Origin: Natronococcus sp. CG52
GTDB taxonomy: Archaea; Halobacteriota; Halobacteria; Halobacteriales; Natrialbaceae
NCBI RefSeq assembly: GCF_023913515.1
Contig: NZ_CP099391.1
Coordinates: forward strand, 3,286,001 to 3,350,000
Direction: 5' to 3'
Length of the DNA stretch: 64,000 nt
The position numbers and the translations under genes are program-made. How positions within the stretch are numbered: position 1 is the stretch's first letter; each line of letters opens with the position of its first letter. Below are positions 1 through 64,000 of this stretch, piece after piece. The notes below the pieces were generated by a model. The model was not told where the DNA came from. It ran no database searches and was given only the letters and a program-made list of their open reading frames with translations.

Positions 1-393
1 GTGGCTGCGCGTCCAGTCGGCCATGAAGGGTGCGATGATCGACTCGCTGGTCGGGCGCACGGCCAGTCGCTCCTCGAGTTCCTCGTGGCCGCCGTGGGTC
101 ACCCACGCGACCTCGGGGTCGAACCCCTCGACGATGTCCTTCTCGCGCTCGAGGTAACTCTCCGGGATGAACATCGGGAAGTAGACGTTGTCGACGTCGG
201 TTTCCTTGAACCAGCCGTCGAGCGTGTCCTGGAGCGATTCCCACAGCGCGTAGCCGCGAGGCTTCGTGACGATGAACCCGCCCATCGGCGCGTAGTCCGC
301 GAGATTCGCCTTCTGGACGACCTCGGCGTACCACTCGCCGGGTTTGTGCGATTTCGACTCGGTGATCCCGAGCTCTTGACTCTCGTCGCTCAT
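1..393 (-). CDS. proS: Prolyl-tRNA synthetase, N-terminal part (runs off the window)
   Basis: Charges tRNA-Pro in the cytoplasm. The visible 131 residues begin MSDESQELGITESKSHKPGE and contain the class II synthetase hallmarks of ProRS: GGFIVTKPRGYALWE, the stretch with FPMFIPESYLERE, and the RPTSE motif near residue 118. The start is the ATG read leftwards from 393. A TTTAA TATA-like box at about 419-423 lies close to 28 nt upstream, which suggests a leaderless transcript. The gene is divergent from the quinone oxidoreductase on its right. The C-terminal two thirds lie outside the window. Confidence 0.95.
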   Translation of the reverse strand, partial: MSDESQELGITESKSHKPGEWYAEVVQKANLADYAPMGGFIVTKPRGYALWESLQDTLDGWFKETDVDNVYFPMFIPESYLEREKDIVEGFDPEVAWVTHGGHEELEERLAVRPTSESIIAPFMADWTRSH

Positions 394-585
394 GCCTCGA
401 AAATCAGTCAGCGCGGTCTTAAACCATGCGAAGGTGTGCGAGCGCGTCGTCGCTGTCCGAGGATCGAGATTTCGGCTTCCTCCCGGTTTCGTGATCGGAC
501 GGCCGCTCCGTCGAGTCGGAGAAACTCTCAGCTGAGGGTTTCCAGTTGTCGAATCTTTATGCACACGGGTTACAACCGGTGTTCT

Positions 586-1557
586 ATGAGGGCAATCGAG
601 ATAACGGAGTACGGTGACGCCGAGACGCTCGAGGTCGTCGACCGCGACGCGCCGGAACCGGACGCCGGCGAGGTCCGTCTCGAGGTCGAAGCCGCGGGCA
701 TCAACTTCGCGGACATCATGCAACGCCGGGGTCTCTACCCGGGCGGTCCGGAGGCGCCGTACGCCCCCGGCATGGAGGCCGCGGGAACGATCGACGCGAC
801 CGGCGAAGGCGTCGGCCTCGACGAGGGCGACCGCGTCGTCGGAATGCTCGACCGCGGTGGTTACGCGGAGTACGCCACCGCGAACGCCCGGATGCTCTTT
901 CCGATCCCGGAGGGGATGGGCTTCGAGGAGGCCGCCGGCTTCCCCGTCCAGTACCTCACCGCCCACAGCTGCCTGTTCGAGTGGGCCGGACTCGAGGAGG
1001 GCGAGACCGTACTGATCCAGGCCGCCGCGGGCGGCGTCGGCACGGCTGCCGTCCAGCTGGCCTCGAACGCCGGCGCGGAGGTGTTCGGCACCGCGAGCAC
1101 CGAAGAAAAGCTCGAGCTCGCCGCCGACCTCGGCTGCGATCACCCGATCAACTACACTGAGACGGATTTTCGGGACGTCGTCAATCGGGAAACCGACGGC
1201 GAGGGCGTCGACCTCGTCTTAGAGAGCGTCGGCGACGACGTCTTCGAACGGAGCCTCGACGCGATGACCCACTTCGGGCGGATGGTCACCTACGGCGTCG
1301 CGAGCGGCGTTCCCGCCAGCGCCGAGAACAGGCGGCTGCTCTTCGAGAACAAGACCGTGAAGGGATTCCACCTCGGCCGGGCCTCCTACCACGATCCGGG
1401 CAAGATCGCGAAGGCCGTCCCCGAACTCACGCAGGGGCTGACGAGCGGCGACCTCGAGGTGATAATCGGCGAGTCGTTCGCGCTCGAGGACGCGGCCGAG
1501 GCTCACCGGTACATCGAGGATCGCAAGAGCTCCGGAAAAGTGCTGTTGAAGCCGTGA
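586..1557 (+). CDS. Quinone oxidoreductase, zinc-independent MDR family
   Basis: NAD(P)H-dependent reduction of quinones or enones by a medium-chain dehydrogenase/reductase of 323 aa. The start MRAIEITEYG at 586 is chosen over the much longer upstream frame because family homology begins here and a TATA-like TCTTTAT lies about 28 nt upstream (553-560). The N-terminal GroES-like domain has the RRGLYP and APGMEAAGTI motifs. The Rossmann part has QAAAGGVGTAAVQLA around residues 145-160. The Cys and His zinc ligands of alcohol dehydrogenases are absent, as expected for quinone reductases. The exact substrate cannot be read from sequence. Confidence 0.9.
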   Translation: MRAIEITEYGDAETLEVVDRDAPEPDAGEVRLEVEAAGINFADIMQRRGLYPGGPEAPYAPGMEAAGTIDATGEGVGLDEGDRVVGMLDRGGYAEYATANARMLFPIPEGMGFEEAAGFPVQYLTAHSCLFEWAGLEEGETVLIQAAAGGVGTAAVQLASNAGAEVFGTASTEEKLELAADLGCDHPINYTETDFRDVVNRETDGEGVDLVLESVGDDVFERSLDAMTHFGRMVTYGVASGVPASAENRRLLFENKTVKGFHLGRASYHDPGKIAKAVPELTQGLTSGDLEVIIGESFALEDAAEAHRYIEDRKSSGKVLLKP

Positions 1558-1710
1558 TCTGACCGGACGGAAGTTCGGTTACGCAGCCGGTACTGCACCG
1601 ACCGCACCGGTGGCCACGACTACCAACATCCGTCGACGACGTGTGTCAATCATCGGGATGGTCGTCGCTACCCGCTAGTAGCCGAAGCGGATTGACGGTA
1701 CGAGTACGAT

Positions 1711-1828
1711 ATAGTACCAACTGAAACGGGTTCCACACCGATCGCACAGCCGTCGTGGGCGGGGTCGGTGGTGTCGACCTCGAGATGACGTCGATCGGGT
1801 GTGCACCGACTGTCAGTGGCTACTATAG
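1711..1828 (+). repeat. Inverted-repeat element family A, copy 1 (diverged core)
   Basis: A 118-bp element bounded by ATAGTACCAACTGAAACG on the left and TCAGTGGCTACTATAG on the right, with inner arms CACACCGATCGCAC and GATCGGGTGTGCA. The same ends recur at 13315, 17496, 22761 and 29934. Its core is the most diverged of the five. It lies between the convergent quinone oxidoreductase and Nudix genes, 49 nt past the Nudix stop. It may act as a bidirectional transcription end or be a MITE-like element; no protein is encoded. Confidence 0.85.
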
Positions 1829-1877
1829 CAACGCGGACGACTGGAGACCGGTCGACTCGCCGCACAGCCGCGAGCGC

Positions 1878-2387
1878 TCAACAGTTCGACGGGAAGGAGA
1901 CGTCCCACTCGAGCACGTGATCCGCGAAGTTGGCCTCGTCGAGCGGTTCGCCCCCGACGAACCGGAACTCGCCGATGACCGTGTCGCCCTCGAGGACGCC
2001 GGGGAGCCAGAGCTGGTCGTCCTCCCACATCCGGTCGTAGGGAACGTCGTCGACGGCGAACCACTCCGGGCGGGCCTCCTCGGACGCTCGCGGTTCGCCC
2101 GTGAACGCCCCGGTGCGGAACACGTGACAGAACGTGTGGGCCTCGTCGTCGAGCACGAACGAGAGTTCGCCCGCTTTCTCGAGGTCGGCCGGATCGACCT
2201 CGAGGCCGACCTCCTCGTGCGTCTCGCGGACGGCACACTCGCGGGGCGTCTCGCCGCCCTCGAGTTTTCCGCCGGGTCCGTTGTACCACCCCTCGCCGAG
2301 GCCGCGGCGTTTCTCGATCAGGAGCACCTCGTCGTCGCAGTCGCCGCTTCCGTCGCGGAGCGGAAAGCAGAGCGTCGCCTCGATCAT
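1878..2387 (-). CDS. Nudix hydrolase, MutT/8-oxo-dGTP diphosphatase-like
   Basis: Hydrolyses a nucleoside diphosphate linked to another moiety, probably an oxidised nucleotide; it acts in the cytoplasm. The 169-aa protein carries a complete Nudix box near residues 40-62: G, KLEGGE, TPRECAV, RE, THEEVGL. The flanking PGGKLEGG and WYNGPGG resemble MTH1/MutT-type enzymes rather than ADP-ribose pyrophosphatases. The gene is transcribed alone, away from the helicase operon. A TTAAATAAA stretch at 2408-2416 upstream of the start is a plausible TATA region. Confidence 0.9.
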   Translation of the reverse strand: MIEATLCFPLRDGSGDCDDEVLLIEKRRGLGEGWYNGPGGKLEGGETPRECAVRETHEEVGLEVDPADLEKAGELSFVLDDEAHTFCHVFRTGAFTGEPRASEEARPEWFAVDDVPYDRMWEDDQLWLPGVLEGDTVIGEFRFVGGEPLDEANFADHVLEWDVSFPSNC

Positions 2388-2437
2388 ACCCGCGCGTTCG
2401 TCCGGGGTTAAATAAACGCGTTCGATCGCCCGTCGTC

Positions 2438-2547
2438 ATACTGTCAGACAGAAGTCAGTGAGAAGTCGGTCGCTCGAACTCGGCCGTCTCCGAAGGCGAC
2501 GACCGACTATTCGCGACCGATCTTCAAATTGTTCTGTCCGACAGTAT
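2438..2547. repeat. Inverted-repeat element B, 110 bp
   Basis: The left arm ATACTGTCAGACAGAA (2438-2453) is matched in reverse complement by TTCTGTCCGACAGTAT (2532-2547) at 15 of 16 positions, with 78 bp between. The right arm reaches the first base of the helicase stop codon. No second copy was seen in this window. It is MITE-like in form or could be a long terminator hairpin; a target-site duplication was not recognised. Confidence 0.65.
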
Positions 2548-5500
2548 CAGTCGTCGTCCGCGGACTCGGCGTACTCGTCGGGCGCACACCCCAGCGAGCG
2601 GTGTGGACAGAACCGACAGTGCTCCCCCGGGCTGATCTCGCGGTACGACGGGTCGTCGACCGCCTCGAGCGCCTCGTGGACCGACGCCCACTCGGGTAGC
2701 TCGTCGGGATCGAAGAGGTCGACTCGAGGGCCGTCGACCGCACCGACGTAGACGTAGCCGACGGCCGAAACGGGTTCGTCGAACCGCCGACGGCAGGCGC
2801 GGGCGTACAGCGCGAGCTGGGCGGCATCCGCGGCGTCGATCCGGTCGGCGGTCGCCTTGTAGTCGAGCACGGCGATGCCGCCCCCATCGTCCTCGTCGAT
2901 CGGCGGAAGCCGCCGGACCGAGTCCACGTAGCCGACGACGTCGCCGGTAACGCCGTCGACGTCTCCCAGCGTGAACGGCAACTCCGCGGCGAGCGAGTCC
3001 CAGTCGGCGACCGGCCGGTCGTAGCCCGGCGCGGTCGCCTCGAAGTAGCGATCCACGCAGGCGAGGACGGCCTCGCGGTGCTCGAGCAGCCCCTGCGCAG
3101 TGAGCTGTCGGGAGGCGGCCTCGCGCCAGGCCGCTCGCGTCTCGTACTCCCGGTGGAACGCCTCCTCGGCGACGTCGTGGAAGACGGAGCCGACGACTCG
3201 CGCGCCGGAACTGGTCTCGGTTTCCGGGTCCCGGATCGGCCGTCCGTCGGCGCCGGTGACGACGGGGTCGTCGACCGCTCGCACGACGTGATCGAGGTAG
3301 TGTTTGCGCGGACAGCTATCGTGGGTCTCCATCGCCGTGTAACTGTGGCGCATCGCGACGGGGAGCTCACCGGCGTCCGAAAGCGCCCGGACCGGGAACC
3401 GGACGGTCTCCGAGGACAGGGCGGACGGTCGTCGACCGCCGGGCACCCGAAGTCGCGGTTCGACCTCGTCGCGAGCGTGACTCGCCGCGTCCGCGGCCGG
3501 GAGGAGGTTGCCGTGCCGGAGCAGCCGGCCGAGCCGGTGGACGGTCTCGATCGCCTCGCGAGTCTCGAGCGGTTCGACCGGTCGATCGTCGTAGCCGGCG
3601 TAGTAGGTGATCGTTCCCGGCCGCTCGTCGGCGGCGAGCGCAACTTCGTCGGTTCGGTCCACGACCGTCCGCGGGTACGTCTCGCGCACCCGTTCGAAGC
3701 TCTCGGTCAGCGTCGACCAGAGATCCATCCGCTGGCCGGTTACCGACCAGTCGATCGCCGGCGCGAGGCACGCTTCCGCGGTCGAGGCCGCGAGCTCGGT
3801 CTCGTCGCCGTCGTACTCGTAGTCGGAGCCGAACACGAAGAGGTGGTTTTCCGCCCGGGTGAGCGCGACGTGGAGCACGCGCCACTCCTCGCCGACGGTT
3901 TCGGTCGCGAGATCCGCGAGCAGGGGCGACTCGACGTCGTCGTCGAGCGTCGCGGCGAGCAGCCGGTAGCGGGCGCGCCGGGCGTAGTCGCCGTCGACGC
4001 ACCACTCCTCGTCAGAGAGGTAGGGGGCGAGTACGGTGTCGAACTCGAGCCCCTTCGCCTGGTGGACCGTCATCACGTCGACGCCATCCGCCGACTGCGT
4101 GCCCCGGGTTCGGTCGCTCTCGCTGCCGCGGAGCGTTCCCTCGAGCGCGTCGACGACCTCCGCCGAGAGGGTCTGTACCACGGTCTCGGGATCGTAGCGC
4201 TCGACGAACCGTTCGATCCGCTCGAGGTCGGTCCGTTCCTCGCTCGTGAGGAACCACTCGAGGCGGGTGAGCTCGCGAAACCGCGCGAGAAAGCCCGACA
4301 GCGGGTAGACGTCGCGCATCGTCTCCAGTTCCTCGAGGTGATCGCGCGACCGCTCGAGTCGGTCTCTCGCCTCGAGCGCGTCGGCGTCGACCTCGAAGAC
4401 GGCGTCGTACAGCGATCCGGACCGACCCTGCAGGGTCGCCAGGTCGGCTTCCGGAAGCCGGTAGCGGTACAGGAGGACCCGCCGGAGGTGCGCGTCCGCA
4501 TCCGAATCGACCAGCACGCGGAGATACGAGAGGAGCGTCCGGATGCCGGGCGAGATCTCGCCGCGCGGGGAGCCCGAAATCTCGTAGGGGATCTGCCGGT
4601 CCCGAAGCTCGTCGGCAATCGCCTGGGCGTGTCGGTTGGTGCGGACGATGACCGCGACGTCCTCCAGCGTCCGCTGCGGGACGTTCTCGCACGCTCCGTT
4701 GAGGAGTCTCGAGACCGTCGTCGCGACCTGTTCGGCCGTCGAGGGCGCTATCTCGTCGCTCTCGATCTTCACGACACGATCCGGCGGCTCGTCCTCGTCG
4801 TACGCGCCCGGCGTGCGGCCGTCCTCCCGGAGCGTCTTCGCGGACTGCGGCCCGTAGTCGCAGCGGTTGGTCAGATCGAGGATCTCCTGACGGGATCGAA
4901 AGTTGAGCTCGAGTTCGATCGCCTCGTGGTCGTCGTAGGCGTCGGCGAGCCGGTCGAGTCCCTCCCGATCGGTGCCGCGCCAGCCGTATATCGCCTGGTC
5001 CTTGTCGCCGATCGCGAGCAGCTCCGGCCGGTCGGGACCGGCCGTCAGCTCGGTGATGAGTCCGAACTGCGTCTCGTCGGTGTCCTGGAACTCGTCGCAG
5101 TAGACCTGTTCCCACTGACCCGTGATCTCGCTCGCGACGGCGTCGTCCTCGAGCAGTCTCGTCGCCGTTCGCACCAGTTCGTCGAAGTCGAAGACCCGCT
5201 CCTGCTCGAGGCGGGCGTGGTAATCCGCGTACACCTCGGTGTAGTGGCGAGCGAGCCGGAGGAACTCGACGTAGTGTTTCAGGCGACCGAACGGCGTCTG
5301 TTCGATGCGACCGGTCGCCGCCCCCCAGATCTGGTTGCCGAACAGCGCTCGCGGAAGGTGTTTCGTGGTCGGCTCCTCGAGCGAGAGCGCATCGATCGTG
5401 TTCGTCACGCAGGTCTGGAGGACCCGCAGGTAGCGGTCGACGTCCCGGACCACGTCGTCCTCGCGGAACGGCGCCGGGGCCTCGGCGATCTTCTCCCGAC

Positions 5501-6215
5501 AGTAAGTGAGGAGCGTGCCGTACTCGACCAGGGCCTCGCGGGCGGCGTCGGCGTGCTCGTCGCGGTTGAAGAAGCGCAGCGCCTCGTTGTCGAAGGAGAG
5601 TTCCTCCTCGGCGGTTCGCTCGAGCCAGAGGACGAACTCGTTGCACAGCTCGAGGGTGCGAACGTCGGGCAACTGGTCGCGGAGCTCCGCCGGCATGACG
5701 TCCTCCTGGCTTATCGCCTGGATGAACCGGTCGACGGCGTCGGCGAGTTCGGTCGGCGAGCCGTCGCCCGCCGACGAGGACGCGAACTCGTACTCGCGCT
5801 CGGCGAGGAGTCGGCCGACGATCCGGCGGCGTTTCCGTTCGGTGACGACCTCGAACTCGGGCGAGTAGCCGAGGTAGTAGGCGTACTCGCCGACGAGGCG
5901 ATAACAGAGGGAGTGGTAGGTGGAGACGTCGATGGCCGCCGCGGCCTCGGGGTCGAGTCGCTCGGCGACCGCCTCCCGGATGCTGGCCGCGGCCTCGTTG
6001 GCGAACGTCACCACCAGCACGTCGTCGGGGTCGACGGCGTCGCGCTCGATAGCGCGCTCGAGTCGCATGAGCATCGTCGTCGTCTTCCCGGTCCCGGCCC
6101 CCGCGTCGACGGACGTACAGGCCCGCCGGCTGTCGATCACCGCGCGCTGGTTGCCCCGCGGCTCGAGTTCCTCGGGGCCGCCGTCGTGCACGTCGGACGC
6201 GTCGGGATCAGCCAT
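2547..6215 (-). CDS. UvrD/AddA-like helicase fused to Fe-S PD-(D/E)XK nuclease
   Basis: A 1222-aa ATP-dependent helicase-nuclease expected to process DNA ends. SF1A helicase motifs are complete: Walker A GAGTGKTTT at about 39-47, DEFQDTDETQF at 374-384, GDKDQAIYGWRG at 403-414, ELNFRSR at 436, VMTVHQAKGLEFD, and the VALTRAENHLF motif VI. The last ~240 residues form a RecB-type nuclease: a first Cys in ETHDSCPRKHYL, the catalytic His in GSVFHDVAEEAF, GYVDS, VLDYKAT, QLALYA, then CRFCPHRSLGC giving the Cys set of an AddB/Cas4 iron-sulfur staple. The start overlaps the stop of the upstream nuclease-like gene by 8 nt. It is the third gene of the operon. Confidence 0.9.
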   Translation of the reverse strand: MADPDASDVHDGGPEELEPRGNQRAVIDSRRACTSVDAGAGTGKTTTMLMRLERAIERDAVDPDDVLVVTFANEAAASIREAVAERLDPEAAAAIDVSTYHSLCYRLVGEYAYYLGYSPEFEVVTERKRRRIVGRLLAEREYEFASSSAGDGSPTELADAVDRFIQAISQEDVMPAELRDQLPDVRTLELCNEFVLWLERTAEEELSFDNEALRFFNRDEHADAAREALVEYGTLLTYCREKIAEAPAPFREDDVVRDVDRYLRVLQTCVTNTIDALSLEEPTTKHLPRALFGNQIWGAATGRIEQTPFGRLKHYVEFLRLARHYTEVYADYHARLEQERVFDFDELVRTATRLLEDDAVASEITGQWEQVYCDEFQDTDETQFGLITELTAGPDRPELLAIGDKDQAIYGWRGTDREGLDRLADAYDDHEAIELELNFRSRQEILDLTNRCDYGPQSAKTLREDGRTPGAYDEDEPPDRVVKIESDEIAPSTAEQVATTVSRLLNGACENVPQRTLEDVAVIVRTNRHAQAIADELRDRQIPYEISGSPRGEISPGIRTLLSYLRVLVDSDADAHLRRVLLYRYRLPEADLATLQGRSGSLYDAVFEVDADALEARDRLERSRDHLEELETMRDVYPLSGFLARFRELTRLEWFLTSEERTDLERIERFVERYDPETVVQTLSAEVVDALEGTLRGSESDRTRGTQSADGVDVMTVHQAKGLEFDTVLAPYLSDEEWCVDGDYARRARYRLLAATLDDDVESPLLADLATETVGEEWRVLHVALTRAENHLFVFGSDYEYDGDETELAASTAEACLAPAIDWSVTGQRMDLWSTLTESFERVRETYPRTVVDRTDEVALAADERPGTITYYAGYDDRPVEPLETREAIETVHRLGRLLRHGNLLPAADAASHARDEVEPRLRVPGGRRPSALSSETVRFPVRALSDAGELPVAMRHSYTAMETHDSCPRKHYLDHVVRAVDDPVVTGADGRPIRDPETETSSGARVVGSVFHDVAEEAFHREYETRAAWREAASRQLTAQGLLEHREAVLACVDRYFEATAPGYDRPVADWDSLAAELPFTLGDVDGVTGDVVGYVDSVRRLPPIDEDDGGGIAVLDYKATADRIDAADAAQLALYARACRRRFDEPVSAVGYVYVGAVDGPRVDLFDPDELPEWASVHEALEAVDDPSYREISPGEHCRFCPHRSLGCAPDEYAESADDD

Positions 6216-7251
6216 CGAAGCGCACCTCCGTCGCCAGGTAGTCCTGACAGCAGACGGTGTAGCCGCAGTCCGGACAGGCGTGGCGCTCGATCTGTTCCCA
6301 CTGCGCGCTCGGATCGAACGATCCGGCGACGACGGCGCCGGCGACGTCGTCGAGCCGGGAGTCGACCGTCTCGTTTCGGTGCTCGTGTGTCATTCCGTAG
6401 GTGTGATGGTCGAGGTAGACGTCGGTGAGATCGATCGGCTTGAGCGTCGTCTCGACGGTGTTCCGTACCCAGTTGACCGCGGTCCCCGTTCGATCGGCGA
6501 GCGGAATCTGGACGTACCGGCAGGTTCGATCCCCGAGTTCGAGGTCGTCGCGCAGGTTCCGGAGCCCGTCGAGGACGACGGCCGTCTCGAAGAGCGCGCC
6601 GACGGCCTGCGGTTCGAACGACTCCGCGTCGGGATCGAAGTGGTCGACGAACAGGCCGGCGACGTCTCCCTCCCACTCCGACCGGTAGCGCAGGAGTCCG
6701 AGCGGCGCGAGCGTCGGCACGAACCGGACGCCGACGAGCGCGGCGCCGTCGCCGTAGACGTAGTCGACGGACGCGTCAATTCGAACGTGCCCCGGGTCCG
6801 TCTCTTCCTCGGTCTCGGCCGCCGCGGGGAGCGAGCGCGTGCTCGCGAGCGGCAGCTTCGGCCCGACGAACTCGCCGTCGGGAGCCGTCTCCTCGAGTCG
6901 GGAGATTCCCGCCGCGTGGTCGTCGCCGAACCGTTCGAGGTAGGCCTCGAGCGTCGCCTCGAGAATCGCCAGTTCGTGGCGACGCTGCGCCCGCGAGTGG
7001 AACCGCTCGTCGTGTCCGCGCCACAGCTCCGAGAGCCGACTCGAGGCCGCGGCCTCGAGTCGTTCGGGATCGGTCTTCCCGCGCCGTAGCGCGTCGCAGA
7101 CGGCCGTCCGCAGAAGGGCGACGCGGTCTCGTGTCGGCCGTTCGTCGTCGTCGCGCTCGAGGTCGTGGACGCGGGCGAACTCGTACCGCCGCGGGCAGTG
7201 GAGGTAGGTCTCGAGACCGTCCGCCGTGAGCGTCGGGAAGGCGTCAGTCAT
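6208..7251 (-). CDS. RecB/AddB-like nuclease-fold protein, apparently catalytically dead
   Basis: A 347-aa protein starting MTDAFPTLTADGLETYLHCP; this ATG overlaps the stop of the upstream gene by 8 nt. The opening LxxYLxCPRRYEFA is the classic first helix and first Cys of RecB/AddB/Cas4 nucleases. The end holds HACPDCGYTVCCQDYL, which completes an Fe-S type Cys set. Where active relatives have DxK after a GxVD strand, this one reads YVYGDGAALVGVRFV, with no acidic-x-Lys, and no GxxxH motif is visible. It is probably a structural or DNA-binding subunit corresponding to the C-terminus of AddB. Family assignment is moderately sure; loss of activity is inference. Confidence 0.75.
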   Translation of the reverse strand: MTDAFPTLTADGLETYLHCPRRYEFARVHDLERDDDERPTRDRVALLRTAVCDALRRGKTDPERLEAAASSRLSELWRGHDERFHSRAQRRHELAILEATLEAYLERFGDDHAAGISRLEETAPDGEFVGPKLPLASTRSLPAAAETEEETDPGHVRIDASVDYVYGDGAALVGVRFVPTLAPLGLLRYRSEWEGDVAGLFVDHFDPDAESFEPQAVGALFETAVVLDGLRNLRDDLELGDRTCRYVQIPLADRTGTAVNWVRNTVETTLKPIDLTDVYLDHHTYGMTHEHRNETVDSRLDDVAGAVVAGSFDPSAQWEQIERHACPDCGYTVCCQDYLATEVRFDG

Positions 7252-9463
7252 CGCGGAGCACCTCCCCGGCGGCGAACTCGAACTGCGAACGGACCGCTTC
7301 GGCGAGTTCCGGATCGATATCGCCCTCCTCGAGGACGACCGCGATCTCCTGGAACAGCTCCTCGGTCTCGGCGAGGTCGGCCGTTCCGCCGGTGCTCGCC
7401 TCGCGAAGAACGCGCTCGAGTTCGCCGCGCGGTTCCTCGAGCAGCGCCTCGATCGCGCCGGCTTCACCGTGGATCGTCGCGGTCGTGTCGGCGTCGACAT
7501 CTTCGAGCGTGAGCCCCGGCACGGACTCGATCAGTTTCAGGTACCGCGACTCCTCGTAGGTGCGCCGGAGTCCGCCGGAGCCGCGCTCGTAGGAACAACA
7601 GTACAGGACCTCCTCGGCCGCACGCGAGGCGAGGGCGAGCCGTCGTCGCGCGCGCTGGGCGTGATACGTTTCGAAGGGGTCGGCGACGTCGATTGCGTCG
7701 GTGACCGGCGCGAACGTCGACGCGGTCGTCGCGGCCGACGGATCGGTGACGGCGGGGTAGTTCGGCATCTCCCGGAGCCACGCCTGCGGGAAGAGCTGCG
7801 TGAGGAACTGCTCGCCCGGGTACTGCTCGTCGATCAGATCGAGCAGGAAGACGGCCGTCCGCGAGTCGTACTTCAGGTCGTCGGCCGCACAGACCGTGAC
7901 GCCGCCGGTCGGCGGCCGGGTCTCGACGGCGTGAACGTACGGCGCGTCGTACTGGATCGTCCGTCGAAGCATCCGCCGCAGTCCCTCCCAGTCGGGGGCG
8001 ACCAGGTCCGTTCCCTCGACGAAGCGGGCGATCTCGAGCACGCGGCGGACGCTCTCGAACTGCTCCCTGGCGTCGATCCACGTCTCGTCGCGAGCGATCC
8101 GCCCCTTCAGATCCGTTCGTCGAATCCACCGCTCGAGCGAGCGCTCGACGCTCGCGTCGGTACACGCCTCGAGCAGCGACGGTGAGAACTCGGGAACGCG
8201 GGCGCGAAGGCGATCGAGCGAGTCGTCTGCCGTATCCTCGAGCCCGCCCGCGTCGCCGCGCGCCCGGCGACTCTGGAGAGTGACGAACGCGTAGAGTTCG
8301 TTGACGACGGGATCCTCCGCGAGCGAGGAGGTTCCGATCGTCGCCGTCGGAATCCCGACCTCGCGGAGTCGGCGTCTGGTCTCCGGAACCCGTTCGATCC
8401 GCGGGACCGCGACGGCGATCTCGTCGTACGACCAGTCGTGGCGGTCGGTGAGCGACTGGATCTCCGCGGCGACGGTTCGGACCTGCTCGCGCGCGGTTCG
8501 GGTGCGGATGCGGCGGGCCTGCCCCGTCTCGGAACCGGGCGACCCGTCGCTCGCGTTCGTCGACGGCGACTCGCCCGTCGCGAGGAACCGTGTAATTGCG
8601 CCGTGTGCCGGCCGGGTCGCTGCGTCGGCTCCGTCGACCCGTGACGGATCGGGCTCGAAGCGTTCGACCTCGAGCCCCGCGTTCGATGCGATCGCCTCTA
8701 TCGAGCCGGGTTCGACGCGGGTTCGTTCGACGCTGGCGTGGCGTTCGCCCAGACACACCAGGTCGGCGTCCCGAGTGAGCGCGGCGAGGTAGCGCCGGTC
8801 GAGCCGTCGGTACTCCTCGAACTCGACGGCGAGGACGGCGTCGAACGAGTCCGTGACGCGGCGTCGAACGCCGTCGACGTCGTCTTCGAGCAGCGAGACC
8901 GAACCGGGAATCACGTCCGCCCGTTCGACGAACCCTCGCTCCTCGAGGGCCTCGTGGAATCGGTCGTTCATCGCGCACAGGAAAGCGAGACAGTCGTGTG
9001 GATCCTCGAGATCGTCGAAGCGGAGCTGCTGGCGGGTCGCCGCGAGCAACAGCTGCCCGACGTCTCGGGCGAAGCTCTCGTGACGGGCGGCGCGCTCGAG
9101 GTAGTCGGGAACGTCGCGGCTCGCACCGTCGATCACCAGCGAGATGAGCTCGATCCGTTCCTCGTACTCGAGGCGGTCGAGCGTCGGGTCGTACGCCTCG
9201 ACGGTCTTCGAGGCGTGTTCCGGGAGCGACTCGACGCGGGGCGATCGGGCCACGCCGGCGGGCGTCTCGACGTCCGCGAGCGTCTCCGCGAGCGCGTCGA
9301 GCCCCGCGGGGTGGCGTTTCAGCACCAGCACGTTTCGGGGACCGTGCGTCGAGACGAGTCGTCCGTACACTTCGGTGACGGCCGCCAGCAGATCGTGCTG
9401 GGGTTCCGGGAGGAGTTTGCAGGTGCCCTCGAGCGAGGGCGGAGTTGTACCAGTCAACGTCAC
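7244..9463 (-). CDS. AddB/RecC-like inactivated SF1 helicase subunit
   Basis: A 739-aa acidic protein, first gene of the three-gene operon. It has a helicase-like layout but no Walker A: the N-terminal strand reads NVLVLKRHPAGLDAL, with no GxGKT. Traces of later motifs remain: GGVTVCAADDLKYDSRTAVF resembles motif V of its neighbour, and RRRLALASRAAEEVLYCC resembles motif VI. The GTG start at 9463 is supported by a TTTAAATA box at about 9482-9489, giving a leaderless mRNA. It probably pairs with the two downstream proteins as the chi-reading or scaffold half of an AddAB-like complex; that role is inference. Confidence 0.7.
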   Translation of the reverse strand: MTLTGTTPPSLEGTCKLLPEPQHDLLAAVTEVYGRLVSTHGPRNVLVLKRHPAGLDALAETLADVETPAGVARSPRVESLPEHASKTVEAYDPTLDRLEYEERIELISLVIDGASRDVPDYLERAARHESFARDVGQLLLAATRQQLRFDDLEDPHDCLAFLCAMNDRFHEALEERGFVERADVIPGSVSLLEDDVDGVRRRVTDSFDAVLAVEFEEYRRLDRRYLAALTRDADLVCLGERHASVERTRVEPGSIEAIASNAGLEVERFEPDPSRVDGADAATRPAHGAITRFLATGESPSTNASDGSPGSETGQARRIRTRTAREQVRTVAAEIQSLTDRHDWSYDEIAVAVPRIERVPETRRRLREVGIPTATIGTSSLAEDPVVNELYAFVTLQSRRARGDAGGLEDTADDSLDRLRARVPEFSPSLLEACTDASVERSLERWIRRTDLKGRIARDETWIDAREQFESVRRVLEIARFVEGTDLVAPDWEGLRRMLRRTIQYDAPYVHAVETRPPTGGVTVCAADDLKYDSRTAVFLLDLIDEQYPGEQFLTQLFPQAWLREMPNYPAVTDPSAATTASTFAPVTDAIDVADPFETYHAQRARRRLALASRAAEEVLYCCSYERGSGGLRRTYEESRYLKLIESVPGLTLEDVDADTTATIHGEAGAIEALLEEPRGELERVLREASTGGTADLAETEELFQEIAVVLEEGDIDPELAEAVRSQFEFAAGEVLRDD

Positions 9464-9481
9464 CGACTATACCGGAGTTTG

Positions 9482-9489
9482 TATTTAAA
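9482..9489 (-). promoter_or_regulatory. TATA box of the helicase-nuclease operon
   Basis: TTTAAATA, read leftwards, is centred about 23-26 nt upstream of the GTG start at 9463. The spacing matches leaderless haloarchaeal promoters and supports the GTG start. Confidence 0.55.
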
Positions 9490-9561
9490 TGTACGCAGTA
9501 ATGTTACGCGCGTGATGCCGAAGGAGAGCGGGGTCTCGACGTCGGCGTCGGTTCGCCTCCA

Positions 9562-10068
9562 CTATATCGGGCGTCGATCGGCTTCGCGAAGCGTCAGGTA
9601 GCCCACGTAGAGCAGCGCCGCGACGACGAGCGAGACGGCGAAGACCGACACGCCGGCGTACCCCTCGAGCGCGATGTCGGGCCGCTCCCAGAGGTACGTG
9701 CCGCCTTCGACCGCGAGAACGAACAGCGCGCCGTATCCCGCTGCGAGGGCGATCGCTCGCGAAATCGTCACGACGGTCAGCGTTCTCCGCTGGAGCAACT
9801 CGACGACGAACAGGAGTGCGATCGCGAGCCCGTAAAACGGGACCGGCAACGCTTGCCCGAGTTCGCGCGGTCCCTGGATCGCGAGCACCCCGTAGTACGC
9901 CAACGCGAGCAACACCGCGCCGACGAGGGTGAGCGTGATCCCGTACCCGCTCGCGTCGGCCGGCGTCGGAGCAGTCAGTCCACCGTCCCGGCTCTCACCA
10001 GCGGCGCCCGTCGACGGCGAATCAGGGTCGTCGTTCGACGTACTGGCTATTTTACGACGAACGATCAT
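9562..10068 (-). CDS. Small four-helix membrane protein, unknown function
   Basis: 168 aa from MIVRRKIAS. A polar N-terminal stretch of about 40 residues rich in Ser, Asp and Pro is followed by four hydrophobic segments at about 43-63, 75-93, 103-121 and 138-158, ending in LREADRRPI. No family is recognised. An alternative in-frame ATG upstream (10137) exists, but the chosen start avoids a non-hydrophobic, poorly conserved-looking extension. It is divergent from the CBS-domain gene. Confidence 0.65.
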   Translation of the reverse strand: MIVRRKIASTSNDDPDSPSTGAAGESRDGGLTAPTPADASGYGITLTLVGAVLLALAYYGVLAIQGPRELGQALPVPFYGLAIALLFVVELLQRRTLTVVTISRAIALAAGYGALFVLAVEGGTYLWERPDIALEGYAGVSVFAVSLVVAALLYVGYLTLREADRRPI

Positions 10069-10173
10069 AGGTAGTGGGCACGAGACGCGCGAGTGGTCCA
10101 CTATCCGTGCGGCTATCGGCGGTGGATCAGGCGCCATCTGCGCGGTTCCGACCAATTGCACCGGTTGGCTAAT

Positions 10174-10180
10174 TCTTATA
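10174..10180 (+). promoter_or_regulatory. TATA box of the CBS-domain gene
   Basis: TCTTATA lies about 27 nt before the ATG at 10204, the spacing expected of a leaderless haloarchaeal transcript. Confidence 0.55.
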
Positions 10181-10203
10181 CCTCGTAGCGAATATCGTAT
10201 AGT

Positions 10204-10611
10204 ATGGAGGACATTTTCGTTGCCCGAGTGATGTCGACGGACCTGGAGACCGTCACGCCGGAGACGCTCGTCGAAGATGCGGGACAGGTGATGCTCGAAC
10301 GCGAGATCGGATCGGTCATCGTCGTCGGCGAGGACAATCAACTCGAGGGGATTCTGACGACGACGGACTTCGTCAACATCGTCGCCGAGAGCCATCCGAA
10401 GGCCGAGACGTCGGTGTCGCGATACATGAGCACGGACGTCGTGACGGCGTCCGCACAGGACACCATCCGCGACGCGGCGGATCTCATGATCGAACGCGGC
10501 TTCCACCACCTGCCCGTCGTCGACGAGGACGAGGGCGTTATCGGCATGATCACGACGACTGACCTGGCATCCTATCTCTCGCGCGTGAAATCGCCGAGCC
10601 CGGAGTCGTAG
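10204..10611 (+). CDS. Two-CBS-domain protein
   Basis: A 135-aa stand-alone CBS pair (Bateman module) that probably senses adenine nucleotides or redox state. The two repeats are clear: VARVMSTDLETVTPETLVED with GSVIVVGEDNQLEGILTTTDF, and VSRYMSTDVVTASAQDTIRD with HLPVVDEDEGVIGMITTTDL. Nothing else is fused to it, so its partner is unknown. The 3' end runs into the remnant of an oppositely oriented permease gene, with the last codons of each overlapping. Confidence 0.9.
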   Translation: MEDIFVARVMSTDLETVTPETLVEDAGQVMLEREIGSVIVVGEDNQLEGILTTTDFVNIVAESHPKAETSVSRYMSTDVVTASAQDTIRDAADLMIERGFHHLPVVDEDEGVIGMITTTDLASYLSRVKSPSPES

Positions 10612-10847
10612 ACGTAGATCCCGCCGGAAACGGGGATCGCCCCACCGAGTTGTAACAACAGGAGCACCCCGAGAACCATCGGAAGCACCGAGATCAGAAT
10701 CGCAACCGTGACCGAGGGTCCAGCGATCGCCGCCATCTGCGTCGGAACGATGAAACCGCTCATTCCGACCGCCGTTCCGATGAGCAACGCGACCGCCGCA
10801 ACGGGCCCGATCTCTTCGTTAATCAGCTTGAAATCTTCTGCAGCCAT
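10572..10847 (-). pseudogene. Truncated APC-family amino acid permease (N-terminal remnant)
   Basis: The 91-residue frame begins with a sound permease N-terminus: IGPVAAVALLIGTAVGMSG for helix 1, a second helix around VAILISVLPMVLGVLLLLQ, and the GGAIPVSGGIYVY motif of the APC superfamily. Homology stops there, at the 3' end of the CBS gene, whereas a full permease needs about 400 residues more. The frame ends by chance inside the CBS gene. The upstream AT-rich stretch (10860-10920) looks like its old promoter. It is probably a deletion scar. Confidence 0.75.
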
Positions 10848-11138
10848 GTTGTGTTATACGCCACCATGACTCCATCATTCATTAATATTCACCATATATC
10901 GGTATTATCTGTCGTTAACTCGACACTATCCGCAGCTGACCGTTTCGAGTCACTTCCTAACGACATCTGGCGACGGCTGCTAAAACAATCACGCTAATAG
11001 ATATGATCTCGAAAGTGTATTCGGAGACGAATCCAAACGGGCTCTATCAAACCTGTGCGGCCGCATCAGACATCTACCGGTACGAGTTGAACATTCATCG
11101 AAGGAAACAAGTTGGCTCGGCGGAGTGGAGAAGATATC
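10848..11138. other. AT-rich intergenic region
   Basis: About 290 bp between the permease remnant and a secreted-type protein. The first 140 bp are notably AT-rich (ATTAATATTCACCATATATC near 10890) in a GC-rich genome. No convincing coding frame is seen. Confidence 0.5.
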
Positions 11139-11759
11139 ATGAAGGGCGAACGTCGATCGGTTATCGTGGGTCTCGGGACGACACTGCTCACGGCTCTCAC
11201 CGGCTATCTCAGTATCGACGAGGGTGACTCGAGTGAGGATGGGGCCGAATCGTCTGCGGACGGCGAGACGACATCTCCCGACCCGATCATCGTCGGTCGA
11301 ACGGCGCCCGAGCCGTCGCTCGTCTGGGTCGACGACGAACCCGTCGCCGACGGGCGACACGAGTTCTCCGCCGAGATCTACAACGCCGGTGCGCCGGGTA
11401 TCGTCGGCGTAACGCTGCTCTGGCTAGATGAACCGGAAGCGGAGTCGAACGGCAAGCCCGCGACGCGCCGGGAGCGATTCTTCGAAGCGAACGAACGCGG
11501 AGAGCTATCCGTCACGGCCTCCGCCCCCGAGGAGTACGGCGCGTACGATCTTCGACTCTGGGTGGCAGAACTCGTCGTCGAGATCGAGAACGACGGTGCC
11601 GGCGGCCGTATCGAGGTCACCGTGCTCGAGGACGAGCGAACCGTCGACGAAGCCGAAGTGGCGATCGACGCCGGGGAGACCGTCTCGCTCTCCTTCACCG
11701 GAGACTACACCGAAGCCGACCCCGCTACCCTCGACCTCGAGGCGCGTCCCGTATCGTAA
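11139..11759 (+). CDS. Putative exported beta-rich protein, unknown function
   Basis: 206 aa from MKGERRSVIVGLGTTLLTAL. A short basic start and one hydrophobic segment look like an export signal or N-terminal anchor; RRSVIVG resembles, but does not fully match, a Tat motif. A Ser/Asp/Glu-rich linker to about residue 45 is followed by a region that reads like a CARDB/Ig-type beta-sandwich: HEFSAEIYNAGAPGIVGVTL and the closing GETVSLSFTGDYTEADP. GTGGAGAAG lies just upstream of the ATG. It may be surface-attached; no function can be given. Confidence 0.65.
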   Translation: MKGERRSVIVGLGTTLLTALTGYLSIDEGDSSEDGAESSADGETTSPDPIIVGRTAPEPSLVWVDDEPVADGRHEFSAEIYNAGAPGIVGVTLLWLDEPEAESNGKPATRRERFFEANERGELSVTASAPEEYGAYDLRLWVAELVVEIENDGAGGRIEVTVLEDERTVDEAEVAIDAGETVSLSFTGDYTEADPATLDLEARPVS

Positions 11760-11846
11760 CCGCTGCAGCGATTCGCTCACGAGGCTGAGCAGCCGCAAAC
11801 GGTCGAGACGCTGCTCGAGAGGGCCGCAGCGTCGTGTTCTCGGCAG

Positions 11847-11856
11847 TTTATATAAA
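11847..11856 (+). promoter_or_regulatory. Candidate TATA box upstream of the subtilase
   Basis: TTTATATAAA is a strong archaeal TATA consensus 130 nt before the protease ATG. If used, it gives a leader of roughly 100 nt. Confidence 0.45.
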
Positions 11857-11985
11857 TCCCACCGGGTATTGAAAACACTGACAACAATAGGAACATGTAT
11901 GTTGCCGCTGTCGACTGGTCTTTTCAGGGAGAGATCGACGACGGGACGGTTCGACCCTCGCCGTCGTCCGTTCCCAGAACCCGAT

Positions 11986-13317
11986 ATGAAACGACGAACC
12001 TTCATTACGGCAAGTGGTGCATCGCTCGGAGCCCTCACGCTCGGCTCCGCGACGGCCGCGGCTGCTTCGACCGGCAGATTCCTCGTCGACCGCTCGAGCC
12101 TTCGGAACGAGGACGACGTCGAGATCGTTCACGAGCTATCGCCCGTCGACCTGCTCGTCGTCCGGGCATCGGAGTCGACGCTCGAGGGTGCGGGAGCGGC
12201 GTACGCGCCCGATATTCGAATCCGACCCGACGGCTACAGTCCGACCCGCCGGAGCCGTGTCGAGTACCCCGAGGAGGGAGCAGAACTGTTCGACTACCAG
12301 TGGGACAAACAGGACCAGGGCGTTCCGGACGCCCACGATATCACTCGCGGCGAAGGCACTCGCGTCGCGATTATCGATTCGGGAATCGCGGCGGGCCACC
12401 CCGACCTGGAGGGACAGGTCAACCTCGACCTCTCGAAGAGCTTCGCCGACGACGGGTACGGCGTCGGCGCGCCCTACAGCGGTACGCACGGGACCCACGT
12501 CGCGGGGATCGTCGGCGCGAGCGACGCGACCGATTCGGGCGTCGTCGGCTCCGCACCCGGCACGGAACTCGTCGACCTGCGCGTCTTCGGGGCCTCGCCC
12601 TCGAGCGTGGATCGCGGAGAGGTCCCGCCGACGTACTGGGGCGACACCTACATGGGAACGGTGCTGGCGGCGCTCGTGTACGCCGCCGAGATAGGCTGTG
12701 ACGCCGCCAATCTCAGCCTCGGCTGGACGTGGACGATGCGATCCGAGGGCTGGGGCAAGTTCTGGGGGAAGGCCCACCAGCGCATCGGACGGTACGCGAG
12801 CCGTCAGGGCACGCTCCACACTCACGCCTCCGGAAACTGGGGAGAGAGCCTCCAGTTCAACCGGGACGAAAAAGACTCCTCGGAAACCGCCGGCGGAATC
12901 ACGACGAGTTCCACGGGTCCCGTCGGGTTCGATCCCGAGACCGGCGAGTACGACGAGCCGCCGAACTCCCCGTCGGCGTACACGACCCACGGCGTCGGTG
13001 CGATCGATCTCGCGGCTCCCGGCGGGAAGGGCGGCGAATTCAGGTACGACAACGTCGTGAACGCGATCGCCATCCCGAATTTCGGCGAAGACGGCGAGTA
13101 TCAGGGTGCCGAGTACGGCTACGGCTGGCTGGCGGGCACTTCGATGGCAGCCCCGCAGGTCGCGGGCGCCGCCGCGCTCGTCAAGAGTGCCAACCAGCGG
13201 TACAACGCGAATCGGGTGAAAAACGCCCTGCAGCGGACCGCATCGGTCCCCGACGAGTACGAACGCAAGTACTACGGCCGCGGCTATCTCGACACCCTGG
13301 CCGCGGTGCAGGACTAG
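11986..13317 (+). CDS. Tat-exported subtilisin-like serine protease (halolysin type, S8)
   Basis: 443 aa. The Tat signal is MKRRTFITASGASLGALTLG, followed by an Ala-rich cleavage region near 23-28. A propeptide-like region runs to about 110. The catalytic triad is D131 in VAIIDSGIA, H171 in HGTHVAGI and S386 in GTSMAAPQVAGA; the oxyanion Asn is N284 in HASGNWG. There is no C-terminal PPC extension, so it is shorter than classical halolysins. It is expected outside the cell, secreted folded. Its stop codon lies inside repeat element A copy 2. Confidence 0.93.
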   Translation: MKRRTFITASGASLGALTLGSATAAAASTGRFLVDRSSLRNEDDVEIVHELSPVDLLVVRASESTLEGAGAAYAPDIRIRPDGYSPTRRSRVEYPEEGAELFDYQWDKQDQGVPDAHDITRGEGTRVAIIDSGIAAGHPDLEGQVNLDLSKSFADDGYGVGAPYSGTHGTHVAGIVGASDATDSGVVGSAPGTELVDLRVFGASPSSVDRGEVPPTYWGDTYMGTVLAALVYAAEIGCDAANLSLGWTWTMRSEGWGKFWGKAHQRIGRYASRQGTLHTHASGNWGESLQFNRDEKDSSETAGGITTSSTGPVGFDPETGEYDEPPNSPSAYTTHGVGAIDLAAPGGKGGEFRYDNVVNAIAIPNFGEDGEYQGAEYGYGWLAGTSMAAPQVAGAAALVKSANQRYNANRVKNALQRTASVPDEYERKYYGRGYLDTLAAVQD

Positions 13318-13439
13318 AGTAACAACTGAAGCGATCTACACACCGATCGTACTGTCCGCGGTTCTCGCTTGCTTCGCTCGCTCCGAACCGCGCCCCTGTC
13401 GTGCGATCGGATTCGCACTGACTTTCAGTGGCCACTATG
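13315..13439 (+). repeat. Inverted-repeat element family A, copy 2
   Basis: About 125 bp. The left end TAGAGTAACAACTGAAGCG supplies the TAG stop of the subtilase. The inner arms are CACACCGATCGTAC and GTGCGATCGG, and the right end is GACTTTCAGTGGCCACTAT. The core contains CCGCGGTTCTCGCTTGCTTC, the same core as copies 4 and 5 when all are aligned by their ends. Confidence 0.9.
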
Positions 13440-13815
13440 GAAAATTTGGATAGCGAGGAAGACACCGAGTATCTCACAACCTCGTTACCGATTCCGACAG
13501 CCTGGAGTGTGAGTGCGGATTCGCGGCGGATGCGGCCGATGAGCCGTCACAGGCTTCTCAGGCGATGCAAAACGGCAATCGTAGCCGGACTGATCGGCAT
13601 CTCGAGCAGGTCAATAACTACCCACCTCTCGATAAGCGGTGCGTGTTGACCGCCGCTGCGATACTGCTACTGAACCGCTCTGTGTGAGTGGTCGGATCGC
13701 CCTTCCAGAATCTACTACCGGGGTATCAACTTCTACTACGGGTCGTCGCCCTCATTGACGGCGGCGGTGACCACTGAGAGACACACCAGGCGAAGAGAGT
13801 CGTTGCAGACGTTTT
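13440..13815. other. Gene-poor interval
   Basis: No frame here has recognisable domains or haloarchaeal codon bias. The composition is less GC-rich than neighbouring genes. It probably holds decayed sequence. Confidence 0.5.
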
Positions 13816-13965
13816 CTAACTCCCGTCCGTCGTTGCCCGATTACGGTCGCGGTTTGCGTTGGAAGCGAACGTCTCCACCCACTCGAGATCGCCACACCGA
13901 AGACAGCAGTATCTTCCTTCATCTTTCCAGACGGCCATACAGCACGATCGACAGTACCGGGTCAT
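13816..13965 (-). CDS. 49-aa double-CxxC zinc micro-protein
   Basis: Reads MTRYCRSCCMAVWKDEGRYC and continues with CLRCGDLEWVETF. Two CxxC knuckles (CRSC, CLRC) about 14 residues apart form a compact zinc-binding fold like the many CPxCG-type micro-proteins of haloarchaea. The start follows an in-frame stop closely, so only one ATG is possible. It stands alone in gene-poor DNA, which lowers confidence. It could be a live regulator or a relic of a former element next to the tRNA gene. Confidence 0.5.
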   Translation of the reverse strand: MTRYCRSCCMAVWKDEGRYCCLRCGDLEWVETFASNANRDRNRATTDGS

Positions 13966-14677
13966 TAAATCATCCAACAGTCTCGCCGGTATCTGTCTTC
14001 TGGCTCCGTCTCGAATCCTCGTGACCGGTTGTCAGCCCCGGTCGACGGAAGCGGCGTACGCTATTCTCGATAGTGACCGCTCACGATCGAACTCACGGTG
14101 TTCGCCGTCCCGCTCGGCGCGGCGCCCATCCCCTAAAAACGAACGAGAGTCGTGATCTATCTCTCCGTTTTCCTCCATCCGACTCCGAAAGCGGGTCCAA
14201 GAGCCAAGTCGATGGCAATCCCCATCACGACGCCGGTTGCAATTCCAAATTAGTAGTCATTCGTTATATTAGGCGATGAGTATTTCACCCACACGTAACG
14301 GACGTTTCACGGATGGTCTCACGACAAATCATGCTATTCGCACCTGTTGCTCAGTACTGACTTTGATCTCGGCATCGACCTCGAAAGCGATTGCTCGAGT
14401 ACTCAGCGTTTCAGCGATCTCCGCGTTGCTCGCCGGTGAGATCGTCGCGTCCGAGGGCCTGCGTCGAGTGATCGACCGACGGCCAGGGAGCGACCGTCAC
14501 GCCGACCACCCCCGATTTCTTTCGCCAAAACCGCAGGACAGCGGGGATTCGAATCCCCCGCCGGTAATCACTCGGTTTTGAGAGGGGGTTTCTACGCTCG
14601 CATCGTTACTGAATAATGCAGAGACAGCTGCTAAGTCGGCGACTATCCGGACAATTCGAAACGTTACAAAATCCTGA
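13966..14677. other. Gene-poor interval beside tRNA-Ala
   Basis: About 700 bp without a supported gene. On the minus strand near 14160-14245 a short glycine-rich hydrophobic frame (GIATGVVMGIAIDLALGPAF) looks like the relic of a small membrane protein, cut by stops. A perfect palindrome GGGGATTCGAATCCCC at 14543-14558 resembles a tRNA T-arm, but no cloverleaf can be built around it. It reads like a decayed integrated element. Confidence 0.45.
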
Positions 14678-14749
14678 TGGACTCGCTGGGATTTGAACCC
14701 AGGGCCTCTTCCTTGCGAAGGAAGCGATCTACCGCTGATCTACGAGCCC
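14678..14749 (-). tRNA. tRNA-Ala (anticodon CGC)
   Basis: A 72-nt cloverleaf read leftwards. The acceptor stem GGGCTCG/CGAGTCC includes the G3:U70 pair that defines tRNA-Ala, with discriminator A73. The D arm is GATC/GATC. The anticodon stem CTTCC/GGAAG holds loop TTCGCAA with anticodon CGC. The T arm is CTGGG TTCAAAT CCCAG. No intron is present and CCA is not encoded. Confidence 0.95.
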
Positions 14750-14833
14750 TCGAACGTTCCTACCCGCGGTTTCTATTTGTAGCTTGTGTTTCTGGGCCGA
14801 CGTGAGGGTCCCCCACACGCCTCGAGTCACATC

Positions 14834-15508
14834 TCAGACGGTCGGCGCATTCCCTGACCGTCGTGACCGGGTCTCGAGCACGCCCGAGCGCCCGGCGAGG
14901 AGCCCGACCAGGAAGCCGGAGAAGTGGGCGATCAAGGCGACACCCGGCTGAGCCGTCGCCAGGGTGACGATCACCGCGAGGACGAAAAAGATCGCCCAGG
15001 TGACCCACCGCGGGACGTCGACGACCGAGGCGATCACCGACGAGAGCCGGTTCGACGCGAGAAAGTAGCCGAGCAGGGCGAAGACGGCCCCGCTAGCGCC
15101 GAGAACACCCGAAGTCGGCGTCACGCCGATGAACGGCACCGACGCGAACACTCCCGTCAGGACGATCTGGGAGACTCCCGCGAGCGCCCCCGTCACGAGC
15201 ACGAACGTGTGAAAGCGAAGACGGGTCGTCGCTCGAGCGACCGGCCAGCCGAAGACGATCAGCGCGAGACTGTTCGAGAGGAGGTGGCCGAGTCCGGCGT
15301 GGGCGTAGACGCTCGTGACGATCGTCCACGGGTTGTCCGCGAGCGGCGGCGTGAGGACGAACAGTCCGATCATCGCACCGGCGGCGCCTGCGACCGCCTG
15401 AAGGACGTAGACGACGGCGAAGATCACCAGCAGGTCGATCAGCGGGCCGCTCGAGCCGGACCGTTCGTCTGTACTCGAGGAGTCCCGAGAGCGCGATCGG
15501 CTCGACAT
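14834..15508 (-). CDS. Rhomboid-family intramembrane serine protease
   Basis: 224 aa. A Ser/Arg-rich cytoplasmic start is followed by six hydrophobic segments. Family motifs are intact: H75 and N79 in GHLLSNSLALIVFG, the catalytic Ser139 in GASGAVFALLGY, and the catalytic His195 in IAHFSGFLVGLLAG with its GxxxG packing pattern. It cleaves membrane proteins within the bilayer; the substrate is unknown. AGGAG lies 4 nt before the ATG. It is transcribed alone, towards the tRNA gene. Confidence 0.93.
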   Translation of the reverse strand: MSSRSRSRDSSSTDERSGSSGPLIDLLVIFAVVYVLQAVAGAAGAMIGLFVLTPPLADNPWTIVTSVYAHAGLGHLLSNSLALIVFGWPVARATTRLRFHTFVLVTGALAGVSQIVLTGVFASVPFIGVTPTSGVLGASGAVFALLGYFLASNRLSSVIASVVDVPRWVTWAIFFVLAVIVTLATAQPGVALIAHFSGFLVGLLAGRSGVLETRSRRSGNAPTV

Positions 15509-15667
15509 ACTCCTTGCTAGCGGGCGACGGACAAAAGTTCACGCTGCTTACTGGAGCCTGCGTATCAAGTACGGTCGCCACCGAACGGCAGTACGAACCC
15601 GCTTACGCGGCCGTCGTGCGACGGATGAAACCGTCTCAGTCGGTACTGGATCGGGTGTTGCGGCCGC

Positions 15668-15681
15668 AAAGAACGAAAAAC
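15668..15681 (-). terminator. T-rich terminator after rpsJ
   Basis: Read leftwards, CAGTTTTTCGTTCTTTG lies about 25-35 nt past the S10 stop. Archaeal RNA polymerase terminates at such U-rich runs; no hairpin is needed. Confidence 0.4.
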
Positions 15682-15703
15682 TGTGCGTGATCCCGAGCGA
15701 GCG

Positions 15704-16012
15704 TCAGTCTTCGAGGACGATCTCGATCGAGACGTCGTTCGGTACCTGGATGCGCATGAGCTGTCGGAGTGCGCGTTCGTCGGCGTCCAGATCGATCAGG
15801 CGCTTGTGGACGCGCATCTCCCAGTGCTCCCACGTGGCGGTACCCTCGCCGTCAGGCGACTTCCGGGTCGGCACCTCGAGGGTCTTCGTCGGCAGCGGGA
15901 TTGGACCGCTCAGGTTGACGCCGGTGTTGTTCGCAATCTCGCGGACGTCGTCGCAGATGTCGTCGAGGTCGTCTGGACTCGTGCCCGCGAGTCGAACGCG
16001 TGCCTGCTGCAT
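15704..16012 (-). CDS. rpsJ: Small ribosomal subunit protein uS10
   Basis: 102 aa, beginning [20 protein letters not shown] and containing [20 protein letters not shown], the conserved S10 loop, and the HKRLIDLDA segment. It is part of the 30S head. It follows the EF-1 alpha stop with no gap, the usual archaeal tuf-rps10 order, so the two are co-transcribed. Confidence 0.97.
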
Positions 16013-17275
16013 TTATTCGTTGACCTCGAGGACCTTGCCAGCTGCGATGGTCTGACCCATGTCGCGGATGGCGAAGCTCCCGAGTTCGGGGATCTTGCTG
16101 GACGGTTCGATGCTGAGGGGCTTCTGAGGTCGGATGGTGACCACAGCAGCGTCACCCGACTGGATGAAGTCGGGGTTCTCCTCCGCGACCTCGCCGCTTG
16201 CGGGGTCCATCTTTTTGTCGATGGATTCGATCGTACACGCGACCTGTGCCGTGTGGGCGTGGAAGACCGGCGTGTATCCGGCGGTGATGACCGAGGGGTG
16301 CTGCATGACGACGATCTGCGCCTGGAACGTCTCGGCGACGCTTGGCGGGTCGTCCGCAGGACCACAGACGTCACCACGGCGGATGTCGTCCTTACCGATG
16401 CCGCGGACGTTGAATCCGACGTTGTCACCTGGTTCGGCCTTGGGCACCTCTTCGTGGTGCATCTCGATCGTCTTCACTTCGCCGCCCACGTCGCTGGGCT
16501 GGAAGGAGACGTTGTCGCCGATGTTCATGATACCGGTCTCGATACGTCCGACTGGGACGGTACCGATGCCGGAGATCGTGTAAACGTCCTGAATCGGGAG
16601 TCGGAGCGGTGCGTCCGTCGGCGGCTCCGGCTCCGGCAGGGCGTTCAGGGCATCGAGCAGGGTTTCGCCGTCGTACCACGACGTGTTGTCGGAGGCCTCG
16701 GCGATGTTGTCGCCCTCGAAGGCCGAGATCGGGATGAACGAGGCGTCGTCGGTCTGGAACTGAACCTGCTTGAGCAGCTGGTTGACTTCCTCGACGACCT
16801 CGTCGAAGGTGTCCTGCTTGTAGTCGACGACGTCCATCTTGTTGATGCCGATGATGAGTTCGTCGATACCCAGCGTGCGGGCCAGGAAGACGTGCTCCTG
16901 GGTCTGGGGTGCGACGCCGTCGTCAGCGGCGACGACGAGGACGGCGTTGTCGGCCTGGCTCGCGCCAGTGATCATGTTCTTGACGAAGTCGCGGTGACCA
17001 GGACAGTCGACGATAGTAAACTCGTACTCGTCGGTCGAGAACTCCTGGTGGGCGATGTCGATGGTGACACCGCGTTCGCGCTCCTCGGCGAGGTTGTCCA
17101 TGACGTAGGCGAACTCGAAGCCGCCTTTGCCCTTCTCTTCGGCTTCCTCGCGGTGCTGTTCGATGACGTGCTCCGGCACGCTCCCCGTCTCGTAGAGGAG
17201 GCGTCCCACGAGCGTGCTCTTCCCGTGGTCAACGTGGCCGATGATGGCCAGGTTCTGGTGTCGTTTGTCGCTCAT
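16013..17275 (-). CDS. tuf: Translation elongation factor EF-1 alpha
   Basis: 420-aa GTPase that delivers aminoacyl-tRNA to the ribosome. G motifs: G1 GHVDHGKST at about 13-21, G2 around [13 protein letters not shown]3 DCPGHRDF, G4 NKMD, with domains 2 and 3 complete to the ...[10 protein letters not shown] end. The start is [18 protein letters not shown]. It is co-directional with rpsJ immediately downstream. Confidence 0.98.
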
Positions 17276-17300
17276 TGTTGTAGCTCACGCGCAAAGGCGC

Positions 17301-17335
17301 TTATATCGGTATCTTTTGCCCGTTGCAGTTAAAAC
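17301..17335 (-). promoter_or_regulatory. Promoter region of tuf-rpsJ
   Basis: Two TATA-like words are read leftwards: GATATAAG at about 17300-17307 (26 nt before the ATG, leaderless) and TTTTAACT at about 17326-17333 (leader near 28 nt with a GCGCCTTTGCGC hairpin). Sequence alone does not decide between them. Confidence 0.4.
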
Positions 17336-17495
17336 CATTTCGAAAGCGTATTCGATCGATCCCGACGCCTGCTTGCGGTTTGTGTCTGATGCACACGATT
17401 TCAGCTCCGGACGGACGCAGTTCCCGAGCGGAATCGCCGACGGCAGTTCTTACCAGTACCTCGAGCGACGGTTCCGAAGAACGAGCGAGTCGAGG

Positions 17496-17622
17496 CTATA
17501 GCAACAACTGAAACGATTTACACACCGATCGCACGACGGGAGCGCGGGTCGGAGCGAGCGAAGCAAGCGAGAACCGCGGACAGTGCGATCGGGTGTGCAG
17601 TGACTTTCAGTGGCTACTATAG
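17496..17622 (+). repeat. Inverted-repeat element family A, copy 3 (core inverted)
   Basis: 127 bp from CTATAGCAACAACTGAAACG to GACTTTCAGTGGCTACTATAG; both ends carry CTATAG. The core CGACGGGAGCGCGGGTCGGA...AGCGAGAACCGCGGACAG is in the opposite orientation, relative to the ends, from copies 2, 4 and 5. It lies 17 nt beyond the homoserine dehydrogenase stop and upstream of the tuf promoter. Confidence 0.9.
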
Positions 17623-17639
17623 CACCGAACGAGATCGAA

Positions 17640-18587
17640 CTACCGTTCCGGGAGTCGTCCGACGTCGGACAGCACCGCCGTTGCCGTCTCCGGACCGCCC
17701 GCGCCGCGGCCGCTGTTGTGGAGGCTGCCGGCGTGTTTCGTCTCGATCTGGACGATGTTGCGCGTCCCCGTCACCGCGAGTGCGCCGTTTTCGGGAACGA
17801 GACGGGGACCGACGCGAATGCCCTCTCGAGACGCTTCGCCGATGAGCCGGATCGTGCGGCCGTCCTCGGCGGCGAGATCGAGCGCGCTACCGGGAATGTT
17901 CTGGATCCCCTCGACGGTCGCATCCTCGAGCGAGAAGCCGCCGTCGGCCAGCACGTTCGCGAGGATGACGAACTTGAGCGCGGCGTCGGTGCCGTCGACG
18001 TCGAACGTCGGGTCGGCCTCCGCGACGCCGAGATCCTGGGCTTCGGCGAGGACGTGTTCGTAGTCGAGTCCCTCGGCGGCCATCCGCGTGAGGATGAAGT
18101 TCGCGGTCCCGTTGAGGACGCCCCGAACCGCGGTGACCGCCTGCGGCGTCGAGTCCTCGACGGTCGAGAGCACGGGAATCGCGCCGCCGACGGTCGCCTC
18201 GAACCGGATCGAACCCTCGCTCTCGGCCTCGAGTGCTCGCAGTTCCTCGTAGCGCTCGGCGACCGGCCCCTTGTTCGCCAGCACGACGTGGTGGTCGGTC
18301 TCGAGTGCGCGTTTCACGTGCGTAAAGCCCGGTTCGGCGTCGCCGAGCGTCGTCGGCGTCGCCTCCACGAGGACGTCGTAGGCGGTCTCGAAGACCGCTG
18401 CGGGGTCGTCCGGACCGAGGGGATCGCCGCCGAGTTTGCGCTCGAGCGCCCGATCGACGTCGATGCCGTCGGGATCGATCGCGGCGTCGCTCGAGTCGGC
18501 CAGCGCGACGACGTCGTGGCCGTACTCGCCGGCGAGGTCGGCGACCGAGCGTCCGACGTCACCGGCACCGAGGATCGCGAGACGCAT
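17640..18587 (-). CDS. hom: Homoserine dehydrogenase
   Basis: Reduces aspartate semialdehyde to homoserine on the way to threonine and methionine. 315 aa: Rossmann GAGDVGRSVADLA at 7-19, ATPTTLGDAEPGFTH, VVLANKGPVA, then the catalytic domain with GVLNGTANFILTRM, and EADPTFDVDGTDAALKFVILAN. There is no ACT domain inside the protein. That role is probably filled by the gene directly upstream, whose stop overlaps this start by one nucleotide (TGATG). Confidence 0.95.
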   Translation of the reverse strand: MRLAILGAGDVGRSVADLAGEYGHDVVALADSSDAAIDPDGIDVDRALERKLGGDPLGPDDPAAVFETAYDVLVEATPTTLGDAEPGFTHVKRALETDHHVVLANKGPVAERYEELRALEAESEGSIRFEATVGGAIPVLSTVEDSTPQAVTAVRGVLNGTANFILTRMAAEGLDYEHVLAEAQDLGVAEADPTFDVDGTDAALKFVILANVLADGGFSLEDATVEGIQNIPGSALDLAAEDGRTIRLIGEASREGIRVGPRLVPENGALAVTGTRNIVQIETKHAGSLHNSGRGAGGPETATAVLSDVGRLPER

Positions 18588-19141
18588 CAGGCGTCACCTC
18601 CGACCAGCGGTTCGACGACGGTGAGATCCTTGTCCGCACCGATCGATCGGACGACCTCGAACACCTGGTCGGACCGTCCGGAGTCGATCGCGAGGCGAAT
18701 CCGGGCACTCGAGGTGGCGTCGGTGCCGTCGGGCGCGGCGAGCGAGAGATCCTGGACGACTGCGTCGGCCTCGTCCTCGATCCGCGAGAGCGTCCCCGAG
18801 AGATCGTTCTCGACGATGTGTCCGACCAGCACGACGCTCAACTCCTCGCCGTAGTGCTCGGCGCCGGCCTGGATGACGTTGACGCCGGCCTCGCGGAGCC
18901 CCTCGACGATCTCGTCGAACCGCTCCGGCGGGCTCTCGAGGTCGACCTCGACCGGAATGTGGCCGCGGGGTGTGATGTTGCCGCGTTCGTGGTGAATACT
19001 CAGGAGGTTGCCCCCGTTGTCCGCGACGGGCGCAAGCGCGCGAAGTAACTCTCCGGGTTCGTCGACGAGTTCGAGCCGGACGGTGTAGGCACGAACGCCG
19101 CCGTCCGTTTCGGCTTCGTCCTCGGCGGACTCGTCAGCCAT
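18587..19141 (-). CDS. ACT-domain regulatory protein paired with hom
   Basis: 184 aa from MADESAEDEAETDG. The N-terminal half is an ACT domain: YTVRLELVDEPGELLRALAP and NLLSIHHERGNITPRGHIPV. The C-terminal half ends VEPLVGGDA and may be a second, diverged ACT-like unit. It shares TGATG with hom, so it is co-translated and probably confers amino-acid feedback on homoserine dehydrogenase, which itself lacks an ACT domain. An upstream in-frame ATG at 19168 would add nine residues. Confidence 0.88.
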   Translation of the reverse strand: MADESAEDEAETDGGVRAYTVRLELVDEPGELLRALAPVADNGGNLLSIHHERGNITPRGHIPVEVDLESPPERFDEIVEGLREAGVNVIQAGAEHYGEELSVVLVGHIVENDLSGTLSRIEDEADAVVQDLSLAAPDGTDATSSARIRLAIDSGRSDQVFEVVRSIGADKDLTVVEPLVGGDA

Positions 19142-19300
19142 CGACACCACCTGCTTGCGGGCGTCCACGCGTCATTATGATCTAGGACTCCGTATCGTGC
19201 GGGTAAAAGGATATAGGAGGTATCAAAACTCTCCGACCGTGCCAACAGTGGGCATATTGGCGTTCCGCTGAGGCGCCCGAACGGGGTACCGGGAACGGTC

Positions 19301-19663
19301 TCAGAGGTGATCTTCTCCGGGATTCGACGACCCCCAGTCACCGCGGCCTCCTTCGGTGCGGTCGACTCCCATGATCGATTCCGCCTGGTCGGGCCCGCCG
19401 AGGCTCTCGCGGGCGTCCGGGACGCGAATGGTGATGTCGTCGATCTCGGGCCACTGGATGAGTTCGGCCTCGATATTTCCCGTCGTCACGTCGCTGACCG
19501 AACATCCCTTGCAGCCGCCGCCGAGTTCGATGATGACCTCGCCGTCGTCCGGATCCGCCTTCCGGACGGCGCTGGTCCCCCCGTGCATCTGGATGATCGG
19601 CATCTCGCGCGTGAGCCACGCCTCGACTCGTTCCTTGAGCGGCGCGTCCTCGGAGTCAGTCAT
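19301..19663 (-). CDS. NifU-like Fe-S cluster carrier
   Basis: 120 aa. The NifU C-terminal domain is clear: LTREMPIIQMHGGTSAVRKA, then GEVIIELGGGCKGCSVSDVT with the CxxC (Cys51, Cys54) that holds a transferable cluster, and WPEIDDITIRVPD. A poorly conserved tail follows. It is expected in the cytoplasm as a scaffold or carrier. It is transcribed singly, in the same direction as the neighbouring leftward genes. Confidence 0.9.
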   Translation of the reverse strand: MTDSEDAPLKERVEAWLTREMPIIQMHGGTSAVRKADPDDGEVIIELGGGCKGCSVSDVTTGNIEAELIQWPEIDDITIRVPDARESLGGPDQAESIMGVDRTEGGRGDWGSSNPGEDHL

Positions 19664-19713
19664 TGGTCGCGATAGGGACTCGAGCGGTGAATAGGTTCGG
19701 TTTGACGACCCGG

Positions 19714-21165
19714 TTACCGCCGGCCGCGACGCCGGCGCAGCCACTCGAGTGCGACCGCCCCGCCGGCAGCGCCGACGGCACCGGTCGCGGTGAATCCCGG
19801 AATGGAATCGGCGCCCGCGTCCGTCTCCGCGTCGTCGGACCCGCTGCCGGCGGTTCCGTTCTCGCCGGCGTCGTCGGTGCCGGTTCCGCGTTCCTCGGGA
19901 TCGGTCAGCGACGGCGGATTCGCCTGCTCGCCGGCCTCGATCGGGAAGGTGTACAGCGCGCCCTCGAGGTCCGTGTTCGGGACCATCTCCGTACTGCTCG
20001 CGACGAACGTTTCGCCGGGTTCGGCGACGCGTGCGGTCCAGAAGGCCGCTTCGTCGGGATCGCGCCACGCGGCCAGTTCTTCGGGATCGGCCGGATCGCT
20101 CACGTCGTGGATCTTCACGCCGCCCTGGTACCACGACGAGTAGAGCCGTCCGTTCCGAATCTCGAAGTTGTGCACCGTCGTCCACAGTCCGCCGTCGTAC
20201 GTCTCGTCCGCCGCTGCGGGTGCGTCGATCGACGACTGGAACGCCGGCTCCGCGGGGTCGCTCACGTCGTAGAGGTCGAGCCCGCCCGGCTCGTCAGGTC
20301 CGCCGCCGTCGATCGCCCACGCCTCCCGGCCGACCGCCAGCAGGTCGCCGGTGTCGTCGACCGCCGAATAGTGGTCGTTGCCCGGCAGCCCGAGCTGGGC
20401 CGCCTCGTCCTCGAGTTCGCGCTGCTCCTCGAGGTCCGTTTCGCTCACGTGCGAGACGTACTCGGGATCGGCGGGATCGCTCACGTCGATCAGGTAGGTC
20501 CCGGGATTCCAGTGGGCGACGTAGGCGATTCCGTCCTGCACGTAGACGTCGTGGTTGTATCGGGCGCGCCAGAAGACGTCGCTCCAGCCGGGTTCGCGCT
20601 CGAGCAGCGACCAGCGACCGACCTCCTCGACGCCGTCGCCGACGTCGAAGATCACGAGCGGGTTCTCGTCCTCGTCGTTCGCGACGACGAACAGCAGATC
20701 CTCCTCGAGGTAACAGTTGTGGATGTGATACCCCGTCTCGTAGGGGTCGGTTACCGGTTCGGGAGCGGCCGGCTCGCTCACGTCGTAAACGACGAAGCCG
20801 TGAAAGACGTCCTCGGAAGTCCGGTGGGCCGGGCCGACGACCGCCAGCCGATCGCCGTCGACTTTCACGTCGAGGATCTCGGTCAGGGGGCGGTCGTCGG
20901 CCTCGAGTTCCCGCTCCTCGGCGAGGATCGTCGGGTCGGCGGGGTCGCTGACGTCGACGGTCGCGAACCCGTCGGCGACGGCGAGGTAGGCGACGTCACC
21001 GGCGTCCCCGACGACGGCTTCGGTGGCCCCGTCGACGGAAACGCGACCGAGCGGTTCGTAGGTGTCCTGCCGTGTGAGCGCAGCGGTCGACGCGGCACTC
21101 GATCCCGCGATCGTCAGGGCCGTTCCGGTCGCGACGCCCGCTCGAAGGAGGGTTCTCCGGCGCAT
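19714..21165 (-). CDS. LVIVD-repeat beta-propeller, Tat-exported, C-terminally anchored
   Basis: 483 aa. The Tat signal MRRRTLLRAGVATGTALTIA is followed by many LVIVD-type units, visible as repeated VDVSDPADPTIL, YDVSEPAAPEPV, IDVSDPADPEYV and HDVSDPADPEEL, spaced about 45-65 residues apart. A Thr/Asp/Gly-rich linker leads to the end IPGFTATGAVGAAGGAVALE and an Arg-rich tail, matching a haloarchaeal PGF-type sorting and anchoring signal. It is a cell-surface propeller of unknown ligand. Confidence 0.88.
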   Translation of the reverse strand: MRRRTLLRAGVATGTALTIAGSSAASTAALTRQDTYEPLGRVSVDGATEAVVGDAGDVAYLAVADGFATVDVSDPADPTILAEERELEADDRPLTEILDVKVDGDRLAVVGPAHRTSEDVFHGFVVYDVSEPAAPEPVTDPYETGYHIHNCYLEEDLLFVVANDEDENPLVIFDVGDGVEEVGRWSLLEREPGWSDVFWRARYNHDVYVQDGIAYVAHWNPGTYLIDVSDPADPEYVSHVSETDLEEQRELEDEAAQLGLPGNDHYSAVDDTGDLLAVGREAWAIDGGGPDEPGGLDLYDVSDPAEPAFQSSIDAPAAADETYDGGLWTTVHNFEIRNGRLYSSWYQGGVKIHDVSDPADPEELAAWRDPDEAAFWTARVAEPGETFVASSTEMVPNTDLEGALYTFPIEAGEQANPPSLTDPEERGTGTDDAGENGTAGSGSDDAETDAGADSIPGFTATGAVGAAGGAVALEWLRRRRGRR

Positions 21166-21223
21166 AGTTGTTCCAGGGAACGGGAAAGTAAATAACGTGG
21201 GTCGACCGCGGGGTCGAGCGGCG

Positions 21224-22201
21224 TCAGCTTCGCATCCGCTTTCTGTCGCCCGTCCCCTCGGTCAGGGCGCTCGCGATCGCACCCTCGAGGACGACGTCGT
21301 CGCCGTGGTCGGTGACGTGGAACTCGGGGACGTTGTTCAACAGCATCTCGGAGACGCGCTCGCGGATCGGATCGACGACCAGTTCCTCGTTGTGGAGGGC
21401 GACGGCGCCGCCGAAGGAGACGACGATCGGCGCGAACGACTGGACGATGTTGGTGACGCCGATCGCGTTCCAGTGGGCGAGCTGGTCGATCACGTAGTCG
21501 GCCAGTTCGTCCTCGCCGGCCATCTCGAAGACGTCTTTCGCGGTGAACTCGGGGCCCTCGAGCGGGAGGTCCGTCGAAATGGTCGGGTCATCATCGTTGA
21601 GCAGTCGGGCGAAGTCGGGAATAGCGTTGCCCGAGCAGTAGGCCTCCCAGTGGCCGTCGTGGCCGCAGCCGCAGGTCAGCCGTTCGTGCGGATCGATGAC
21701 GCAGTGACCGACCTCGCCGGCGTTGCCGTCCCAGCCGGCGAGGATCTCGCCGTCGCAGCAGACGCCGGCGCCGATCCCGGAGGAGATAGTGATGTAGACC
21801 ATATCGTCGGGGTTGCGCGACGCGTGGAACCGCTCGCCGATGACCCCCGCAGCGGTGTCGTTGTGGAGATGGACCTCGTCGCTATCGACGAGTTTCTCGA
21901 TGGGGCCCGTCAGCGGAATCCGGTCGATCGAGTCGGGAAGGTTCGCCGGGTCGATCACTGCCCCCTCCGCGAGGTCGAACGGTCCGATCGAACCGATTCC
22001 TACGGAGACGATCTCTTTCGGAGCGATACCAGCGTCACCGCACGCCTCACGGAGCGTGCGAAGAACGCCCTCGGTCACGTCGATTCCGGTGGGACCTCGG
22101 GGTGTCCCGTTGCGGCTGACCCCGATCGTCGTTCCGTCGTCCTCGGCGACGGCCGCCCGGACGTTCGTCGCGCCGAGATCGACGCCCGCGTAGTACACCA
22201 T
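21224..22201 (-). CDS. ROK-family sugar kinase (glucokinase-like)
   Basis: 325 aa from MVYYAGVDLGATNVRAAVAE. ATP-binding phosphate loop DLGATN, the second phosphate motif SSGIGAGV, EVGHCVIDP, and the ROK zinc site TCGCGHDGHWEAYCSG are all present. It probably phosphorylates glucose or a related hexose. The start at 22201 is preferred to the 16-residue upstream extension because the fold begins at the first beta strand. It stands alone between the LVIVD protein and a divergent hypothetical gene. Confidence 0.92.
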   Translation of the reverse strand: MVYYAGVDLGATNVRAAVAEDDGTTIGVSRNGTPRGPTGIDVTEGVLRTLREACGDAGIAPKEIVSVGIGSIGPFDLAEGAVIDPANLPDSIDRIPLTGPIEKLVDSDEVHLHNDTAAGVIGERFHASRNPDDMVYITISSGIGAGVCCDGEILAGWDGNAGEVGHCVIDPHERLTCGCGHDGHWEAYCSGNAIPDFARLLNDDDPTISTDLPLEGPEFTAKDVFEMAGEDELADYVIDQLAHWNAIGVTNIVQSFAPIVVSFGGAVALHNEELVVDPIRERVSEMLLNNVPEFHVTDHGDDVVLEGAIASALTEGTGDRKRMRS

Positions 22202-22324
22202 GCTATCAGAGAGAGTGCCGTCGTCGTACTTAACTACCGGTATCTTCACTCGATTGGGAGTAGTTACCGCAACGCAGCCGCTGCGAGCGACACAGGTATG
22301 TCACTTACTAACATAGGTTCCCGT

Positions 22325-22774
22325 ATGGCTACCGACCAGCACGGGACCGAGACAGAACCGGGGGCCGCGCTCACCGAGGCGGAACTCGAGGCGCTTCACG
22401 AGGTCGAACTCGGACTCGAGTGGCTCCAGCGCGCACAGGGCAATCTCCTCGAGTTCCATCACGCGACGGGCCACGGGATGGACCACCTCTACGAGGCCGA
22501 AGCGCTGCTCTACGACACCGGCCACGAGGCGCTGGCGGATGCGATTCGGACGGAGCTACTGCCCTACGGCGTCGTCGACGGCGATCGATGGTCCTACGAC
22601 GTCCTCGAGAACTTCCAGGAAACGCTGCTGGCCGAGACGGTGCGCTTCGAGCGCCGCGCTCGCCGCGAACTGGCGGACGGACACCGTCACGTCCGCGAAC
22701 GACGGCAGGAACGAACGTGGAAGGAACAGGCGGAACGCTCCCGGCGAAGCAGTGACGAGGATAGTACCAACTAA
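22325..22774 (+). CDS. Conserved haloarchaeal alpha-helical protein
   Basis: 149 aa, charged and helical throughout (LTEAELEALHEVELGLEWLQ; FHHATGHGMDHLYEAEALLY). His-rich HHATGHGMDH could bind metal. No family is named with confidence. The last codons, GAT AGT ACC AAC TAA, are formed by the left end of repeat element A copy 4, so the present C-terminus is set by that element. Confidence 0.75.
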   Translation: MATDQHGTETEPGAALTEAELEALHEVELGLEWLQRAQGNLLEFHHATGHGMDHLYEAEALLYDTGHEALADAIRTELLPYGVVDGDRWSYDVLENFQETLLAETVRFERRARRELADGHRHVRERRQERTWKEQAERSRRSSDEDSTN

Positions 22775-22881
22775 AACGGTTTCCACACCGATCGTACGGA
22801 CCGCGGTTCTCGCCCGTCGGACTCCGACCCGCGCACCCGTCGTGCGATCGGGCGTGCGCTGACTTTCGGCGGCTACGATAG
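22761..22881 (+). repeat. Inverted-repeat element family A, copy 4
   Basis: 121 bp from ATAGTACCAACTAAAACGG to GACTTTCGGCGGCTACGATAG. It supplies the stop of the gene on its left and abuts the TAG stop of the Usp gene on its right (22882). The core GACCGCGGTTCTCGCCCGTC has the same orientation as copy 2. It lies between convergent genes. Confidence 0.88.
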
Positions 22882-23337
22882 CTACTCCCCGCTCCGGACG
22901 AACGTCACCGGGCAGGGCGAGGAGAGCAGGACCTCCTGTGCGGTCGAACCGAAGACCGCCTTTCCGGTCGGCGAGCGACGGCGACCGCCGACGACGACCC
23001 GATCGGCGGCGACCCCGGTTGCGAGATCGACGATCGTCGGCCCGTGGTCGCCGATCGCGCCGCGAACGTCGTACTCGATTCCCTCCTCGTCGAGTTCGCT
23101 CCGGAGGTCCCGGATCGTCGAGTGGCGAGACGCGACCTCGTCGGGGCGGATCTGGTCGCTGTCGGCGTCCATGTCGAGGTTCCCGAGCACTTCGTTGTAC
23201 TCGTCTTCGGTGAAGACGTGAGCGAGAACGACCGTCGCGTCGGACGGTTTGGCCACCTCGAGGACCGTTTCGGCGAGTTTGTCGGTACGGTCGGCGTCGC
23301 CGGGCCCGACGGCGAGCAGGATCGTCTTGAGAGTCAT
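22882..23337 (-). CDS. Universal stress protein, UspA family
   Basis: 151 aa. The N-terminal strand TLKTILLAVGPGD and the ATP-binding signature VVGGRRRSPTGKAVFGSTAQ (G2xG9GS pattern) followed by VLLSSPCPVTFV mark an ATP-binding Usp. It is a soluble dimer expected to respond to stress; no partner is visible. Its stop codon touches repeat element A copy 4. Confidence 0.93.
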   Translation of the reverse strand: MTLKTILLAVGPGDADRTDKLAETVLEVAKPSDATVVLAHVFTEDEYNEVLGNLDMDADSDQIRPDEVASRHSTIRDLRSELDEEGIEYDVRGAIGDHGPTIVDLATGVAADRVVVGGRRRSPTGKAVFGSTAQEVLLSSPCPVTFVRSGE

Positions 23338-23443
23338 ATACTCACTATGTGTAGCGATCTACTTAAACGTCGGACTTTCTCGAAACGGAATGTCAGGGGG
23401 GTGAGAATCCGCTCGGTCGCCGCTCAGGGCGGCCGGTTCTACC

Positions 23444-23474
23444 CCGAAACCGATTCCGTTGAGTTCGGTTTCGG
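23444..23474. promoter_or_regulatory. Perfect 10-bp inverted repeat upstream of the SDR promoter
   Basis: CCGAAACCGA (23444-23453) and TCGGTTTCGG (23465-23474) pair exactly around an 11-nt spacer. The TATA-like CTACTATACC follows at 23478-23487, about 30 nt before the SDR ATG. The position suggests a transcription factor operator next to the BRE. Confidence 0.5.
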
Positions 23475-23513
23475 TGCCTACTATACCCTTCCGCGGCGTC
23501 GTCGAGTCCAGGA

Positions 23514-24254
23514 ATGAACGAACTCGACCTCTCGAACCGAACCGTGCTCGTCACGGGCAGCGCCAGGGGTGTCGGCCGCGAACTCCTGCTCGCGACCGCC
23601 GACTGCGGAGCGAGCGCGGCCGTCCACTACCACACCAGCGCGGACGCCGCCCGCGACGTCGCCGACGAAGCGCGCGAGCGCGGCGCGGCGGACGTGATGA
23701 CCGTCCAGGGCGACGTCACCGATCCGGAGAGCGTCGACGGCGTCTTCGCGGCCGTCGAGGCCGAACTCGGCTCCGTCGACGTCCTCGTGAACAACGTCGG
23801 CGACTTCGCGCCCGATCACTGGGCCGAGATCGAGTTCGAGACCTGGAATCGGGTGCTCGAGACCAACCTCAACGGCACCTACCTCTGTTCGAAACGCGCC
23901 CTGCCGGCGATGCGCGAGGGGGAGTTCGGCCGGATCGTCAACGTCGGCTACGCCTCGAGCGAGAAGGGGCTGGTGAACCCGACGAACTTCCCGTACTTCG
24001 TGGCGAAAGCGGGCGTACTCATGTTCACGCGGATGCTCGCGGCCGACACGCGGGACGACGGGATCACGGTCAACGCCATCTCGCCGTACGTCGTCGAGAA
24101 CTCCGACGAGTTCCCCGAGGAACTCCCCCGGGATCGACCTGCCTCGTTCGAGGACCTGATCAATCCGCTGCTGTTCTTCCTCGATCCCGACAGCGGGTAC
24201 GTCAGCGGGGAGAACGTGGAGGTCGACGGCGGGTGGTTGCCCGAGACGGTGTGA
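23514..24254 (+). CDS. Short-chain dehydrogenase/reductase (FabG-like)
   Basis: 246-aa NAD(P)-dependent oxidoreductase. Cofactor motif TGSARGVGRE at 14-23; NNVG at 93-96; catalytic Ser148 or Ser149 with Tyr161 and Lys165 in YFVAKAG; C-terminal VSGENVEVDGGWLPE. The YFVAK spacing matches classical SDRs. Resemblance is to 3-oxoacyl reductases, but the substrate is not predictable. A likely leaderless promoter with an inverted repeat lies upstream. Its last 44 coding bases are duplicated 185 bp downstream. Confidence 0.92.
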   Translation: MNELDLSNRTVLVTGSARGVGRELLLATADCGASAAVHYHTSADAARDVADEARERGAADVMTVQGDVTDPESVDGVFAAVEAELGSVDVLVNNVGDFAPDHWAEIEFETWNRVLETNLNGTYLCSKRALPAMREGEFGRIVNVGYASSEKGLVNPTNFPYFVAKAGVLMFTRMLAADTRDDGITVNAISPYVVENSDEFPEELPRDRPASFEDLINPLLFFLDPDSGYVSGENVEVDGGWLPETV

Positions 24255-24453
24255 GCCGGTACGAGCGGTCGGACCGCGGCGCGTCGCGCCGCGGGATGTT
24301 TTTGGTCCAGATTTTTCCGAGGAGCGGGTCTCGAGCGGTGCGCGGCGCTTGCGCCGAGCGAGCGAGAGGCCTCGACGAAGTAAAAAGGTGGGTGCAGAAC
24401 GTGGAGGTCGACGGCGGGTGGTTGCCCGAGACGGTGTGAGCCGGTACGAGCGG
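24211..24453 (+). repeat. Direct repeat of the SDR 3' end
   Basis: Bases 24211-24268 recur without mismatch at 24396-24453, and the match continues with one mismatch to 24277/24462. The first copy is the end of the SDR gene plus its stop; the second is the same stretch in non-coding DNA. The period is 185 bp. The spacer holds GC-rich hairpins and an AGTAAAAAGG stretch. Confidence 0.9.
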
Positions 24454-24555
24454 ACGGACCGCAACGGACCGTCTCGTGTTGCGCGGACTCGAGCGCGAGA
24501 TAACTCCGCGGACGAAAGGCATCACGAGTCGATTACAGCGGCGGGAACGGCGCGG

Positions 24556-24912
24556 TTATTCGGACGGGGCTGACAGCGCGAGCTCGAGGTAGGGGACCAG
24601 CGAGTCGGACTCGACCTGCAGCGACACCGTCTCGCGGTCGACATCGTACCGGAGGAGTCCGGCGTCGGTCAGGTGCGGAACGTGGGTGTGACAGAGACCG
24701 GTGAGAAGCCGTTCGTAGCGGTCCCGCGTCAGCTCTCCCTCCTCGATGGCGATGTATTCGGCGACGTCCCCGAGGGCGACCGCACCCGGTTTCTGGACGA
24801 GATACCGCAGCAGGTGCTGACGGCGTGAATGGGATAGCGCCTTGAACACGGTCGTCGGGGAAACTCCTTCGGAAGTACTACGAGCGTCGGGGTCGATTAC
24901 GTTGGACTTCAT
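24556..24912 (-). CDS. Haloarchaeal winged-helix transcription regulator (DUF7344 type)
   Basis: 118 aa. The ArsR-like winged helix is visible as TTVFKALSHSRRQHLLRYLV, LGDVAEYIA and HTHVPHLTDAGLLRYD, followed by a short beta strand pair and PYLELALSA. This arrangement is typical of haloarchaeal DUF7344 regulators. No sensor domain is attached. It is divergent from the small gene region on its right; its target is unknown. Confidence 0.8.
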   Translation of the reverse strand: MKSNVIDPDARSTSEGVSPTTVFKALSHSRRQHLLRYLVQKPGAVALGDVAEYIAIEEGELTRDRYERLLTGLCHTHVPHLTDAGLLRYDVDRETVSLQVESDSLVPYLELALSAPSE

Positions 24913-25131
24913 GACATTTTCCGGCTCGGCTTACGGCAGCGAATACCGACTCGTTCGTCTCGTCCCACGACTTCAGCAGAGTCCGGCTACTCCGATGCAG
25001 GGTACGCTCTTAAGTCCACCGGAGTAGTTAACTATGTGATATTACGAGTGTCCCGCGGGGATCACTATCCAGAAATTAATTCTGAAACGACGGATTCTCA
25101 CGCTCGGTGTCTCGACGGAGCGGCCGATCAG

Positions 25132-25350
25132 TTACTCGTCGATGAGTTCGGGCTCGTACGGCGACTCGTCGTCGGAGTAGGTCCGTTGAACCGTGACCGT
25201 CCAATCCGGCGCATCGGCGACGGGAACGGTGATCTCCCACGTACGTTCGACGGTCGCACCGCGGGCAAACGCGCTCGCAATCAGGTCCGTGAGTTCGCGC
25301 TCGAAGTCGGCAGTCAGTTCCGCTCTGGAGGGGGCGTCAGTTGGTGACAT
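25132..25350 (-). CDS. Small conserved haloarchaeal protein, 72 aa
   Basis: Begins MSPTDAPSRAELTADFEREL. A helix (ELTDLIASAFARGATVE) leads to beta strands (TWEITVPVADAPDWTVTVQR) and an acidic tail. The pattern recurs in haloarchaeal hypothetical proteins, but no function is known to me. The start at 25350 is preferred to a 27-residue Arg-rich upstream extension. Confidence 0.65.
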   Translation of the reverse strand: MSPTDAPSRAELTADFERELTDLIASAFARGATVERTWEITVPVADAPDWTVTVQRTYSDDESPYEPELIDE

Positions 25351-25481
25351 GGGGTGATCGAGTGGGAGTCGTCGTACAGAGACGTGGCGTTCAGACGGCC
25401 GAACCGCACGTACGGGCTCCGTTCCCTTCATGAGTAACGAGTGAGTATAACCGACTCGTTTTATGTCAATACTTCTACATG

Positions 25482-25820
25482 GGTCCCAGAGCGGACGCTC
25501 GAGGACGAGCCGACGTTCGCGAAGGACGTCAGCAGCGCGTTCGTCGGGACGGAGCTCGAGCCGTGACTCCGCGAACGGGGCCTCGAGCGACTCGTCGTCG
25601 TCGGCTCACGACGGACCACTGCGTCTCGACGACGACCCGGATGGCCGAGAACCTGGGGTTCGGCGTAACCGTCGCCGCCGACGCGACGGCGACCTTCGGC
25701 CGCGAGTTCGACGGCGAGCGCTTCGACGCCGAGACGATCCACCGAACCGCGCTGGCGCAGCTCGAGGGCGAGTTTGCGACGGTCGCGACCAGCGCAGAGC
25801 TGTTAGCTGCGAACGAGTGA
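25482..25820 (+). pseudogene. Isochorismatase-family hydrolase, decayed
   Basis: The C-terminal half is recognisable: LTTDHCVSTTTRMAENLGFG with the family's catalytic Cys, then VAADATATFGREFDGE. Just upstream, another frame reads AFVGTELEP, a TGA, then LRERGLERLVVVG, after which one missing base shifts into the LTTDHC frame. The N-terminal ~90 residues with the catalytic Asp and Lys are absent. A nonsense codon, a frameshift and a truncation together indicate a dead gene. Confidence 0.85.
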
Positions 25821-25869
25821 CGTCGAGAGCACGGGACGGCGGCGTCCGATTCGAGTTCGCCGAGTCCGA

Positions 25870-26667
25870 TCAAAAGAAGGCGAGCGGAGCCATGACCAGC
25901 GCGCCAGTAAGGATCCCGGCCACCAGCTCCGGCTTCCCGCCGCGAGGAAGCTCGCGACCGACGTCCAGCGCTTCGGGGATGAACTCCGAGAGAACGAGAT
26001 AGATCATCGCACCCGCGGCGAAGCCGAAGCCGAACGGGAGCAATTCGCGGGCGTACCGGACGAACGCGAACGCGAGGACGGCGCCGATCGGCTGCGGGAG
26101 ACTCGAGAACACCGCCCACCAGACCAGCTTCCAGTTGGCGACGCCCAGCGACGACAGCGGGATCGAAATCGCCGTCCCCTCCGGAACGTTGTGAATCGAG
26201 ATCGCGACCGTCATGAAGATCGCGAGCAGCGGGACCGTGACGCCGAAGAACGGTACCCCGTCCTCGAGACCGAGGTCGGCGAAGGAGACGCCGATAGCGA
26301 CTCCCTCCGGAAAGCTGTGGACGGTCAGGATTCCGAGGATGAGGACGAGTTTCTTGAAATCCGCCTCCTCGTACTCGCGGGGGTCGATGTCGGTATCGAA
26401 GAGGATGTCTCGCGCGACGACGACGAGCGCGACACCGACGAGGACGCCGGCGAGGAGTTGTAGCGCCGTTCCCTCGGCCACCCCCTCATCCAGAAGGCCG
26501 AACACCGACGCTGAGATCATGATCCCCGACGCGAGCCCCCAGAGAACGACGTTTCGACGATCGCTGATCCCGTCGAAGAAGAAGAACGGAAGCGCGCCGA
26601 TCCCGGTTGCGAGCGCCGTCACGAGTCCGGCGACGAACACCAGCGCGAGGTGTTGGTGAAGGGACAT
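25870..26667 (-). CDS. ZIP-family divalent metal transporter (GufA-like)
   Basis: 265 aa with eight hydrophobic segments. The metal-binding helices carry LTVHSFPEGVAIGVSF and ISIHNVPEGTAISIPL, the HxxPEG signatures of ZIP/GufA transporters. A short charged loop (DIDPREYEEADFKK) lies between helices 3 and 4. It probably imports zinc, iron or manganese across the cytoplasmic membrane. The start MSLHQHLALVFVAG is chosen since it opens directly into helix 1. Confidence 0.93.
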   Translation of the reverse strand: MSLHQHLALVFVAGLVTALATGIGALPFFFFDGISDRRNVVLWGLASGIMISASVFGLLDEGVAEGTALQLLAGVLVGVALVVVARDILFDTDIDPREYEEADFKKLVLILGILTVHSFPEGVAIGVSFADLGLEDGVPFFGVTVPLLAIFMTVAISIHNVPEGTAISIPLSSLGVANWKLVWWAVFSSLPQPIGAVLAFAFVRYARELLPFGFGFAAGAMIYLVLSEFIPEALDVGRELPRGGKPELVAGILTGALVMAPLAFF

Positions 26668-26801
26668 CGCTGTCGTCCTGTCGATCCAACGAGGTAAATC
26701 AGCAGCGGCCCGACCCGAGGGTCGGGCGCCGGAACGGCGCACCGCGCCCGGCTTCGAATCGGACCGAGTCGGTTCGGCGTCGACGGGCGGTCAGCGGACG
26801 G

Positions 26802-28046
26802 TTACCACGGTAGCTCGAGGTCGAGTTGCTGTTTCGCGAAGCGGGCCAGCAGCGAGGCGTCCTCGAGACCGAACAGCTTCGCAATCGCCAGCGGGTTGCC
26901 GGCGTTCGCCCTCGCCAGCGTCTCCTCGTCGAGGCGGTGGAGGTCGGCCATGAACTTGTCGTAGCGGTCGTTCTCCGCCAGATAGAGCAGTTGCGTCATC
27001 AGCAGCCGCCGCTTGACGTTCGGGGCGACCTTCTTGTGCCAGAGCGAGTCGTACACGTCGAGGTTCTCGGCGGTCGGCTCGACGTTGCCGTGTTTCAGAC
27101 AGCTGTCGGCGGCGGCCGCGGCCATCCGGCCGGACTTCATGCACGTGTGGATCCCCTCGCCCCACAGCGGGTCGACCGTCGGGACGGTGTCACCGATCGC
27201 CATGAAGCGGTCGGTGTGAATTCGTCCCGGCATCTGGAGGTGGGCCGAACCGCGGTGTTGCTTGCCCTCGATTCGCGACGCGTTTCGGAATCGGGGGTCG
27301 GTGTCGAGCCAGTGAGTGAGGTAGTCGTCGATACTGAAATCGTCTCGAGCGTACTGTTCGTGGCTGTCGTTCTGCAGGTAACAGACGCCGACCTTGGCGG
27401 TGTCCTCGCCCGTGTGGAAGATCCAGGAGTAGCCGCCGGGCGCGATGTTGTGATCCAGCCGGAGCATCATGGCGTCGTGGAGGTCTGCGAAGCCGGGGCG
27501 GTCGACCTCGATCCCCTCCAGTTCGTACTCGATGCCGATGGCGTGGTTCTCCCGCCGGAGGTCGCTGACGTCGAGTTTCTTCGCGATCGGCGCGGCCGGT
27601 CCGGTCGCGTCGACGACGATCTCGCCGTAGATCTCCTCGTCGCCGTTGTAGGTGACGCCGACGGGTTCGTCGTCCTCGACGATCGGGGCAGTCGCACGGG
27701 CGTCGAACCGGTACTCCGCGCCGTCTTCGCGACCGTCTTCGACGAGGAATCGCTTGAAGTCCGCGAACTCGAGGACCGCGCCCGACTGTTCCTGGACGTA
27801 GTGGTTCGAGGGCGACTCGAGGACGACCTTGTCGGTGTACTGCATCACGACGTCGTCGGGAATACCGAACGAGGCCATCATCGACGGGAACGTCCCCGCC
27901 GTCGACTTGTTGCTCTGGCGCGGGAACTCGTCTTCCGACTCCGTCTCGAGGACCACAACGTCGTAGCCTCTCGTCGCGAGGTCGCGGGCGCACTGGGCAC
28001 CGGCGGGACCGGCCCCGGCGATTACTACATCGTAACGCTCGTTCAT
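26802..28046 (-). CDS. Geranylgeranyl-reductase-family flavoprotein
   Basis: 414 aa FAD-dependent enzyme. MNERYDVVIAGAGPAGAQCA contains the dinucleotide fold; FMAIGDTVPTVDPLWGEGIH is the second FAD motif typical of this family (GD...P..G.GI). The family saturates the isoprenoid chains of archaeal lipids or reduces other prenyl groups. The C-terminal region is helical and ends QQLDLELPW. The start at 28046 opens directly on the Rossmann strand. It is single, divergent from nothing close; its exact substrate is not fixed by sequence. Confidence 0.87.
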   Translation of the reverse strand: MNERYDVVIAGAGPAGAQCARDLATRGYDVVVLETESEDEFPRQSNKSTAGTFPSMMASFGIPDDVVMQYTDKVVLESPSNHYVQEQSGAVLEFADFKRFLVEDGREDGAEYRFDARATAPIVEDDEPVGVTYNGDEEIYGEIVVDATGPAAPIAKKLDVSDLRRENHAIGIEYELEGIEVDRPGFADLHDAMMLRLDHNIAPGGYSWIFHTGEDTAKVGVCYLQNDSHEQYARDDFSIDDYLTHWLDTDPRFRNASRIEGKQHRGSAHLQMPGRIHTDRFMAIGDTVPTVDPLWGEGIHTCMKSGRMAAAAADSCLKHGNVEPTAENLDVYDSLWHKKVAPNVKRRLLMTQLLYLAENDRYDKFMADLHRLDEETLARANAGNPLAIAKLFGLEDASLLARFAKQQLDLELPW

Positions 28047-28239
28047 GGTCTCGAAACTGTCTCGCCCCCTAATGAGTTTGTCCAAGCAGTTGCGCACCCG
28101 TGTGGGTCCCCCACAACCGTTCGATCCGCCCCGAAAGCGCCTCTCGGTCCGGCTTAATCGGTTTCAGGGCCATCGCGTCGTCTCGGCGTGTTCGCCCCGG
28201 TACCGACGGAGTCGCGGGATCCGTGGATGTGATCGTCGG

Positions 28240-28389
28240 TCATTCGGAGTAGCCCTCCTGCATGAACGTCCCTTCGGTCTCGTAGATCGAGACGAGTTCT
28301 TCGACGAACTCCTCGCGGGACTGTCCTTCCTCGCGGTGGCTGTCGAGTCGTTCCATGAGGTGGTCGCTGATCTCGAGTGTACTGGTCAT
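28240..28389 (-). CDS. 49-aa helical haloarchaeal protein, antitoxin-like size
   Basis: Reads MTSTLEISDHLMERLDSHRE, then a helix with EEFVEELVSIYETEGTFM. The opening strand plus two helices resembles ribbon-helix-helix proteins, and I believe the family is one of the small haloarchaeal DUFs (DUF7557-like). No toxin gene adjoins it. The ATG at 28389 is the only start. Confidence 0.7.
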   Translation of the reverse strand: MTSTLEISDHLMERLDSHREEGQSREEFVEELVSIYETEGTFMQEGYSE

Positions 28390-28521
28390 GGGAGTGCGGA
28401 ATCGAACTGCTAGCAGTACTCACGCCGGCGAACGCTAAATAACCCGGGCCGCGTGTGCAGCTACCGTGGCCGGCACGAGACGGCACCGCGATTATCCCCC
28501 CTCCTCTCGAAGGATCGCGAT

Positions 28522-28764
28522 ATGGTAGCCACACTGACTGACGACGAAGTTGGCAAGAAAGTGATTGACAGCGAGGGAAAAGAGCTCGGAATCGTCGCGA
28601 AAGTCGAGGGCAAGCGCGCGTCCGTCGACCCCAATCCGAGCGTCGCGGAACACCTGCTCGCCAAGGTCGGCTGGGAAGGCGAGGACGAGGAGGACTACCT
28701 CGTGACGGAGGACATGGTCGCGACGATCGACGACGACAACGTAATCCTCCGGGGAGATCTCTGA
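28522..28764 (+). CDS. PRC-barrel-like small protein
   Basis: 80 aa: MVATLTDDEVGKKVIDSEGK then ELGIVAKVEGKRASVDPNPS, VTEDMVATIDDDNVILRG. The strand pattern and the opening VGKKVIDSEGKELG match PRC-barrel domains of haloarchaea. These bind RNA or other proteins in some families, but no partner is evident. AAGGATCGCGAT precedes the ATG. Confidence 0.8.
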   Translation: MVATLTDDEVGKKVIDSEGKELGIVAKVEGKRASVDPNPSVAEHLLAKVGWEGEDEEDYLVTEDMVATIDDDNVILRGDL

Positions 28765-28776
28765 ACGCGAGCCGAA

Positions 28777-29790
28777 TTAGCCGAGTTCGGACCGAAGCTC
28801 CTCGTACAACCGCGTCTCGCGATCCGCGATCTCGCGGATCGACTCGCTGGCATCGACCAGCGCCCGCTCCATCGCGTCGGGATCGTCTCGCTCGCTCGCC
28901 GTCTCGAGCGTCTCCCCGACGGCGGTCCAGTCGGCTGCAATGGCGTGCATTCGCGACGGCGCATCGTCCGGCAGCGCCGGTGCCGCGTCGATCACGCGGT
29001 CGAGGAAATCGGCGTACAGCCGGCGGAACGCGCCCCCGCCGGTTCCCCGCCGCTCGACGTTCTGGTAGGCGAAGCGGGCCGTCCACTGCGGGTCCTCGAG
29101 GGCGGTCCACGACGGAAGGTCGTCGGCGAGTCGGCGAATCGACTCGATCCCCTGCGTACCGAAGGCGACGCCCCGATCCCGCTCGCTCGGCTCGAGCATC
29201 GAACGGGCCATCTCGGCGACCGCCTCGGGTGCGGCGTCCGCCACGGTGCGATCCGGTTCGGGATCGGTGACCACGAGGTGACGGTTCCGAAGCGGGAGGA
29301 CGTGATCCGACGTCATCGCCGCGCGGAGTCGCTCGAGGGGGACCTCCTGTAGCTCGTCGAACTCGCTGTCCGAGAGCAGTGCCGTTCCCCGCTCCTCGTC
29401 GACACCGACGCAGAGCAGCGCGTGGGGCGCGAAGTGGGTGTCCGTCCCGAAGTAATCGAGGTAGTAGATGTCGGTGAAGACCAGCACCGGATCGTCGGCG
29501 GTGACGGCGGCGCGAATCCGCTCGAGCGTCGTCTCCCAGCCGTCGCCCTCGTGGGACTCGACGTCGATCGCGAGTCGGTCGAAGAAGGCGGGCTCGAGGC
29601 GCGGCGGTCGGCCGAAGAACGCCCGGTGCGGGCTCTCGGGGAGTTCGAAGTACGTGAAGCCGAGTCCGGCGGCGAGCCCGAAGCAGGTCTCCTCGTCGTA
29701 GCCCCAGCCGTAGTGGCCGGAGAGGTTCCGAAGCGACGTCGAGCCACAGTGGCGGCCGGTGTGGTGAGTGTAGTCGTCGACGCGGACCAT
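28777..29790 (-). CDS. BtrH-N-terminal-like cysteine-peptidase-fold protein
   Basis: 337 aa from MVRVDDYTHHTGRHCGSTSL. The GRHCGSTSL motif (Cys near 15), FTYFELP and THFAPHALLCVGVD with a His, followed by LLSDSEF, match the papain-like C39 fold of butirosin BtrH-type acyltransferases. The C-terminal ~170 residues resemble the helical DUF4872 partner domain. In bacteria, BtrH transfers an acyl group from a carrier protein to an amine; here no carrier or biosynthetic cluster is seen, so the substrate is unknown. Confidence 0.8.
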   Translation of the reverse strand: MVRVDDYTHHTGRHCGSTSLRNLSGHYGWGYDEETCFGLAAGLGFTYFELPESPHRAFFGRPPRLEPAFFDRLAIDVESHEGDGWETTLERIRAAVTADDPVLVFTDIYYLDYFGTDTHFAPHALLCVGVDEERGTALLSDSEFDELQEVPLERLRAAMTSDHVLPLRNRHLVVTDPEPDRTVADAAPEAVAEMARSMLEPSERDRGVAFGTQGIESIRRLADDLPSWTALEDPQWTARFAYQNVERRGTGGGAFRRLYADFLDRVIDAAPALPDDAPSRMHAIAADWTAVGETLETASERDDPDAMERALVDASESIREIADRETRLYEELRSELG

Positions 29791-29933
29791 ACTATCGGTC
29801 CCGTCGGTGAGCCGATAACGGTTCGGGTTCCGTCGGCCGAGAGGGCGTCCAAACGAGGGTGTTGCCGGTGATAGATGTCCGCCAGTGGCGATACGGACGG
29901 GTGGGATACTGATCGGAGCGAGAGTCGGCGAAA

Positions 29934-30059
29934 TATAGTAGCTACTGAAAGTCAATGCACACTCGATCGCGCGACGGGAGCGCGGTTCGGAGCCAGCGAA
30001 GCAAGCGAGAACCGCGGACAGTGCGATCGGCGTGTAAATCGTTTCAGTTGGTACTATAG
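29934..30059 (-). repeat. Inverted-repeat element family A, copy 5 (opposite orientation)
   Basis: 126 bp from TATAGTAGCTACTGAAAGTCA to GTTTCAGTTGGTACTATAG; the two ends are swapped relative to copies 1-4. The core CGACGGGAGCGCGGTTCGGA...AGCGAGAACCGCGGACAG is nearly identical to that of copy 3. The element lies 28 nt past the stop of the DUF5789-type gene on its right. Confidence 0.9.
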
Positions 30060-30087
30060 GGAGACGGTGTCGCTCGATCCGACGCAC

Positions 30088-30423
30088 TCATCCGCGATGT
30101 ATCAGGCCCTGTATCCGGTCTCGGACGTCGGTAGCGGAGTCGTACCGTTCGTTATCGACCGGTTCGAGCACCTCGCCGATGGATTTCCACCCCTCTCGCG
30201 TTTCGATCTCGTGTTCGCCGTGGGACTCTATCACTTCGTCCGTCGTCGTCGGATATTCCTGGTTCTCGAGAACTTCGTCGAAGCTCCCGAGCCTATCGCC
30301 GGTTTCGTCGTGTACCGGTTCGGGTTCGTCGGCCCGGTCACGCGCTTCCTCGAGTTCCCGCTCTCGCTGGCGCCGCTCTTCGTCGTCCGCTTGCTTGTCT
30401 CGGCCCTTTTTGTCGTCTGCCAT
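30088..30423 (-). CDS. DUF5789-like haloarchaeal protein
   Basis: 111 aa, very acidic and charged. The N-terminal third is a coiled-coil-like run of Arg, Glu and Asp. The core reads LGSFDEVLENQEYPTTTDEV then HGEHEIETREGWKSIGEVLE, the hallmark of haloarchaeal DUF5789 proteins. Function is unknown. Element A copy 5 follows its stop. Confidence 0.8.
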   Translation of the reverse strand: MADDKKGRDKQADDEERRQRERELEEARDRADEPEPVHDETGDRLGSFDEVLENQEYPTTTDEVIESHGEHEIETREGWKSIGEVLEPVDNERYDSATDVRDRIQGLIHRG

Positions 30424-30567
30424 CAGCCGCTCTAGGTGAGCGGGCGGAATAATCCTGTGGGCGGTTATTGCGACGACTCCTTCGAACGCACCTACCGGCT
30501 ACGGGAGAACTGGACGGCTCGAGAACGCTTCTCGAGACGGCGGCGACTCGAGTCGCGCGACGGTCCG

Positions 30568-30732
30568 TCAGGACGGGTGCTGATGGCTGAGCCGCTCGGC
30601 AACTACACCGGGAACCGGCGTCCCGCAGTCCTTGCACTTCCAGTTGCGGCGGACGCCGCCCCGTTCTTTCGCCATGTCCTGTCTGAACCGGAGCGTCGCG
30701 CCACAGGTGCACCTGTGGGTCGTCGGGGACAT
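30568..30732 (-). CDS. 54-aa zinc-ribbon micro-protein
   Basis: MSPTTHRCTCGATLRFRQDM followed by WKCKDCGTPVPGVVAE. The CxC and CxxC pairs spaced 23 residues apart form a zinc ribbon. The ATG at 30732 is preceded by unrelated sequence, so the longer frame to 30882 is not used. Such proteins are common in haloarchaea; some affect motility or stress, but this one has no known role. Confidence 0.7.
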   Translation of the reverse strand: MSPTTHRCTCGATLRFRQDMAKERGGVRRNWKCKDCGTPVPGVVAERLSHQHPS

Positions 30733-30839
30733 ACGAGACGGTTCGCGTGCTCGAGTAAAAGACGTTGTCGACGGTCGCGACGAGCGGTCGAACGCCTGGC
30801 GATACCGGAACCAGAGTCCGGAGGACGCCGCGATCGGGC

Positions 30840-31340
30840 CTACTCCTCCGCGTCGTCGCGCGCCTCGAGGGCCGCCTCGCACACCGTCTGCCGGTCGTCG
30901 AAGTACGCCGGGGCGTCGGCCTCGGCCTCGAACTCGACGACGCGAGTCAGCGCCTGCTGACCGTCCTCGACGTCGGCTTGCAGCTCCTCGGCGAGGTCGG
31001 TGTACTCCGCCGCGAGTTCCTGGAAGGCCCGAATCCGCGCCTGCTTGGCGTCGACCAGCAGCTGTTTCTCCTCTACGTCCCGGCCGGTCGCCTCGAGGGC
31101 GTCGACGTCGGGCTCCTCGTCCGGACCGGTCGCCGACGGCGGACGGGCCGTTCGCGGCGTGTCTCCCGACTGGTCCTCGAGCTCCGAGCGGAGTTCGGCG
31201 AGCTCCTCGTCGATCTCGTCGAGCAACGCGTTCGCCTCGTCGGTCATCGTCTCGACGCGTCCCGAGAGCAGGCCGGCCTGCGTCCGGCAGTACTCGACGA
31301 ACTCCCCGACGGAGAGCGCGGTTCCGGTGTCGTCGCTCAT
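30840..31340 (-). CDS. Coiled-coil haloarchaeal protein, unknown function
   Basis: 166 aa, acidic, with two long helical segments (about 20-55 and 80-135) separated by a Pro/Ser-rich loop. Heptad-like Leu and Ala spacing is seen in ALLDEIDEELAELRSELEDQ and LLVDAKQARIRAFQELAAEY. No motif suggests an enzyme. It lies divergent from uvrA and could share its promoter region. Confidence 0.7.
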   Translation of the reverse strand: MSDDTGTALSVGEFVEYCRTQAGLLSGRVETMTDEANALLDEIDEELAELRSELEDQSGDTPRTARPPSATGPDEEPDVDALEATGRDVEEKQLLVDAKQARIRAFQELAAEYTDLAEELQADVEDGQQALTRVVEFEAEADAPAYFDDRQTVCEAALEARDDAEE

Positions 31341-31516
31341 ACCGAACCGTTAGGGCTTCTGACCGAAGTCACTTGGGTCACCATCAGCTGCTCGCTGTTA
31401 GCACGCCCCACGCCATTGGGCTTTCAGACGCGTTAAGTTCCTCCAACCCTTGACTCGGGTATAATGAACCGACTGTCAGATCGATCACCGGTCCGTGCCA
31501 TCGTTCGGGGCTACAC

Positions 31517-34480
<2,964 letters not shown>

Positions 34481-34569
34481 CTCGCCGAATCCGCCACCCG
34501 GACGGTTGCGGGCTTTTTACGCCGAAATCGGAACCGTTACCGGATCCACACGTGTAGTGGATCCAATAG

Positions 34570-34977
34570 ATGAGCGAACGGAAGGAAACCGTCCGACACG
34601 GCTTCACCGGCGCCGGGATCGTCACGATGCTGCTCGCGGTCGGACTCGTCGCGTTCGGAGGAGTGACACCCGTAACGGGGTTTCTGGCCGGGTGGCTCGC
34701 GATCGTCGGAACGCTCCTGTTCGTCGCCGGCGTTCGCGAGCGCGTCTCGGTCGGCGGGGCGACGGTCGGCTGGCCCCGAATCGGCGCGGTCGGTATGGCG
34801 GCGCTCGCGCTCGGGTCGACGACGCTCGGGTTCGCACAGCTCCTGACCGGATCCGGCGGCTGGCAGTTGTTCAACGGGATCGCCATGCTGTTCGTCGGCC
34901 TCTACCTGGTCTGGGTCGCCCTCGAGTGCTGGCTCGGCGGGGTGCGGATGGATCAGGAGACGTTCGCCGTCGAATGA
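34570..34977 (+). CDS. Small four-helix membrane protein
   Basis: 135 aa. Four hydrophobic segments at about 15-33, 37-54, 68-90 and 100-122; the last reads GWQLFNGIAMLFVGLYLVWV. A short basic N-terminus (MSERKETVRHG) suggests it faces the cytoplasm. No family is recognised. It may be co-transcribed with the ABC genes 74 nt downstream, but nothing shows a functional link. Confidence 0.7.
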   Translation: MSERKETVRHGFTGAGIVTMLLAVGLVAFGGVTPVTGFLAGWLAIVGTLLFVAGVRERVSVGGATVGWPRIGAVGMAALALGSTTLGFAQLLTGSGGWQLFNGIAMLFVGLYLVWVALECWLGGVRMDQETFAVE

Positions 34978-35050
34978 GGACGAGGCGGCTACCCCTTCTT
35001 CGGCCGAACGGTGCTCCGGATATAAGGTCTCGAGGCGCGACGCTTCGAAC

Positions 35051-36019
35051 GTGACCGACGCGAACACGCCGCCGATCGAGGTCTCGGGATTGACGAAGTA
35101 CTACGGCGACGTTCGCGGCGCCGAGGACGTCACCTTCGACGTCGATCGCGGGGAGATTTTCGGCTTCCTGGGACCGAACGGAGCGGGAAAGTCGACGCTG
35201 ATCCGCGTGCTGCTCGGCCTCCTCGAGCCGACCCGCGGCGAGGCCCGCCTCCTCGGCTACGACGTGACCGCCCGCGACGAACTGCTCGAGGCGAAACGCA
35301 ACCTGGGCTACCTGCCGAGCGACGTCGCCTTCTACGACCGCGTGACCGGAAGCGAGATCCTCGACTACTTCGGCCGCATCCGCGGCGAGGAGCGCCGCGC
35401 CGAACTGCTCGAGCGCTTTCCGGTTCCGCTCGACCGGAACGTGAAGGCCTACTCGAGCGGTAACCGCCAGAAGCTCGCGATCGTCGCGACGTTCATGCAC
35501 GATCCGGATCTCGTCATCATGGACGAGCCGACGTCGGGGCTCGATCCGCTGGTCCAGAACGAGTTCTACGACCTGCTCGAGGAGCAACGCGAGCGGGGGC
35601 GGACGGCGTTCTTCTCGTCGCACATCCTGAGCGAGGTCCGCCGCGTCTGTGACCGCGTCGGGATCATCCGCGACGGCCGGCTGATTGAACTCGACACGGT
35701 CGAGGGGCTCCTCGCGGAGAGCGGGACCGTCGTCCGGGTTCATCTCGCGGAGACGCCCGATCCGAAGGCGCTTCGGGTTCCGGGCGTCTCGAGCGTCGAG
35801 CGCGTCGACAGCGCCGACGAGCCGGATCTCGAAACGGACGGCGGCACCTACCACCTCGTGTTCTCCCGGGAGTTCGACGCGCTGATCGATCGCCTCTCGG
35901 AGTACACGGTCGAGGACCTCGAGATTCGCGACGCGTCCCTCGAGGACGTCTTCATGCACTTCTACGACGGGACGGACGCGGAGGCGCCCCAACCGACGCT
36001 CCCCGGGGGTGACGCCTGA
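35051..36019 (+). CDS. ABC exporter ATP-binding protein
   Basis: 322 aa, DrrA/CcmA type. Walker A GPNGAGKSTL near 42, Q-loop region NLGYLPSDVAFYDRVTG, a non-canonical signature YSSGNRQKLAIVATF in place of LSGGQ, Walker B LVIMDEPTSGLDP, and switch His in FFSSHILSEV. A C-terminal ~95-residue accessory domain follows. The GTG start at 35051 is used; the next gene overlaps the stop (TGATG). It powers the adjacent permease. Confidence 0.93.
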   Translation: MTDANTPPIEVSGLTKYYGDVRGAEDVTFDVDRGEIFGFLGPNGAGKSTLIRVLLGLLEPTRGEARLLGYDVTARDELLEAKRNLGYLPSDVAFYDRVTGSEILDYFGRIRGEERRAELLERFPVPLDRNVKAYSSGNRQKLAIVATFMHDPDLVIMDEPTSGLDPLVQNEFYDLLEEQRERGRTAFFSSHILSEVRRVCDRVGIIRDGRLIELDTVEGLLAESGTVVRVHLAETPDPKALRVPGVSSVERVDSADEPDLETDGGTYHLVFSREFDALIDRLSEYTVEDLEIRDASLEDVFMHFYDGTDAEAPQPTLPGGDA

Positions 36020-36816
36020 TGCTCGAGATCGCTCGATTCGAGTGGGGACGACGCGTTCGCGGGACGGCACTGCTGTCGGTCGCCCTCCTCGCGCTGGTCG
36101 CGCTCACGATCGGGCTGTTCCCGTCGATCCGCGAGACCGGGGCGGAACTCGACGCCTACCTCGAGACGCTGCCGCCGGAGGTGGCCCGCGCGTTCGTCGG
36201 CGACGTGACGACGCTGACGACCATCGAGGGCTACCTCGTCTCGCAGCTCTACCAGTTCGCCTGGGTGATCCTCCTCGGGATCTACTTCGCCTACGCCGCG
36301 GGGTCGACGGTCGCGGGCGAGGTCGAGCGGGGCCGGGCCGACATGCTGCTGTCGTTACCGATCACTCGCGCCAGGTTCGTCGTCGAGAAGTTTCTCGCAT
36401 TCGTTCCCGCGATCGTCGCGCTCAACGCCGTCACGTTCGCGGGTATCTACGCGGGGATCGTGCTGGTCGACGAGTCGATCGATCTGGCCGACATAGTCGC
36501 AGTTCACGGGGTTTCCGTCCTCTACCTGCTCGCCTGCGCGGGCGTCGGGCTGCTCGCATCGGTCAGCTTCGACTCGATCCGACGGGCCCAGGTCGTCGGC
36601 GCCGGCGTCGTCTTCGGCACCTTCCTCCTCGACTCGATCACCTACGACACGGACTACGAGTGGATCGGCGCCCTCTCCGTCTCGCGATACTTCGACCCCG
36701 CGGAGATCCTCGTCGCGGGCGACCTCGAGTGGACCGGCGTCCTCGTCCTCGCCGCCGTCACCGTCGGCCTCGTCGCCGCGAGCGCGATCGTCTTCGAACG
36801 GAAGGACATCGAATGA
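36019..36816 (+). CDS. ABC exporter permease, ABC-2 type
   Basis: 265 aa with six predicted membrane segments: TALLSVALLALVALTIGLFP near the start, then YQFAWVILLGIYFAYAAGS, and four more ending VLVLAAVTVGLVAASAIVF. The motif EVERGRADMLLSLPITRARF between helices 2 and 3 is typical of ABC-2 permeases with CcmA-like partners. The start overlaps the ATPase stop by one base. The exported substrate is unknown. Confidence 0.92.
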   Translation: MLEIARFEWGRRVRGTALLSVALLALVALTIGLFPSIRETGAELDAYLETLPPEVARAFVGDVTTLTTIEGYLVSQLYQFAWVILLGIYFAYAAGSTVAGEVERGRADMLLSLPITRARFVVEKFLAFVPAIVALNAVTFAGIYAGIVLVDESIDLADIVAVHGVSVLYLLACAGVGLLASVSFDSIRRAQVVGAGVVFGTFLLDSITYDTDYEWIGALSVSRYFDPAEILVAGDLEWTGVLVLAAVTVGLVAASAIVFERKDIE

Positions 36817-36870
36817 GGCCGGTGCGCAAACGGAAAGCGATTTGGAGACCGCAACGCGACAGACGACCGA

Positions 36871-37077
36871 ATGGGTTCTCACACGGGCGAGGAACGGTGC
36901 CAGATGGGGGGCTGTACGCGACCCGCCGAGCGCACGATGACGTTCGATCGACACGAGGACGTCGCCGTCTGTGAGACACACTACAAGCGCAACGTTGCGA
37001 TCAAGTACGGCGTGCTGGTAGGGATCCCGGTCCTCCTCGCGGGGCTCGGGCTGGCCGCCTACTGGCTCATCGTCTGA
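36871..37077 (+). CDS. Zinc-binding single-helix membrane micro-protein
   Basis: 68 aa. The N-terminal half holds ERCQMGGCTRPAERTMTFDR and VAVCETHYKR, giving Cys-x4-Cys plus Cys-x2-His, a likely zinc site. The C-terminal half is one transmembrane helix (YGVLVGIPVLLAGLGLAAYW). It lies 54 nt after the ABC permease and may belong to the same transcript. No function is known. Confidence 0.7.
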   Translation: MGSHTGEERCQMGGCTRPAERTMTFDRHEDVAVCETHYKRNVAIKYGVLVGIPVLLAGLGLAAYWLIV

Positions 37078-37142
37078 TTTCGACCCGCCCGACGAACGGT
37101 TCCGGGGAAAAGGTTCTGGGCACGAGCGATCTATACTCGCGT

Positions 37143-38189
37143 ATGACGACGATCCACGTCGCGATGCGCGATCGACTGCTCCTCTGCGAGGGCGACGGCG
37201 AGGACTGGGAGACGACGGAGCGCCTCGAAGGACGCGACCTCGAGTGCGTCGCCGCCTCGCCGGAGGCGCCCGAACGCGTCTTCGTCGGGACGTTCGAGAA
37301 CGGCCTCTTCCGCTCGACCGACGGCGGCGACTCGTTCGAATCCCTCGAGACGAACTTTACGACCGAACTCGAGGAGGGGTACGGCGACGCCGAGGACGTC
37401 GAGAGCGACGCCGTGATGTCGGTGACGATCAGTCCCCACGATCCGGACGTCGTCTACGCCGGGACCGAGCCGAGTCGCGTCTATCGCTCCGACGACGGCG
37501 GCGACTCCTGGGAGCACCTCGAGGGGCTGGTCGACCTCCCCTCCGCCGACGACTGGTTCTTCCCGCCGCGGCCGCACACCCACCACGTCCGCTGGCTCGA
37601 GGTCGATCCGTTCGATCCCGACCGGCTCTACGTCGGGATCGAGGCCGGCGCGTTCGTACTCAGCACGAACGGCGGCGAGAGCTGGCAGGAGCGGCCGCCG
37701 AAATCGCGCCGGGACAACCACAGTCTGGCGACCCACGCCGACCGCGAGGGCCTCGTCTACTCCGCGGCCGGCGACGGTTTCGCCGTCTCCACGGACGGCG
37801 GCGAGTCGTGGGACCACCCCCAGGAGGGCCTCGAGCACACCTACTGCTGGAGCGTCGCGCCCGATCCCGGCGACCCCGAGTCGGTGCTCCTCTCGAGCGC
37901 CAGCGGCGCAGGGTCGGCCCACACGGCCGGCTCCGCGGAGTCGTACGTCTACCGGAAATCGGGCGAGGACGCCTGGAAACGCCTCGACGACAGCGGTATT
38001 CCGACTGGCGAGGGCGTCGTCCGCGCCGTCTTCGCGTCAGGAGCCGACGCCAGAGTCGTCTACGGCGTGAACAATCAGGGGCTGTTCGTAACGCGTGACT
38101 TCGGCGACTCCTGGGAGCGCGTGGAGATCGACTGGGCGGAGGGACTCGAGGCCCAGGCGCCGCGCGGACTGGCCGTTCTACCCGAGTAG
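37143..38189 (+). CDS. BNR/Asp-box beta-propeller (sialidase or YCF48-like fold)
   Basis: 348 aa without signal peptide. Repeated Asp-box motifs are seen: FRSTDGGDSFES, YRSDDGGDSWEH, LSTNGGESWQE, VSTDGGESWDH and TRDFGDSWER, spaced by about 50-70 residues, giving a six- or seven-bladed propeller. His-rich RPHTHHVRW lies in the middle. Catalytic residues of sialidases are not evident, so it is more likely a binding or assembly protein. It is probably cytoplasmic. Confidence 0.85.
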   Translation: MTTIHVAMRDRLLLCEGDGEDWETTERLEGRDLECVAASPEAPERVFVGTFENGLFRSTDGGDSFESLETNFTTELEEGYGDAEDVESDAVMSVTISPHDPDVVYAGTEPSRVYRSDDGGDSWEHLEGLVDLPSADDWFFPPRPHTHHVRWLEVDPFDPDRLYVGIEAGAFVLSTNGGESWQERPPKSRRDNHSLATHADREGLVYSAAGDGFAVSTDGGESWDHPQEGLEHTYCWSVAPDPGDPESVLLSSASGAGSAHTAGSAESYVYRKSGEDAWKRLDDSGIPTGEGVVRAVFASGADARVVYGVNNQGLFVTRDFGDSWERVEIDWAEGLEAQAPRGLAVLPE

Positions 38190-38430
38190 TCGGACGCAGC
38201 AACCGTTCGTCCCCGTCCCGTCCGACGTCCGCTCGCTCGAGTTCGAGGAGCGGGATCGGATCGCCGCGACGGAGCCAGCCGACGACCGAGAGGACGAATC
38301 CGGCGACGAGAAACGGGACGATCAGAATCGGATCGAGACGGAGTCGGCCCATCGTCCGTGGGATGGTCCCGGTGGGGAGGGGCGCGTCCGGTCGCCGACC
38401 GCGTCCCGGGGCAGGTGTCTCGCCGGTCAT
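38190..38430 (-). pseudogene. Truncated membrane-protein gene (N-terminal remnant)
   Basis: The frame starts MTGETPAPGRGRRPDAPLPT and runs into a hydrophobic helix RLDPILIVPFLVAGFVLSVV followed by GWLRRGDPIPLLELE, then loses all protein-like character before reaching the end of the BNR gene. The opening resembles the N-terminus of haloarchaeal multi-helix membrane proteins. It starts with an ATGA overlap on the stop of an equally truncated upstream frame. Confidence 0.5.
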
Positions 38431-38520
38431 CGTTCCTCCCCGAGCGCGGCGACGGTATCGGTTCCGACGGCGTACGCCACTCCGTCGTCGACGATCGGCC
38501 TGAAAATGCAACGTCGTCTC
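38427..38520 (-). pseudogene. C-terminal remnant of a PQQ-type beta-propeller gene
   Basis: About 26 residues, reading IVDDGVAYAVGTDTVAALGE and a stop, match the last blade of PQQ-like propellers (DGVAY, DTVAAL). The 5' part is missing: the sequence joins abruptly to the 3' flank of the lipase gene. Its stop overlaps the start of the next remnant (ATGA), as in an intact operon. Confidence 0.5.
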
Positions 38521-38540
38521 TCGCCCGCAAGGACGATCGT

Positions 38541-39473
38541 TCAAGCTTCGACAGAGAGCCACTCGTAGGCGAGCTGTTTGGCGCCTTCCGCCGTTCGGAC
38601 GCCGTCGTGGTCGGCGTTCAGCACGACGTTCTCCGCCCCCTCGAGCGTCGGGCTCTCCGGGCGGAGTGCGAAGAACTCGTCGTAGCGGCCGCGGATCGTG
38701 TAGTAGTCGATCGCGTCGTCGTTGGGCGTCTCGTCGGGCGCGTTGAGTTCGTACAGCGGCTCGCCCAGCGTATCCGCACACGCGTGGGAGATGAACTGAC
38801 AGACCCGGGTCGTCCCCGGCCCTTCCTCGCAGCCCGACCCGCAGGTCCAGGTGCCGTGGTTCGCACCCGCGAGGCCGACGACCGTCTCGACGCGATCATA
38901 GCGGTCGGGATGGTCGTCGAGGCCGTCCATCCAGTACCGCAGTCCCGTCACGCCGAGGCTGTGGCCGACGACCTGGACGCCGTCGGCGCCAGTATACTCG
39001 AGGACGTTATCGACGAAGTCGTCCAGCTGCGCGCGCATCTCCTCGTGGGTGCTCCCCTCGCGGCCGAAGGTGATCGCCCACAGGTCGTCGCCGACGAAGC
39101 CGCGCTCGAGGAGGTAGTCGGCGTGCTCGAGGAAGTCGCAGGCGTCGCGGGTGTTGCCGTGCGCGAAGACGACGGGTACGTGCTCGAGGTCGGGATCCGT
39201 GCCGTGGAACTCGTGGCCGCCCCAGCCGCCGTAGCCGTCGGTGTCGAAGGTAAGCTGCGAGTCGTCGGTTCGGTCCCACTCGCAGGGATCGCCGGTTTCG
39301 ACGCGGAGTCCTGCGCGGTCGTCGTCTCCCTCGAGGGGGTCGTCCGCGGCGACGGGTGCGGTTCCCGCGACACCGGCGGCGGTGGCTGCCCCCAGCGCGC
39401 CGAGAACGCGTCGTCGGCTCGGTTTCGAGGGGGCGTTCGAACCGGACTCGTCCGCGTGCTCGTTCTGTCGCAT
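38541..39473 (-). CDS. Tat-exported lipase / alpha-beta hydrolase
   Basis: 310 aa. The Tat motif SRRRVLGALGAATAAGVAGT follows a polar N-terminus. VPVVFAHGNTRDACDF supplies the oxyanion strand, and VVGHSLGVTGLRYWMDG the nucleophilic Ser in GHSLG. Candidate Asp and His follow in DYYTIRGRYDE and NADHDGVRT. CGSGCEEGPG and further Cys suggest a disulfide or metal loop, as in bacterial class I.4/I.2-like secreted lipases. It acts outside the cell on esters or lipids. Confidence 0.88.
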   Translation of the reverse strand: MRQNEHADESGSNAPSKPSRRRVLGALGAATAAGVAGTAPVAADDPLEGDDDRAGLRVETGDPCEWDRTDDSQLTFDTDGYGGWGGHEFHGTDPDLEHVPVVFAHGNTRDACDFLEHADYLLERGFVGDDLWAITFGREGSTHEEMRAQLDDFVDNVLEYTGADGVQVVGHSLGVTGLRYWMDGLDDHPDRYDRVETVVGLAGANHGTWTCGSGCEEGPGTTRVCQFISHACADTLGEPLYELNAPDETPNDDAIDYYTIRGRYDEFFALRPESPTLEGAENVVLNADHDGVRTAEGAKQLAYEWLSVEA

Positions 39474-39640
39474 ATGCTGACGGTTCGACGTGTCGGACCT
39501 AAACCGTTGTCACGCCGTGACACTGCTGGGGCAGCGCTCGTCGATCCGACGCAGCGACCGTTAGTCCCGAAAACGGGACCTCGAGACGCCGACGGCGTCA
39601 TTCGATCGAGGGGCAGTCGGCGTCACCCGCTTCGAAATCC

Positions 39641-39647
39641 TTTTAGG
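39641..39647 (+). promoter_or_regulatory. TATA box of the rps24e-rps27ae operon
   Basis: TTTTAGG, preceded by the purine-rich GAAATCC BRE-like word, lies 43 nt before the S24e ATG. Confidence 0.45.
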
Positions 39648-39683
39648 CGCTACACGGGGATAGTAGTGTAACTGAGTGATATC

Positions 39684-40001
39684 ATGGACGTCGACATCAT
39701 TTCCGAAGAGGAAAACCCCATGTTGCACCGATCGGACGTCACGTTCGAACTGGTCCACGAGGACGCCACGCCCTCCCGTCTGCAGGTGCGTGACAGCCTC
39801 GCCGCGAAGCTGAACAAGGACGCCGCCGAAGTCGTCATTCGCCAGCTCGACACCAAGTTCGGGATGCGAAAGACCGTCGGTTACGCCAAGGTTTACGAGT
39901 CGGCCGACCACGCCCGCGACGTCGAGCAGGACCACATGCTCGAGCGAAACAAGATCGGCGCCGACGAGGCCGAGACGGAAGCCGAAGCGGAGGAGGCCTA
40001 A
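39684..40001 (+). CDS. rps24e: Small ribosomal subunit protein eS24
   Basis: 105 aa. MDVDIISEEENPMLHRSDVT, then VVIRQLDTKFGMRKTVGYAK with YESADHARDVEQDHMLERNK, is the full S24e signature, with an acidic haloarchaeal tail. It is followed directly by eS27-type gene with no spacer. Confidence 0.97.
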   Translation: MDVDIISEEENPMLHRSDVTFELVHEDATPSRLQVRDSLAAKLNKDAAEVVIRQLDTKFGMRKTVGYAKVYESADHARDVEQDHMLERNKIGADEAETEAEAEEA

Positions 40002-40136
40002 ATGTCCCGTCACGAACTCTACGGCGAGGACGGCACCACGGACCGCGAACAGTGTCCCCGCTGTGGCGACGCCTTCCTCGCCGACCACGGCGACCGCACC
40101 CATTGCGGCAAGTGCGGTTACACCGAGTGGGAGTAG
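40002..40136 (+). CDS. rps27ae: Small ribosomal subunit protein eS31 (S27ae)
   Basis: 44 aa: [20 protein letters not shown] then [24 protein letters not shown] and CGKC form the zinc ribbon typical of S27ae. The ATG follows the S24e TAA immediately, so it is translationally coupled. It is in the conserved archaeal S24e-S27ae-Kae1/Bud32 order. Confidence 0.96.
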
Positions 40137-40287
40137 CGAGGGCTCGAGCGAAGCGAGAGGCCTCGAAATATGCGAACGGCGAACAACGAGAGCCGTGAGC
40201 AAACGGGGCGTCTGATCGCCTCACGCATAACGTGTCTCTCTCGCCCGTTCTGTCACACAACTTCAAAACGATAGTATCCTACCAGCC

Positions 40288-41973
40288 GTGAGTTCTCATA
40301 CCCGCGTTCTCGGCATCGAGGGCACCGCCTGGGCGGCCAGCGCAGCCTGCTACGACTCCGGGACCGACGACGTCTTCATCGAGAGCGACGCCTACCAGCC
40401 CGACAGCGGCGGGATCCATCCTCGCGAGGCGGCCGAACACATGCACGACGCGATTCCGCGCGTCGTGGAGACGGCACTCGAGCACGCTCGCGAGACCCAC
40501 GACGGACCCGAGACGGAGCCGCCCGTCGACGCGATTGCCTTCTCCCGCGGCCCCGGTCTCGGACCCTGTCTGCGAGTCGTCGGCACGGCCGCACGAGCGC
40601 TGAGCCAGTCGCTCGACGTTCCACTGGTCGGGGTGAACCACATGGTCGCTCACCTCGAGATCGGTCGTCACACCTCCGGCTTCGACTCGCCGGTCTGTCT
40701 GAACGCCAGCGGCGCGAACGCCCACCTGCTGGCCTACCGGAACGGCCGCTACCGCGTGCTCGGGGAGACGATGGACACCGGCGTCGGCAACGCGATCGAC
40801 AAGTTCACGCGTCACGTCGGCTGGTCCCATCCCGGCGGACCGAAGGTCGAGGCGGCGGCGGAAGACGGCGAGTACGTCGACCTCCCCTACGTGGTCAAGG
40901 GGATGGACTTCTCGTTCTCGGGGATCATGAGTGCCGCAAAACAGCGGTACGACGGCGACGTACCGGTCGAGGACATCTGTTACTCCCTGCAGGAGAACGT
41001 CTTCGGGATGCTCACGGAAGTCTCCGAGCGCGCGCTCTCGCTGACCGGCAGCGACGAACTCGTGCTGGGCGGCGGCGTCGGCCAGAACGCGCGCCTGCGC
41101 GAGATGCTCGAGGAGATGTGCGCCCAGCGCGGGGCCAGCTTCCACGCTCCCGAGCCCCGATTTCTGCGGGACAACGCCGGAATGATCGCCGTTCTCGGCG
41201 CGAAGATGTACGACGCCGGCGACACGATCGCGCTCGAGGAGTCGCGAGTCGATCCGGACTTTCGACCGGATCAGGTGCCGGTTACCTGGCGGACCGAGGA
41301 GGCGAACCTCGCGCTCGGTCGCGAGGAAGGGAGCGTCCGCGGTGCCGAGGCGGTCGTCGACCTCGATCCCGACGCGGGTTCCGTGACGAAGCGCCGCGAG
41401 CGCAAGGAGTACCGACACCCCGAACTCGACGAGCGGCTCCGTCGCGAGCGGACCCGAATCGAAGCCCGACTGACGAGCCTGGCTCGTCGTGAGGGCGTAC
41501 CGACGCCGGTCCTGTGCGATATCGATCCTCAGGAGGCGCGCCTCGAACTCGAGCACGTCGGTCGGCAGGATCTCCGCGCGTCGCTTTCCGTCGACCGGGT
41601 CCGCGAGGTGAGCCGACACCTGGCGCGACTCCACCGGGCCGGGTTCGTCCACGGTGACCTGACGACGCGAAACGTTCGGGTGGGGCGAGCGGAACGCGAC
41701 GCGCCGCCGAACGAGCGAACGGACGGAGTCCGTGACAGGGACGGCTCGCGAACGTACCTCATCGACTTCGGCCTCGGCTATCACACGGACCACGTCGAGG
41801 ACTACGCGATGGACCTGCACGTCTTCGACCAGAGCCTCGTCGGTACCGCGGACGATCCCGACCCGCTTCGGGAGGCCCTTCGGGAGGGATACCGGGAGGT
41901 CGGCGAGGAACGCGTCCTCGAGCGGCTTACGGACGTCGAAGGCAGGGGTCGGTACGTCGGCGACGAATCGTAA
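40288..41973 (+). CDS. Kae1-Bud32 fusion: tRNA t6A synthesis, KEOPS complex
   Basis: 561 aa; GTG start. The Kae1/TsaD half (1-~330) has the metal-binding VNHMVAHLE (about 118-122), GLGPCLRV and the ...RFLRDNAGMIAV end, and transfers threonylcarbamoyl to A37 of ANN-reading tRNAs. The Bud32 half (~345-561) is a minimal kinase/ATPase with VHGDLTTRNV near 455 and IDFGLGYHTDHVED near 491. The linker is acidic and charged. Fusion of the two KEOPS subunits is common in haloarchaea and methanogens. Confidence 0.96.
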   Translation: MSSHTRVLGIEGTAWAASAACYDSGTDDVFIESDAYQPDSGGIHPREAAEHMHDAIPRVVETALEHARETHDGPETEPPVDAIAFSRGPGLGPCLRVVGTAARALSQSLDVPLVGVNHMVAHLEIGRHTSGFDSPVCLNASGANAHLLAYRNGRYRVLGETMDTGVGNAIDKFTRHVGWSHPGGPKVEAAAEDGEYVDLPYVVKGMDFSFSGIMSAAKQRYDGDVPVEDICYSLQENVFGMLTEVSERALSLTGSDELVLGGGVGQNARLREMLEEMCAQRGASFHAPEPRFLRDNAGMIAVLGAKMYDAGDTIALEESRVDPDFRPDQVPVTWRTEEANLALGREEGSVRGAEAVVDLDPDAGSVTKRRERKEYRHPELDERLRRERTRIEARLTSLARREGVPTPVLCDIDPQEARLELEHVGRQDLRASLSVDRVREVSRHLARLHRAGFVHGDLTTRNVRVGRAERDAPPNERTDGVRDRDGSRTYLIDFGLGYHTDHVEDYAMDLHVFDQSLVGTADDPDPLREALREGYREVGEERVLERLTDVEGRGRYVGDES

Positions 41974-42007
41974 TCCGGCGGTCGGTACGACGGCGACGCG
42001 CTCGCGG

Positions 42008-42184
42008 TCAGCGGTCGACGCCGAGCGGCCGCTTGCAGTTCTTACAGAGGAACAGGTTTCGATTTCCGTAGAGGCTGATCCCGTCGTCTTCGAACGCGAG
42101 TTCGGAGACCTCGTGGCCCTCCTCGAGTTGGTCTTTCGATCGAATAGCCGTCTCGCACTCCGGACAGTTCAACTCGCTCTCCAT
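42008..42184 (-). CDS. 58-aa two-CxxC zinc protein
   Basis: MESELNCPECETAIRSKDQL, then SLYGNRNLFLCKNCKRPLGV. CPEC and CKNC about 40 residues apart form a zinc ribbon around an acidic linker. It is convergent with the Kae1-Bud32 gene. No function is known. Confidence 0.8.
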   Translation of the reverse strand: MESELNCPECETAIRSKDQLEEGHEVSELAFEDDGISLYGNRNLFLCKNCKRPLGVDR

Positions 42185-42485
42185 CGTTTCTCCTACGCAA
42201 ACGCGACCTAAAAGCCTATCATACGCGCTGCAAGCGGCGTTTCCGTCCGATCGAACGGAGGGTCCCGTTCGACGGACGATCGAAAGCGCGGCCGTACTTC
42301 GAACGCCCCTGCTCGATCCCGATCGCGCTCTGATCCACGGCTCGTCTCGAGTTCTGCCGGCAGCGTACGGCCGGTACGACGCGAGTGTGAATCGGAGACC
42401 GAACCCGTTTACCCCCGCTGACGACTGGTGAAAGAGTACGCCAGAAATCGAGACACTCTTGATCGGACGAGATCAGTTCCGGTCG
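42185..42485. other. Divergent intergenic region
   Basis: About 300 bp between the zinc protein and pyroglutamyl peptidase, which point away from each other. It holds the promoters of both; no further gene or repeat was recognised. Confidence 0.5.
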
Positions 42486-43115
42486 ATGGGCGACATTCTG
42501 CTCACCGGCTACGGACCGTTCGGCGAGTTCGAGACGAACCCCTCGAGCCGACTCGCGACGCGACTCGACGGCGCCGGTATCGGCGGCGCTGGCGTCGTTG
42601 GAGTCGAACTCCCCGTCGTCTTCGATCGCGCGGCGCCACGGCTCGAGGCCGCCGTCGACGAACACGACCCCGACGTCGTCTGCGCGCTCGGTCTCGCGGG
42701 CGGACGACCCGCGCTCTCGCTCGAGCGGGTCGGGATCAACCTCCGCGATACGAAGGGTGTCCCGGACAACGAGGACCGCGAGGTCGTCGACGAGCGGGTC
42801 GCCGAAAACGGCCCCGACGCCTACTTCGCGACGCTGCCGTGCCGGGAGATGAAGGCGGCGATGCGAGACGCCGGCGTTCCGACGCGGCTCTCGACCGCCG
42901 CCGGCACGCACTGCTGTAACAATCTGCTGTACGCCGCCCGTCACCTCGTCGAAACGACCGATGCGGAATTTCGAGTCGGCTTCATCCACATCCCCTTCTC
43001 CCACGAACAGGCCGCGGCCCGCGACGAGGGCGAACCGAGTATGGCACTCGAGGCGATGAAACGCGGACTTCGCGCGGGACTCGAGACGGTTCTGTCGGAA
43101 CCCGCGCGACGCTGA
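42486..43115 (+). CDS. pcp: Pyroglutamyl-peptidase I (C15 family)
   Basis: Removes N-terminal pyroglutamate from peptides in the cytoplasm. 209 aa with the full catalytic triad at canonical places: E80 in ALSLERVGINLRD, C143 in GTHCCNNLLY, H168 in VGFIHIPFSHEQ. TGYGPFGEFETNPSS at 7-21 is the family's N-terminal signature. The start MGDILLTGYG is preferred over a nine-residue upstream extension. Confidence 0.95.
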   Translation: MGDILLTGYGPFGEFETNPSSRLATRLDGAGIGGAGVVGVELPVVFDRAAPRLEAAVDEHDPDVVCALGLAGGRPALSLERVGINLRDTKGVPDNEDREVVDERVAENGPDAYFATLPCREMKAAMRDAGVPTRLSTAAGTHCCNNLLYAARHLVETTDAEFRVGFIHIPFSHEQAAARDEGEPSMALEAMKRGLRAGLETVLSEPARR

Positions 43116-43232
43116 GGGCGTGCTATAGCGCTGAGCGGGTCACACTCGACCGGACAGCCGTCGTGACAGACCAATTTCCAGAACCGAGAGAAGCACACAA
43201 TACTCTTACTTGTGGACGACGTGCGTTCGCGC

Positions 43233-43511
43233 ATGGTAGACAAGCCAACTTCCGGTGAGGTTCTCGGCGTACCGTACAACTTCGAGCGACCGAGTATGGG
43301 TCGGATGCTCTCGTCGTACTGGCAGCCCGGCGAGGGGATGCTCGTCGAGAAGCCGTTCGGCGTCGGCTACACCCTGAATCTCGCCAACTGGCGCTCCTGG
43401 ATCGTCGTCGCCGTCGCCGGAGCCCTCCTCTGGCAACAGGAGACGGGCAAGACGGAAGGCGCCGACGGCACCGAGGACGAGCCGGTCGAAGTCATCGTCG
43501 ACGACGAGTAA
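43233..43511 (+). CDS. DUF5808-like haloarchaeal protein
   Basis: 92 aa. GVPYNFERPSMGRMLSSYWQ, then PGEGMLVEKPFGVGYTLNLA, match DUF5808 (GxPYDxxRP...YW.P.....F.P..FGxGY..N). A hydrophobic stretch (WRSWIVVAVAGALLW) may be a membrane helix. An acidic tail follows. Function is unknown. Confidence 0.8.
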   Translation: MVDKPTSGEVLGVPYNFERPSMGRMLSSYWQPGEGMLVEKPFGVGYTLNLANWRSWIVVAVAGALLWQQETGKTEGADGTEDEPVEVIVDDE

Positions 43512-43616
43512 CCGTCTGCGAGCGGGGCGATCACCCGTCGAATTCGGACCGACTCGAGGACCGATCACGTGGTCGCAACGCGAATCCTTTTTCGCCGAAT
43601 GTGAAATATACGGAGT

Positions 43617-43823
43617 ATGGCATCGGATAGCGGCACCGTCTGGGAGTACGAGACAGTTCGACCACCCCGCGGACCGGCGATGGAGGAGGCCGACGATCCG
43701 AAAGAGACGCTGAACGAACTCGGCCGGGAGGGATGGGAACTCGTCGAGACGATCGACTACTCCGGCGGCGGGACGAAGTATCTGGTCTTCAGGCGACCCG
43801 CACAGGGTGACGGCGATGAGTGA
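43617..43823 (+). CDS. DUF4177-family protein, 68 aa
   Basis: MASDSGTVWEYETVRPPRGP, then LNELGREGWELVETIDYSGG and KYLVFRRP. The GWELV core of DUF4177 is plain. It overlaps the next membrane-protein gene by 8 nt, so the two are translated together. Role unknown; small partner of the membrane protein is the natural guess. Confidence 0.85.
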   Translation: MASDSGTVWEYETVRPPRGPAMEEADDPKETLNELGREGWELVETIDYSGGGTKYLVFRRPAQGDGDE

Positions 43824-44826
43824 GGACGAGATCGGTACCGAGAACACGATGCGCGAGCGGGCCGACGAGAGTCGGATCAAACTCTGGCTGCTCGTCGGGG
43901 CGAACCGGCTGATCGTCACCGGCGTCATCTCGGTCGTCTTCTTCGGGCTGTTCATGCTCGGGGGACTCCTCGATCCGACCCTGGCGGAACTGCTCGAGGA
44001 CCGCGGCGTGATCGAGTCGATGTTCGCGTCGATGATCAGCGCGCTCGTCACGGGCGTCACCCTCGTCGTCACCATCAGCCAGCTCATCGTCTCCCAGGAG
44101 AACGGTCCGCTCGGCGAGCAGCGGACGCGAATGAGCGAGACGATGGACTTTCGCAGCTACATCACGGAGCTCACCGACAAACCCTCACCGGCCGATCCGT
44201 CGGCGTTTCTGCGAGAGATCGTCGACGCGACGGAAGTACGGGCCAACGCCCTTCGCGAAGTCGTCGCGAAGACGGACGATCAGGATCTTCGACAGGAGGT
44301 CGACGAGTTCGTCGGCAGCATCACGGGCAACTCCGAGACGGTCCGCGAGAAACTCGACGGCGCCAAGTTCGGGACGTTCGACGTCGTCTACGCTTCGATG
44401 GACTACAACTACTCCTGGAAGATCTTCCAGATCGAGCGCCTCGAAGACGACTACCAGGAGTCGCTCGAGGAGGACCAGTTCGAGGCGCTCGACGATCTCC
44501 GCACCTCGCTGGTCATGTTCGGCCCCGCTCGAGAGCACATCAAGACGCTGTACTTCCAGTGGGAGCTGATCGACCTCTCGCGGCTGATCCTCTACATCGC
44601 GATTCCCGCGTTGCTCGTCTCGGGAATGATGATGACGTTCGTCGACGAGACGACGATCGTCGGAACGCTGCTCGGCGTCGAGATCCTGGTCTGGCTCGTC
44701 GCCGTGACGTTTACGTTCACGCTCACGCCGTTTTTCATGCTGACCGCGTACGTCATGCGGATCGCGACGGCCGCGAAACGGACGCTCGCGATCGGGCCGC
44801 TGATCCTGCGCGACTCCCAGCGCTGA
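43816..44826 (+). CDS. Conserved haloarchaeal membrane protein, 336 aa
   Basis: Start MSEDEIGTENTMRERADESR. Two hydrophobic segments near 30-55 and 70-100 (LITGVISVVFFGLFM-like; SMISALVTGVTLVVTISQLI), a soluble central domain of about 150 residues (EATEVRANALREVVAKTDDQ-like helices), then two more segments near 258-285 and 290-325. This architecture occurs in uncharacterised haloarchaeal proteins. It is coupled to the DUF4177 gene by an 8-nt overlap. No catalytic motif is seen. Confidence 0.78.
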   Translation: MSEDEIGTENTMRERADESRIKLWLLVGANRLIVTGVISVVFFGLFMLGGLLDPTLAELLEDRGVIESMFASMISALVTGVTLVVTISQLIVSQENGPLGEQRTRMSETMDFRSYITELTDKPSPADPSAFLREIVDATEVRANALREVVAKTDDQDLRQEVDEFVGSITGNSETVREKLDGAKFGTFDVVYASMDYNYSWKIFQIERLEDDYQESLEEDQFEALDDLRTSLVMFGPAREHIKTLYFQWELIDLSRLILYIAIPALLVSGMMMTFVDETTIVGTLLGVEILVWLVAVTFTFTLTPFFMLTAYVMRIATAAKRTLAIGPLILRDSQR

Positions 44827-44856
44827 GCGCGAAACGTTCGCGGCGGACGGGCGTTT

Positions 44857-45936
44857 CTACTCGACGGCGATCGAAGAGCCGTCCTCGTCCGACCGGTAGA
44901 TCGCGTCGATCACGCGCTGAACGGTCAGGGCCTGCTCGACGGTGTTCAGGTCGGGCGCCTCGCCGGCTTCGACGGCCTCGAGGAACCGCTTGTCGCTTCC
45001 CTCCCAGCCGGTGTGATCGACCGAGCCGTCGGTGAGCTCGGAGTCGAGGAGGTGGTCGGTCCCCTGCTTGCCGGCCTGGTACATCGTCAGTTCCTCGCCC
45101 CCGAGTTCGAGTTCCGCACCGGCGTCGGTGCCGCGGACGATGAAGTCGTTCGTCTCCGCCTGGTTCGCGGCCCACGTGACCTCGAGCGAGACCGTCCGGT
45201 CGTCGGCACACCGGATCATCGCCGTCGCAGAGTCCTCGACGTCGAAGACGGCCTCCTCGGTCTCGTCGTACCAGTCGCCCGGATCCACGTACTCGTCGCG
45301 GTGGCCGAACTCCGTCCGCGTGGTTGCGAAGACCTCCTCGACGGAGGGGTAGTCCATCAGGTAGAGCGCGAAGTCGATCGCGTGGACGCCGATGTCGACC
45401 ACGGCACCGCCGCCGGCCAGTTCCTGGTTCGTGAACCACGAGCCGACGCCGGGGATTCCGCGCCGGCGGACGTAGTTCGCGTCGACGTGGGTGATCTCGC
45501 CGAAGAAGCCCTCCGACTGGTAGTCCTTGAAGACCTCCGCCGCGGTCGAGACGCGGTTGTGGAAGTTCACCATGCAGAAGCCGTCGGCGTCGGCCGCGGC
45601 CGCGGCGATCCGTTCGGCACTCGCGAGGTCGTTTGCGAGCGGCTTCTCGCAGAAGACGTCGTACCCGTGCTCGAGGGCGGCGATGACGGCCGGTTCGTGG
45701 AACGCGTTCGGCGTCGAGACCGCGACGGCGTCGAGTTCCTCGGCCTCGTACATCGCCTCGAACTCCTCGTAGACCGCCGCGTCGTACGTTCGCGCGAACT
45801 CCTCGCGCGTATTGGCGACGAGATCGGCGCCCGCGACGACGTCGTGGTCGAACGTCTCGGCGTTCGTAGCGTGGGTCTGTCCCATGAATCCGAGTCCGAC
45901 TACACCGAGTCGAACGCTACCCGCTGAATTACTCAT
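44857..45936 (-). CDS. Gfo/Idh/MocA-family NAD(P)-dependent oxidoreductase
   Basis: 359 aa from MSNSAGSVRLGVVGLGFMGQ, with the Rossmann GLGFMG at 14-19. VFCEKPLANDLASAERI holds the family Lys-Pro; DIGVHAIDFALYLM carries the catalytic-region His/Asp. It probably oxidises a sugar or inositol. Its start (45936) is preferred to a 46-residue upstream extension that lacks structure. It is divergent from rdgB, about 110 bp apart. Confidence 0.93.
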   Translation of the reverse strand: MSNSAGSVRLGVVGLGFMGQTHATNAETFDHDVVAGADLVANTREEFARTYDAAVYEEFEAMYEAEELDAVAVSTPNAFHEPAVIAALEHGYDVFCEKPLANDLASAERIAAAAADADGFCMVNFHNRVSTAAEVFKDYQSEGFFGEITHVDANYVRRRGIPGVGSWFTNQELAGGGAVVDIGVHAIDFALYLMDYPSVEEVFATTRTEFGHRDEYVDPGDWYDETEEAVFDVEDSATAMIRCADDRTVSLEVTWAANQAETNDFIVRGTDAGAELELGGEELTMYQAGKQGTDHLLDSELTDGSVDHTGWEGSDKRFLEAVEAGEAPDLNTVEQALTVQRVIDAIYRSDEDGSSIAVE

Positions 45937-46048
45937 CAGTTCGTGTGAGTGGGTACACCACGGAAAGCGTTGGCGTTGCGGCGAACACGGCGCTCCCTTC
46001 GGAGTCGCAACCGACGACGCTTTGCCTCCGGTGGACGGTCCCTGGCAC

Positions 46049-46597
46049 ATGGCCATTCGATTCGTCACGAGCAACGAAGGGAAGGTCGGGGAGGCCCGCG
46101 AGTACCTCGAGGGGATCGACTCCGTCGAACAGGTCGACTACGACTACGCCGAACTTCAGAGCGACTCGCTCGAGGAGATCGTCACCCGCGGCGCTCGCGA
46201 GGCCGTCGATGCGCTCGGCAGCGAGGAGCCGGTGCTGGTCGACGACACGGGGCTGTTCGTCGACGCACTGGGCGGCTTTCCGGGGCCGTACTCGGCGTAC
46301 GTCGAGGACACCGTCGGCGTCGAGCGCCTCTGGCGGCTCGCGAGCGAGGAGGAGAACAAACGAGCGCGGTTCCGGACCGTGATGGCGTACGCCGACGCCG
46401 ACGGCACCGAGACGTTCGAGGGGTCGGTCGCCGGCACCCTCGTCGCCCCTCGCGGTGAGGGTGGCTTCGGCTACGATCCGATCTTCGAGTACAACGGGCG
46501 GACGATGGCCGAGATGGACACCGCGGAGAAGAACGCAATCTCGCACCGCGGCCGGGCGCTGGCCGCGTTCGCGGAGTGGTACGCCAACCAGCAGTAG
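46049..46597 (+). CDS. XTP/dITP pyrophosphatase, RdgB/HAM1 family
   Basis: 182 aa. MAIRFVTSNEGKVGEAREYL with TSNxGK; VLVDDTGLFVDALGGFPGPY with the metal-binding DD; GEGGFGYDPIFEY; and AEKNAISHRGRAL. It removes non-canonical purine triphosphates from the nucleotide pool. The stop TAG lies at the edge of inverted-repeat element C. Confidence 0.96.
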   Translation: MAIRFVTSNEGKVGEAREYLEGIDSVEQVDYDYAELQSDSLEEIVTRGAREAVDALGSEEPVLVDDTGLFVDALGGFPGPYSAYVEDTVGVERLWRLASEEENKRARFRTVMAYADADGTETFEGSVAGTLVAPRGEGGFGYDPIFEYNGRTMAEMDTAEKNAISHRGRALAAFAEWYANQQ

Positions 46598-46877
46598 CAG
46601 TAGTTGGTAATACGGTTTCTTTATCCAGTCTTCGTTCCGGATCTGAGCCGGTCGGATCGTTACGTAGAGATGCACAACGAACTTTTTCCGCCTCGGGTTC
46701 GCTCGCTGTGCTCGCTCACCCTCGGCGCAAAAACTTCGATGAAAAAGGCCGCTCGCTCGCTTCGCTCGTTCGCGGGTGCTGCGCTCGAGCGGCTACCGCA
46801 GCGTTACCTACTCCGCCTGTACGTAACAGCGGTTACACGAGATTTTCTGAAGAAAGAAACCGTGCTACTATCTACTG
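46598..46877. repeat. Inverted-repeat element C, 280 bp, MITE-like
   Basis: The left arm CAGTAGTTGGTAATACGGTT TCTTTAT (from 46598) and the reverse complement of 46851-46877 agree at 22 of 27 positions. The left arm begins directly after the rdgB stop. Inside is an imperfect hairpin, ACTTTTTCCGCCTCGGG against CCTCGGCGCAAAAACTT (46681-46736), and GCTCGCTTCGCTCG repeats. No credible protein is encoded. No flanking duplication was recognised. Confidence 0.6.
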
Positions 46878-46971
46878 GTAGCGGCGTCGACAACCGATCG
46901 GCCGTCAGCGCTAGTGGATATCTCGCACGCTACGCAAAGATTGAACAACTCTGGTTCGGTAGCCGACGGTA

Positions 46972-47658
46972 ATGGTCGAGAAGGATGCCGTTCGTCGGTC
47001 GTACGACGAGTTGGCGGAGACGTACGCTGCACAACGATCCGAGAACGGACGGGGAACGCAGATTCTGGAGGGGTTTCTCGAGTCGCTGTCGGATCCGTCC
47101 CGCGTCCTCGACGCCGGCTGTGGACAGGGAACGCCGGTGCTCTCCCGGCTGAGCGACTCGACGAGGGCGTTCGGCGTCGATTTTTCGCGCGAACAGCTAA
47201 AACTGGCCGCGGGGAACGCACCCGACGCAGTCCTCGTGCAGGGCGATATGACGACGCTCCCGTTCGAGCGGTCGACGTTCGACGCCGTCGTCGCCTACTG
47301 GTCGCTGATCCACGTGCCGATGGACGACCACCAGGCGGTCATCGACGAGTTCGCGCGCGTCTTGCGTCCGGGCGGTCGAATACTCCTGTGCGAGGGAACG
47401 AACCGGTGGGCCGGCGAGAACCCGGACTGGCTCGAGAGCGGCGTCAAAATGGAGTGGAACATCGCCGGAGCGGAAACCACGCGGGACCAGTTACGGAACG
47501 CCGGCTTCGAGATCGTCGACGAGTGGGGCGTCCCCGACGAACCGGACGAAGACAGCGCCGACGAAGAAGCTGACGATGCCGACGAAGAAGTCGACGAGGA
47601 TGCTGACGAACACCCGTGGACGTTCTTCTCCGCCCGACTCGAGGCGCAGAGTCCGTAG
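46972..47658 (+). CDS. Class I SAM-dependent methyltransferase
   Basis: 228 aa. Motif I VLDAGCGQGTPVL near 45-57, FGVDFSREQL, the QGDMTTLPF motif and ARVLRPGGRILLCEG place it in the Methyltransf_11/25 group. Substrate is unknown. Between the last beta strands sits an unusual acidic run, residues about 185-212 (DEPDEDSADEEADDADEEVD), which interrupts the fold near HPWTFFSARLE. It stands alone. Confidence 0.88.
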   Translation: MVEKDAVRRSYDELAETYAAQRSENGRGTQILEGFLESLSDPSRVLDAGCGQGTPVLSRLSDSTRAFGVDFSREQLKLAAGNAPDAVLVQGDMTTLPFERSTFDAVVAYWSLIHVPMDDHQAVIDEFARVLRPGGRILLCEGTNRWAGENPDWLESGVKMEWNIAGAETTRDQLRNAGFEIVDEWGVPDEPDEDSADEEADDADEEVDEDADEHPWTFFSARLEAQSP

Positions 47659-47840
47659 CGAGCACTTCTCTCGAGAGACCCGACGGACGGTTCTCACGCC
47701 GCGCTCGAGCGCTCACCGAGGTCGCGGAGAGGTGTGCCAGTACGATCGGTAAAATCGGTAATTTTCGATTTGTATTGTGAGCAGGTCCGGAAGAAGACTA
47801 ATTGATTGATCTGACGATACCGATCTCGATGCACCCTAGA

Positions 47841-47850
47841 ACTATATAGC
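47841..47850 (+). promoter_or_regulatory. TATA box of arsR-arsM
   Basis: ACTATATAGC about 55 nt upstream of the arsR ATG. The word TATTGTGA at 47773 recurs inverted as TCACAATA around 47895, at the start codon, and could be a regulator site. Confidence 0.4.
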
Positions 47851-47902
47851 GGACGGTGACCAACGTACGAACGAGGACACAGATAGATCGAAAATTCACA
47901 AT

Positions 47903-48289
47903 ATGTCTGAGACCAACGAAACGCTCGAGGAAGCCTGTCGAACGCTCGAGCGACTGTACGACGACGAGGATCCGATCGCGGGGCTCGAACAGCGACGGCC
48001 CGACGGCGACACGGTGGAAACGCAGGCGACCGTCTTCGGAGCGCTCGCGAACGAACACCGGATTCGCACGCTCGAGGCGCTCCGCGAGGGCGAGCTGTGT
48101 GCCTGTGAGGTACAGGTCGTCCTCGAGGCCCCGCAGTCGACGGTCGCGAGTCATCTGCGGACGCTCCGGGATGCCGGGCTGGTCAACTCTCGAAAAAAGG
48201 GGAAGTGGACGTACTACCGGATCGCGGACACCGCGGTCTTCGAGTTGCTCGACCTCGCCGCCGCCGCGGACGTTCCGGACGACGACTGA
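47903..48289 (+). CDS. ArsR-family metalloregulator
   Basis: 128 aa winged-helix repressor. FGALANEHRIRTLEALREGE then LCACEVQVVLEAPQSTVASH and LRDAGLVNSRKKGKWTYYRI. The ELCACE motif in the DNA-binding helix is the Cys-x-Cys arsenite/metal site of ArsR proteins. Its position just ahead of an ArsM-type methyltransferase, 15 nt apart, makes arsenite the likely signal. Confidence 0.92.
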   Translation: MSETNETLEEACRTLERLYDDEDPIAGLEQRRPDGDTVETQATVFGALANEHRIRTLEALREGELCACEVQVVLEAPQSTVASHLRTLRDAGLVNSRKKGKWTYYRIADTAVFELLDLAAAADVPDDD

Positions 48290-48304
48290 TTTGACACGAC
48301 AACC

Positions 48305-49159
48305 ATGACGGACACCGACAGCAAACCAACCGACGACAGATCGACTGACGACATACCAACCGATGCGGCGGCCCCCGACCAGCGAACGGGCGTTCGCGAG
48401 GAGTACGCCGAAATCGCTAGCACCGACGGGAGCTGTTGCGGTTCGAACGCCGAGATCACCGGGAGCGACGAGGGCTGTTGCGGGTCGAACGACGAGGAGA
48501 CGGAGCCGACACCGACCACCGATCGAACGCGTTCGCTCGGCTACGACCGAAGCGACCTCGAGGACGCCCCCGACGGCTCGAACCTCGGACTCGGCTGCGG
48601 CAACCCGGTCGCGATCTCGCAGCTCGGGGCCGGCGAAACGGTACTCGACCTCGGCTCCGGCGGCGGGTTCGACTGCTTCCTCGCGGCGCGCGAGGTCGGC
48701 CCCGAGGGACACGTCATCGGCGTCGACATGACGCCGGAGATGCTCGACCGCGCCAGGGAGAACGCCTGGGAGAGCGACCTCGAGAACGTCGAGTTCCGCC
48801 TCGGCGAGATCGAACACCTGCCCGTCGCGGACGGATCGGTCGACGCGATCATCTCGAACTGCGTCGTCAACCTCTCTCCGGCGAAGCCGAGGGTGCTTTC
48901 CGAGGCGTTCAGGGTGCTTCGACCGGGCGGTAGGCTCGCGATTTCCGATCTAGTCGCGACCGAACCGCTCCCTCGAGAGCTTCGAGAGAACCCCGATGCC
49001 GTTTCGGCCTGCGTCGGGGGGGCCGCGACGATATCCGAGATGGAGACCTGGCTCGACGAGGCGGGGTTCGTCGACGGCTCGATCACGGTCGAAGGCGAGT
49101 GGTCCGACGGGGAGCTTCCGATCGTCTCCGCTCGGATCGAGGGTCGTAAACCAGCGTAG
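48305..49159 (+). CDS. arsM: Arsenite methyltransferase (ArsM)
   Basis: 284 aa SAM enzyme. A disordered N-terminal region carries two CCGSN motifs (near 43-47 and 60-64), which with later Cys can bind As(III). Motif I TVLDLGSGGGFDCFLAA; GVDMTPEMLDRAREN; NCVVNLSPAKPRVLSE with the conserved Cys; GGRLAISDLVATEPLP; and SACVGGAATISEM with another conserved Cys. It methylates arsenite to volatile or excretable forms. It is co-transcribed with arsR. Confidence 0.93.
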   Translation: MTDTDSKPTDDRSTDDIPTDAAAPDQRTGVREEYAEIASTDGSCCGSNAEITGSDEGCCGSNDEETEPTPTTDRTRSLGYDRSDLEDAPDGSNLGLGCGNPVAISQLGAGETVLDLGSGGGFDCFLAAREVGPEGHVIGVDMTPEMLDRARENAWESDLENVEFRLGEIEHLPVADGSVDAIISNCVVNLSPAKPRVLSEAFRVLRPGGRLAISDLVATEPLPRELRENPDAVSACVGGAATISEMETWLDEAGFVDGSITVEGEWSDGELPIVSARIEGRKPA

Positions 49160-49181
49160 AGCGCCGAAGGCGGGAGAACAG

Positions 49182-49664
49182 CTACGCTCGCGGGTCGCGA
49201 TCCGGCCCCGGATACTCGCCGCCGCCGGCCGCCGCGTAGAGACTCTCGGGGTCGAACAGACGCGCGAAGGCGTCCGGCGGACGCACGCTCACCGAGACGC
49301 GAGGCTGGAGCGACAGCCCCGCCTTCGCGGAGCTAAGCCGCTCGTCGTAGGAAAGCAGGTGCGCCGCCTCCCCCTGGTAGGCGGACGCGAGCGCGGGGTG
49401 GTCGTCCGCCGGGTGGTCGACCGCGACGCGGTCGGTCTCGAGCCGCTCCCGGTGGTCGGCTGCGAGCCCTTCGTCGGCGAGGGAGGCGACGAGTCGTTCG
49501 GTATCCTCGAGCAGGTGATCGCTCGCGACGAGTTCGACCCAGGAGTGGCGGCGGACGTGATCGAGCGCCTCGCGGGCGTCACCGCCGACGAGCAGATCGG
49601 CGGCGAGCACCGCCGGATCGGCGACGACTCGAGTCGGATCGGGCTGGTCGGTTCGCTCACTCAT
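49182..49664 (-). CDS. PIN-like domain protein (DUF7384 type), putative toxin
   Basis: 160 aa. VVADPAVLAADLLVGGDARE (N-terminal Asp), WVELVASDHLLEDTERLVAS, HPADDHPALASAYQGEAAHL with a late Asp, and LLSYDERLSS give the sparse acidic residues of a PIN-like RNase fold. The 35-aa gene directly upstream overlaps by 8 nt, as in VapBC-type pairs. Nuclease activity is inferred only from fold and layout. Confidence 0.7.
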   Translation of the reverse strand: MSERTDQPDPTRVVADPAVLAADLLVGGDAREALDHVRRHSWVELVASDHLLEDTERLVASLADEGLAADHRERLETDRVAVDHPADDHPALASAYQGEAAHLLSYDERLSSAKAGLSLQPRVSVSVRPPDAFARLFDPESLYAAAGGGEYPGPDRDPRA

Positions 49665-49764
49665 CGTCCCCCTCCGCCCGAGCGTCGTACGCTTCCCGGA
49701 CCTCCTCGAGCGAGAGGTCGTACTCCGTCGCCCGGTTGAACAGCTCGCTCCATCGCGCAGTCAT
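49657..49764 (-). CDS. 35-aa putative antitoxin
   Basis: MTARWSELFNRATEYDLSLE, then EVREAYDARAEGDDE. It is helical and acidic at the end. It shares ATGAGTGA with the PIN-like gene. Too short for family assignment, but the coupled layout fits a minimal antitoxin. Confidence 0.6.
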   Translation of the reverse strand: MTARWSELFNRATEYDLSLEEVREAYDARAEGDDE

Positions 49765-49857
49765 CGACGAACGTTAGATGAGGAGCGTGAAAACGGCACC
49801 GGGAATCGACGCGACCGCTGGCGCCGGGCCGAATCCGTTTCGCGACTAGACGTCGCC

Positions 49858-50892
49858 TCAGGCGTGCTCGAGGTACCGTTCGACGCACCAGACCCACTCA
49901 CCGTAGCTTGGGTAGTGGATTCCCCACCAAGTGTAGCCGTCGTTGGTTTCGGGGCCGTTCATGATCTCGCCTTCCGTCCCCTCGGGATACGTCCGGACGA
50001 CGTCGTAGTGGAGGCCGGGACCTTCGCGGCCGTTGAGATCGGTCGTGGTTCGGATCCGATCGCCGTCTTCGAACGTGTGACCGCCGCCCCCGCCGCCTCC
50101 ACCGCCGTCGCCCTCGAGGAAGTCCATGTACCGACTGTTGTCCCAGTCGGGACCGGGACAGCTCTTGTTCGGGTGTTGGGTACACGTCCCGTTAGACGTG
50201 TAGTCCTGGGGCGCGTTCCGGTGAGTGATGATCCCGCCGCTGTGGTCACACATCGCGCTCGGATGGTCGTAGTAGTTCAACGGAATGTCGTAGTGGTGGG
50301 CCAGATAGTGGACGAGATCGGCCGACGTCTGGTAACACTCGTCCGTGAAGTAATTCCCGTAGTCGTCGTGCCACTCGTGTTCGATGCCGATCGAGTTGGC
50401 GTTCGACCCGCGCGCGTGGTGGGCGATGTCGGCGTGATTGACCATCTGCGTACAGTGGCCTGGCGCGCCCGCCGTGTGATCGTAGTTGCTGACCACGTAG
50501 TGGGCGCTGACGTTACGGTCGTTATCCCGCTCGAAGTAGTCGATACAGCCCTGGTACGTGGTCACCGCACAGTGGACGACGATCCAGTTGATGTCCGCCG
50601 CGCTGCGACTCGCCGAGGTGTAGTTGTTCCAGTGAGCCGAGACGTACTGGTCCGACGGATGATCGTCCCGGTGGTGTGCGCTCGCCGGTATCGATGCGCC
50701 GCCGGCGATCCCGGTCACTGCAAGACCGGATGCGGCCGTCTTCTTCAGCAAACTCCGCCGTGAGTTCGAGTTGACTTCGGAATCTCGAGGGCGATCGTCC
50801 CCGTCCGCGCCGCAGTTGCTCTCGGTAGGTCGAACGTCGCTGTAGTTGTCGGTCGGTTCCGCCGTCTCGTTCGGTTCGTGATATCGACACAT
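49858..50892 (-). CDS. Tat-exported N-acetylmuramoyl-L-alanine-amidase-like protein with SH3b
   Basis: 344 aa. The Tat motif NSRRSLLKKTAASGLAVTGI is followed by ASIPASA. The T7-lysozyme/PGRP-type fold has zinc ligands in INWIVVHCAVTTYQG, GGIITHRNAPQDY and the KSCPGPDWD Cys, at amidase spacing. A run of glycines (near 280) leads to a C-terminal SH3b domain: TDLNGREGPGLHYDVVRTYP and GYTWWGIHYPSYGEWVWCVE. Archaea lack murein, so the target is probably bacterial. The start MCRYHEPNET is chosen over a 24-residue upstream extension. Confidence 0.9.
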   Translation of the reverse strand: MCRYHEPNETAEPTDNYSDVRPTESNCGADGDDRPRDSEVNSNSRRSLLKKTAASGLAVTGIAGGASIPASAHHRDDHPSDQYVSAHWNNYTSASRSAADINWIVVHCAVTTYQGCIDYFERDNDRNVSAHYVVSNYDHTAGAPGHCTQMVNHADIAHHARGSNANSIGIEHEWHDDYGNYFTDECYQTSADLVHYLAHHYDIPLNYYDHPSAMCDHSGGIITHRNAPQDYTSNGTCTQHPNKSCPGPDWDNSRYMDFLEGDGGGGGGGGGHTFEDGDRIRTTTDLNGREGPGLHYDVVRTYPEGTEGEIMNGPETNDGYTWWGIHYPSYGEWVWCVERYLEHA

Positions 50893-51267
50893 TGTTCGGT
50901 GTTGTTGATCGTCCCGGCGGATGCCGCCGCCAGCCCGTTGGCTACCCTGTCCGCCAAATTTCATTCCCGACTGCTATTTTCCTATCTCAATGTGTATATA
51001 ACAATAATGCACATAAAATGTATTGTAAGTATTAATATGAGAGTAATTAGAGAGTCGGTTGAACTTATAATCGTAAATCGCCTTCGTATCGAGGGATCGA
51101 GTAAGGAAGGTGAACGGGGCCGGCGACCAACACTGGTTATCTGCCGACTCCAGCGAGGCGGACGCGGTTCAGTAGCGTACGATACCGCGCGCGGGTACGT
51201 CTCGATGCTGCACCATCTCGGCGTAGTGAGCGACGCGGCGCCAGAGACACCACGATCTCTCGCCGCG
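50893..51267. other. AT-rich intergenic region upstream of the amidase
   Basis: About 375 bp. Bases 50975-51080 are strikingly AT-rich (GTGTATATAACAATAATGCA; TAAGTATTAATATGAGAGTA), with several TATA-like words for the amidase promoter. The rest looks like ordinary intergenic sequence. No gene is seen. Confidence 0.5.
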
Positions 51268-52371
51268 TCAATCAAGACGCGAAACGGCCCAGAACGCGAC
51301 GGCGCCGAGCACGAACGCGACGCCGACGTTGATCGCGAGGCCGACGACCCCGACGCCGACGACGAGCGCGAGCGAGCGACCGTCCGTCACTGGCTCGAAC
51401 GCCGCCCTGCCGAGCTCGAGCGCGACGACGACCAGCAGGACGCCGAGTAGAGCGAGCGGGAACGCGGCGAGCAGTGCGCCGGCGGCGACCAGCGCGAGCG
51501 CGAGGTAGCCGATTCCGAGAAGGACGTTCGCGCCGCCGGTTCGCGCGCCGAAGGCGTACTTACCGGCCAGCCCGCCGCTGCCGTGGCACATCGGTACGCC
51601 GCCGATCGGGATCGCGGCGAGGCAGGTAACGCCCATGCTCTGGGAGAGGTCGTCGGCTTCGACGTCCCTGTCGTAGAGGTCGCCACAGAGCAGCGCCGTC
51701 GCGATCGCCGCGTTGCCGATCGTCATCCCGAGCTGGGCGACGGTTCCCTCGATCGCGGTCGTCGTGAACGCCGGCGTGCCGGCGGGAAAGAGTGCCGGCT
51801 CGGGGACTCGAGGCGCGGGAACGCCGGTCGTCGCGACGGCTGCGGTCGCGCCGACCGCGAGGACGACTAGCACGCTCACTCGTCGGTAGCCGACGAGCGC
51901 GAACGCGGCGACGACGGCGAGTCCGGCGACCGCGACGGGCGCGTTCCCCGCCGAGAGTTCGACGGCCGCCTCGAGCAACAGCAGGGAGACGGCGAACTGG
52001 ACGCCTCGAATCACGGGTTCGCCGACGACGCGCTGGAGGTGGCCGACGAAGCCGAGTCGGCCGACCGCGAGCAGGACGGCGCCCGCGAGCAGTCCGGCGG
52101 CCGCGAGTTCGGGATACGAAAGGGAGCCAACGATCGCCAGCCCGACGAGGGCCTTCATCGGCTCGACGGAGAGGGGGATCCCGTAGTAGAACCCCCAGAC
52201 GATCTGGAACACCCCGAAGCCGACGAGGACGTGGGGCAGGGAGACGGCGGTCGTCGCAGCCAGCGCGACCAGCAGCGGGAGGACCGTAATGGAATCACCT
52301 AGCGCACCCGTCAGCTCACCCGTCGTGAACTCGAGGTCGGGCCACGTCTCAAAACTGACCGAATACGCCAT
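51268..52371 (-). CDS. MOT1-type molybdate/sulfate transporter-like protein
   Basis: 367 aa, about 10-11 hydrophobic segments. GALGDSITVLPLLVALAATT near the N-terminus and the PLSVEPMKALVGLAI motif match the MOT1 branch of SulP-related permeases (GDLGT.IP.. and P..PMKA). GGVPMCHGSGGLAGKYAFGA is the second conserved loop. It probably imports molybdate or sulfate. No partner or regulator adjoins it. Confidence 0.85.
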   Translation of the reverse strand: MAYSVSFETWPDLEFTTGELTGALGDSITVLPLLVALAATTAVSLPHVLVGFGVFQIVWGFYYGIPLSVEPMKALVGLAIVGSLSYPELAAAGLLAGAVLLAVGRLGFVGHLQRVVGEPVIRGVQFAVSLLLLEAAVELSAGNAPVAVAGLAVVAAFALVGYRRVSVLVVLAVGATAAVATTGVPAPRVPEPALFPAGTPAFTTTAIEGTVAQLGMTIGNAAIATALLCGDLYDRDVEADDLSQSMGVTCLAAIPIGGVPMCHGSGGLAGKYAFGARTGGANVLLGIGYLALALVAAGALLAAFPLALLGVLLVVVALELGRAAFEPVTDGRSLALVVGVGVVGLAINVGVAFVLGAVAFWAVSRLD

Positions 52372-52456
52372 CTATAGCCGATTGAACGCCGATAGACTTC
52401 ACCCTTGTCAGTAACCGTTCGCGATTCAACCGACTGCGGGGAGAAAACGAATTTGG

Positions 52457-53323
52457 TTACGCGTCGAGCGTCCGTTCGAGGATCGACTCGAGTTCGGCTT
52501 CCTCGTCGGCCTCGAGCGGCCGGAGCGGCGAGCGGAGCCGACCGGCGGGCTGATCGCGGAGGGCGAGGGCAGCCTTGACGCCCGGCACGCCGAACCGCGC
52601 GGTGACCGCGTGGTCGAGTTCGACGAACGCGGCGTTGCGGTCGCGTGCCTCGGCGGCCCGGCCTTCTTGGTGGAGTCGGAAGACGTCGCTCGCCCGCCCG
52701 GGAACCACGTTCGCGACCGCGAGCACGCCGCCGTCGGCGCCGGCCGCGAGCCCGGCCGCGTAGGTGCTCCCGCTGCCGACCAGCACCGAGAACGACTCGT
52801 CGGCACTGTGGCGAACGATCCGCTGGATCGAGCCGAGGCTGCCGCTCGAGTCCTTGATGCCGGCGATATTCTCGTGGCTCGCGAGCGAGCCCGCGGTTCG
52901 CGGCGAGAGCGCGTGGTCCGTGAACTTGGGCACGCTGTAGAGGTAGATCGGAATCCGCGACGCGTCGGCGACGTCCCGGTAGTAGGCGGCGAGGTCCGCG
53001 TCGTCGGCACCGTAGTAGGACGGCGTGATCACGAGCGCCGCGTCGGCGCCCGCCTCGGCGGCGCGTTCGGTGGTCTCGAGCGTCGGCTCGAGCCCCTCCT
53101 GGCCGGTGCCCACGAGCACCGGGAGGTCGGTCGCCTCGGCGACGGTCTCGACGACCGCAACGCGCTCGTCGATCGTCAGCGACGGCGCCTCGCCGGTCGA
53201 CCCGCAGGGGACGATGAAGTCGACGCCGGACGCCTCGAGCCACTCGACGAGCGACGTCAGTCGCTCGTGATCGATCGTCCCGTCGGCGAAGGGGGTGACG
53301 ATGGGAACGCCAGTTCCGTGCAT
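52457..53323 (-). CDS. Dihydrodipicolinate-synthase-family aldolase
   Basis: 288 aa TIM barrel starting MHGTGVPIVTPFADG. VPCGSTGEAPSLTIDERVAV holds the pyruvate-binding Thr; YLYSVPKF carries the catalytic Tyr; IAGIKDSSGSLGSI carries the Schiff-base Lys near 157. It could be true DapA or a 2-keto-3-deoxy-gluconate-type aldolase; no lysine-pathway genes adjoin it, which favours the latter or an unknown role. It shares its upstream region with a divergent GNAT gene. Confidence 0.88.
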   Translation of the reverse strand: MHGTGVPIVTPFADGTIDHERLTSLVEWLEASGVDFIVPCGSTGEAPSLTIDERVAVVETVAEATDLPVLVGTGQEGLEPTLETTERAAEAGADAALVITPSYYGADDADLAAYYRDVADASRIPIYLYSVPKFTDHALSPRTAGSLASHENIAGIKDSSGSLGSIQRIVRHSADESFSVLVGSGSTYAAGLAAGADGGVLAVANVVPGRASDVFRLHQEGRAAEARDRNAAFVELDHAVTARFGVPGVKAALALRDQPAGRLRSPLRPLEADEEAELESILERTLDA

Positions 53324-53392
53324 GGGACGCGTTACGGAGAGCGCCGTCAAGGAAGGTGCGGTTCGGGCAGGTTACCTCGCGTCGGGTGCGAC

Positions 53393-53426
53393 GCCACCCC
53401 GGGTGGCACCGGGTGGCACGGCACCC
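53393..53426. promoter_or_regulatory. Tandem palindromes in the DHDPS-like / GNAT promoter region
   Basis: GCCACCC-C-GGGTGGC (53393-53407) is followed by GGGTGGCACGGCACCC (53411-53426). The TATA-like TATTTTATCG at 53431-53440 follows, about 26 nt before the GNAT ATG. The layout fits a repressor or activator site shared by the divergent genes. Confidence 0.5.
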
Positions 53427-53460
53427 GAGGTATTTTATCGAGTGTCAGCGAGGTGCCAGT

Positions 53461-53982
53461 ATGGAGATCCGGCGATTGGACGTCGAGGGAACGGCCGACG
53501 CACGCGCGATCGCTCGCATCAACGCGCTGGCCTGGCGCGAGGCCTACGCCGACCTGCTTCCAGAGGAAGTGATCGCGCGGTTCGAGGCCGATCCGTCCGA
53601 CGAACAGCGACGCGAGTACGCCGACCGACTGCGCGACGATCGGGACGGAATCTTCCTCGCGGAGATTGACGGCGCCGCTCGAGGCTACAGCTACGTCCGG
53701 TGGAGCGAGGAGACGAAGGACTTCGTCGGCGAGAACGAGGCCGGACTCAAAGAGATCTACGTCGAACCAGAGTACTGGGGCCAGGGGATCGGCACGGCGC
53801 TGCTCGAGCGCGGCCTCGAGCGAGTTCCGGACGATATCGAACGGGTGCGACTCGAGATGCTCGAAGGGAACGAGACCGGCCACCGCTTCTACGCGGCTCG
53901 CGGCTTCGCCCGCACCGGGAGTTCGGAGTTCGAGATAGCCGGCGAGGCGTACCCGACGGCTATCTACACGCTCGAACTGTAA
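53461..53982 (+). CDS. GNAT-family N-acetyltransferase
   Basis: 173 aa. INALAWREAYADLLPEEVIA is the usual N-terminal GNAT helix region; LKEIYVEPEYWGQGIGTALL holds the acetyl-CoA pyrophosphate loop (Q-x-x-G-x-G/A), then LEMLEGNETGHRFYAARGFA. The acceptor is unknown. The promoter carries tandem palindromes and an apparent leaderless layout. Confidence 0.92.
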   Translation: MEIRRLDVEGTADARAIARINALAWREAYADLLPEEVIARFEADPSDEQRREYADRLRDDRDGIFLAEIDGAARGYSYVRWSEETKDFVGENEAGLKEIYVEPEYWGQGIGTALLERGLERVPDDIERVRLEMLEGNETGHRFYAARGFARTGSSEFEIAGEAYPTAIYTLEL

Positions 53983-54058
53983 CGGGTTCGTTCGTACGAC
54001 CTATCACTCCGACGGATCATGCACAGAGCTTTTTCGGCGGCCGGGATGGGAACCACAC

Positions 54059-54688
54059 GTGAACGTACTCGTAGCGGGCGCCCACGGCCAGGTCGGACAG
54101 CACGTGACGGAACTGCTCGCGGAGAGCGAGCACGACGTACACGGGATGGTCCGCGACGAGGAACAACTGGAGGATATCGAATCCCTCGGCGCCGAACCGG
54201 TCCTCGGCGATCTGACCGAGGACGTCACGCACGCCGTCGAAGGGCGCGACGCGATCGTCTTCGCCGCCGGATCCGGCGGCGACGACGTGTGGGGCGTCGA
54301 TCGCGACGGGGCGATCAACATCATCGACGCCGCGGAAGCCGAGGGCGTCGACCGCTTCGTGATGTTGAGTTCGATCAACGCGGATCAGCCGGAGAACAGC
54401 CCCGAAGCGCTCCGGGAGTACCTCCGGGCGAAGGGCGAGGCCGACGAGTACCTCCGCGAGAGCGACCTAACGTACACCGTCGTCCGCCCCGGGCCGCTGA
54501 CGAACGAGGACGGGACCGGAGAGATCCGGACCGGCGCGGACCTCGACCGCGACGACGTCGAAATCCCGCGCGAGGACGTCGCTCAGGCGCTCGTCGCGGC
54601 GCTCACGGTGGCGAGCACCCACGGGACGACGTTCGAACTCGCGGCCGGCGACGAATCGATCGACCGAGCGCTTCGCGATCCGCTGTAG
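54059..54688 (+). CDS. Atypical SDR, NAD(P)-binding (SDR_a5-like)
   Basis: 209 aa; GTG start. VNVLVAGAHGQVGQHVTELL has GxxGxxG. VFAAGSGGDDVWGVDRDGAI, FVMLSSINADQPENSPEALR and YTVVRPGPLTNEDGTGEIRT match the NmrA/SDR_a5 group (YhfK/YwnB-like), which lacks the usual YxxxK pair. It probably acts as an oxidoreductase or redox sensor; substrate unknown. Confidence 0.9.
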   Translation: MNVLVAGAHGQVGQHVTELLAESEHDVHGMVRDEEQLEDIESLGAEPVLGDLTEDVTHAVEGRDAIVFAAGSGGDDVWGVDRDGAINIIDAAEAEGVDRFVMLSSINADQPENSPEALREYLRAKGEADEYLRESDLTYTVVRPGPLTNEDGTGEIRTGADLDRDDVEIPREDVAQALVAALTVASTHGTTFELAAGDESIDRALRDPL

Positions 54689-54786
54689 GACTGGCGTCGC
54701 CCGCTACAGTACGGGCGAGTCGGCCTCACCGTTACAGAGAGACGGACCATCCCTCACCGATGCTATAGTTCGATCGATAATATAAT

Positions 54787-54797
54787 GACAGTGTCAA
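54787..54797. promoter_or_regulatory. TGACAGTGTCA palindrome upstream of the UPF0058 gene
   Basis: An 11-bp perfect palindrome lies just before the TATA-like CTTAAGTATTAA (54804-54815), which is about 30 nt before the ATG at 54840. A regulator site is plausible. Confidence 0.35.
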
Positions 54798-54839
54798 TCA
54801 GATTCTTAAGTATTAATAGCTAGCTACCTGAATAGATGC

Positions 54840-55124
54840 ATGAAAAAACAGAGCCTCGTCCACGTGCACGGACTCCTCACCCAGATCCGCAGCGAACTCC
54901 AGAACTGTGGGGAAGTTCCCGGGGATGCGTACAGAGGGTACGAGGAGCGGAACGTCTCCCCGATGTCGATCCACCGCGGAAAGGACGCTCATCGAGAAGC
55001 GATCGACCTGCTGGGAGATGGAATTCTTCGAACGATAGACCACCAACGCGACGGGAACGAACCCGAGAAAACGGACCTGTCCCTCCCTTCCGGGGTGGAC
55101 GACTGGAAATTCCCCGACCGGTGA
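54840..55124 (+). CDS. UPF0058 family protein
   Basis: 94 aa, MKKQSLVHVHGLLTQIRSEL then YRGYEERNVSPMSIHRGKDA. KKQ.L.H.HGLL is the opening of haloarchaeal UPF0058 proteins; His-rich residues could bind metal. A strong TATA lies upstream. Role unknown, though the family is widespread in haloarchaea. Confidence 0.88.
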   Translation: MKKQSLVHVHGLLTQIRSELQNCGEVPGDAYRGYEERNVSPMSIHRGKDAHREAIDLLGDGILRTIDHQRDGNEPEKTDLSLPSGVDDWKFPDR

Positions 55125-55552
55125 GGGGACGCGAAGGCACAGATCCGACCGCTCGACGAGGGTCCCGGAGTCGCCGTGTCGGCGATCGAAGTCCCGGGAC
55201 GGCCGTGCGCCGCGCCCTCCGCACTCGAGTTCCCGGCCCGGCCGAACCGAGCGAATAGGGAGAATTACAGCCGGCGTGTTCGTTCGTCAGTCCTATCGAA
55301 CGAACGCCCGAGCGTTCGGGATCGTCTCGACCGACCGACGGTGAGCCCGGCCGCAACCGAACGATAACGCGGACGAGATCGACGTCGAGGCCGGTTGCGC
55401 GAGGGAGACGGACGGGCGACGAGCGACTGAATTTGGCCACTCAACCGGACTGAGCCGGCGGCGGGACCGTCCCGTCGGCTGCTGATGTGTGCAGAAAACG
55501 GCCGCCGGCGAGGACCAGCACCGCTAAGAGGACGTGACCGAATTCACCGGCC
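55125..55552. other. Intergenic region without recognised gene
   Basis: About 430 bp. Frames are open only because of GC richness. A small inverted repeat TCGAACGAACGCCCGAGCGTTCGGGATCG lies near 55298-55325. Nothing else is recognised. Confidence 0.5.
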
Positions 55553-56572
55553 GTGAGCGACCTCGGCAAGATCGATCGACAGTTCTTCGAGCGCCGCATC
55601 GCGCCGAACCTCGGCGCCGATCGGGAGGACGTCGCCCTTGGCCCCAGTCACGGCGTCGACTTCGGCGTCCTCGACGTCGGCGGACAGGCGCTGGTCACCG
55701 CGACCGACCCGCTCTCGATCCTCCCCGAGATCGGCCTCGAGCGCGCCGCCCGATTCGCGCTCGACCTCGTCCTCGCGGACGTCGCCGTCAGCGGCATTCC
55801 GCCGTCACACCTCTCGATCTGTTTTACCCTGCCCGAGACGATGAGCGACGACGAGTTCGCGACCGTCTGGGAGACGATCCACGCGGGGTGTGCCGATCTC
55901 GGCGTCGCCGTCGCGACGGGCCACACGGCCCGGTATTCCGGACAGACCCATCCGTGGGTCGGCGCCGCGACAGCGATGGCCGTCGGCGAGCACGACGACG
56001 TCGTCCGCCCGGACGGCGCGCGCGAGGGTGATCGGCTCCTCCTGACGACCGGCCCCGCCGTCGAGTCGGTCGGTCTCCTGAGCACGCTCTTTCCCGACCA
56101 GCTGGCGCTCCCGGATGCGACGATCGCAGACGCCCGGGAGCGACTCGAGGAAGTCCACTGCGTCCGCGACGCCCTCACGGCCGCCGCCGCGGGACCCGTG
56201 ACGGCAATGCACGACGTAACGGAGGGCGGACTTGCCGGCGCGCTCAACGAGATGGCTGCCGGCGCGGACGCCCGGTTCGCCGTCGACCGTGCGGCCGTTC
56301 CGATGCGCCCCGGCGTCGCCGAGGTCTGTTCCCACCTCGAGATCGATCCCTGGGCGGCGACCAGCTGCGGTTCGCTCGTGATCGCGGTCGATCCGTCGGG
56401 AGTCGACGCGGTCCGCGAGGCGCTCGAGGCGCGCGAAACCGTCGCGGCCGAGATCGGCCGCGTCGAGGCGAGCGAGGACGATCGCGGGACGGTAGTCGTG
56501 GACGGTGAGCGACTCGAGCACCCGCGAGTCGACCCCTCGTGGGACGCCTACGCGAAACTGGCCGACGAGTAG
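55553..56572 (+). CDS. AIR-synthase-fold protein (HypE/PurM-like)
   Basis: 339 aa; GTG start. DFGVLDVGGQALVTATDPLS holds the metal-binding Asp, RFALDLVLADVAVSGIPPSH and TGHTARYSG the phosphate loop, and AMHDVTEGGLAGALNEMAAG the second conserved DVTEGG. This is the AIRS-related family seen in many archaea. Hydrogenase genes are absent here, so true HypE is unlikely. It is an ATP-using enzyme of unknown substrate. Confidence 0.85.
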   Translation: MSDLGKIDRQFFERRIAPNLGADREDVALGPSHGVDFGVLDVGGQALVTATDPLSILPEIGLERAARFALDLVLADVAVSGIPPSHLSICFTLPETMSDDEFATVWETIHAGCADLGVAVATGHTARYSGQTHPWVGAATAMAVGEHDDVVRPDGAREGDRLLLTTGPAVESVGLLSTLFPDQLALPDATIADARERLEEVHCVRDALTAAAAGPVTAMHDVTEGGLAGALNEMAAGADARFAVDRAAVPMRPGVAEVCSHLEIDPWAATSCGSLVIAVDPSGVDAVREALEARETVAAEIGRVEASEDDRGTVVVDGERLEHPRVDPSWDAYAKLADE

Positions 56573-56672
56573 CTCGGGCCGAAGTACGACCGTCCGCGTC
56601 GCCGTTATCGTCGACGTTCATCGTTCCGGACGGCTTGATGGAGCTTTACGCTTCGCAGCCGTGTTTGACTAC

Positions 56673-58001
56673 ATGCACACGGTGGACGCGATTCTGGGAC
56701 TTGCTGACTCGCCGATTATCCTCCAGGCGCTATCGCGGGAAACGATCACCATCCTCGGCGTGGTCGCGATCGGCGCGCTGATCGGACTTTCGGCGTTCTT
56801 TTCGTCCTCGGAGATCGCCATCTTCTCGCTCGTCGACCACCGAATCGGCACGCTGGTCGAGGACGGCGTCTCCGGCGCCGGAACCCTCGCGGAGCTGAAA
56901 GCGAACCCGCGGCGGTTGCTGGTCACGATCCTCGTCGGAAACAACATCGCGAACATCGCCATGTCGAGCATCGCGACCGGACTGCTCGGAATGTACTTCG
57001 ACGCCGGCGAAGCCGTGCTCATCGCGACCTTCGGCGTCACCTCGATCGTGTTGCTGTTCGGAGAGAGCGCACCCAAGTCGTACGCCGTCGAGAACAGCGA
57101 GTCGTGGGCGCTGCGGATCGCGGGCCCGCTCCGACTCTCGCAGTACCTGCTCTATCCGCTCGTCGCCGTGTTCGACGTGCTCACCCGGAGCGTCAACAAG
57201 ATCGTGGGAAGCGAAGGGGACTTCGAGAGCGCGTACGTCACCCGCTCGGAAATCGGCGACGTGATCCAGGCGGGCCAGCGAGACGGCGCCTTAGAGGAGG
57301 AAGAACACCGGATGCTCCAGCGCATCCTCCGGTTCCGGAACCGGACCGCCAAGGAAACGATGGTGCCCCGGCTGGACGTAGTCGCGGTGGCCGCGGACGA
57401 GGACCTGTCGACGGCGATCGAAACGTGTATCGACAGCGGGTTCCGGCGACTGCCGGTCTACGAGGGGACGCTCGACGAGATCGTCGGCGTCGTCGACGCG
57501 ATCGACCTGCTGGCGGCCCGGGAACGCGATCCGGACGCGTCGCTTCGGTCCCTCGCAGCCGAACCGTACGTCGTCCCCGAGACGAAAGACGTCGACGAGA
57601 TACTGGAAGAGCTTCGAGAGGAGCGCCGAAATATCGCCATCGTCGTCGACGAGTTCGGCACGACGGCCGGCGTCCTGACGATCGAGAACATCGTCGAGGA
57701 GATCATCGGCGAGGTGCTCAGGGAGATGGAACGCGTTCCGATCCGATGGATCGACGACGGGACGGCCCTCGTCCGCGGCGAAGTGAACGTCCACGAGGTA
57801 AACGAAGCGCTCGAGACCGCCCTGCCCGAAACGGGCGAGTTCGAGTCCATCGCGGGGTTCATCTTCGACAGGGCCGGGCGCATCGTCGAGGAGGGCGAAT
57901 CGGTCACCTACGACGACGTGCGACTCGTCGTCGAAACCGCGGAGAACAACCGCATCCTCGAGGTCCGCATCGAGACGCTCGCGGAGGAACCGGTGTCGTA
58001 A
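56673..58001 (+). CDS. CNNM/CorC-family membrane protein with CBS pair
   Basis: 442 aa. The DUF21 membrane domain runs to about 190 (IGLSAFFSSSEIAIFSLVDH; LFGESAPKSYAVENSE). A CBS pair spans about 210-330 (TMVPRLDVVAVAADEDLSTA; GFRRLPVYEGTLDEIVGVVD; VDEFGTTAGVLTIENIVEEI). A C-terminal CorC_HlyC domain follows to 435. The family handles Mg2+ or related cations. The start at ATG 56673 opens just ahead of helix 1. Single gene. Confidence 0.93.
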   Translation: MHTVDAILGLADSPIILQALSRETITILGVVAIGALIGLSAFFSSSEIAIFSLVDHRIGTLVEDGVSGAGTLAELKANPRRLLVTILVGNNIANIAMSSIATGLLGMYFDAGEAVLIATFGVTSIVLLFGESAPKSYAVENSESWALRIAGPLRLSQYLLYPLVAVFDVLTRSVNKIVGSEGDFESAYVTRSEIGDVIQAGQRDGALEEEEHRMLQRILRFRNRTAKETMVPRLDVVAVAADEDLSTAIETCIDSGFRRLPVYEGTLDEIVGVVDAIDLLAARERDPDASLRSLAAEPYVVPETKDVDEILEELREERRNIAIVVDEFGTTAGVLTIENIVEEIIGEVLREMERVPIRWIDDGTALVRGEVNVHEVNEALETALPETGEFESIAGFIFDRAGRIVEEGESVTYDDVRLVVETAENNRILEVRIETLAEEPVS

Positions 58002-58095
58002 GACCGAGTTCGATCGAGTCGTCGTTCGTCATCGAGACGGACACTCCGACCGTGCGACCACTACCGATTAGTACAACGGGGCGATAGCCACACCT

Positions 58096-59412
58096 ATGAG
58101 AACGCCAGCACCCGACGCGCGTCCCGTCGCCCTCACGATCGCGGGCAGCGACTCCGGCGGCGGAGCCGGTATCCAGGCGGATCTCGCAACGATGACCGCT
58201 CACGGCGTCTTCGGGACGTCGGCGATCACCGCCGTCACCGCCCAGCACACCCGCGGCGTCGAGTCCTCGTTCGTACTGCCGATAGCGGAGGTCGAGGCCC
58301 AGATCGAGGCCGTCACCGGCGATTTCGCGGTCGGCGCGGCGAAGACCGGCATGCTCGCGACGACCGACGTCGTCCGGCTAGTCGCCGACCGGGCACCGGC
58401 GTTCGAGTTCCCGCTGGTCGTCGACCCCGTTATGGTCGCGTCCTCCGGCGACCGGCTGCTCGAGCCCGAGGCCGAACGCGCCTACGAAGACCTGCTCGGG
58501 GAGGCGACGCTCGCGACGCCGAACGCCGACGAGGCCGAGGTACTGGCGGGTATCGAGGTCACGGATCCGGAGAGCGCACGGACGGCGGCCGAGACGGTCC
58601 TCGAGACGGGCGTCGACGCGGTGCTCCTCAAGGGCGGTCACGTCCCCGGCGAGACGGTCCGGGACGTACTCGTCACCAGGGACGACGTCAGGACGTTCGA
58701 ACATCCGCGAATCGGAACCGACGCGACCCACGGCTCCGGCTGCACGCTGGCCTCGGCGATCACGGCCCGCCTGGCGAAGGGAGAGCCGCTCGAGACCGCA
58801 GTGGAAGCTGCGACCGACTTCCTCGCCCGCGCCGTTCGCTACTACTACGACGTCGGGGAGGGCCACGGCGCGGTCAACCACGCCGTCGAACTCCGGAGCG
58901 CGGCCGCCCGCGAGCCGACCGCCGAGGCGGTCCAGGCGGTCGTCGACCGGCTCGTTGCGGCGGACGTGTCGGGGCTCGTCCCCGAGGTCGGGATGAACGT
59001 CGTCGGCGCGACCCCCTACGCCGAATCGATCGCCGAGACGGCCGCCGTCGAGGGGCGGATCACGCGCGTGCTGGACGGCGTCCAGCCCAATCGCGGCGTC
59101 CGGTTCGGCGCCTCGAGCCACCTCGCCGGCTTCCTCGTCTCGACTCGGGAGTACGCCCCCGACCTGCGCTTCGCCGTCAACTGCCGCTTCGACGAAGAGG
59201 TCGAGCGCGCCCTCGAGCGTCTCGAGTGGCCGGTCGCCGAGGACGATCGATCGACCTGCCCGGCGGACGCGTTCGGCGTCCGAGAGACGACACCCGTCGC
59301 GGTGATCGACCGCGGCGACGTCGGGAGGGAAGCGATGACTCGGCTCGTCGCCGAGGAGCCGGAGACGCTGGCCGACCGCCTCCTGGCGCTCGATGCGGAG
59401 GTGGCCGAGTGA
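58096..59412 (+). CDS. thiD: HMP(-P) kinase fused to thiamine-phosphate synthase ThiN
   Basis: 438 aa bifunctional enzyme. ThiD part (1-~260): [53 protein letters not shown] with the catalytic Cys. ThiN part (~280-438): [39 protein letters not shown], and RYDE-like end with [14 protein letters not shown]. It makes HMP-PP and joins it to the thiazole. Fusion is known in archaea. GTGA overlap couples it to the next gene. Confidence 0.95.
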
Positions 59413-60377
59413 ACGCCCTCGACGCCGACGTCGGCGTGATACTGCCCCAGTACGGAACCGATCTCGAGACGATTCGACGCGTCGCGACCGACGCCGAGTC
59501 GCTCGGCTACGACGCCGTCTGGCTCGAGGATCACCTCCAGTCCTGGATCGGCGACCCGCGCCGGGAGACCGCCGAGTGCTGGACGACCCTCGCCGCGGTC
59601 GCCGAGGCGACCGAACGGATCCGCCTCGGCTCGCTCGTCACCAGCCAGTCCTATCGCCACCCGTCGCTGCTGGCGAAGATGGCGGCGACGGTCGATCGCG
59701 TCAGCGACGGCCGACTCGAACTCGGCCTCGGCGCGGGCTGGTACGCGGACGAGTACGATCGCTTCGGCTACGAGTTCCGGAAACCGCCCGCCGAGCGAAT
59801 TCGACGGCTTCGCGAGACGGTCGAGATCCTGCAGGGGTTGTGGACGAACGAGACCTTCAGCTACGAGGGCGACGCGCTCGACGTCACGCTCGAGGACGCG
59901 TTCTGCGAACCGCAGCCGGTACAGGACCCACACCCGCCGATCTGGATCGGCGGCGGCGGGGAGAAGTTTACGCTGCGGTACGCCGCCGAACTGGCCGACG
60001 GCTGGAACTACGGCACCCTCGAGCCCGAGGGGTTCGCCGAAAAGCTCGCGGTCCTGCGCGAGCACTGCGAGAGCGAGGAGCGCTACGAGGCGATCGACAG
60101 ATCCGCCGAGCTGTTCGTCTTCGTCGACGAGACGGACGAGGCCGCCGAGCGCAAACGCTCGCAGTTCGCGGAGAACTACCTGCCCGACGAGCCGTCCGAA
60201 CCGCGGGAGTTCTTCCTCTCGGCGTACGTCGAGACGGCCCCGACGGGATCGCCGGAGACGATCCGCGAGCGCCTCGAGGAGTACGAGGACGTCGGCATCG
60301 AGACGTTCATGCTCGCGGTTCCGAGCGCGGTCGACGACGACAGTCTCGCGCTGCTACGCGACGCGCTGCTCGAGTAG
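59409..60377 (+). CDS. LLM-class F420-dependent oxidoreductase
   Basis: 322 aa; GTG start overlapping the thiD stop. GYDAVWLEDHLQSWIGDPRR, IRLGSLVTSQSYRHPSLLAK, DRVSDGRLELGLGAGWYADE and PPIWIGGGGEKFTLRYAAEL are hallmarks of bacterial-luciferase-like, F420- or flavin-using enzymes. The hydride donor in haloarchaea is usually F420H2. Substrate unknown. Tight coupling to thiD may reflect only operon packing. Confidence 0.9.
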   Translation: MNALDADVGVILPQYGTDLETIRRVATDAESLGYDAVWLEDHLQSWIGDPRRETAECWTTLAAVAEATERIRLGSLVTSQSYRHPSLLAKMAATVDRVSDGRLELGLGAGWYADEYDRFGYEFRKPPAERIRRLRETVEILQGLWTNETFSYEGDALDVTLEDAFCEPQPVQDPHPPIWIGGGGEKFTLRYAAELADGWNYGTLEPEGFAEKLAVLREHCESEERYEAIDRSAELFVFVDETDEAAERKRSQFAENYLPDEPSEPREFFLSAYVETAPTGSPETIRERLEEYEDVGIETFMLAVPSAVDDDSLALLRDALLE

Positions 60378-60496
60378 CGGGACCGACGGAATGCGCGAAC
60401 GTGCGCGCGTACCGTTTTCGGTCTCGCAGTTGAGGACGATCCTCTCGAGCGAAGGAACGAGAACACGACGGTCAGGCTGCGGACCGGGATCACAAC

Positions 60497-60772
60497 CTAT
60501 TCCGTCGAACGGGCTTCGACGGAGACCGTGCCGTCGCTCGCGACCGTCACGTCGTATCCGCAGTAGGCGAAACTCACGCTGCCGCCGACTTCGTGCCGAG
60601 CAGCGCTCGACGATCCCCAGAGCCGATCCAGCGTTTCGGGATCGATGACGCTGTAGAGCGGCGGCCGGAGCTCCGACGGCTGACAGTCCTCGCGGTCGGC
60701 AACCGTCGAGATCACCTCGAGACTCGGTCGGTCGAATTCGGCGCCGTTCTCCATCGGTACTATCTCAGACAT
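60497..60772 (-). CDS. HalOD1-domain protein
   Basis: 91 aa. LEVISTVADREDCQPSELRP, PLYSVIDPETLDRLWGSSSA and VSFAYCGYDVTVASDGTVSV form the haloarchaeal output domain HalOD1. It stands alone without a receiver or sensor. GTCTCTCTCTGGAGACTAGAGAC just before the start could fold in the mRNA. Role unknown. Confidence 0.9.
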   Translation of the reverse strand: MSEIVPMENGAEFDRPSLEVISTVADREDCQPSELRPPLYSVIDPETLDRLWGSSSAARHEVGGSVSFAYCGYDVTVASDGTVSVEARSTE

Positions 60773-60863
60773 CGTCTCTAGTCTCCAGAGAGAGACGGTT
60801 CGGTTTACCGTCTAATAATCAGGCGTCTTATACCGGGTGGAATACACAGGTGGAGGGAGACTA

Positions 60864-61538
60864 CTACAGGTAGACCCGTGGGTTTTCCACGAAGAGTTCG
60901 TCGTACACCTTGTTCGTGATGAGCCGAAGATGGCCCGAAAGGGTCGATCTGGAGATGTCGAGTTCGTCGGCTACTTCGTCAGCCGCTGCGCCCTCGGGAT
61001 CGAAGTAGCCCATCGCCGCCGCCGTCGTCGCGACCTCCCGCTGTCGGTCCGTCAGGTCCAGGTCGAGACGAGCCTCGGACTGCAGATCGGCGTACGTTTC
61101 GACGGGGTACAACCGCTTCAACTGATACGTGATCCCCGCTCGGTCGCAGTGTTCGGTCAGTCCCGTGAGGATGTCCCTATCGCTGATGTACAGCAGATAC
61201 GTCCAGACACCCTCGTAGCTACTGGCAGCGAGAACACAGCCGTCGAGATCCGAGATTATCGGCGAGACCGTCCGGACGTCCGGATCCGTGGTTACCCGGT
61301 AGAGCGCGGTATCGTCTACCTCGAGGAGTTGATCCCGGTCGGTGACCGAACCGGTTTCGTCGCACGCGGACTCGAACGCGTCCGTGTCGACGTTCGTGAC
61401 GGAGTAGAACACCGTCGGTTCGGTCAGATCAGTCACCGGTTGCGGTTTGATCTCGGCGACGGCCTCCGGAAGCGACTCGAGCACCGCACCCAGATGCAGT
61501 CTGGGATGCGTGAACGAAACTTCGGCGATATAACTCAT
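60864..61538 (-). CDS. Bat-type helix-turn-helix regulator
   Basis: 224 aa. The N-terminal half is a ligand or Bat-like domain; the C-terminal HTH_10 reads LTDRQREVATTAAAMGYFDP, then AAADEVADELDISRSTLSGH LRLITNKVYDELF. The pattern matches bacterioopsin-activator-family regulators of haloarchaea. It is divergent from the tRNA-binding protein gene; no rhodopsin gene lies in the window. Confidence 0.88.
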   Translation of the reverse strand: MSYIAEVSFTHPRLHLGAVLESLPEAVAEIKPQPVTDLTEPTVFYSVTNVDTDAFESACDETGSVTDRDQLLEVDDTALYRVTTDPDVRTVSPIISDLDGCVLAASSYEGVWTYLLYISDRDILTGLTEHCDRAGITYQLKRLYPVETYADLQSEARLDLDLTDRQREVATTAAAMGYFDPEGAAADEVADELDISRSTLSGHLRLITNKVYDELFVENPRVYL

Positions 61539-61714
61539 TGCGTCGCACCGTCTATTGTACCCCTGTTCGAACGCGATTTACATAAATCAACTATTAATAT
61601 TCCTGGAGTAGCCGAAAGGGATTAACGGACGAATCGAGCCGTTACGCGTCAGCGAACGGCTCAAACCCTGCTGCGACGATCGGTTTTTTGGCGTGGCGAT
61701 CGGAAACGTGAACT

Positions 61715-62050
61715 ATGGCAGAGATCGAAAGCCCGTTCGACGTCGAGATCCGCGTCGGGGAAGTACTCGAGGCGGAGTCGTTTCCGGAGACGAACAAGCC
61801 GAAGATGACGAAACTCCGGATCGATCTCGGGGAGGACCGCGGCGAGATCCGGTCCGCCGCACAGCTGGACCACCACTACGACCCCGACGAACTCGAGGGG
61901 CGACAGGTGCTGTGTGCGACGAACCTCGGCTCGGTCCGGATCGCCGGCTTCAAATCCGAGGCGCTGACCGTCGGCGTCCCGGACGAGGAGGGGTATCCGG
62001 TGCTCGTGGAGCCGAACGAGGACGTGCCGCTCGGCGGAGTACTGTTCTGA
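61715..62050 (+). CDS. Stand-alone tRNA-binding OB-fold protein (CsaA/MetG-beta-like)
   Basis: 111 aa. [60 protein letters not shown] and [19 protein letters not shown] match the EMAP/CsaA OB fold. It probably binds tRNA or serves as a chaperone. Single gene. Confidence 0.9.
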
Positions 62051-62127
62051 GCGGTAGCGGCGATCACGTGGGGTTGACGGCGATCGCTCGCATTACCAAT
62101 ATACGTCCAGCCGGAGTCACGCCCACT

Positions 62128-63549
62128 ATGGACGGCCCATCGTCGTCGGCCGGGGGAACCAACGTCGAGGGAGAGGCGCCACAGATCGAACCGACGATCG
62201 AAACCGACGACGCGACGATCACCGACGACGCCGAACTCGAGCGAACGCTCGGGCTCTCCGGCGGACTCGCTATCGGGATCGGGACGATGATCGGCGCCGG
62301 CATCTTCGTCTTCCCGGGACTCGCGGCCGGGAGAGCGGGTCCCGCTGCGGCGGCGTCGTTCGCGATCGGCGCCGTCGTCGCGTTGCTGGTCGCGCTTCCC
62401 GCCTCCGAACTCGCGACGGCGATGCCGAAGAGCGGCGGTGGCTACTACTTCATCTCGCGCGGGCTGGGCACGCTCGCCGGGGCCGTCGTCGGACTCTCGT
62501 TGTGGTTCGGGCTGGTGTTCGCGACGGCCTTCTATCTCGTCGGATTCGGCTACTACGCCGTCGATACGCTCGCCGAACTCGGGCTCGCGGTCGGCGGGGG
62601 GCTCGTCATCCCGCTGGCGCTGTTGTTCGGCGCGGGCTTTACCGTCCTGAACGTCACGGGGACGGAAAACGCGGCGAAGCTCCAGAACGGGATCGTCGCG
62701 CTGTTGCTGTCGATTCTGGTGTGTTTCCTCGCGTACGGCGGCCTCGATGCGGCCGGACTGGTTGGCGAGCCGATGGCACCCGAGCAGTTCGCCCCGCTCG
62801 GGACGATGCCGATCCTGACGACGGCGGCGCTCGTCTTCACCTCGTATCTCGGCTTCGCGCAGGTGGCGACCGTCGCCGGGGAGATGAAAGAACCCGGCCG
62901 GAACCTGCCGCTGGCGATGGTCGGCTCGGTGCTCGTCGTCGGCGTCCTCTACGTGTTGACGATCTTCGTCGCGACGAGCGCGTTCGGGAGCGAGCAGCTC
63001 TCGCGGTTCGGCGAGACCGCGATGGTCGAGGTCGGCCGCCACTACCTCGGCGCCGTCGGCGCGTTCGCGATCGTCTTCGGCGGCCTGCTCGCGACGATGT
63101 CGAGCGCCAACGCGTCGGTTCTCAGCACGTCTCGGGCGATCTACGCCGTCTCGAAGGACGCCCTGTTACCGCGGCAGGCGAGCCGCATCAACCTCCGGTA
63201 CGGCACGCCACACGTCGCGCTGGGGATGGCCGGCGGGCCGATTCTCGTCCTGACCGCGACCGGCCGCGTGGAGCTCCTCGCCGAGGTCGCGTCGTTCCTG
63301 CACCTCATCATGTACGGACTGATCTGCGTGGCGCTGCTCGCACTGCGTCGAGACGAGCCGGAGTGGTACGACCCCGACTTCCGGGTGCCCGGCTACCCCG
63401 TCGTTCCGGTGCTCGGGGCGATCGCCAGCTTCGCGCTGATCGGGTTCATGCAGCTCGCGTCCCAGCTCGTCGGCGTCGGTATCATGATCGCGACCGCCGG
63501 GTGGTACGCCTACTACGCCCGGGACGTAACCCTGAAGGGGGCACTCTAA
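62128..63549 (+). CDS. APC-family amino acid permease
   Basis: 473 aa, 12 hydrophobic segments. [20 protein letters not shown] is the APC signature of helix 1; [20 protein letters not shown] is the helix 2-3 motif. A 40-residue acidic N-terminal tail precedes it. An Usp gene overlaps its stop by one base (TAATG), a pairing common in haloarchaea where Usp proteins regulate permeases. Substrate unknown. Confidence 0.93.
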
Positions 63550-64000
63550 TGACACGCGTACTCGTTCCACTGGCGATCCTGGAGGGTGAATCGGTTTCGA
63601 CCGGATTGACGGCGCTGCTCGGGCCGATGGACGTCACCGTCCTCGGCTACCACGTCCTCCCCGAGCAGACGCCGCCGGATCAGGCACGGATGCAGTACGA
63701 GGACAGGGCGACAGCCGCCCTCACCGACCTCGCCACGGAGTTTCGGACGGCCGGCGAGGGCGCGGATCATCGCCTCGTGTTCACCCACGACCGGGAGCAA
63801 ACGGTCGATCGGGTCGCCGAAGAAACGGCGGCGGGCGCCTACGCCATCACGGGCGCGACCGGACCGGTCGATCGCCTCCTCGTGGCGCTGACGGGCGACG
63901 TCGCCGTCGAACGGATCTGCTCGTTCGTCACGGAGTTAGTCGGCGGCCGCGGTATCGGCGTCACGCTCTTTCTCGCCACCGACGACGAGGCCGGCGGCCG
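63549..64000 (+). CDS. Universal stress protein, partial (runs off the window)
   Basis: About 150 residues visible. [40 protein letters not shown] and VERICSFVTELVGGRGIGVT fit a Usp. The ATG overlaps the permease TAA by one base. The 3' end is outside the window, and the G2xG9GS signature is diverged in what is seen, so ATP binding is uncertain. Confidence 0.85.
   Translation, partial: MTRVLVPLAILEGESVSTGLTALLGPMDVTVLGYHVLPEQTPPDQARMQYEDRATAALTDLATEFRTAGEGADHRLVFTHDREQTVDRVAEETAAGAYAITGATGPVDRLLVALTGDVAVERICSFVTELVGGRGIGVTLFLATDDEAGG

Follow-up and report, generated by a model that had tools for sequence, protein, structure and literature searches.

A predicted three-chain AddAB-like helicase-nuclease with separately encoded AddB halves in haloarchaea, and its Argonaute-associated relatives

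In bacterial AddAB (RexAB), the helicase-nuclease AddA, whose nuclease domain lacks an Fe-S cluster, is paired with AddB, an inactivated helicase that carries an Fe-S nuclease. RecBCD has three subunits and a single nuclease; its RecC combines a dead helicase with a dead nuclease fold, and RecD is a 5'-3' SF1B motor. Mycobacterial AdnAB consists of two full-length chains, each with a helicase fold and a nuclease. A UvrD-Cas4 fusion family has also been described as a defence-associated architecture (PMC5704561, available text), and an orthogroup from prokaryotic Argonaute (pAgo) operons, og_6, was assigned as UvrD plus PD-(D/E)XK (PMC6299218, available text). The haloarchaeal APAP system pairs a long-A pAgo with AgaP, a PLD protein; in the available text, its authors noted that some ago-agaP operons have a helicase gene nearby and tested the two-gene system, and a three-chain helicase-nuclease is not analysed in that part of the article (PMC11442185). 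We found no description of such a three-chain set in the open literature.

Here we analysed a window of 64,000 nucleotides from Natronococcus sp. CG52 (Natrialbaceae; NZ_CP099391.1, positions 3,286,001 to 3,350,000), in which three adjacent genes (hereafter P1, P2 and P3, or the trio) probably encode a single helicase-nuclease of three chains that belongs functionally with RecBCD, AddAB and AdnAB and has one motor and one nuclease. Both the complex and its function are what we infer from sequences and predicted folds. The original prediction had placed three genes with 8-nt overlaps at this locus, and the coordinates and both overlaps were borne out exactly, as follows.

9463-7244, minus strand: P1, 739 aa, GTG start
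7251-6208, minus strand: P2, 347 aa
6215-2547, minus strand: P3, 1222 aa
7244-7251, minus strand: overlap of the P1 stop and P2 start, 8 nt, ATGACTGA
6208-6215, minus strand: overlap of the P2 stop and P3 start, 8 nt, ATGGCTGA
9481-9488, minus strand: TATA-like element tttaaata, about 20 nt upstream of the P1 start

The 8-nt overlap is also found in most of the homologous Natrialbaceae loci (44 named loci), where it usually reads ATGACTGA or ATGAGTGA between P1 and P2 and ATGGCTGA or ATGGGTGA between P2 and P3; the overlaps in other haloarchaeal families are mostly 4 nt. An upstream comparison revealed a comparable tttaa(a/g)ta before P1 in the relatives checked, and the tttaaata element is the probable promoter of the whole operon. 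No P1-P2 or P2-P3 fusion was detected in any of the 100-plus loci examined: the three chains are separate, adjacent and in one fixed order in all of them, and their genes overlap in most.

P1 matched no known family, in Pfam or otherwise, and a PDB search with the single sequence also returned no match. A profile of 37 homologues matched UvrD1 (8.5e-6), AddB (3u44_B, 2.2e-5) and also PcrA in the PDB. The AF2 model of P1 (mean pLDDT 82.7) was most similar in Foldseek to UvrD (2.5e-20) and AddB (2.1e-19); AddB had the highest query TM-score (0.59) and matched far better than RecC. A credible Walker A motif is absent from the P1 homologues, with 115 of 116 lacking the pattern and the remaining match attributable to chance. 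The protein had been foreseen as helicase-shaped without Walker A, and both the motif survey and the model agree; the 739-aa chain is modelled as an SF1-helicase fold and not as something unrelated.

The discriminating test of P1 identity was an hhalign comparison with P3 and with archaeal AddB and AddA, the latter two taken from addB-addA operons of methanogens and other haloarchaea. The P1 profile aligned with positions 14-581 of archaeal AddB at an E value of 3.3e-16, compared with 6e-10 for AddA and 2.3e-9 for P3, which places it at the AddB N-terminus; the match to an alignment of three haloarchaeal AddB sequences was weaker (2.4e-4). P1 is best read as a catalytically dead SF1A-helicase fold and the predicted counterpart of AddB's N-terminal half. 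Plasmid records, NZ_CP100464.1 among them, give the name 'DNA helicase UvrD' to P1 homologues although these have no Walker A motif. Two apparent variants were discarded: the 1063-aa P1 of two loci (L042 and L049) is simply an open reading frame extended upstream, and the methanogen relatives outside the haloarchaea (G126 and others) are solo UvrD-nucleases, not P1.

P2 had been called RecB-like with a set of cysteines, and this was confirmed by a Pfam match to PDDEXK_1 (4.1e-8) and by four invariant residues in the alignment (Cys19, Cys326, Cys329 and Cys335); these Fe-S cysteines are kept in 115-116 of the 116 homologues. Because PDB searches with the P2 profile returned either nothing or chance matches, we turned to fold comparison. 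The AF2 model (pLDDT 90.2) had AdnA as its best Foldseek match (4.5e-5), followed by AddB (2.1e-4), with modest overall TM-scores of 0.37-0.47. The P2 profiles align from AddB column 735, which is the start of the nuclease domain, at hhalign probabilities of only 82-87%. These results support P2 as the probable equivalent of the C-terminal half of AddB, that is, its Fe-S PD-(D/E)XK domain. The proposal that AddB is split into a 739-aa and a 347-aa chain is supported too, since P1 and P2 align with the two AddB halves, the predicted folds agree and the split is present in every locus examined; P1 and P2 together would thus represent a split AddB.

The D-x-K and Q residues of the P2 nuclease are intact in 54 of the 116 homologues and lost in 62, the window protein being among the latter: D163 is kept, but R176/V178 stand in place of the D-x-K pair and E in place of Q. 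The P2 nuclease is predicted to be dead in the window lineage, which would leave the window enzyme with one nuclease. On a tree of P3, which is independent of P2, a single switch in the nuclease state of P2 separates two deep clades, with 31 rows dead and 52 intact (in a quick tree with several long branches and unsure inner placements), and no direction from a mobile defence engine to a core gene could be read from it.

P3 carries a full set of SF1A helicase motifs (GAGTGKT, TFANEAA, CDEFQDTD, GDKDQAIYGWRG, LNFRS, VHQAKGLEF and VALTRA) followed by the Fe-S nuclease motifs GYVD, VLDYKAT and CRFCPHRSLGC, just as the original prediction had it. Pfam matches were UvrD-helicase (2.7e-50), UvrD_C (2.2e-27) and PDDEXK_1 (1.5e-19). 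In an alignment of 18 sequences from several families, all SF1A motifs, D1098, D1118, K1120, Q1133 and the cysteines 968, 1200, 1203 and 1210 are invariant. Among the NCBIfam models, PcrA and Rep scored above addA, which was the highest scoring model for the true archaeal AddA used as a control. The P3 profile matched AdnB (2e-64) and the AdnA nuclease, and PADLOC gave mostly GajB-type UvrD cross-hits. P3 is best described as an SF1A motor of the UvrD/PcrA type to which an intact Cas4-like Fe-S PD-(D/E)XK nuclease is fused. Its earlier designation as the AddA counterpart did not hold: P3 is judged not to be an AddA orthologue, because PcrA and Rep score highest and because it has an Fe-S nuclease, which AddA lacks. 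By its architecture, a UvrD-type SF1 helicase with a Cas4-like Fe-S nuclease, P3 is a candidate member of the UvrD-Cas4 fusion family; it shares this architecture and a defence context with that family (PMC5704561) and with og_6 (PMC6299218), for which the available text describes no P1 or P2 partners and no relationship to AddB.

Since P3 has its nearer relatives in UvrD/PcrA and the UvrD-Cas4 fusions, with AddA more distant, it could act alone, with P1 and P2 as a regulatory or inhibitory pair and not as structural halves. Relatives that apparently act alone were found (L003, P0006 and P0008), solo UvrD plus Fe-S nuclease proteins being present in this genome (L003) and in methanogens, and the fusion family itself is known and defence-associated (PMC5704561, available text). 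We regard a stand-alone P3 as rather improbable, given that the P1 match to AddB is stronger than that to generic motors, that P2 matches the start of the AddB nuclease, and that the content, order and tight overlap of the trio are constant across the 100-plus loci. The solo protein of this genome (G000:C3:320453-321205, contig C3) is a second UvrD helicase with an Fe-S nuclease, apparently without P1 or P2, and its gene adjoins one for a J-domain protein.

As a set, the trio has in common with AddAB a dead-helicase subunit, an Fe-S nuclease domain and a motor-nuclease, and its gene order is that of the archaeal addB-addA operons (P0004/P0005 and P0009/P0010), in which AddB is a single chain. 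In AddAB, however, the AddB parts that are always separate as P1 and P2 form one chain, and the motor is AddA-like with a nuclease free of Fe-S whereas P3 is UvrD/PcrA-like with its own Fe-S nuclease; the AddB-type nuclease of the window lineage is predicted to be dead. The UvrD-like motor subunit is shared with AdnAB, whose AdnA is the best structural match of the P2 model, but AdnAB has two full-length chains whereas the trio has three, with the parts of one subunit separate. The window trio resembles RecBCD in having three subunits and a single (predicted) nuclease; in contrast to RecBCD, no RecD-type 5'-3' SF1B motor gene is among the three overlapping genes, P2 keeps the Fe-S cysteines, and P1 is much closer to AddB than to RecC.

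The gene order and the AddB matches of P1 and P2 would also fit a canonical AddAB whose AddB was split recently. We consider this very unlikely: the split is ancient and has become fixed, both HMM score and nuclease type set P3 apart from AddA, and canonical AddAB with a single-chain AddB is separately present in 25 of 116 haloarchaeal genomes, in 7 of them alongside the trio. These counts (43 genomes with the trio, 25 with AddAB and 7 with both, where about 9 are expected) gave no evidence of mutual exclusion between the two systems. Two fragments of a canonical haloarchaeal AddB were detected in the genome of the window, one at G000:C2:154807-155151 (59% identity over 113 aa, with an internal stop) and the other at G000:C1:1100104-1100259 (56% identity over 52 aa), suggesting a past loss of single-chain AddAB. 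A seemingly split AddB in another locus (L127, 7903-9207) was rejected, being one haloarchaeal single-chain AddB interrupted by a transposase gene; the AddA downstream of it is intact.

To profile the distribution of the trio, 391 haloarchaeal genomes were searched for P1 and the matches were counted from the listing. P1 was found in 140 genomes, comprising 89 of 101 in the family of the window (Natrialbaceae) and 51 of 290 elsewhere. A CBS-domain gene adjoins the trio in about 40 of 45 Natrialbaceae loci and a NUDIX gene in 23. Outside this family the occurrence is patchy, with a plasmid location in 16 records, one of which is a partial copy. The phage collection searched had no P1 match.

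The trio had also been proposed as a parallel to HerA-NurA, which now appears doubtful: a NurA-family gene (PF09376) was detected in 111 of 112 haloarchaea, this genome included. A replacement of HerA-NurA by the trio is not supported by these matches, and with a NurA-family gene also present it is not evident why a further resection enzyme would be needed. PF09376 matches nearly every haloarchaeon, including Haloferax volcanii, contrary to a review that states NurA to be absent from this species (PMC7776575). The Rad50 hook model was uninformative, as it misses H. volcanii too.

In the clade with an intact P2 nuclease, the trio often begins 5 nt after the gene of a PLD-family protein, which is itself preceded by a Piwi/pAgo gene. 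On plasmid unnamed3 of Salinigranum marinum, for example, the annotated order is Piwi, phospholipase D, 'DNA helicase UvrD' (P1), PD-(D/E)XK (P2) and ATP-dependent helicase (P3). Among the 391 genomes, all 14 pAgos with at least 90% identity to that of S. marinum are accompanied by the trio; the pAgo-PLD-P1-P2-P3 operon is contiguous in 13 of them, and the other is split by a contig break. The pAgo-PLD pair preceding the trio is of the published APAP type (PMC11442185), and what is new is that the 'helicase' of such pAgo operons is, judged by sequence, a three-chain AddAB-like set. The adjacent long-A pAgo and PLD genes that define APAP are present beside the relatives and absent from the genome of the window, in which no pAgo was found, so that the link to defence comes from relatives only. 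Outside the pAgo group the neighbours of the trio vary, and include BrxC/PglZ and DrmA/DrmB (L175), an LmuB-like SMC (L169 and L172), GmrSD (L170) and a nearby TmtA match (L188).

These neighbourhoods bear on whether the trio is primarily anti-invader in the window as well, degrading plasmid or virus DNA without a role in chromosomal repair. The plasmid-borne relatives, the pAgo-PLD genes beside all 14 trios of one pAgo clade and the BREX-, DISARM-, Lamassu- and GmrSD-like genes beside others are in its favour, but 89 of 101 family genomes have the trio, its steady CBS (about 40 of 45 loci) and NUDIX (23) neighbours are unlike a defence island, the window genome has no pAgo and the P2 nuclease is lost. 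On balance we find a purely anti-invader role in the window unlikely, though the least so of the alternatives considered. The earlier designation as an end-resection machine stands in part: resection for repair is only one option, as the relatives are plasmid-borne and linked to defence.

In the mechanism that we propose, P1, P2 and P3 would assemble into one complex and load onto double-stranded DNA at its ends. P3 would translocate 3'-to-5', its nuclease cutting the displaced strand, and P1 would thread or scan the other strand by analogy with AddB/RecC, for which strand scanning is described (PMC4824097). P2 may serve the window lineage as a structural clamp and the other lineage as a second nuclease. 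The intact-nuclease relatives would destroy invader DNA once Argonaute/PLD or another defence system has opened it, and may also provide Argonaute with guides. Guide supply has a precedent: in Escherichia coli, RecBCD takes part in the making of Argonaute guides without being strictly required, and AddAB co-precipitates with TtAgo (PMC10269773).

The window enzyme is most likely a chromosomal end-resection or DNA-degradation enzyme descended from what was once a mobile defence engine, and would derive from a two-nuclease relative serving Argonaute-linked defence; the presence of relatives beside Argonaute on plasmids suggests a defence tool turned standard in the genomes of one archaeal family. 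A broader proposal, which we put forward tentatively and hold with less conviction than the three-chain enzyme itself, is that the trio is a fourth architecture beside RecBCD, AddAB and AdnAB (a split AddB plus a UvrD-Cas4-type motor-nuclease), which may have evolved to serve an Argonaute-PLD immune operon and other defence systems on plasmids as their dedicated engine for degrading DNA and producing guides, and have become core in Natrialbaceae with one nuclease switched off and the Fe-S scaffold kept.

The trio offers a testable AddAB-like end-processing enzyme for haloarchaea. The intact- and dead-nuclease lineages, one inferred switch apart and both with the Fe-S cysteines, form a natural control pair with which structural and catalytic roles of the Fe-S cluster can be told apart. 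Genetically, Argonaute is tied to a RecBCD-class enzyme by their joint encoding in all 14 members of one pAgo clade.

Several loci outside the window had further features. A 967-1004 aa SMC/LmuB-like ATPase is encoded directly upstream of the trio in three of them (L169, L171 and L172), possibly a Lamassu-like system with the trio as its effector. A near-identical cassette recurs across genera in six loci (L054, L055, L057, L137, L139 and L180), with several copies on plasmids; it comprises an ATPase/DUF4143 gene, the trio with an intact P2, a gene for a 375-aa DnaQ/PolB-exonuclease-like protein and one for a divergent PLD protein that bears a P-loop-like motif. In one genome (G601, locus L135) the pAgo beside the trio is broken into pieces while the PLD gene and the trio are undamaged, which suggests that the trio may persist after its Argonaute partner is lost.

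Follow-up and report, generated by a model that had tools for sequence, protein, structure and literature searches.

Cores of a dispersed haloarchaeal fold-back repeat lie in both orientations between unturned arms

The stretch of DNA analysed here (64 kb, G000:C1:3286001–3350000, hereafter the window) is part of the 4.74-Mb genome of a Natronococcus strain (G000, the own genome). Copies of a short repeat are scattered through it, and one of these, copy 3, occupies the gap between the genes for EF-1 alpha and homoserine dehydrogenase. Window positions are as follows.

About 1709 to 1835, + strand: copy 1, with the same arms and a different 47-nt core (window repeat comparison)
13314 to 13440, + strand: copy 2, standard core (window repeat comparison and genome parse)
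16013 to 17275, − strand: EF-1 alpha gene, context only (PF00009, 1e-62; 220 nt from copy 3)
17496 to 17622, + strand: copy 3, whole element (within-window repeat comparison)
17496 to 17531, + strand: left arm of copy 3 (CTATAGCAACAACTGAAACGATTTACACACCGATCG), with the same type on the left in copies 2, 4 and 5
17532 to 17585, − strand: 54-nt core of copy 3, the standard core as read on the − strand, turned with respect to its arms (inverted match to copy 2, 94%)
17543 to 17578 (G000:C1:3303543–3303578), no strand: inner hairpin of copy 3 (CGCGGGT...AACCGCG)
17586 to 17622, + strand: right arm of copy 3 (shared direct-repeat family of the window)
17640 to 18587, − strand: homoserine dehydrogenase gene, context only (PF00742, 4.9e-51; its stop 17 nt from copy 3)
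22760 to 22886, + strand: copy 4, standard polarity and a variant core, GGACCGCGG... (window repeat comparison and genome parse)
29935 to 30060, − strand (the element lies on this strand): copy 5, standard core (inverted match and genome parse)

Two other repeats were seen in the window. The EF-1 alpha gene has 170 bases at its 5′ end (17100–17269) that recur at G000:C1:683436–683605 with 99% identity, and the same stretch is found, at 89% identity, in a single place each in G004 and G008; the recurrence points to another EF-1 alpha-like gene, or a fragment of one, that has perhaps been homogenised. A 67-base direct repeat (24211–24277 and 24396–24462) has copies that are 99% identical and 185 bases apart.

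A chance origin of the repeat is ruled out by the number of matches to CTGTCCGCGGTTCTCGC: with up to three mismatches there are six in the window against 1.11 expected, a count reached by none of 100 shuffles. Exact matches lie at 13352 on the + strand (copy 2), at 17567 on the − strand (copy 3) and at 30005 on the − strand (copy 5, itself a − strand element), and a match with two mismatches lies at 22797 on the + strand (copy 4). Read inward from the left arm, copies 2 and 5 show ACTGTCCGCGG...TGTCGTG or CCGTCGCG, copy 4 shows ACGGACCGCGG...CCGTCGTG and copy 3 shows CACGACGGGAGCGCGG...CCGCGGACAGTG. Copy 3 therefore holds, as the sequence-only reading had stated, its core as the reverse complement of the one found in copies 2, 4 and 5, allowing in copy 4 for the variant core. 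The arms of copy 3 are unturned, its left side being of the left-arm type (ACTGAAACGATTTACACACC-GATCG) and its right side of the right-arm type (CGATCGGGTGTGCAGTGACTTTCAGTGG), the layout of the other copies. Because several differences, including one indel, distinguish the left arm (ACTGAAACGRTTTMCACACC-GATCG) from the right arm (CGATCGGGTGTGCAYTGACTTTCAGTGG), the ends can be oriented without reference to the core. Perfect arms of 10 bp, CCGATCGCAC/GTGCGATCGG, bound the flipped segment and contain the edges of the flip, since the arm differences just beyond them are unswapped. Copy 3 is predicted to form a stem–loop more stable than 200 of 200 shuffles (z −3.79); for the G006 element discussed below the predicted value is z −2.57. 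A known RNA family was rejected as the identity of the repeat, there being no Rfam 15 match to it above the gathering score; positions 1–31000 of the window gave just one tRNA.

Copy 3 is a member of a large family. The left-arm pattern matched the own genome 121 times, as compared with three times for the reversed control, and 80 copies were parsed there: short, non-coding, multicopy elements with terminal inverted arms, in forms of 83 and 124 nt as clipped. The two forms have their arms in common, an asymmetric near-complementary pair that encloses either a 7-nt loop, usually AGCCGTC in the + orientation (short form), or, in place of this loop, a nested second hairpin, CTGTCCGCGGTT-[CTCGCTTGCTTCGCTCGCTCCG]-AACCGCGCTCCCGTCG (long form). 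In Natronococcus pandeyae LS1_42 (G004) the long core is expanded up to 204 nt at loci L154–L248 (for example L169 and L219) by internal repeats, CGGTTCTCACTCACTTCGTTCG and CGTTCCGAACCGCG among them, and copies of the inner hairpin also occur outside the repeat arms, as at G000:C1:359162. A pattern scan found the short form in 75 of 125 genomes and 18 of 29 genera of the source family, with no control match among the matches listed; a stricter pattern gave exact matches in 74 stretches, including ones from Haloarcula, Halomicrobium and Halostella. A first parse by best-match regular expression (164 elements) passed over weaker copies, copy 2 among them; the genome-wide parse, a plain mismatch scan, gave 167 elements in eight Natronococcus genomes.

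Two observations on duplication of the repeat with its surroundings may be recorded here. On contig G000:C2, two copies are each found again 357,260 bases further on (4904/11682 and 362164/368942), which suggests either that the contig ends (∼1–35,700 and 357,260–392,952) are the untrimmed overlap of a circular replicon or that they form a true repeat of at most 35 kb. At L363 and L328, two elements with identical flanks lie within one locus, a short tandem duplication that includes the repeat.

Insertion takes place at TA, mostly in CTAG: in the first parse of 164 elements, C precedes TATAGTA at 71 of 93 readable ends and G follows TACTATA at 70 of 96. CTAG occurs 18 times in the window, as compared with 202 expected from base composition. 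Empty sites (CGGACCTAGTTCGTGT, TCGTTCTAGGGACAGG) were set against filled sites of the form ..CTA[TAGTA..TACTATA]G.., with a clear counterpart in two of eight comparisons. Two empty sites in Natronococcus amylolyticus DSM 10524 (G001) read CCTAG and TCTAG where G006 has CTA[TAGTA...TACTATA]G, and TA is therefore duplicated on insertion; the empty site of another insertion in G005 agrees with this except at one base. These haloarchaeal fold-back repeats form a MITE-like family, whose target site points to a putative place among elements of the IS630/Tc1/mariner type. It resembles MITEs of that type in TA duplication, CTAG preference, terminal inverted arms and the lack of a gene (PMC2170065), IS630 itself preferring TA in CTAG (Tenzen and Ohtsubo, 1991, cited in PMC2170065). 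It differs in that the 30 IS630-type (PF13358) loci examined from the genus yielded no transposase gene with the same ends: none has a matching end pair and four have a single weak end match, and these genes were rejected as its partner.

The segment enclosed by the arms exists in both orientations, and does so at two nested levels. Among the 42 own-genome cores of 40–56 nt, a set to which the 47-nt cores do not belong, 33 are standard, four are wholly flipped (L001, which is copy 3, L002, L003 and L005) and five are flipped in the inner hairpin only (L006, L023, L025, L030 and L047); a sixth inner flip was read by eye in the truncated copy L422. Scored against its own ends in this way, the flip of copy 3 is not unique, and the arrangement described earlier, in which the outer arms keep their orientation and just the interior of the nested inverted arms is turned, recurs. 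By form, the long copies of the own genome are 42 +, 4 − and 1 unclear, and the short copies 15 +, 13 − and 5 unclear, the 7-nt loop thus being flipped in 13 of 28 scorable copies. Both polarities are also found in G004 (short, 15 + and 6 −; long, 16 + and 5 −) and among the parsed copies of G006 (15 + and 1 −), and only + copies were parsed in G001 (12), G002 (8), G005 (5), G003 (2) and G007 (2).

A scan of named records, with 76 matches, gave 67 +, 8 − and 1 unclear. The eight flipped matches lie at seven sites, Natrinema limicola and N. hispanicum having one in common, and come by record title from five genera: Haloarcula, Natrinema, Natrarchaeobius, Haloterrigena and Natronococcus. Loops of the type found locally are what is flipped. 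In Haloarcula, the flipped loop GACAGCA corresponds to TGCTGTC, its reverse complement and the T-type loop of Haloarcula and Halomicrobium loci, and flips have therefore arisen more than once. Likewise, GATGGCT of Natronococcus pandeyae is the reverse complement of AGCCATC. At a Natrinema locus with the flipped loop GACGACT, the two other genomes that have the locus lack the element, and the locus therefore gives no first orientation.

Comparison of orthologous insertions revealed one flip in place. A single insertion is common to G001 (L202), G006 (L233) and G007 (L194), and the site is empty in G005. Read from the left arm, G001 and G007 both have AGCCGTC as the loop, and G006 has GACGGCT; arms and flanks have the same orientation, and the G001 and G006 flanks are 96% and 96% identical. 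The 7-nt loop has thus been flipped in place at one orthologous insertion between sister species, which bears out the proposal of the sequence-only reading that the middle flips between nested arms. The left arm of the G006 element is that of its own orthologues, and its right arm carries a cluster of substitutions beside the loop. Because the commonest loop of G006 also yields GACGGCT when reverse-complemented, a loop turned on the spot and a loop imported from another copy would look alike.

At the nine other orthologous short sites polarity is constant (L260/L244, L189/L232, L253/L235, L196/L193, L279/L367, L294/L295, L298/L328, L444/L447 and L316/L356, the last being a locus 100% identical in G066 and G067), and there is therefore no fast switch; several of these pairs are very close relatives, with little time for flipping. 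Orientation is nearly fixed by locus, the pattern that the sequence-only reading had held would tell against it, save for the one in-place flip.

Five sites at which at least one genome has a long core could be compared between the own genome and G004. At L110/L169 core and polarity are both kept. At L066/L248 polarity and form both differ (short + as compared with long −), at L086/L171 core type alone differs (long as compared with short), and the same is true of window copy 4 and L212. At L045/L218 the whole element is turned, arms included, and the core is also different, which could reflect inversion of the whole element or two separate insertions. As orthologous sites hold different cores, cores seem to be exchanged between dispersed copies as well as turned. 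The gap that holds copy 3 has a counterpart in G004, where copy L132, of the same flipped polarity, lies between the same two genes. The pair is not counted among orthologous sites because ∼100 nt next to the element cannot be aligned with the copy 3 locus and G004 has an extra gene. No copy of the repeat was found in this gap in G001, G002, G003, G005, G006 or G008.

A spacer of 7 nt is too short for a recombinase to bring two duplex arms together. Since a polymerase can turn spacers as short as this, we prefer template switching, or strand exchange within the hairpin, as the source of the flips, and favour with moderate confidence a slow inversion of the spacer between the innermost perfect arms, combined with exchange of cores between copies. 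During replication or repair, pairing would take place between the innermost perfect arms, which measure 10 bp around the loop or core and 7–8 bp around the inner hairpin; the growing strand would then cross the hairpin to a new template, or strands would be exchanged between the arms, and the spacer would be copied backwards while the outer arms stayed in place. Flips of this kind would be slow, core exchange between dispersed copies may spread flipped cores or itself create them, and some flipped copies may have spread later. Copy 3 would owe its core to the same process by analogy. Template switching between short inverted repeats is reported to give spacer inversion (PMC8604942), and loop inversions in hairpins of rRNA genes, with loops of 7–8 nt among the cases, are reported from Bacteria as well (PMC8794818). 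In G006 as compared with G001 and G007, the spacer is an exact reverse complement and the arms are in place, which is the pattern by which a loop inversion is recognized.

Several observations weigh against in-place inversion. Just one flip in place occurs among ten orthologous short sites, and the related copy L132 has the polarity of copy 3. Furthermore, template switching should also homogenise the arms, and the own genome shows no excess of matching double changes in them (7 as compared with a shuffled mean of 5.06; 227 of 1000 shuffles as high); in that genome arm homogenisation lends template switching no support. The other sets do show an excess: over all 155 copies of the first parse, on which these counts were made, there are 33 such changes against 15.15 (0 of 1000 as high), much of this coming from one subfamily position. 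Similarity between left and right arms in the own genome gave r 0.184 in the parse of 167 elements (78 of 2000 shuffles as high), and was stronger in the first parse (r 0.246; 11 of 2000).

The main rival is ectopic gene conversion. The arms are near-palindromic, so that copies could align either way round and half of all conversions would import a core backwards. Flips and core swaps would then follow from one process, and the different cores at L066/L248, L086/L171, copy 4/L212 and the turned L045/L218 are what it predicts. Distance tests and a tree of the arms, made with the 161 of 167 copies that have clear polarity and uncut ends, bear on the same question. Core form in the own genome ignores the arm tree (23 changes as compared with a shuffled mean of 22.6), as conversion would have it. 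In favour of in-place inversion, polarity does not follow the tree either (27 changes, mean 26.9; 306 of 500 shuffles as low), whereas genome of origin does (57 changes as compared with 77.7; 0 of 500 as low). Polarity therefore appears not to cluster by arm lineage, a weak indication given the short alignment (76 columns) and a weak tree (an earlier version had none of 151 inner branches starred). In G004, core form goes slightly with the arms (r 0.075; 2 of 2000 as high), which argues against entirely unrestricted exchange of cores there. Free two-way conversion should moreover have evened out the long cores of the own genome, which stand at 42 to 4; just one of 16 parsed G006 copies is flipped, and that copy, L233, has kept the left arm of its orthologues. 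Conversion from a backwards-aligned copy may act too, and as the explanation of the flips we regard it as rather unlikely.

Flipping during transposition, through a hairpin or cruciform intermediate, with each inserted copy then keeping its polarity, is less probable still. It would account for constant polarity at nine of ten sites, and for flipped copies being common in two genomes, the own genome and G004, and missing from the parsed sets of G001 and G002. Nevertheless, the insertion common to G001, G006 and G007, empty in G005, differs in polarity among its descendants, and the double-strand cut and paste by which TA-duplicating elements of the IS630 kind transpose (ISY100; PMC2170065) would offer no obvious route to loop inversion. 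The hairpin-resolved transposition product suggested earlier is thus unneeded for the in-place case and may apply to copy 3. The same suggestion had named an invertible switch, here a recombinase-worked one through which copy 3 would control the adjoining genes. Inverted arms around a reversible segment, set between the homoserine dehydrogenase and EF-1 alpha genes, do invite the idea, and we consider it highly improbable: the spacers measure 7 to 54 nt, polarity is nearly fixed per site, flips occur at two nested levels with different arms, no switch function was seen, and orientation, which a switch should change frequently between close relatives, differs at just one of ten orthologous short sites.

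Among known systems, template-switch spacer inversion (PMC8794818, PMC8604942) likewise turns in place a segment between short perfect arms; in contrast, the repeat described here is dispersed, mobile and archaeal, and is flipped at two nested levels in a sizeable share of copies. Chloroplast hairpin inversions of 5–50 bp with arms of 11–24 bp (Kim and Lee, 2005, in PMC12928735) are similar in spacer length, arm length and recurrent change of orientation, but concern single-copy organelle spacers rather than a transposed family. The nearest haloarchaeal account is that of the small mobile repeats (SMRs) and MITEs of Haloquadratum walsbyi (PMC3119063), which are also 80–110 bp long, with inverted ends and many copies. 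For the SMRs, however, the portion of that account considered here reports no target duplication and relates A-type hits to PATE/IS605 elements, and core inversion is not mentioned in it. A search of titles and abstracts in the open-access literature, a scope outside which most subscription papers fall, found, among the matches listed, no report of this repeat family or of core inversion in an archaeal MITE.

We put forward tentatively, and with some doubt, the broader reading that in this haloarchaeal MITE family the nested hairpin cores are turned and exchanged without their arms, by in-place inversion together with exchange between copies, with flipped cores being spread by transposition; its many copies across genera would then preserve a natural record of template switching in archaea. 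So far, loop inversion by template switching has been inferred mostly from single loci or from rRNA genes. Dozens of archaeal genomes hold near-identical hairpins of this family, whose polarity can be read against asymmetric arms. These hairpins amount to many parallel trials of one event, and the family would allow the rate of loop inversion, its dependence on arm length and the repair genes involved to be measured in archaea. In the classification of such repeats, subfamilies are poorly marked by the orientation or the type of the core.
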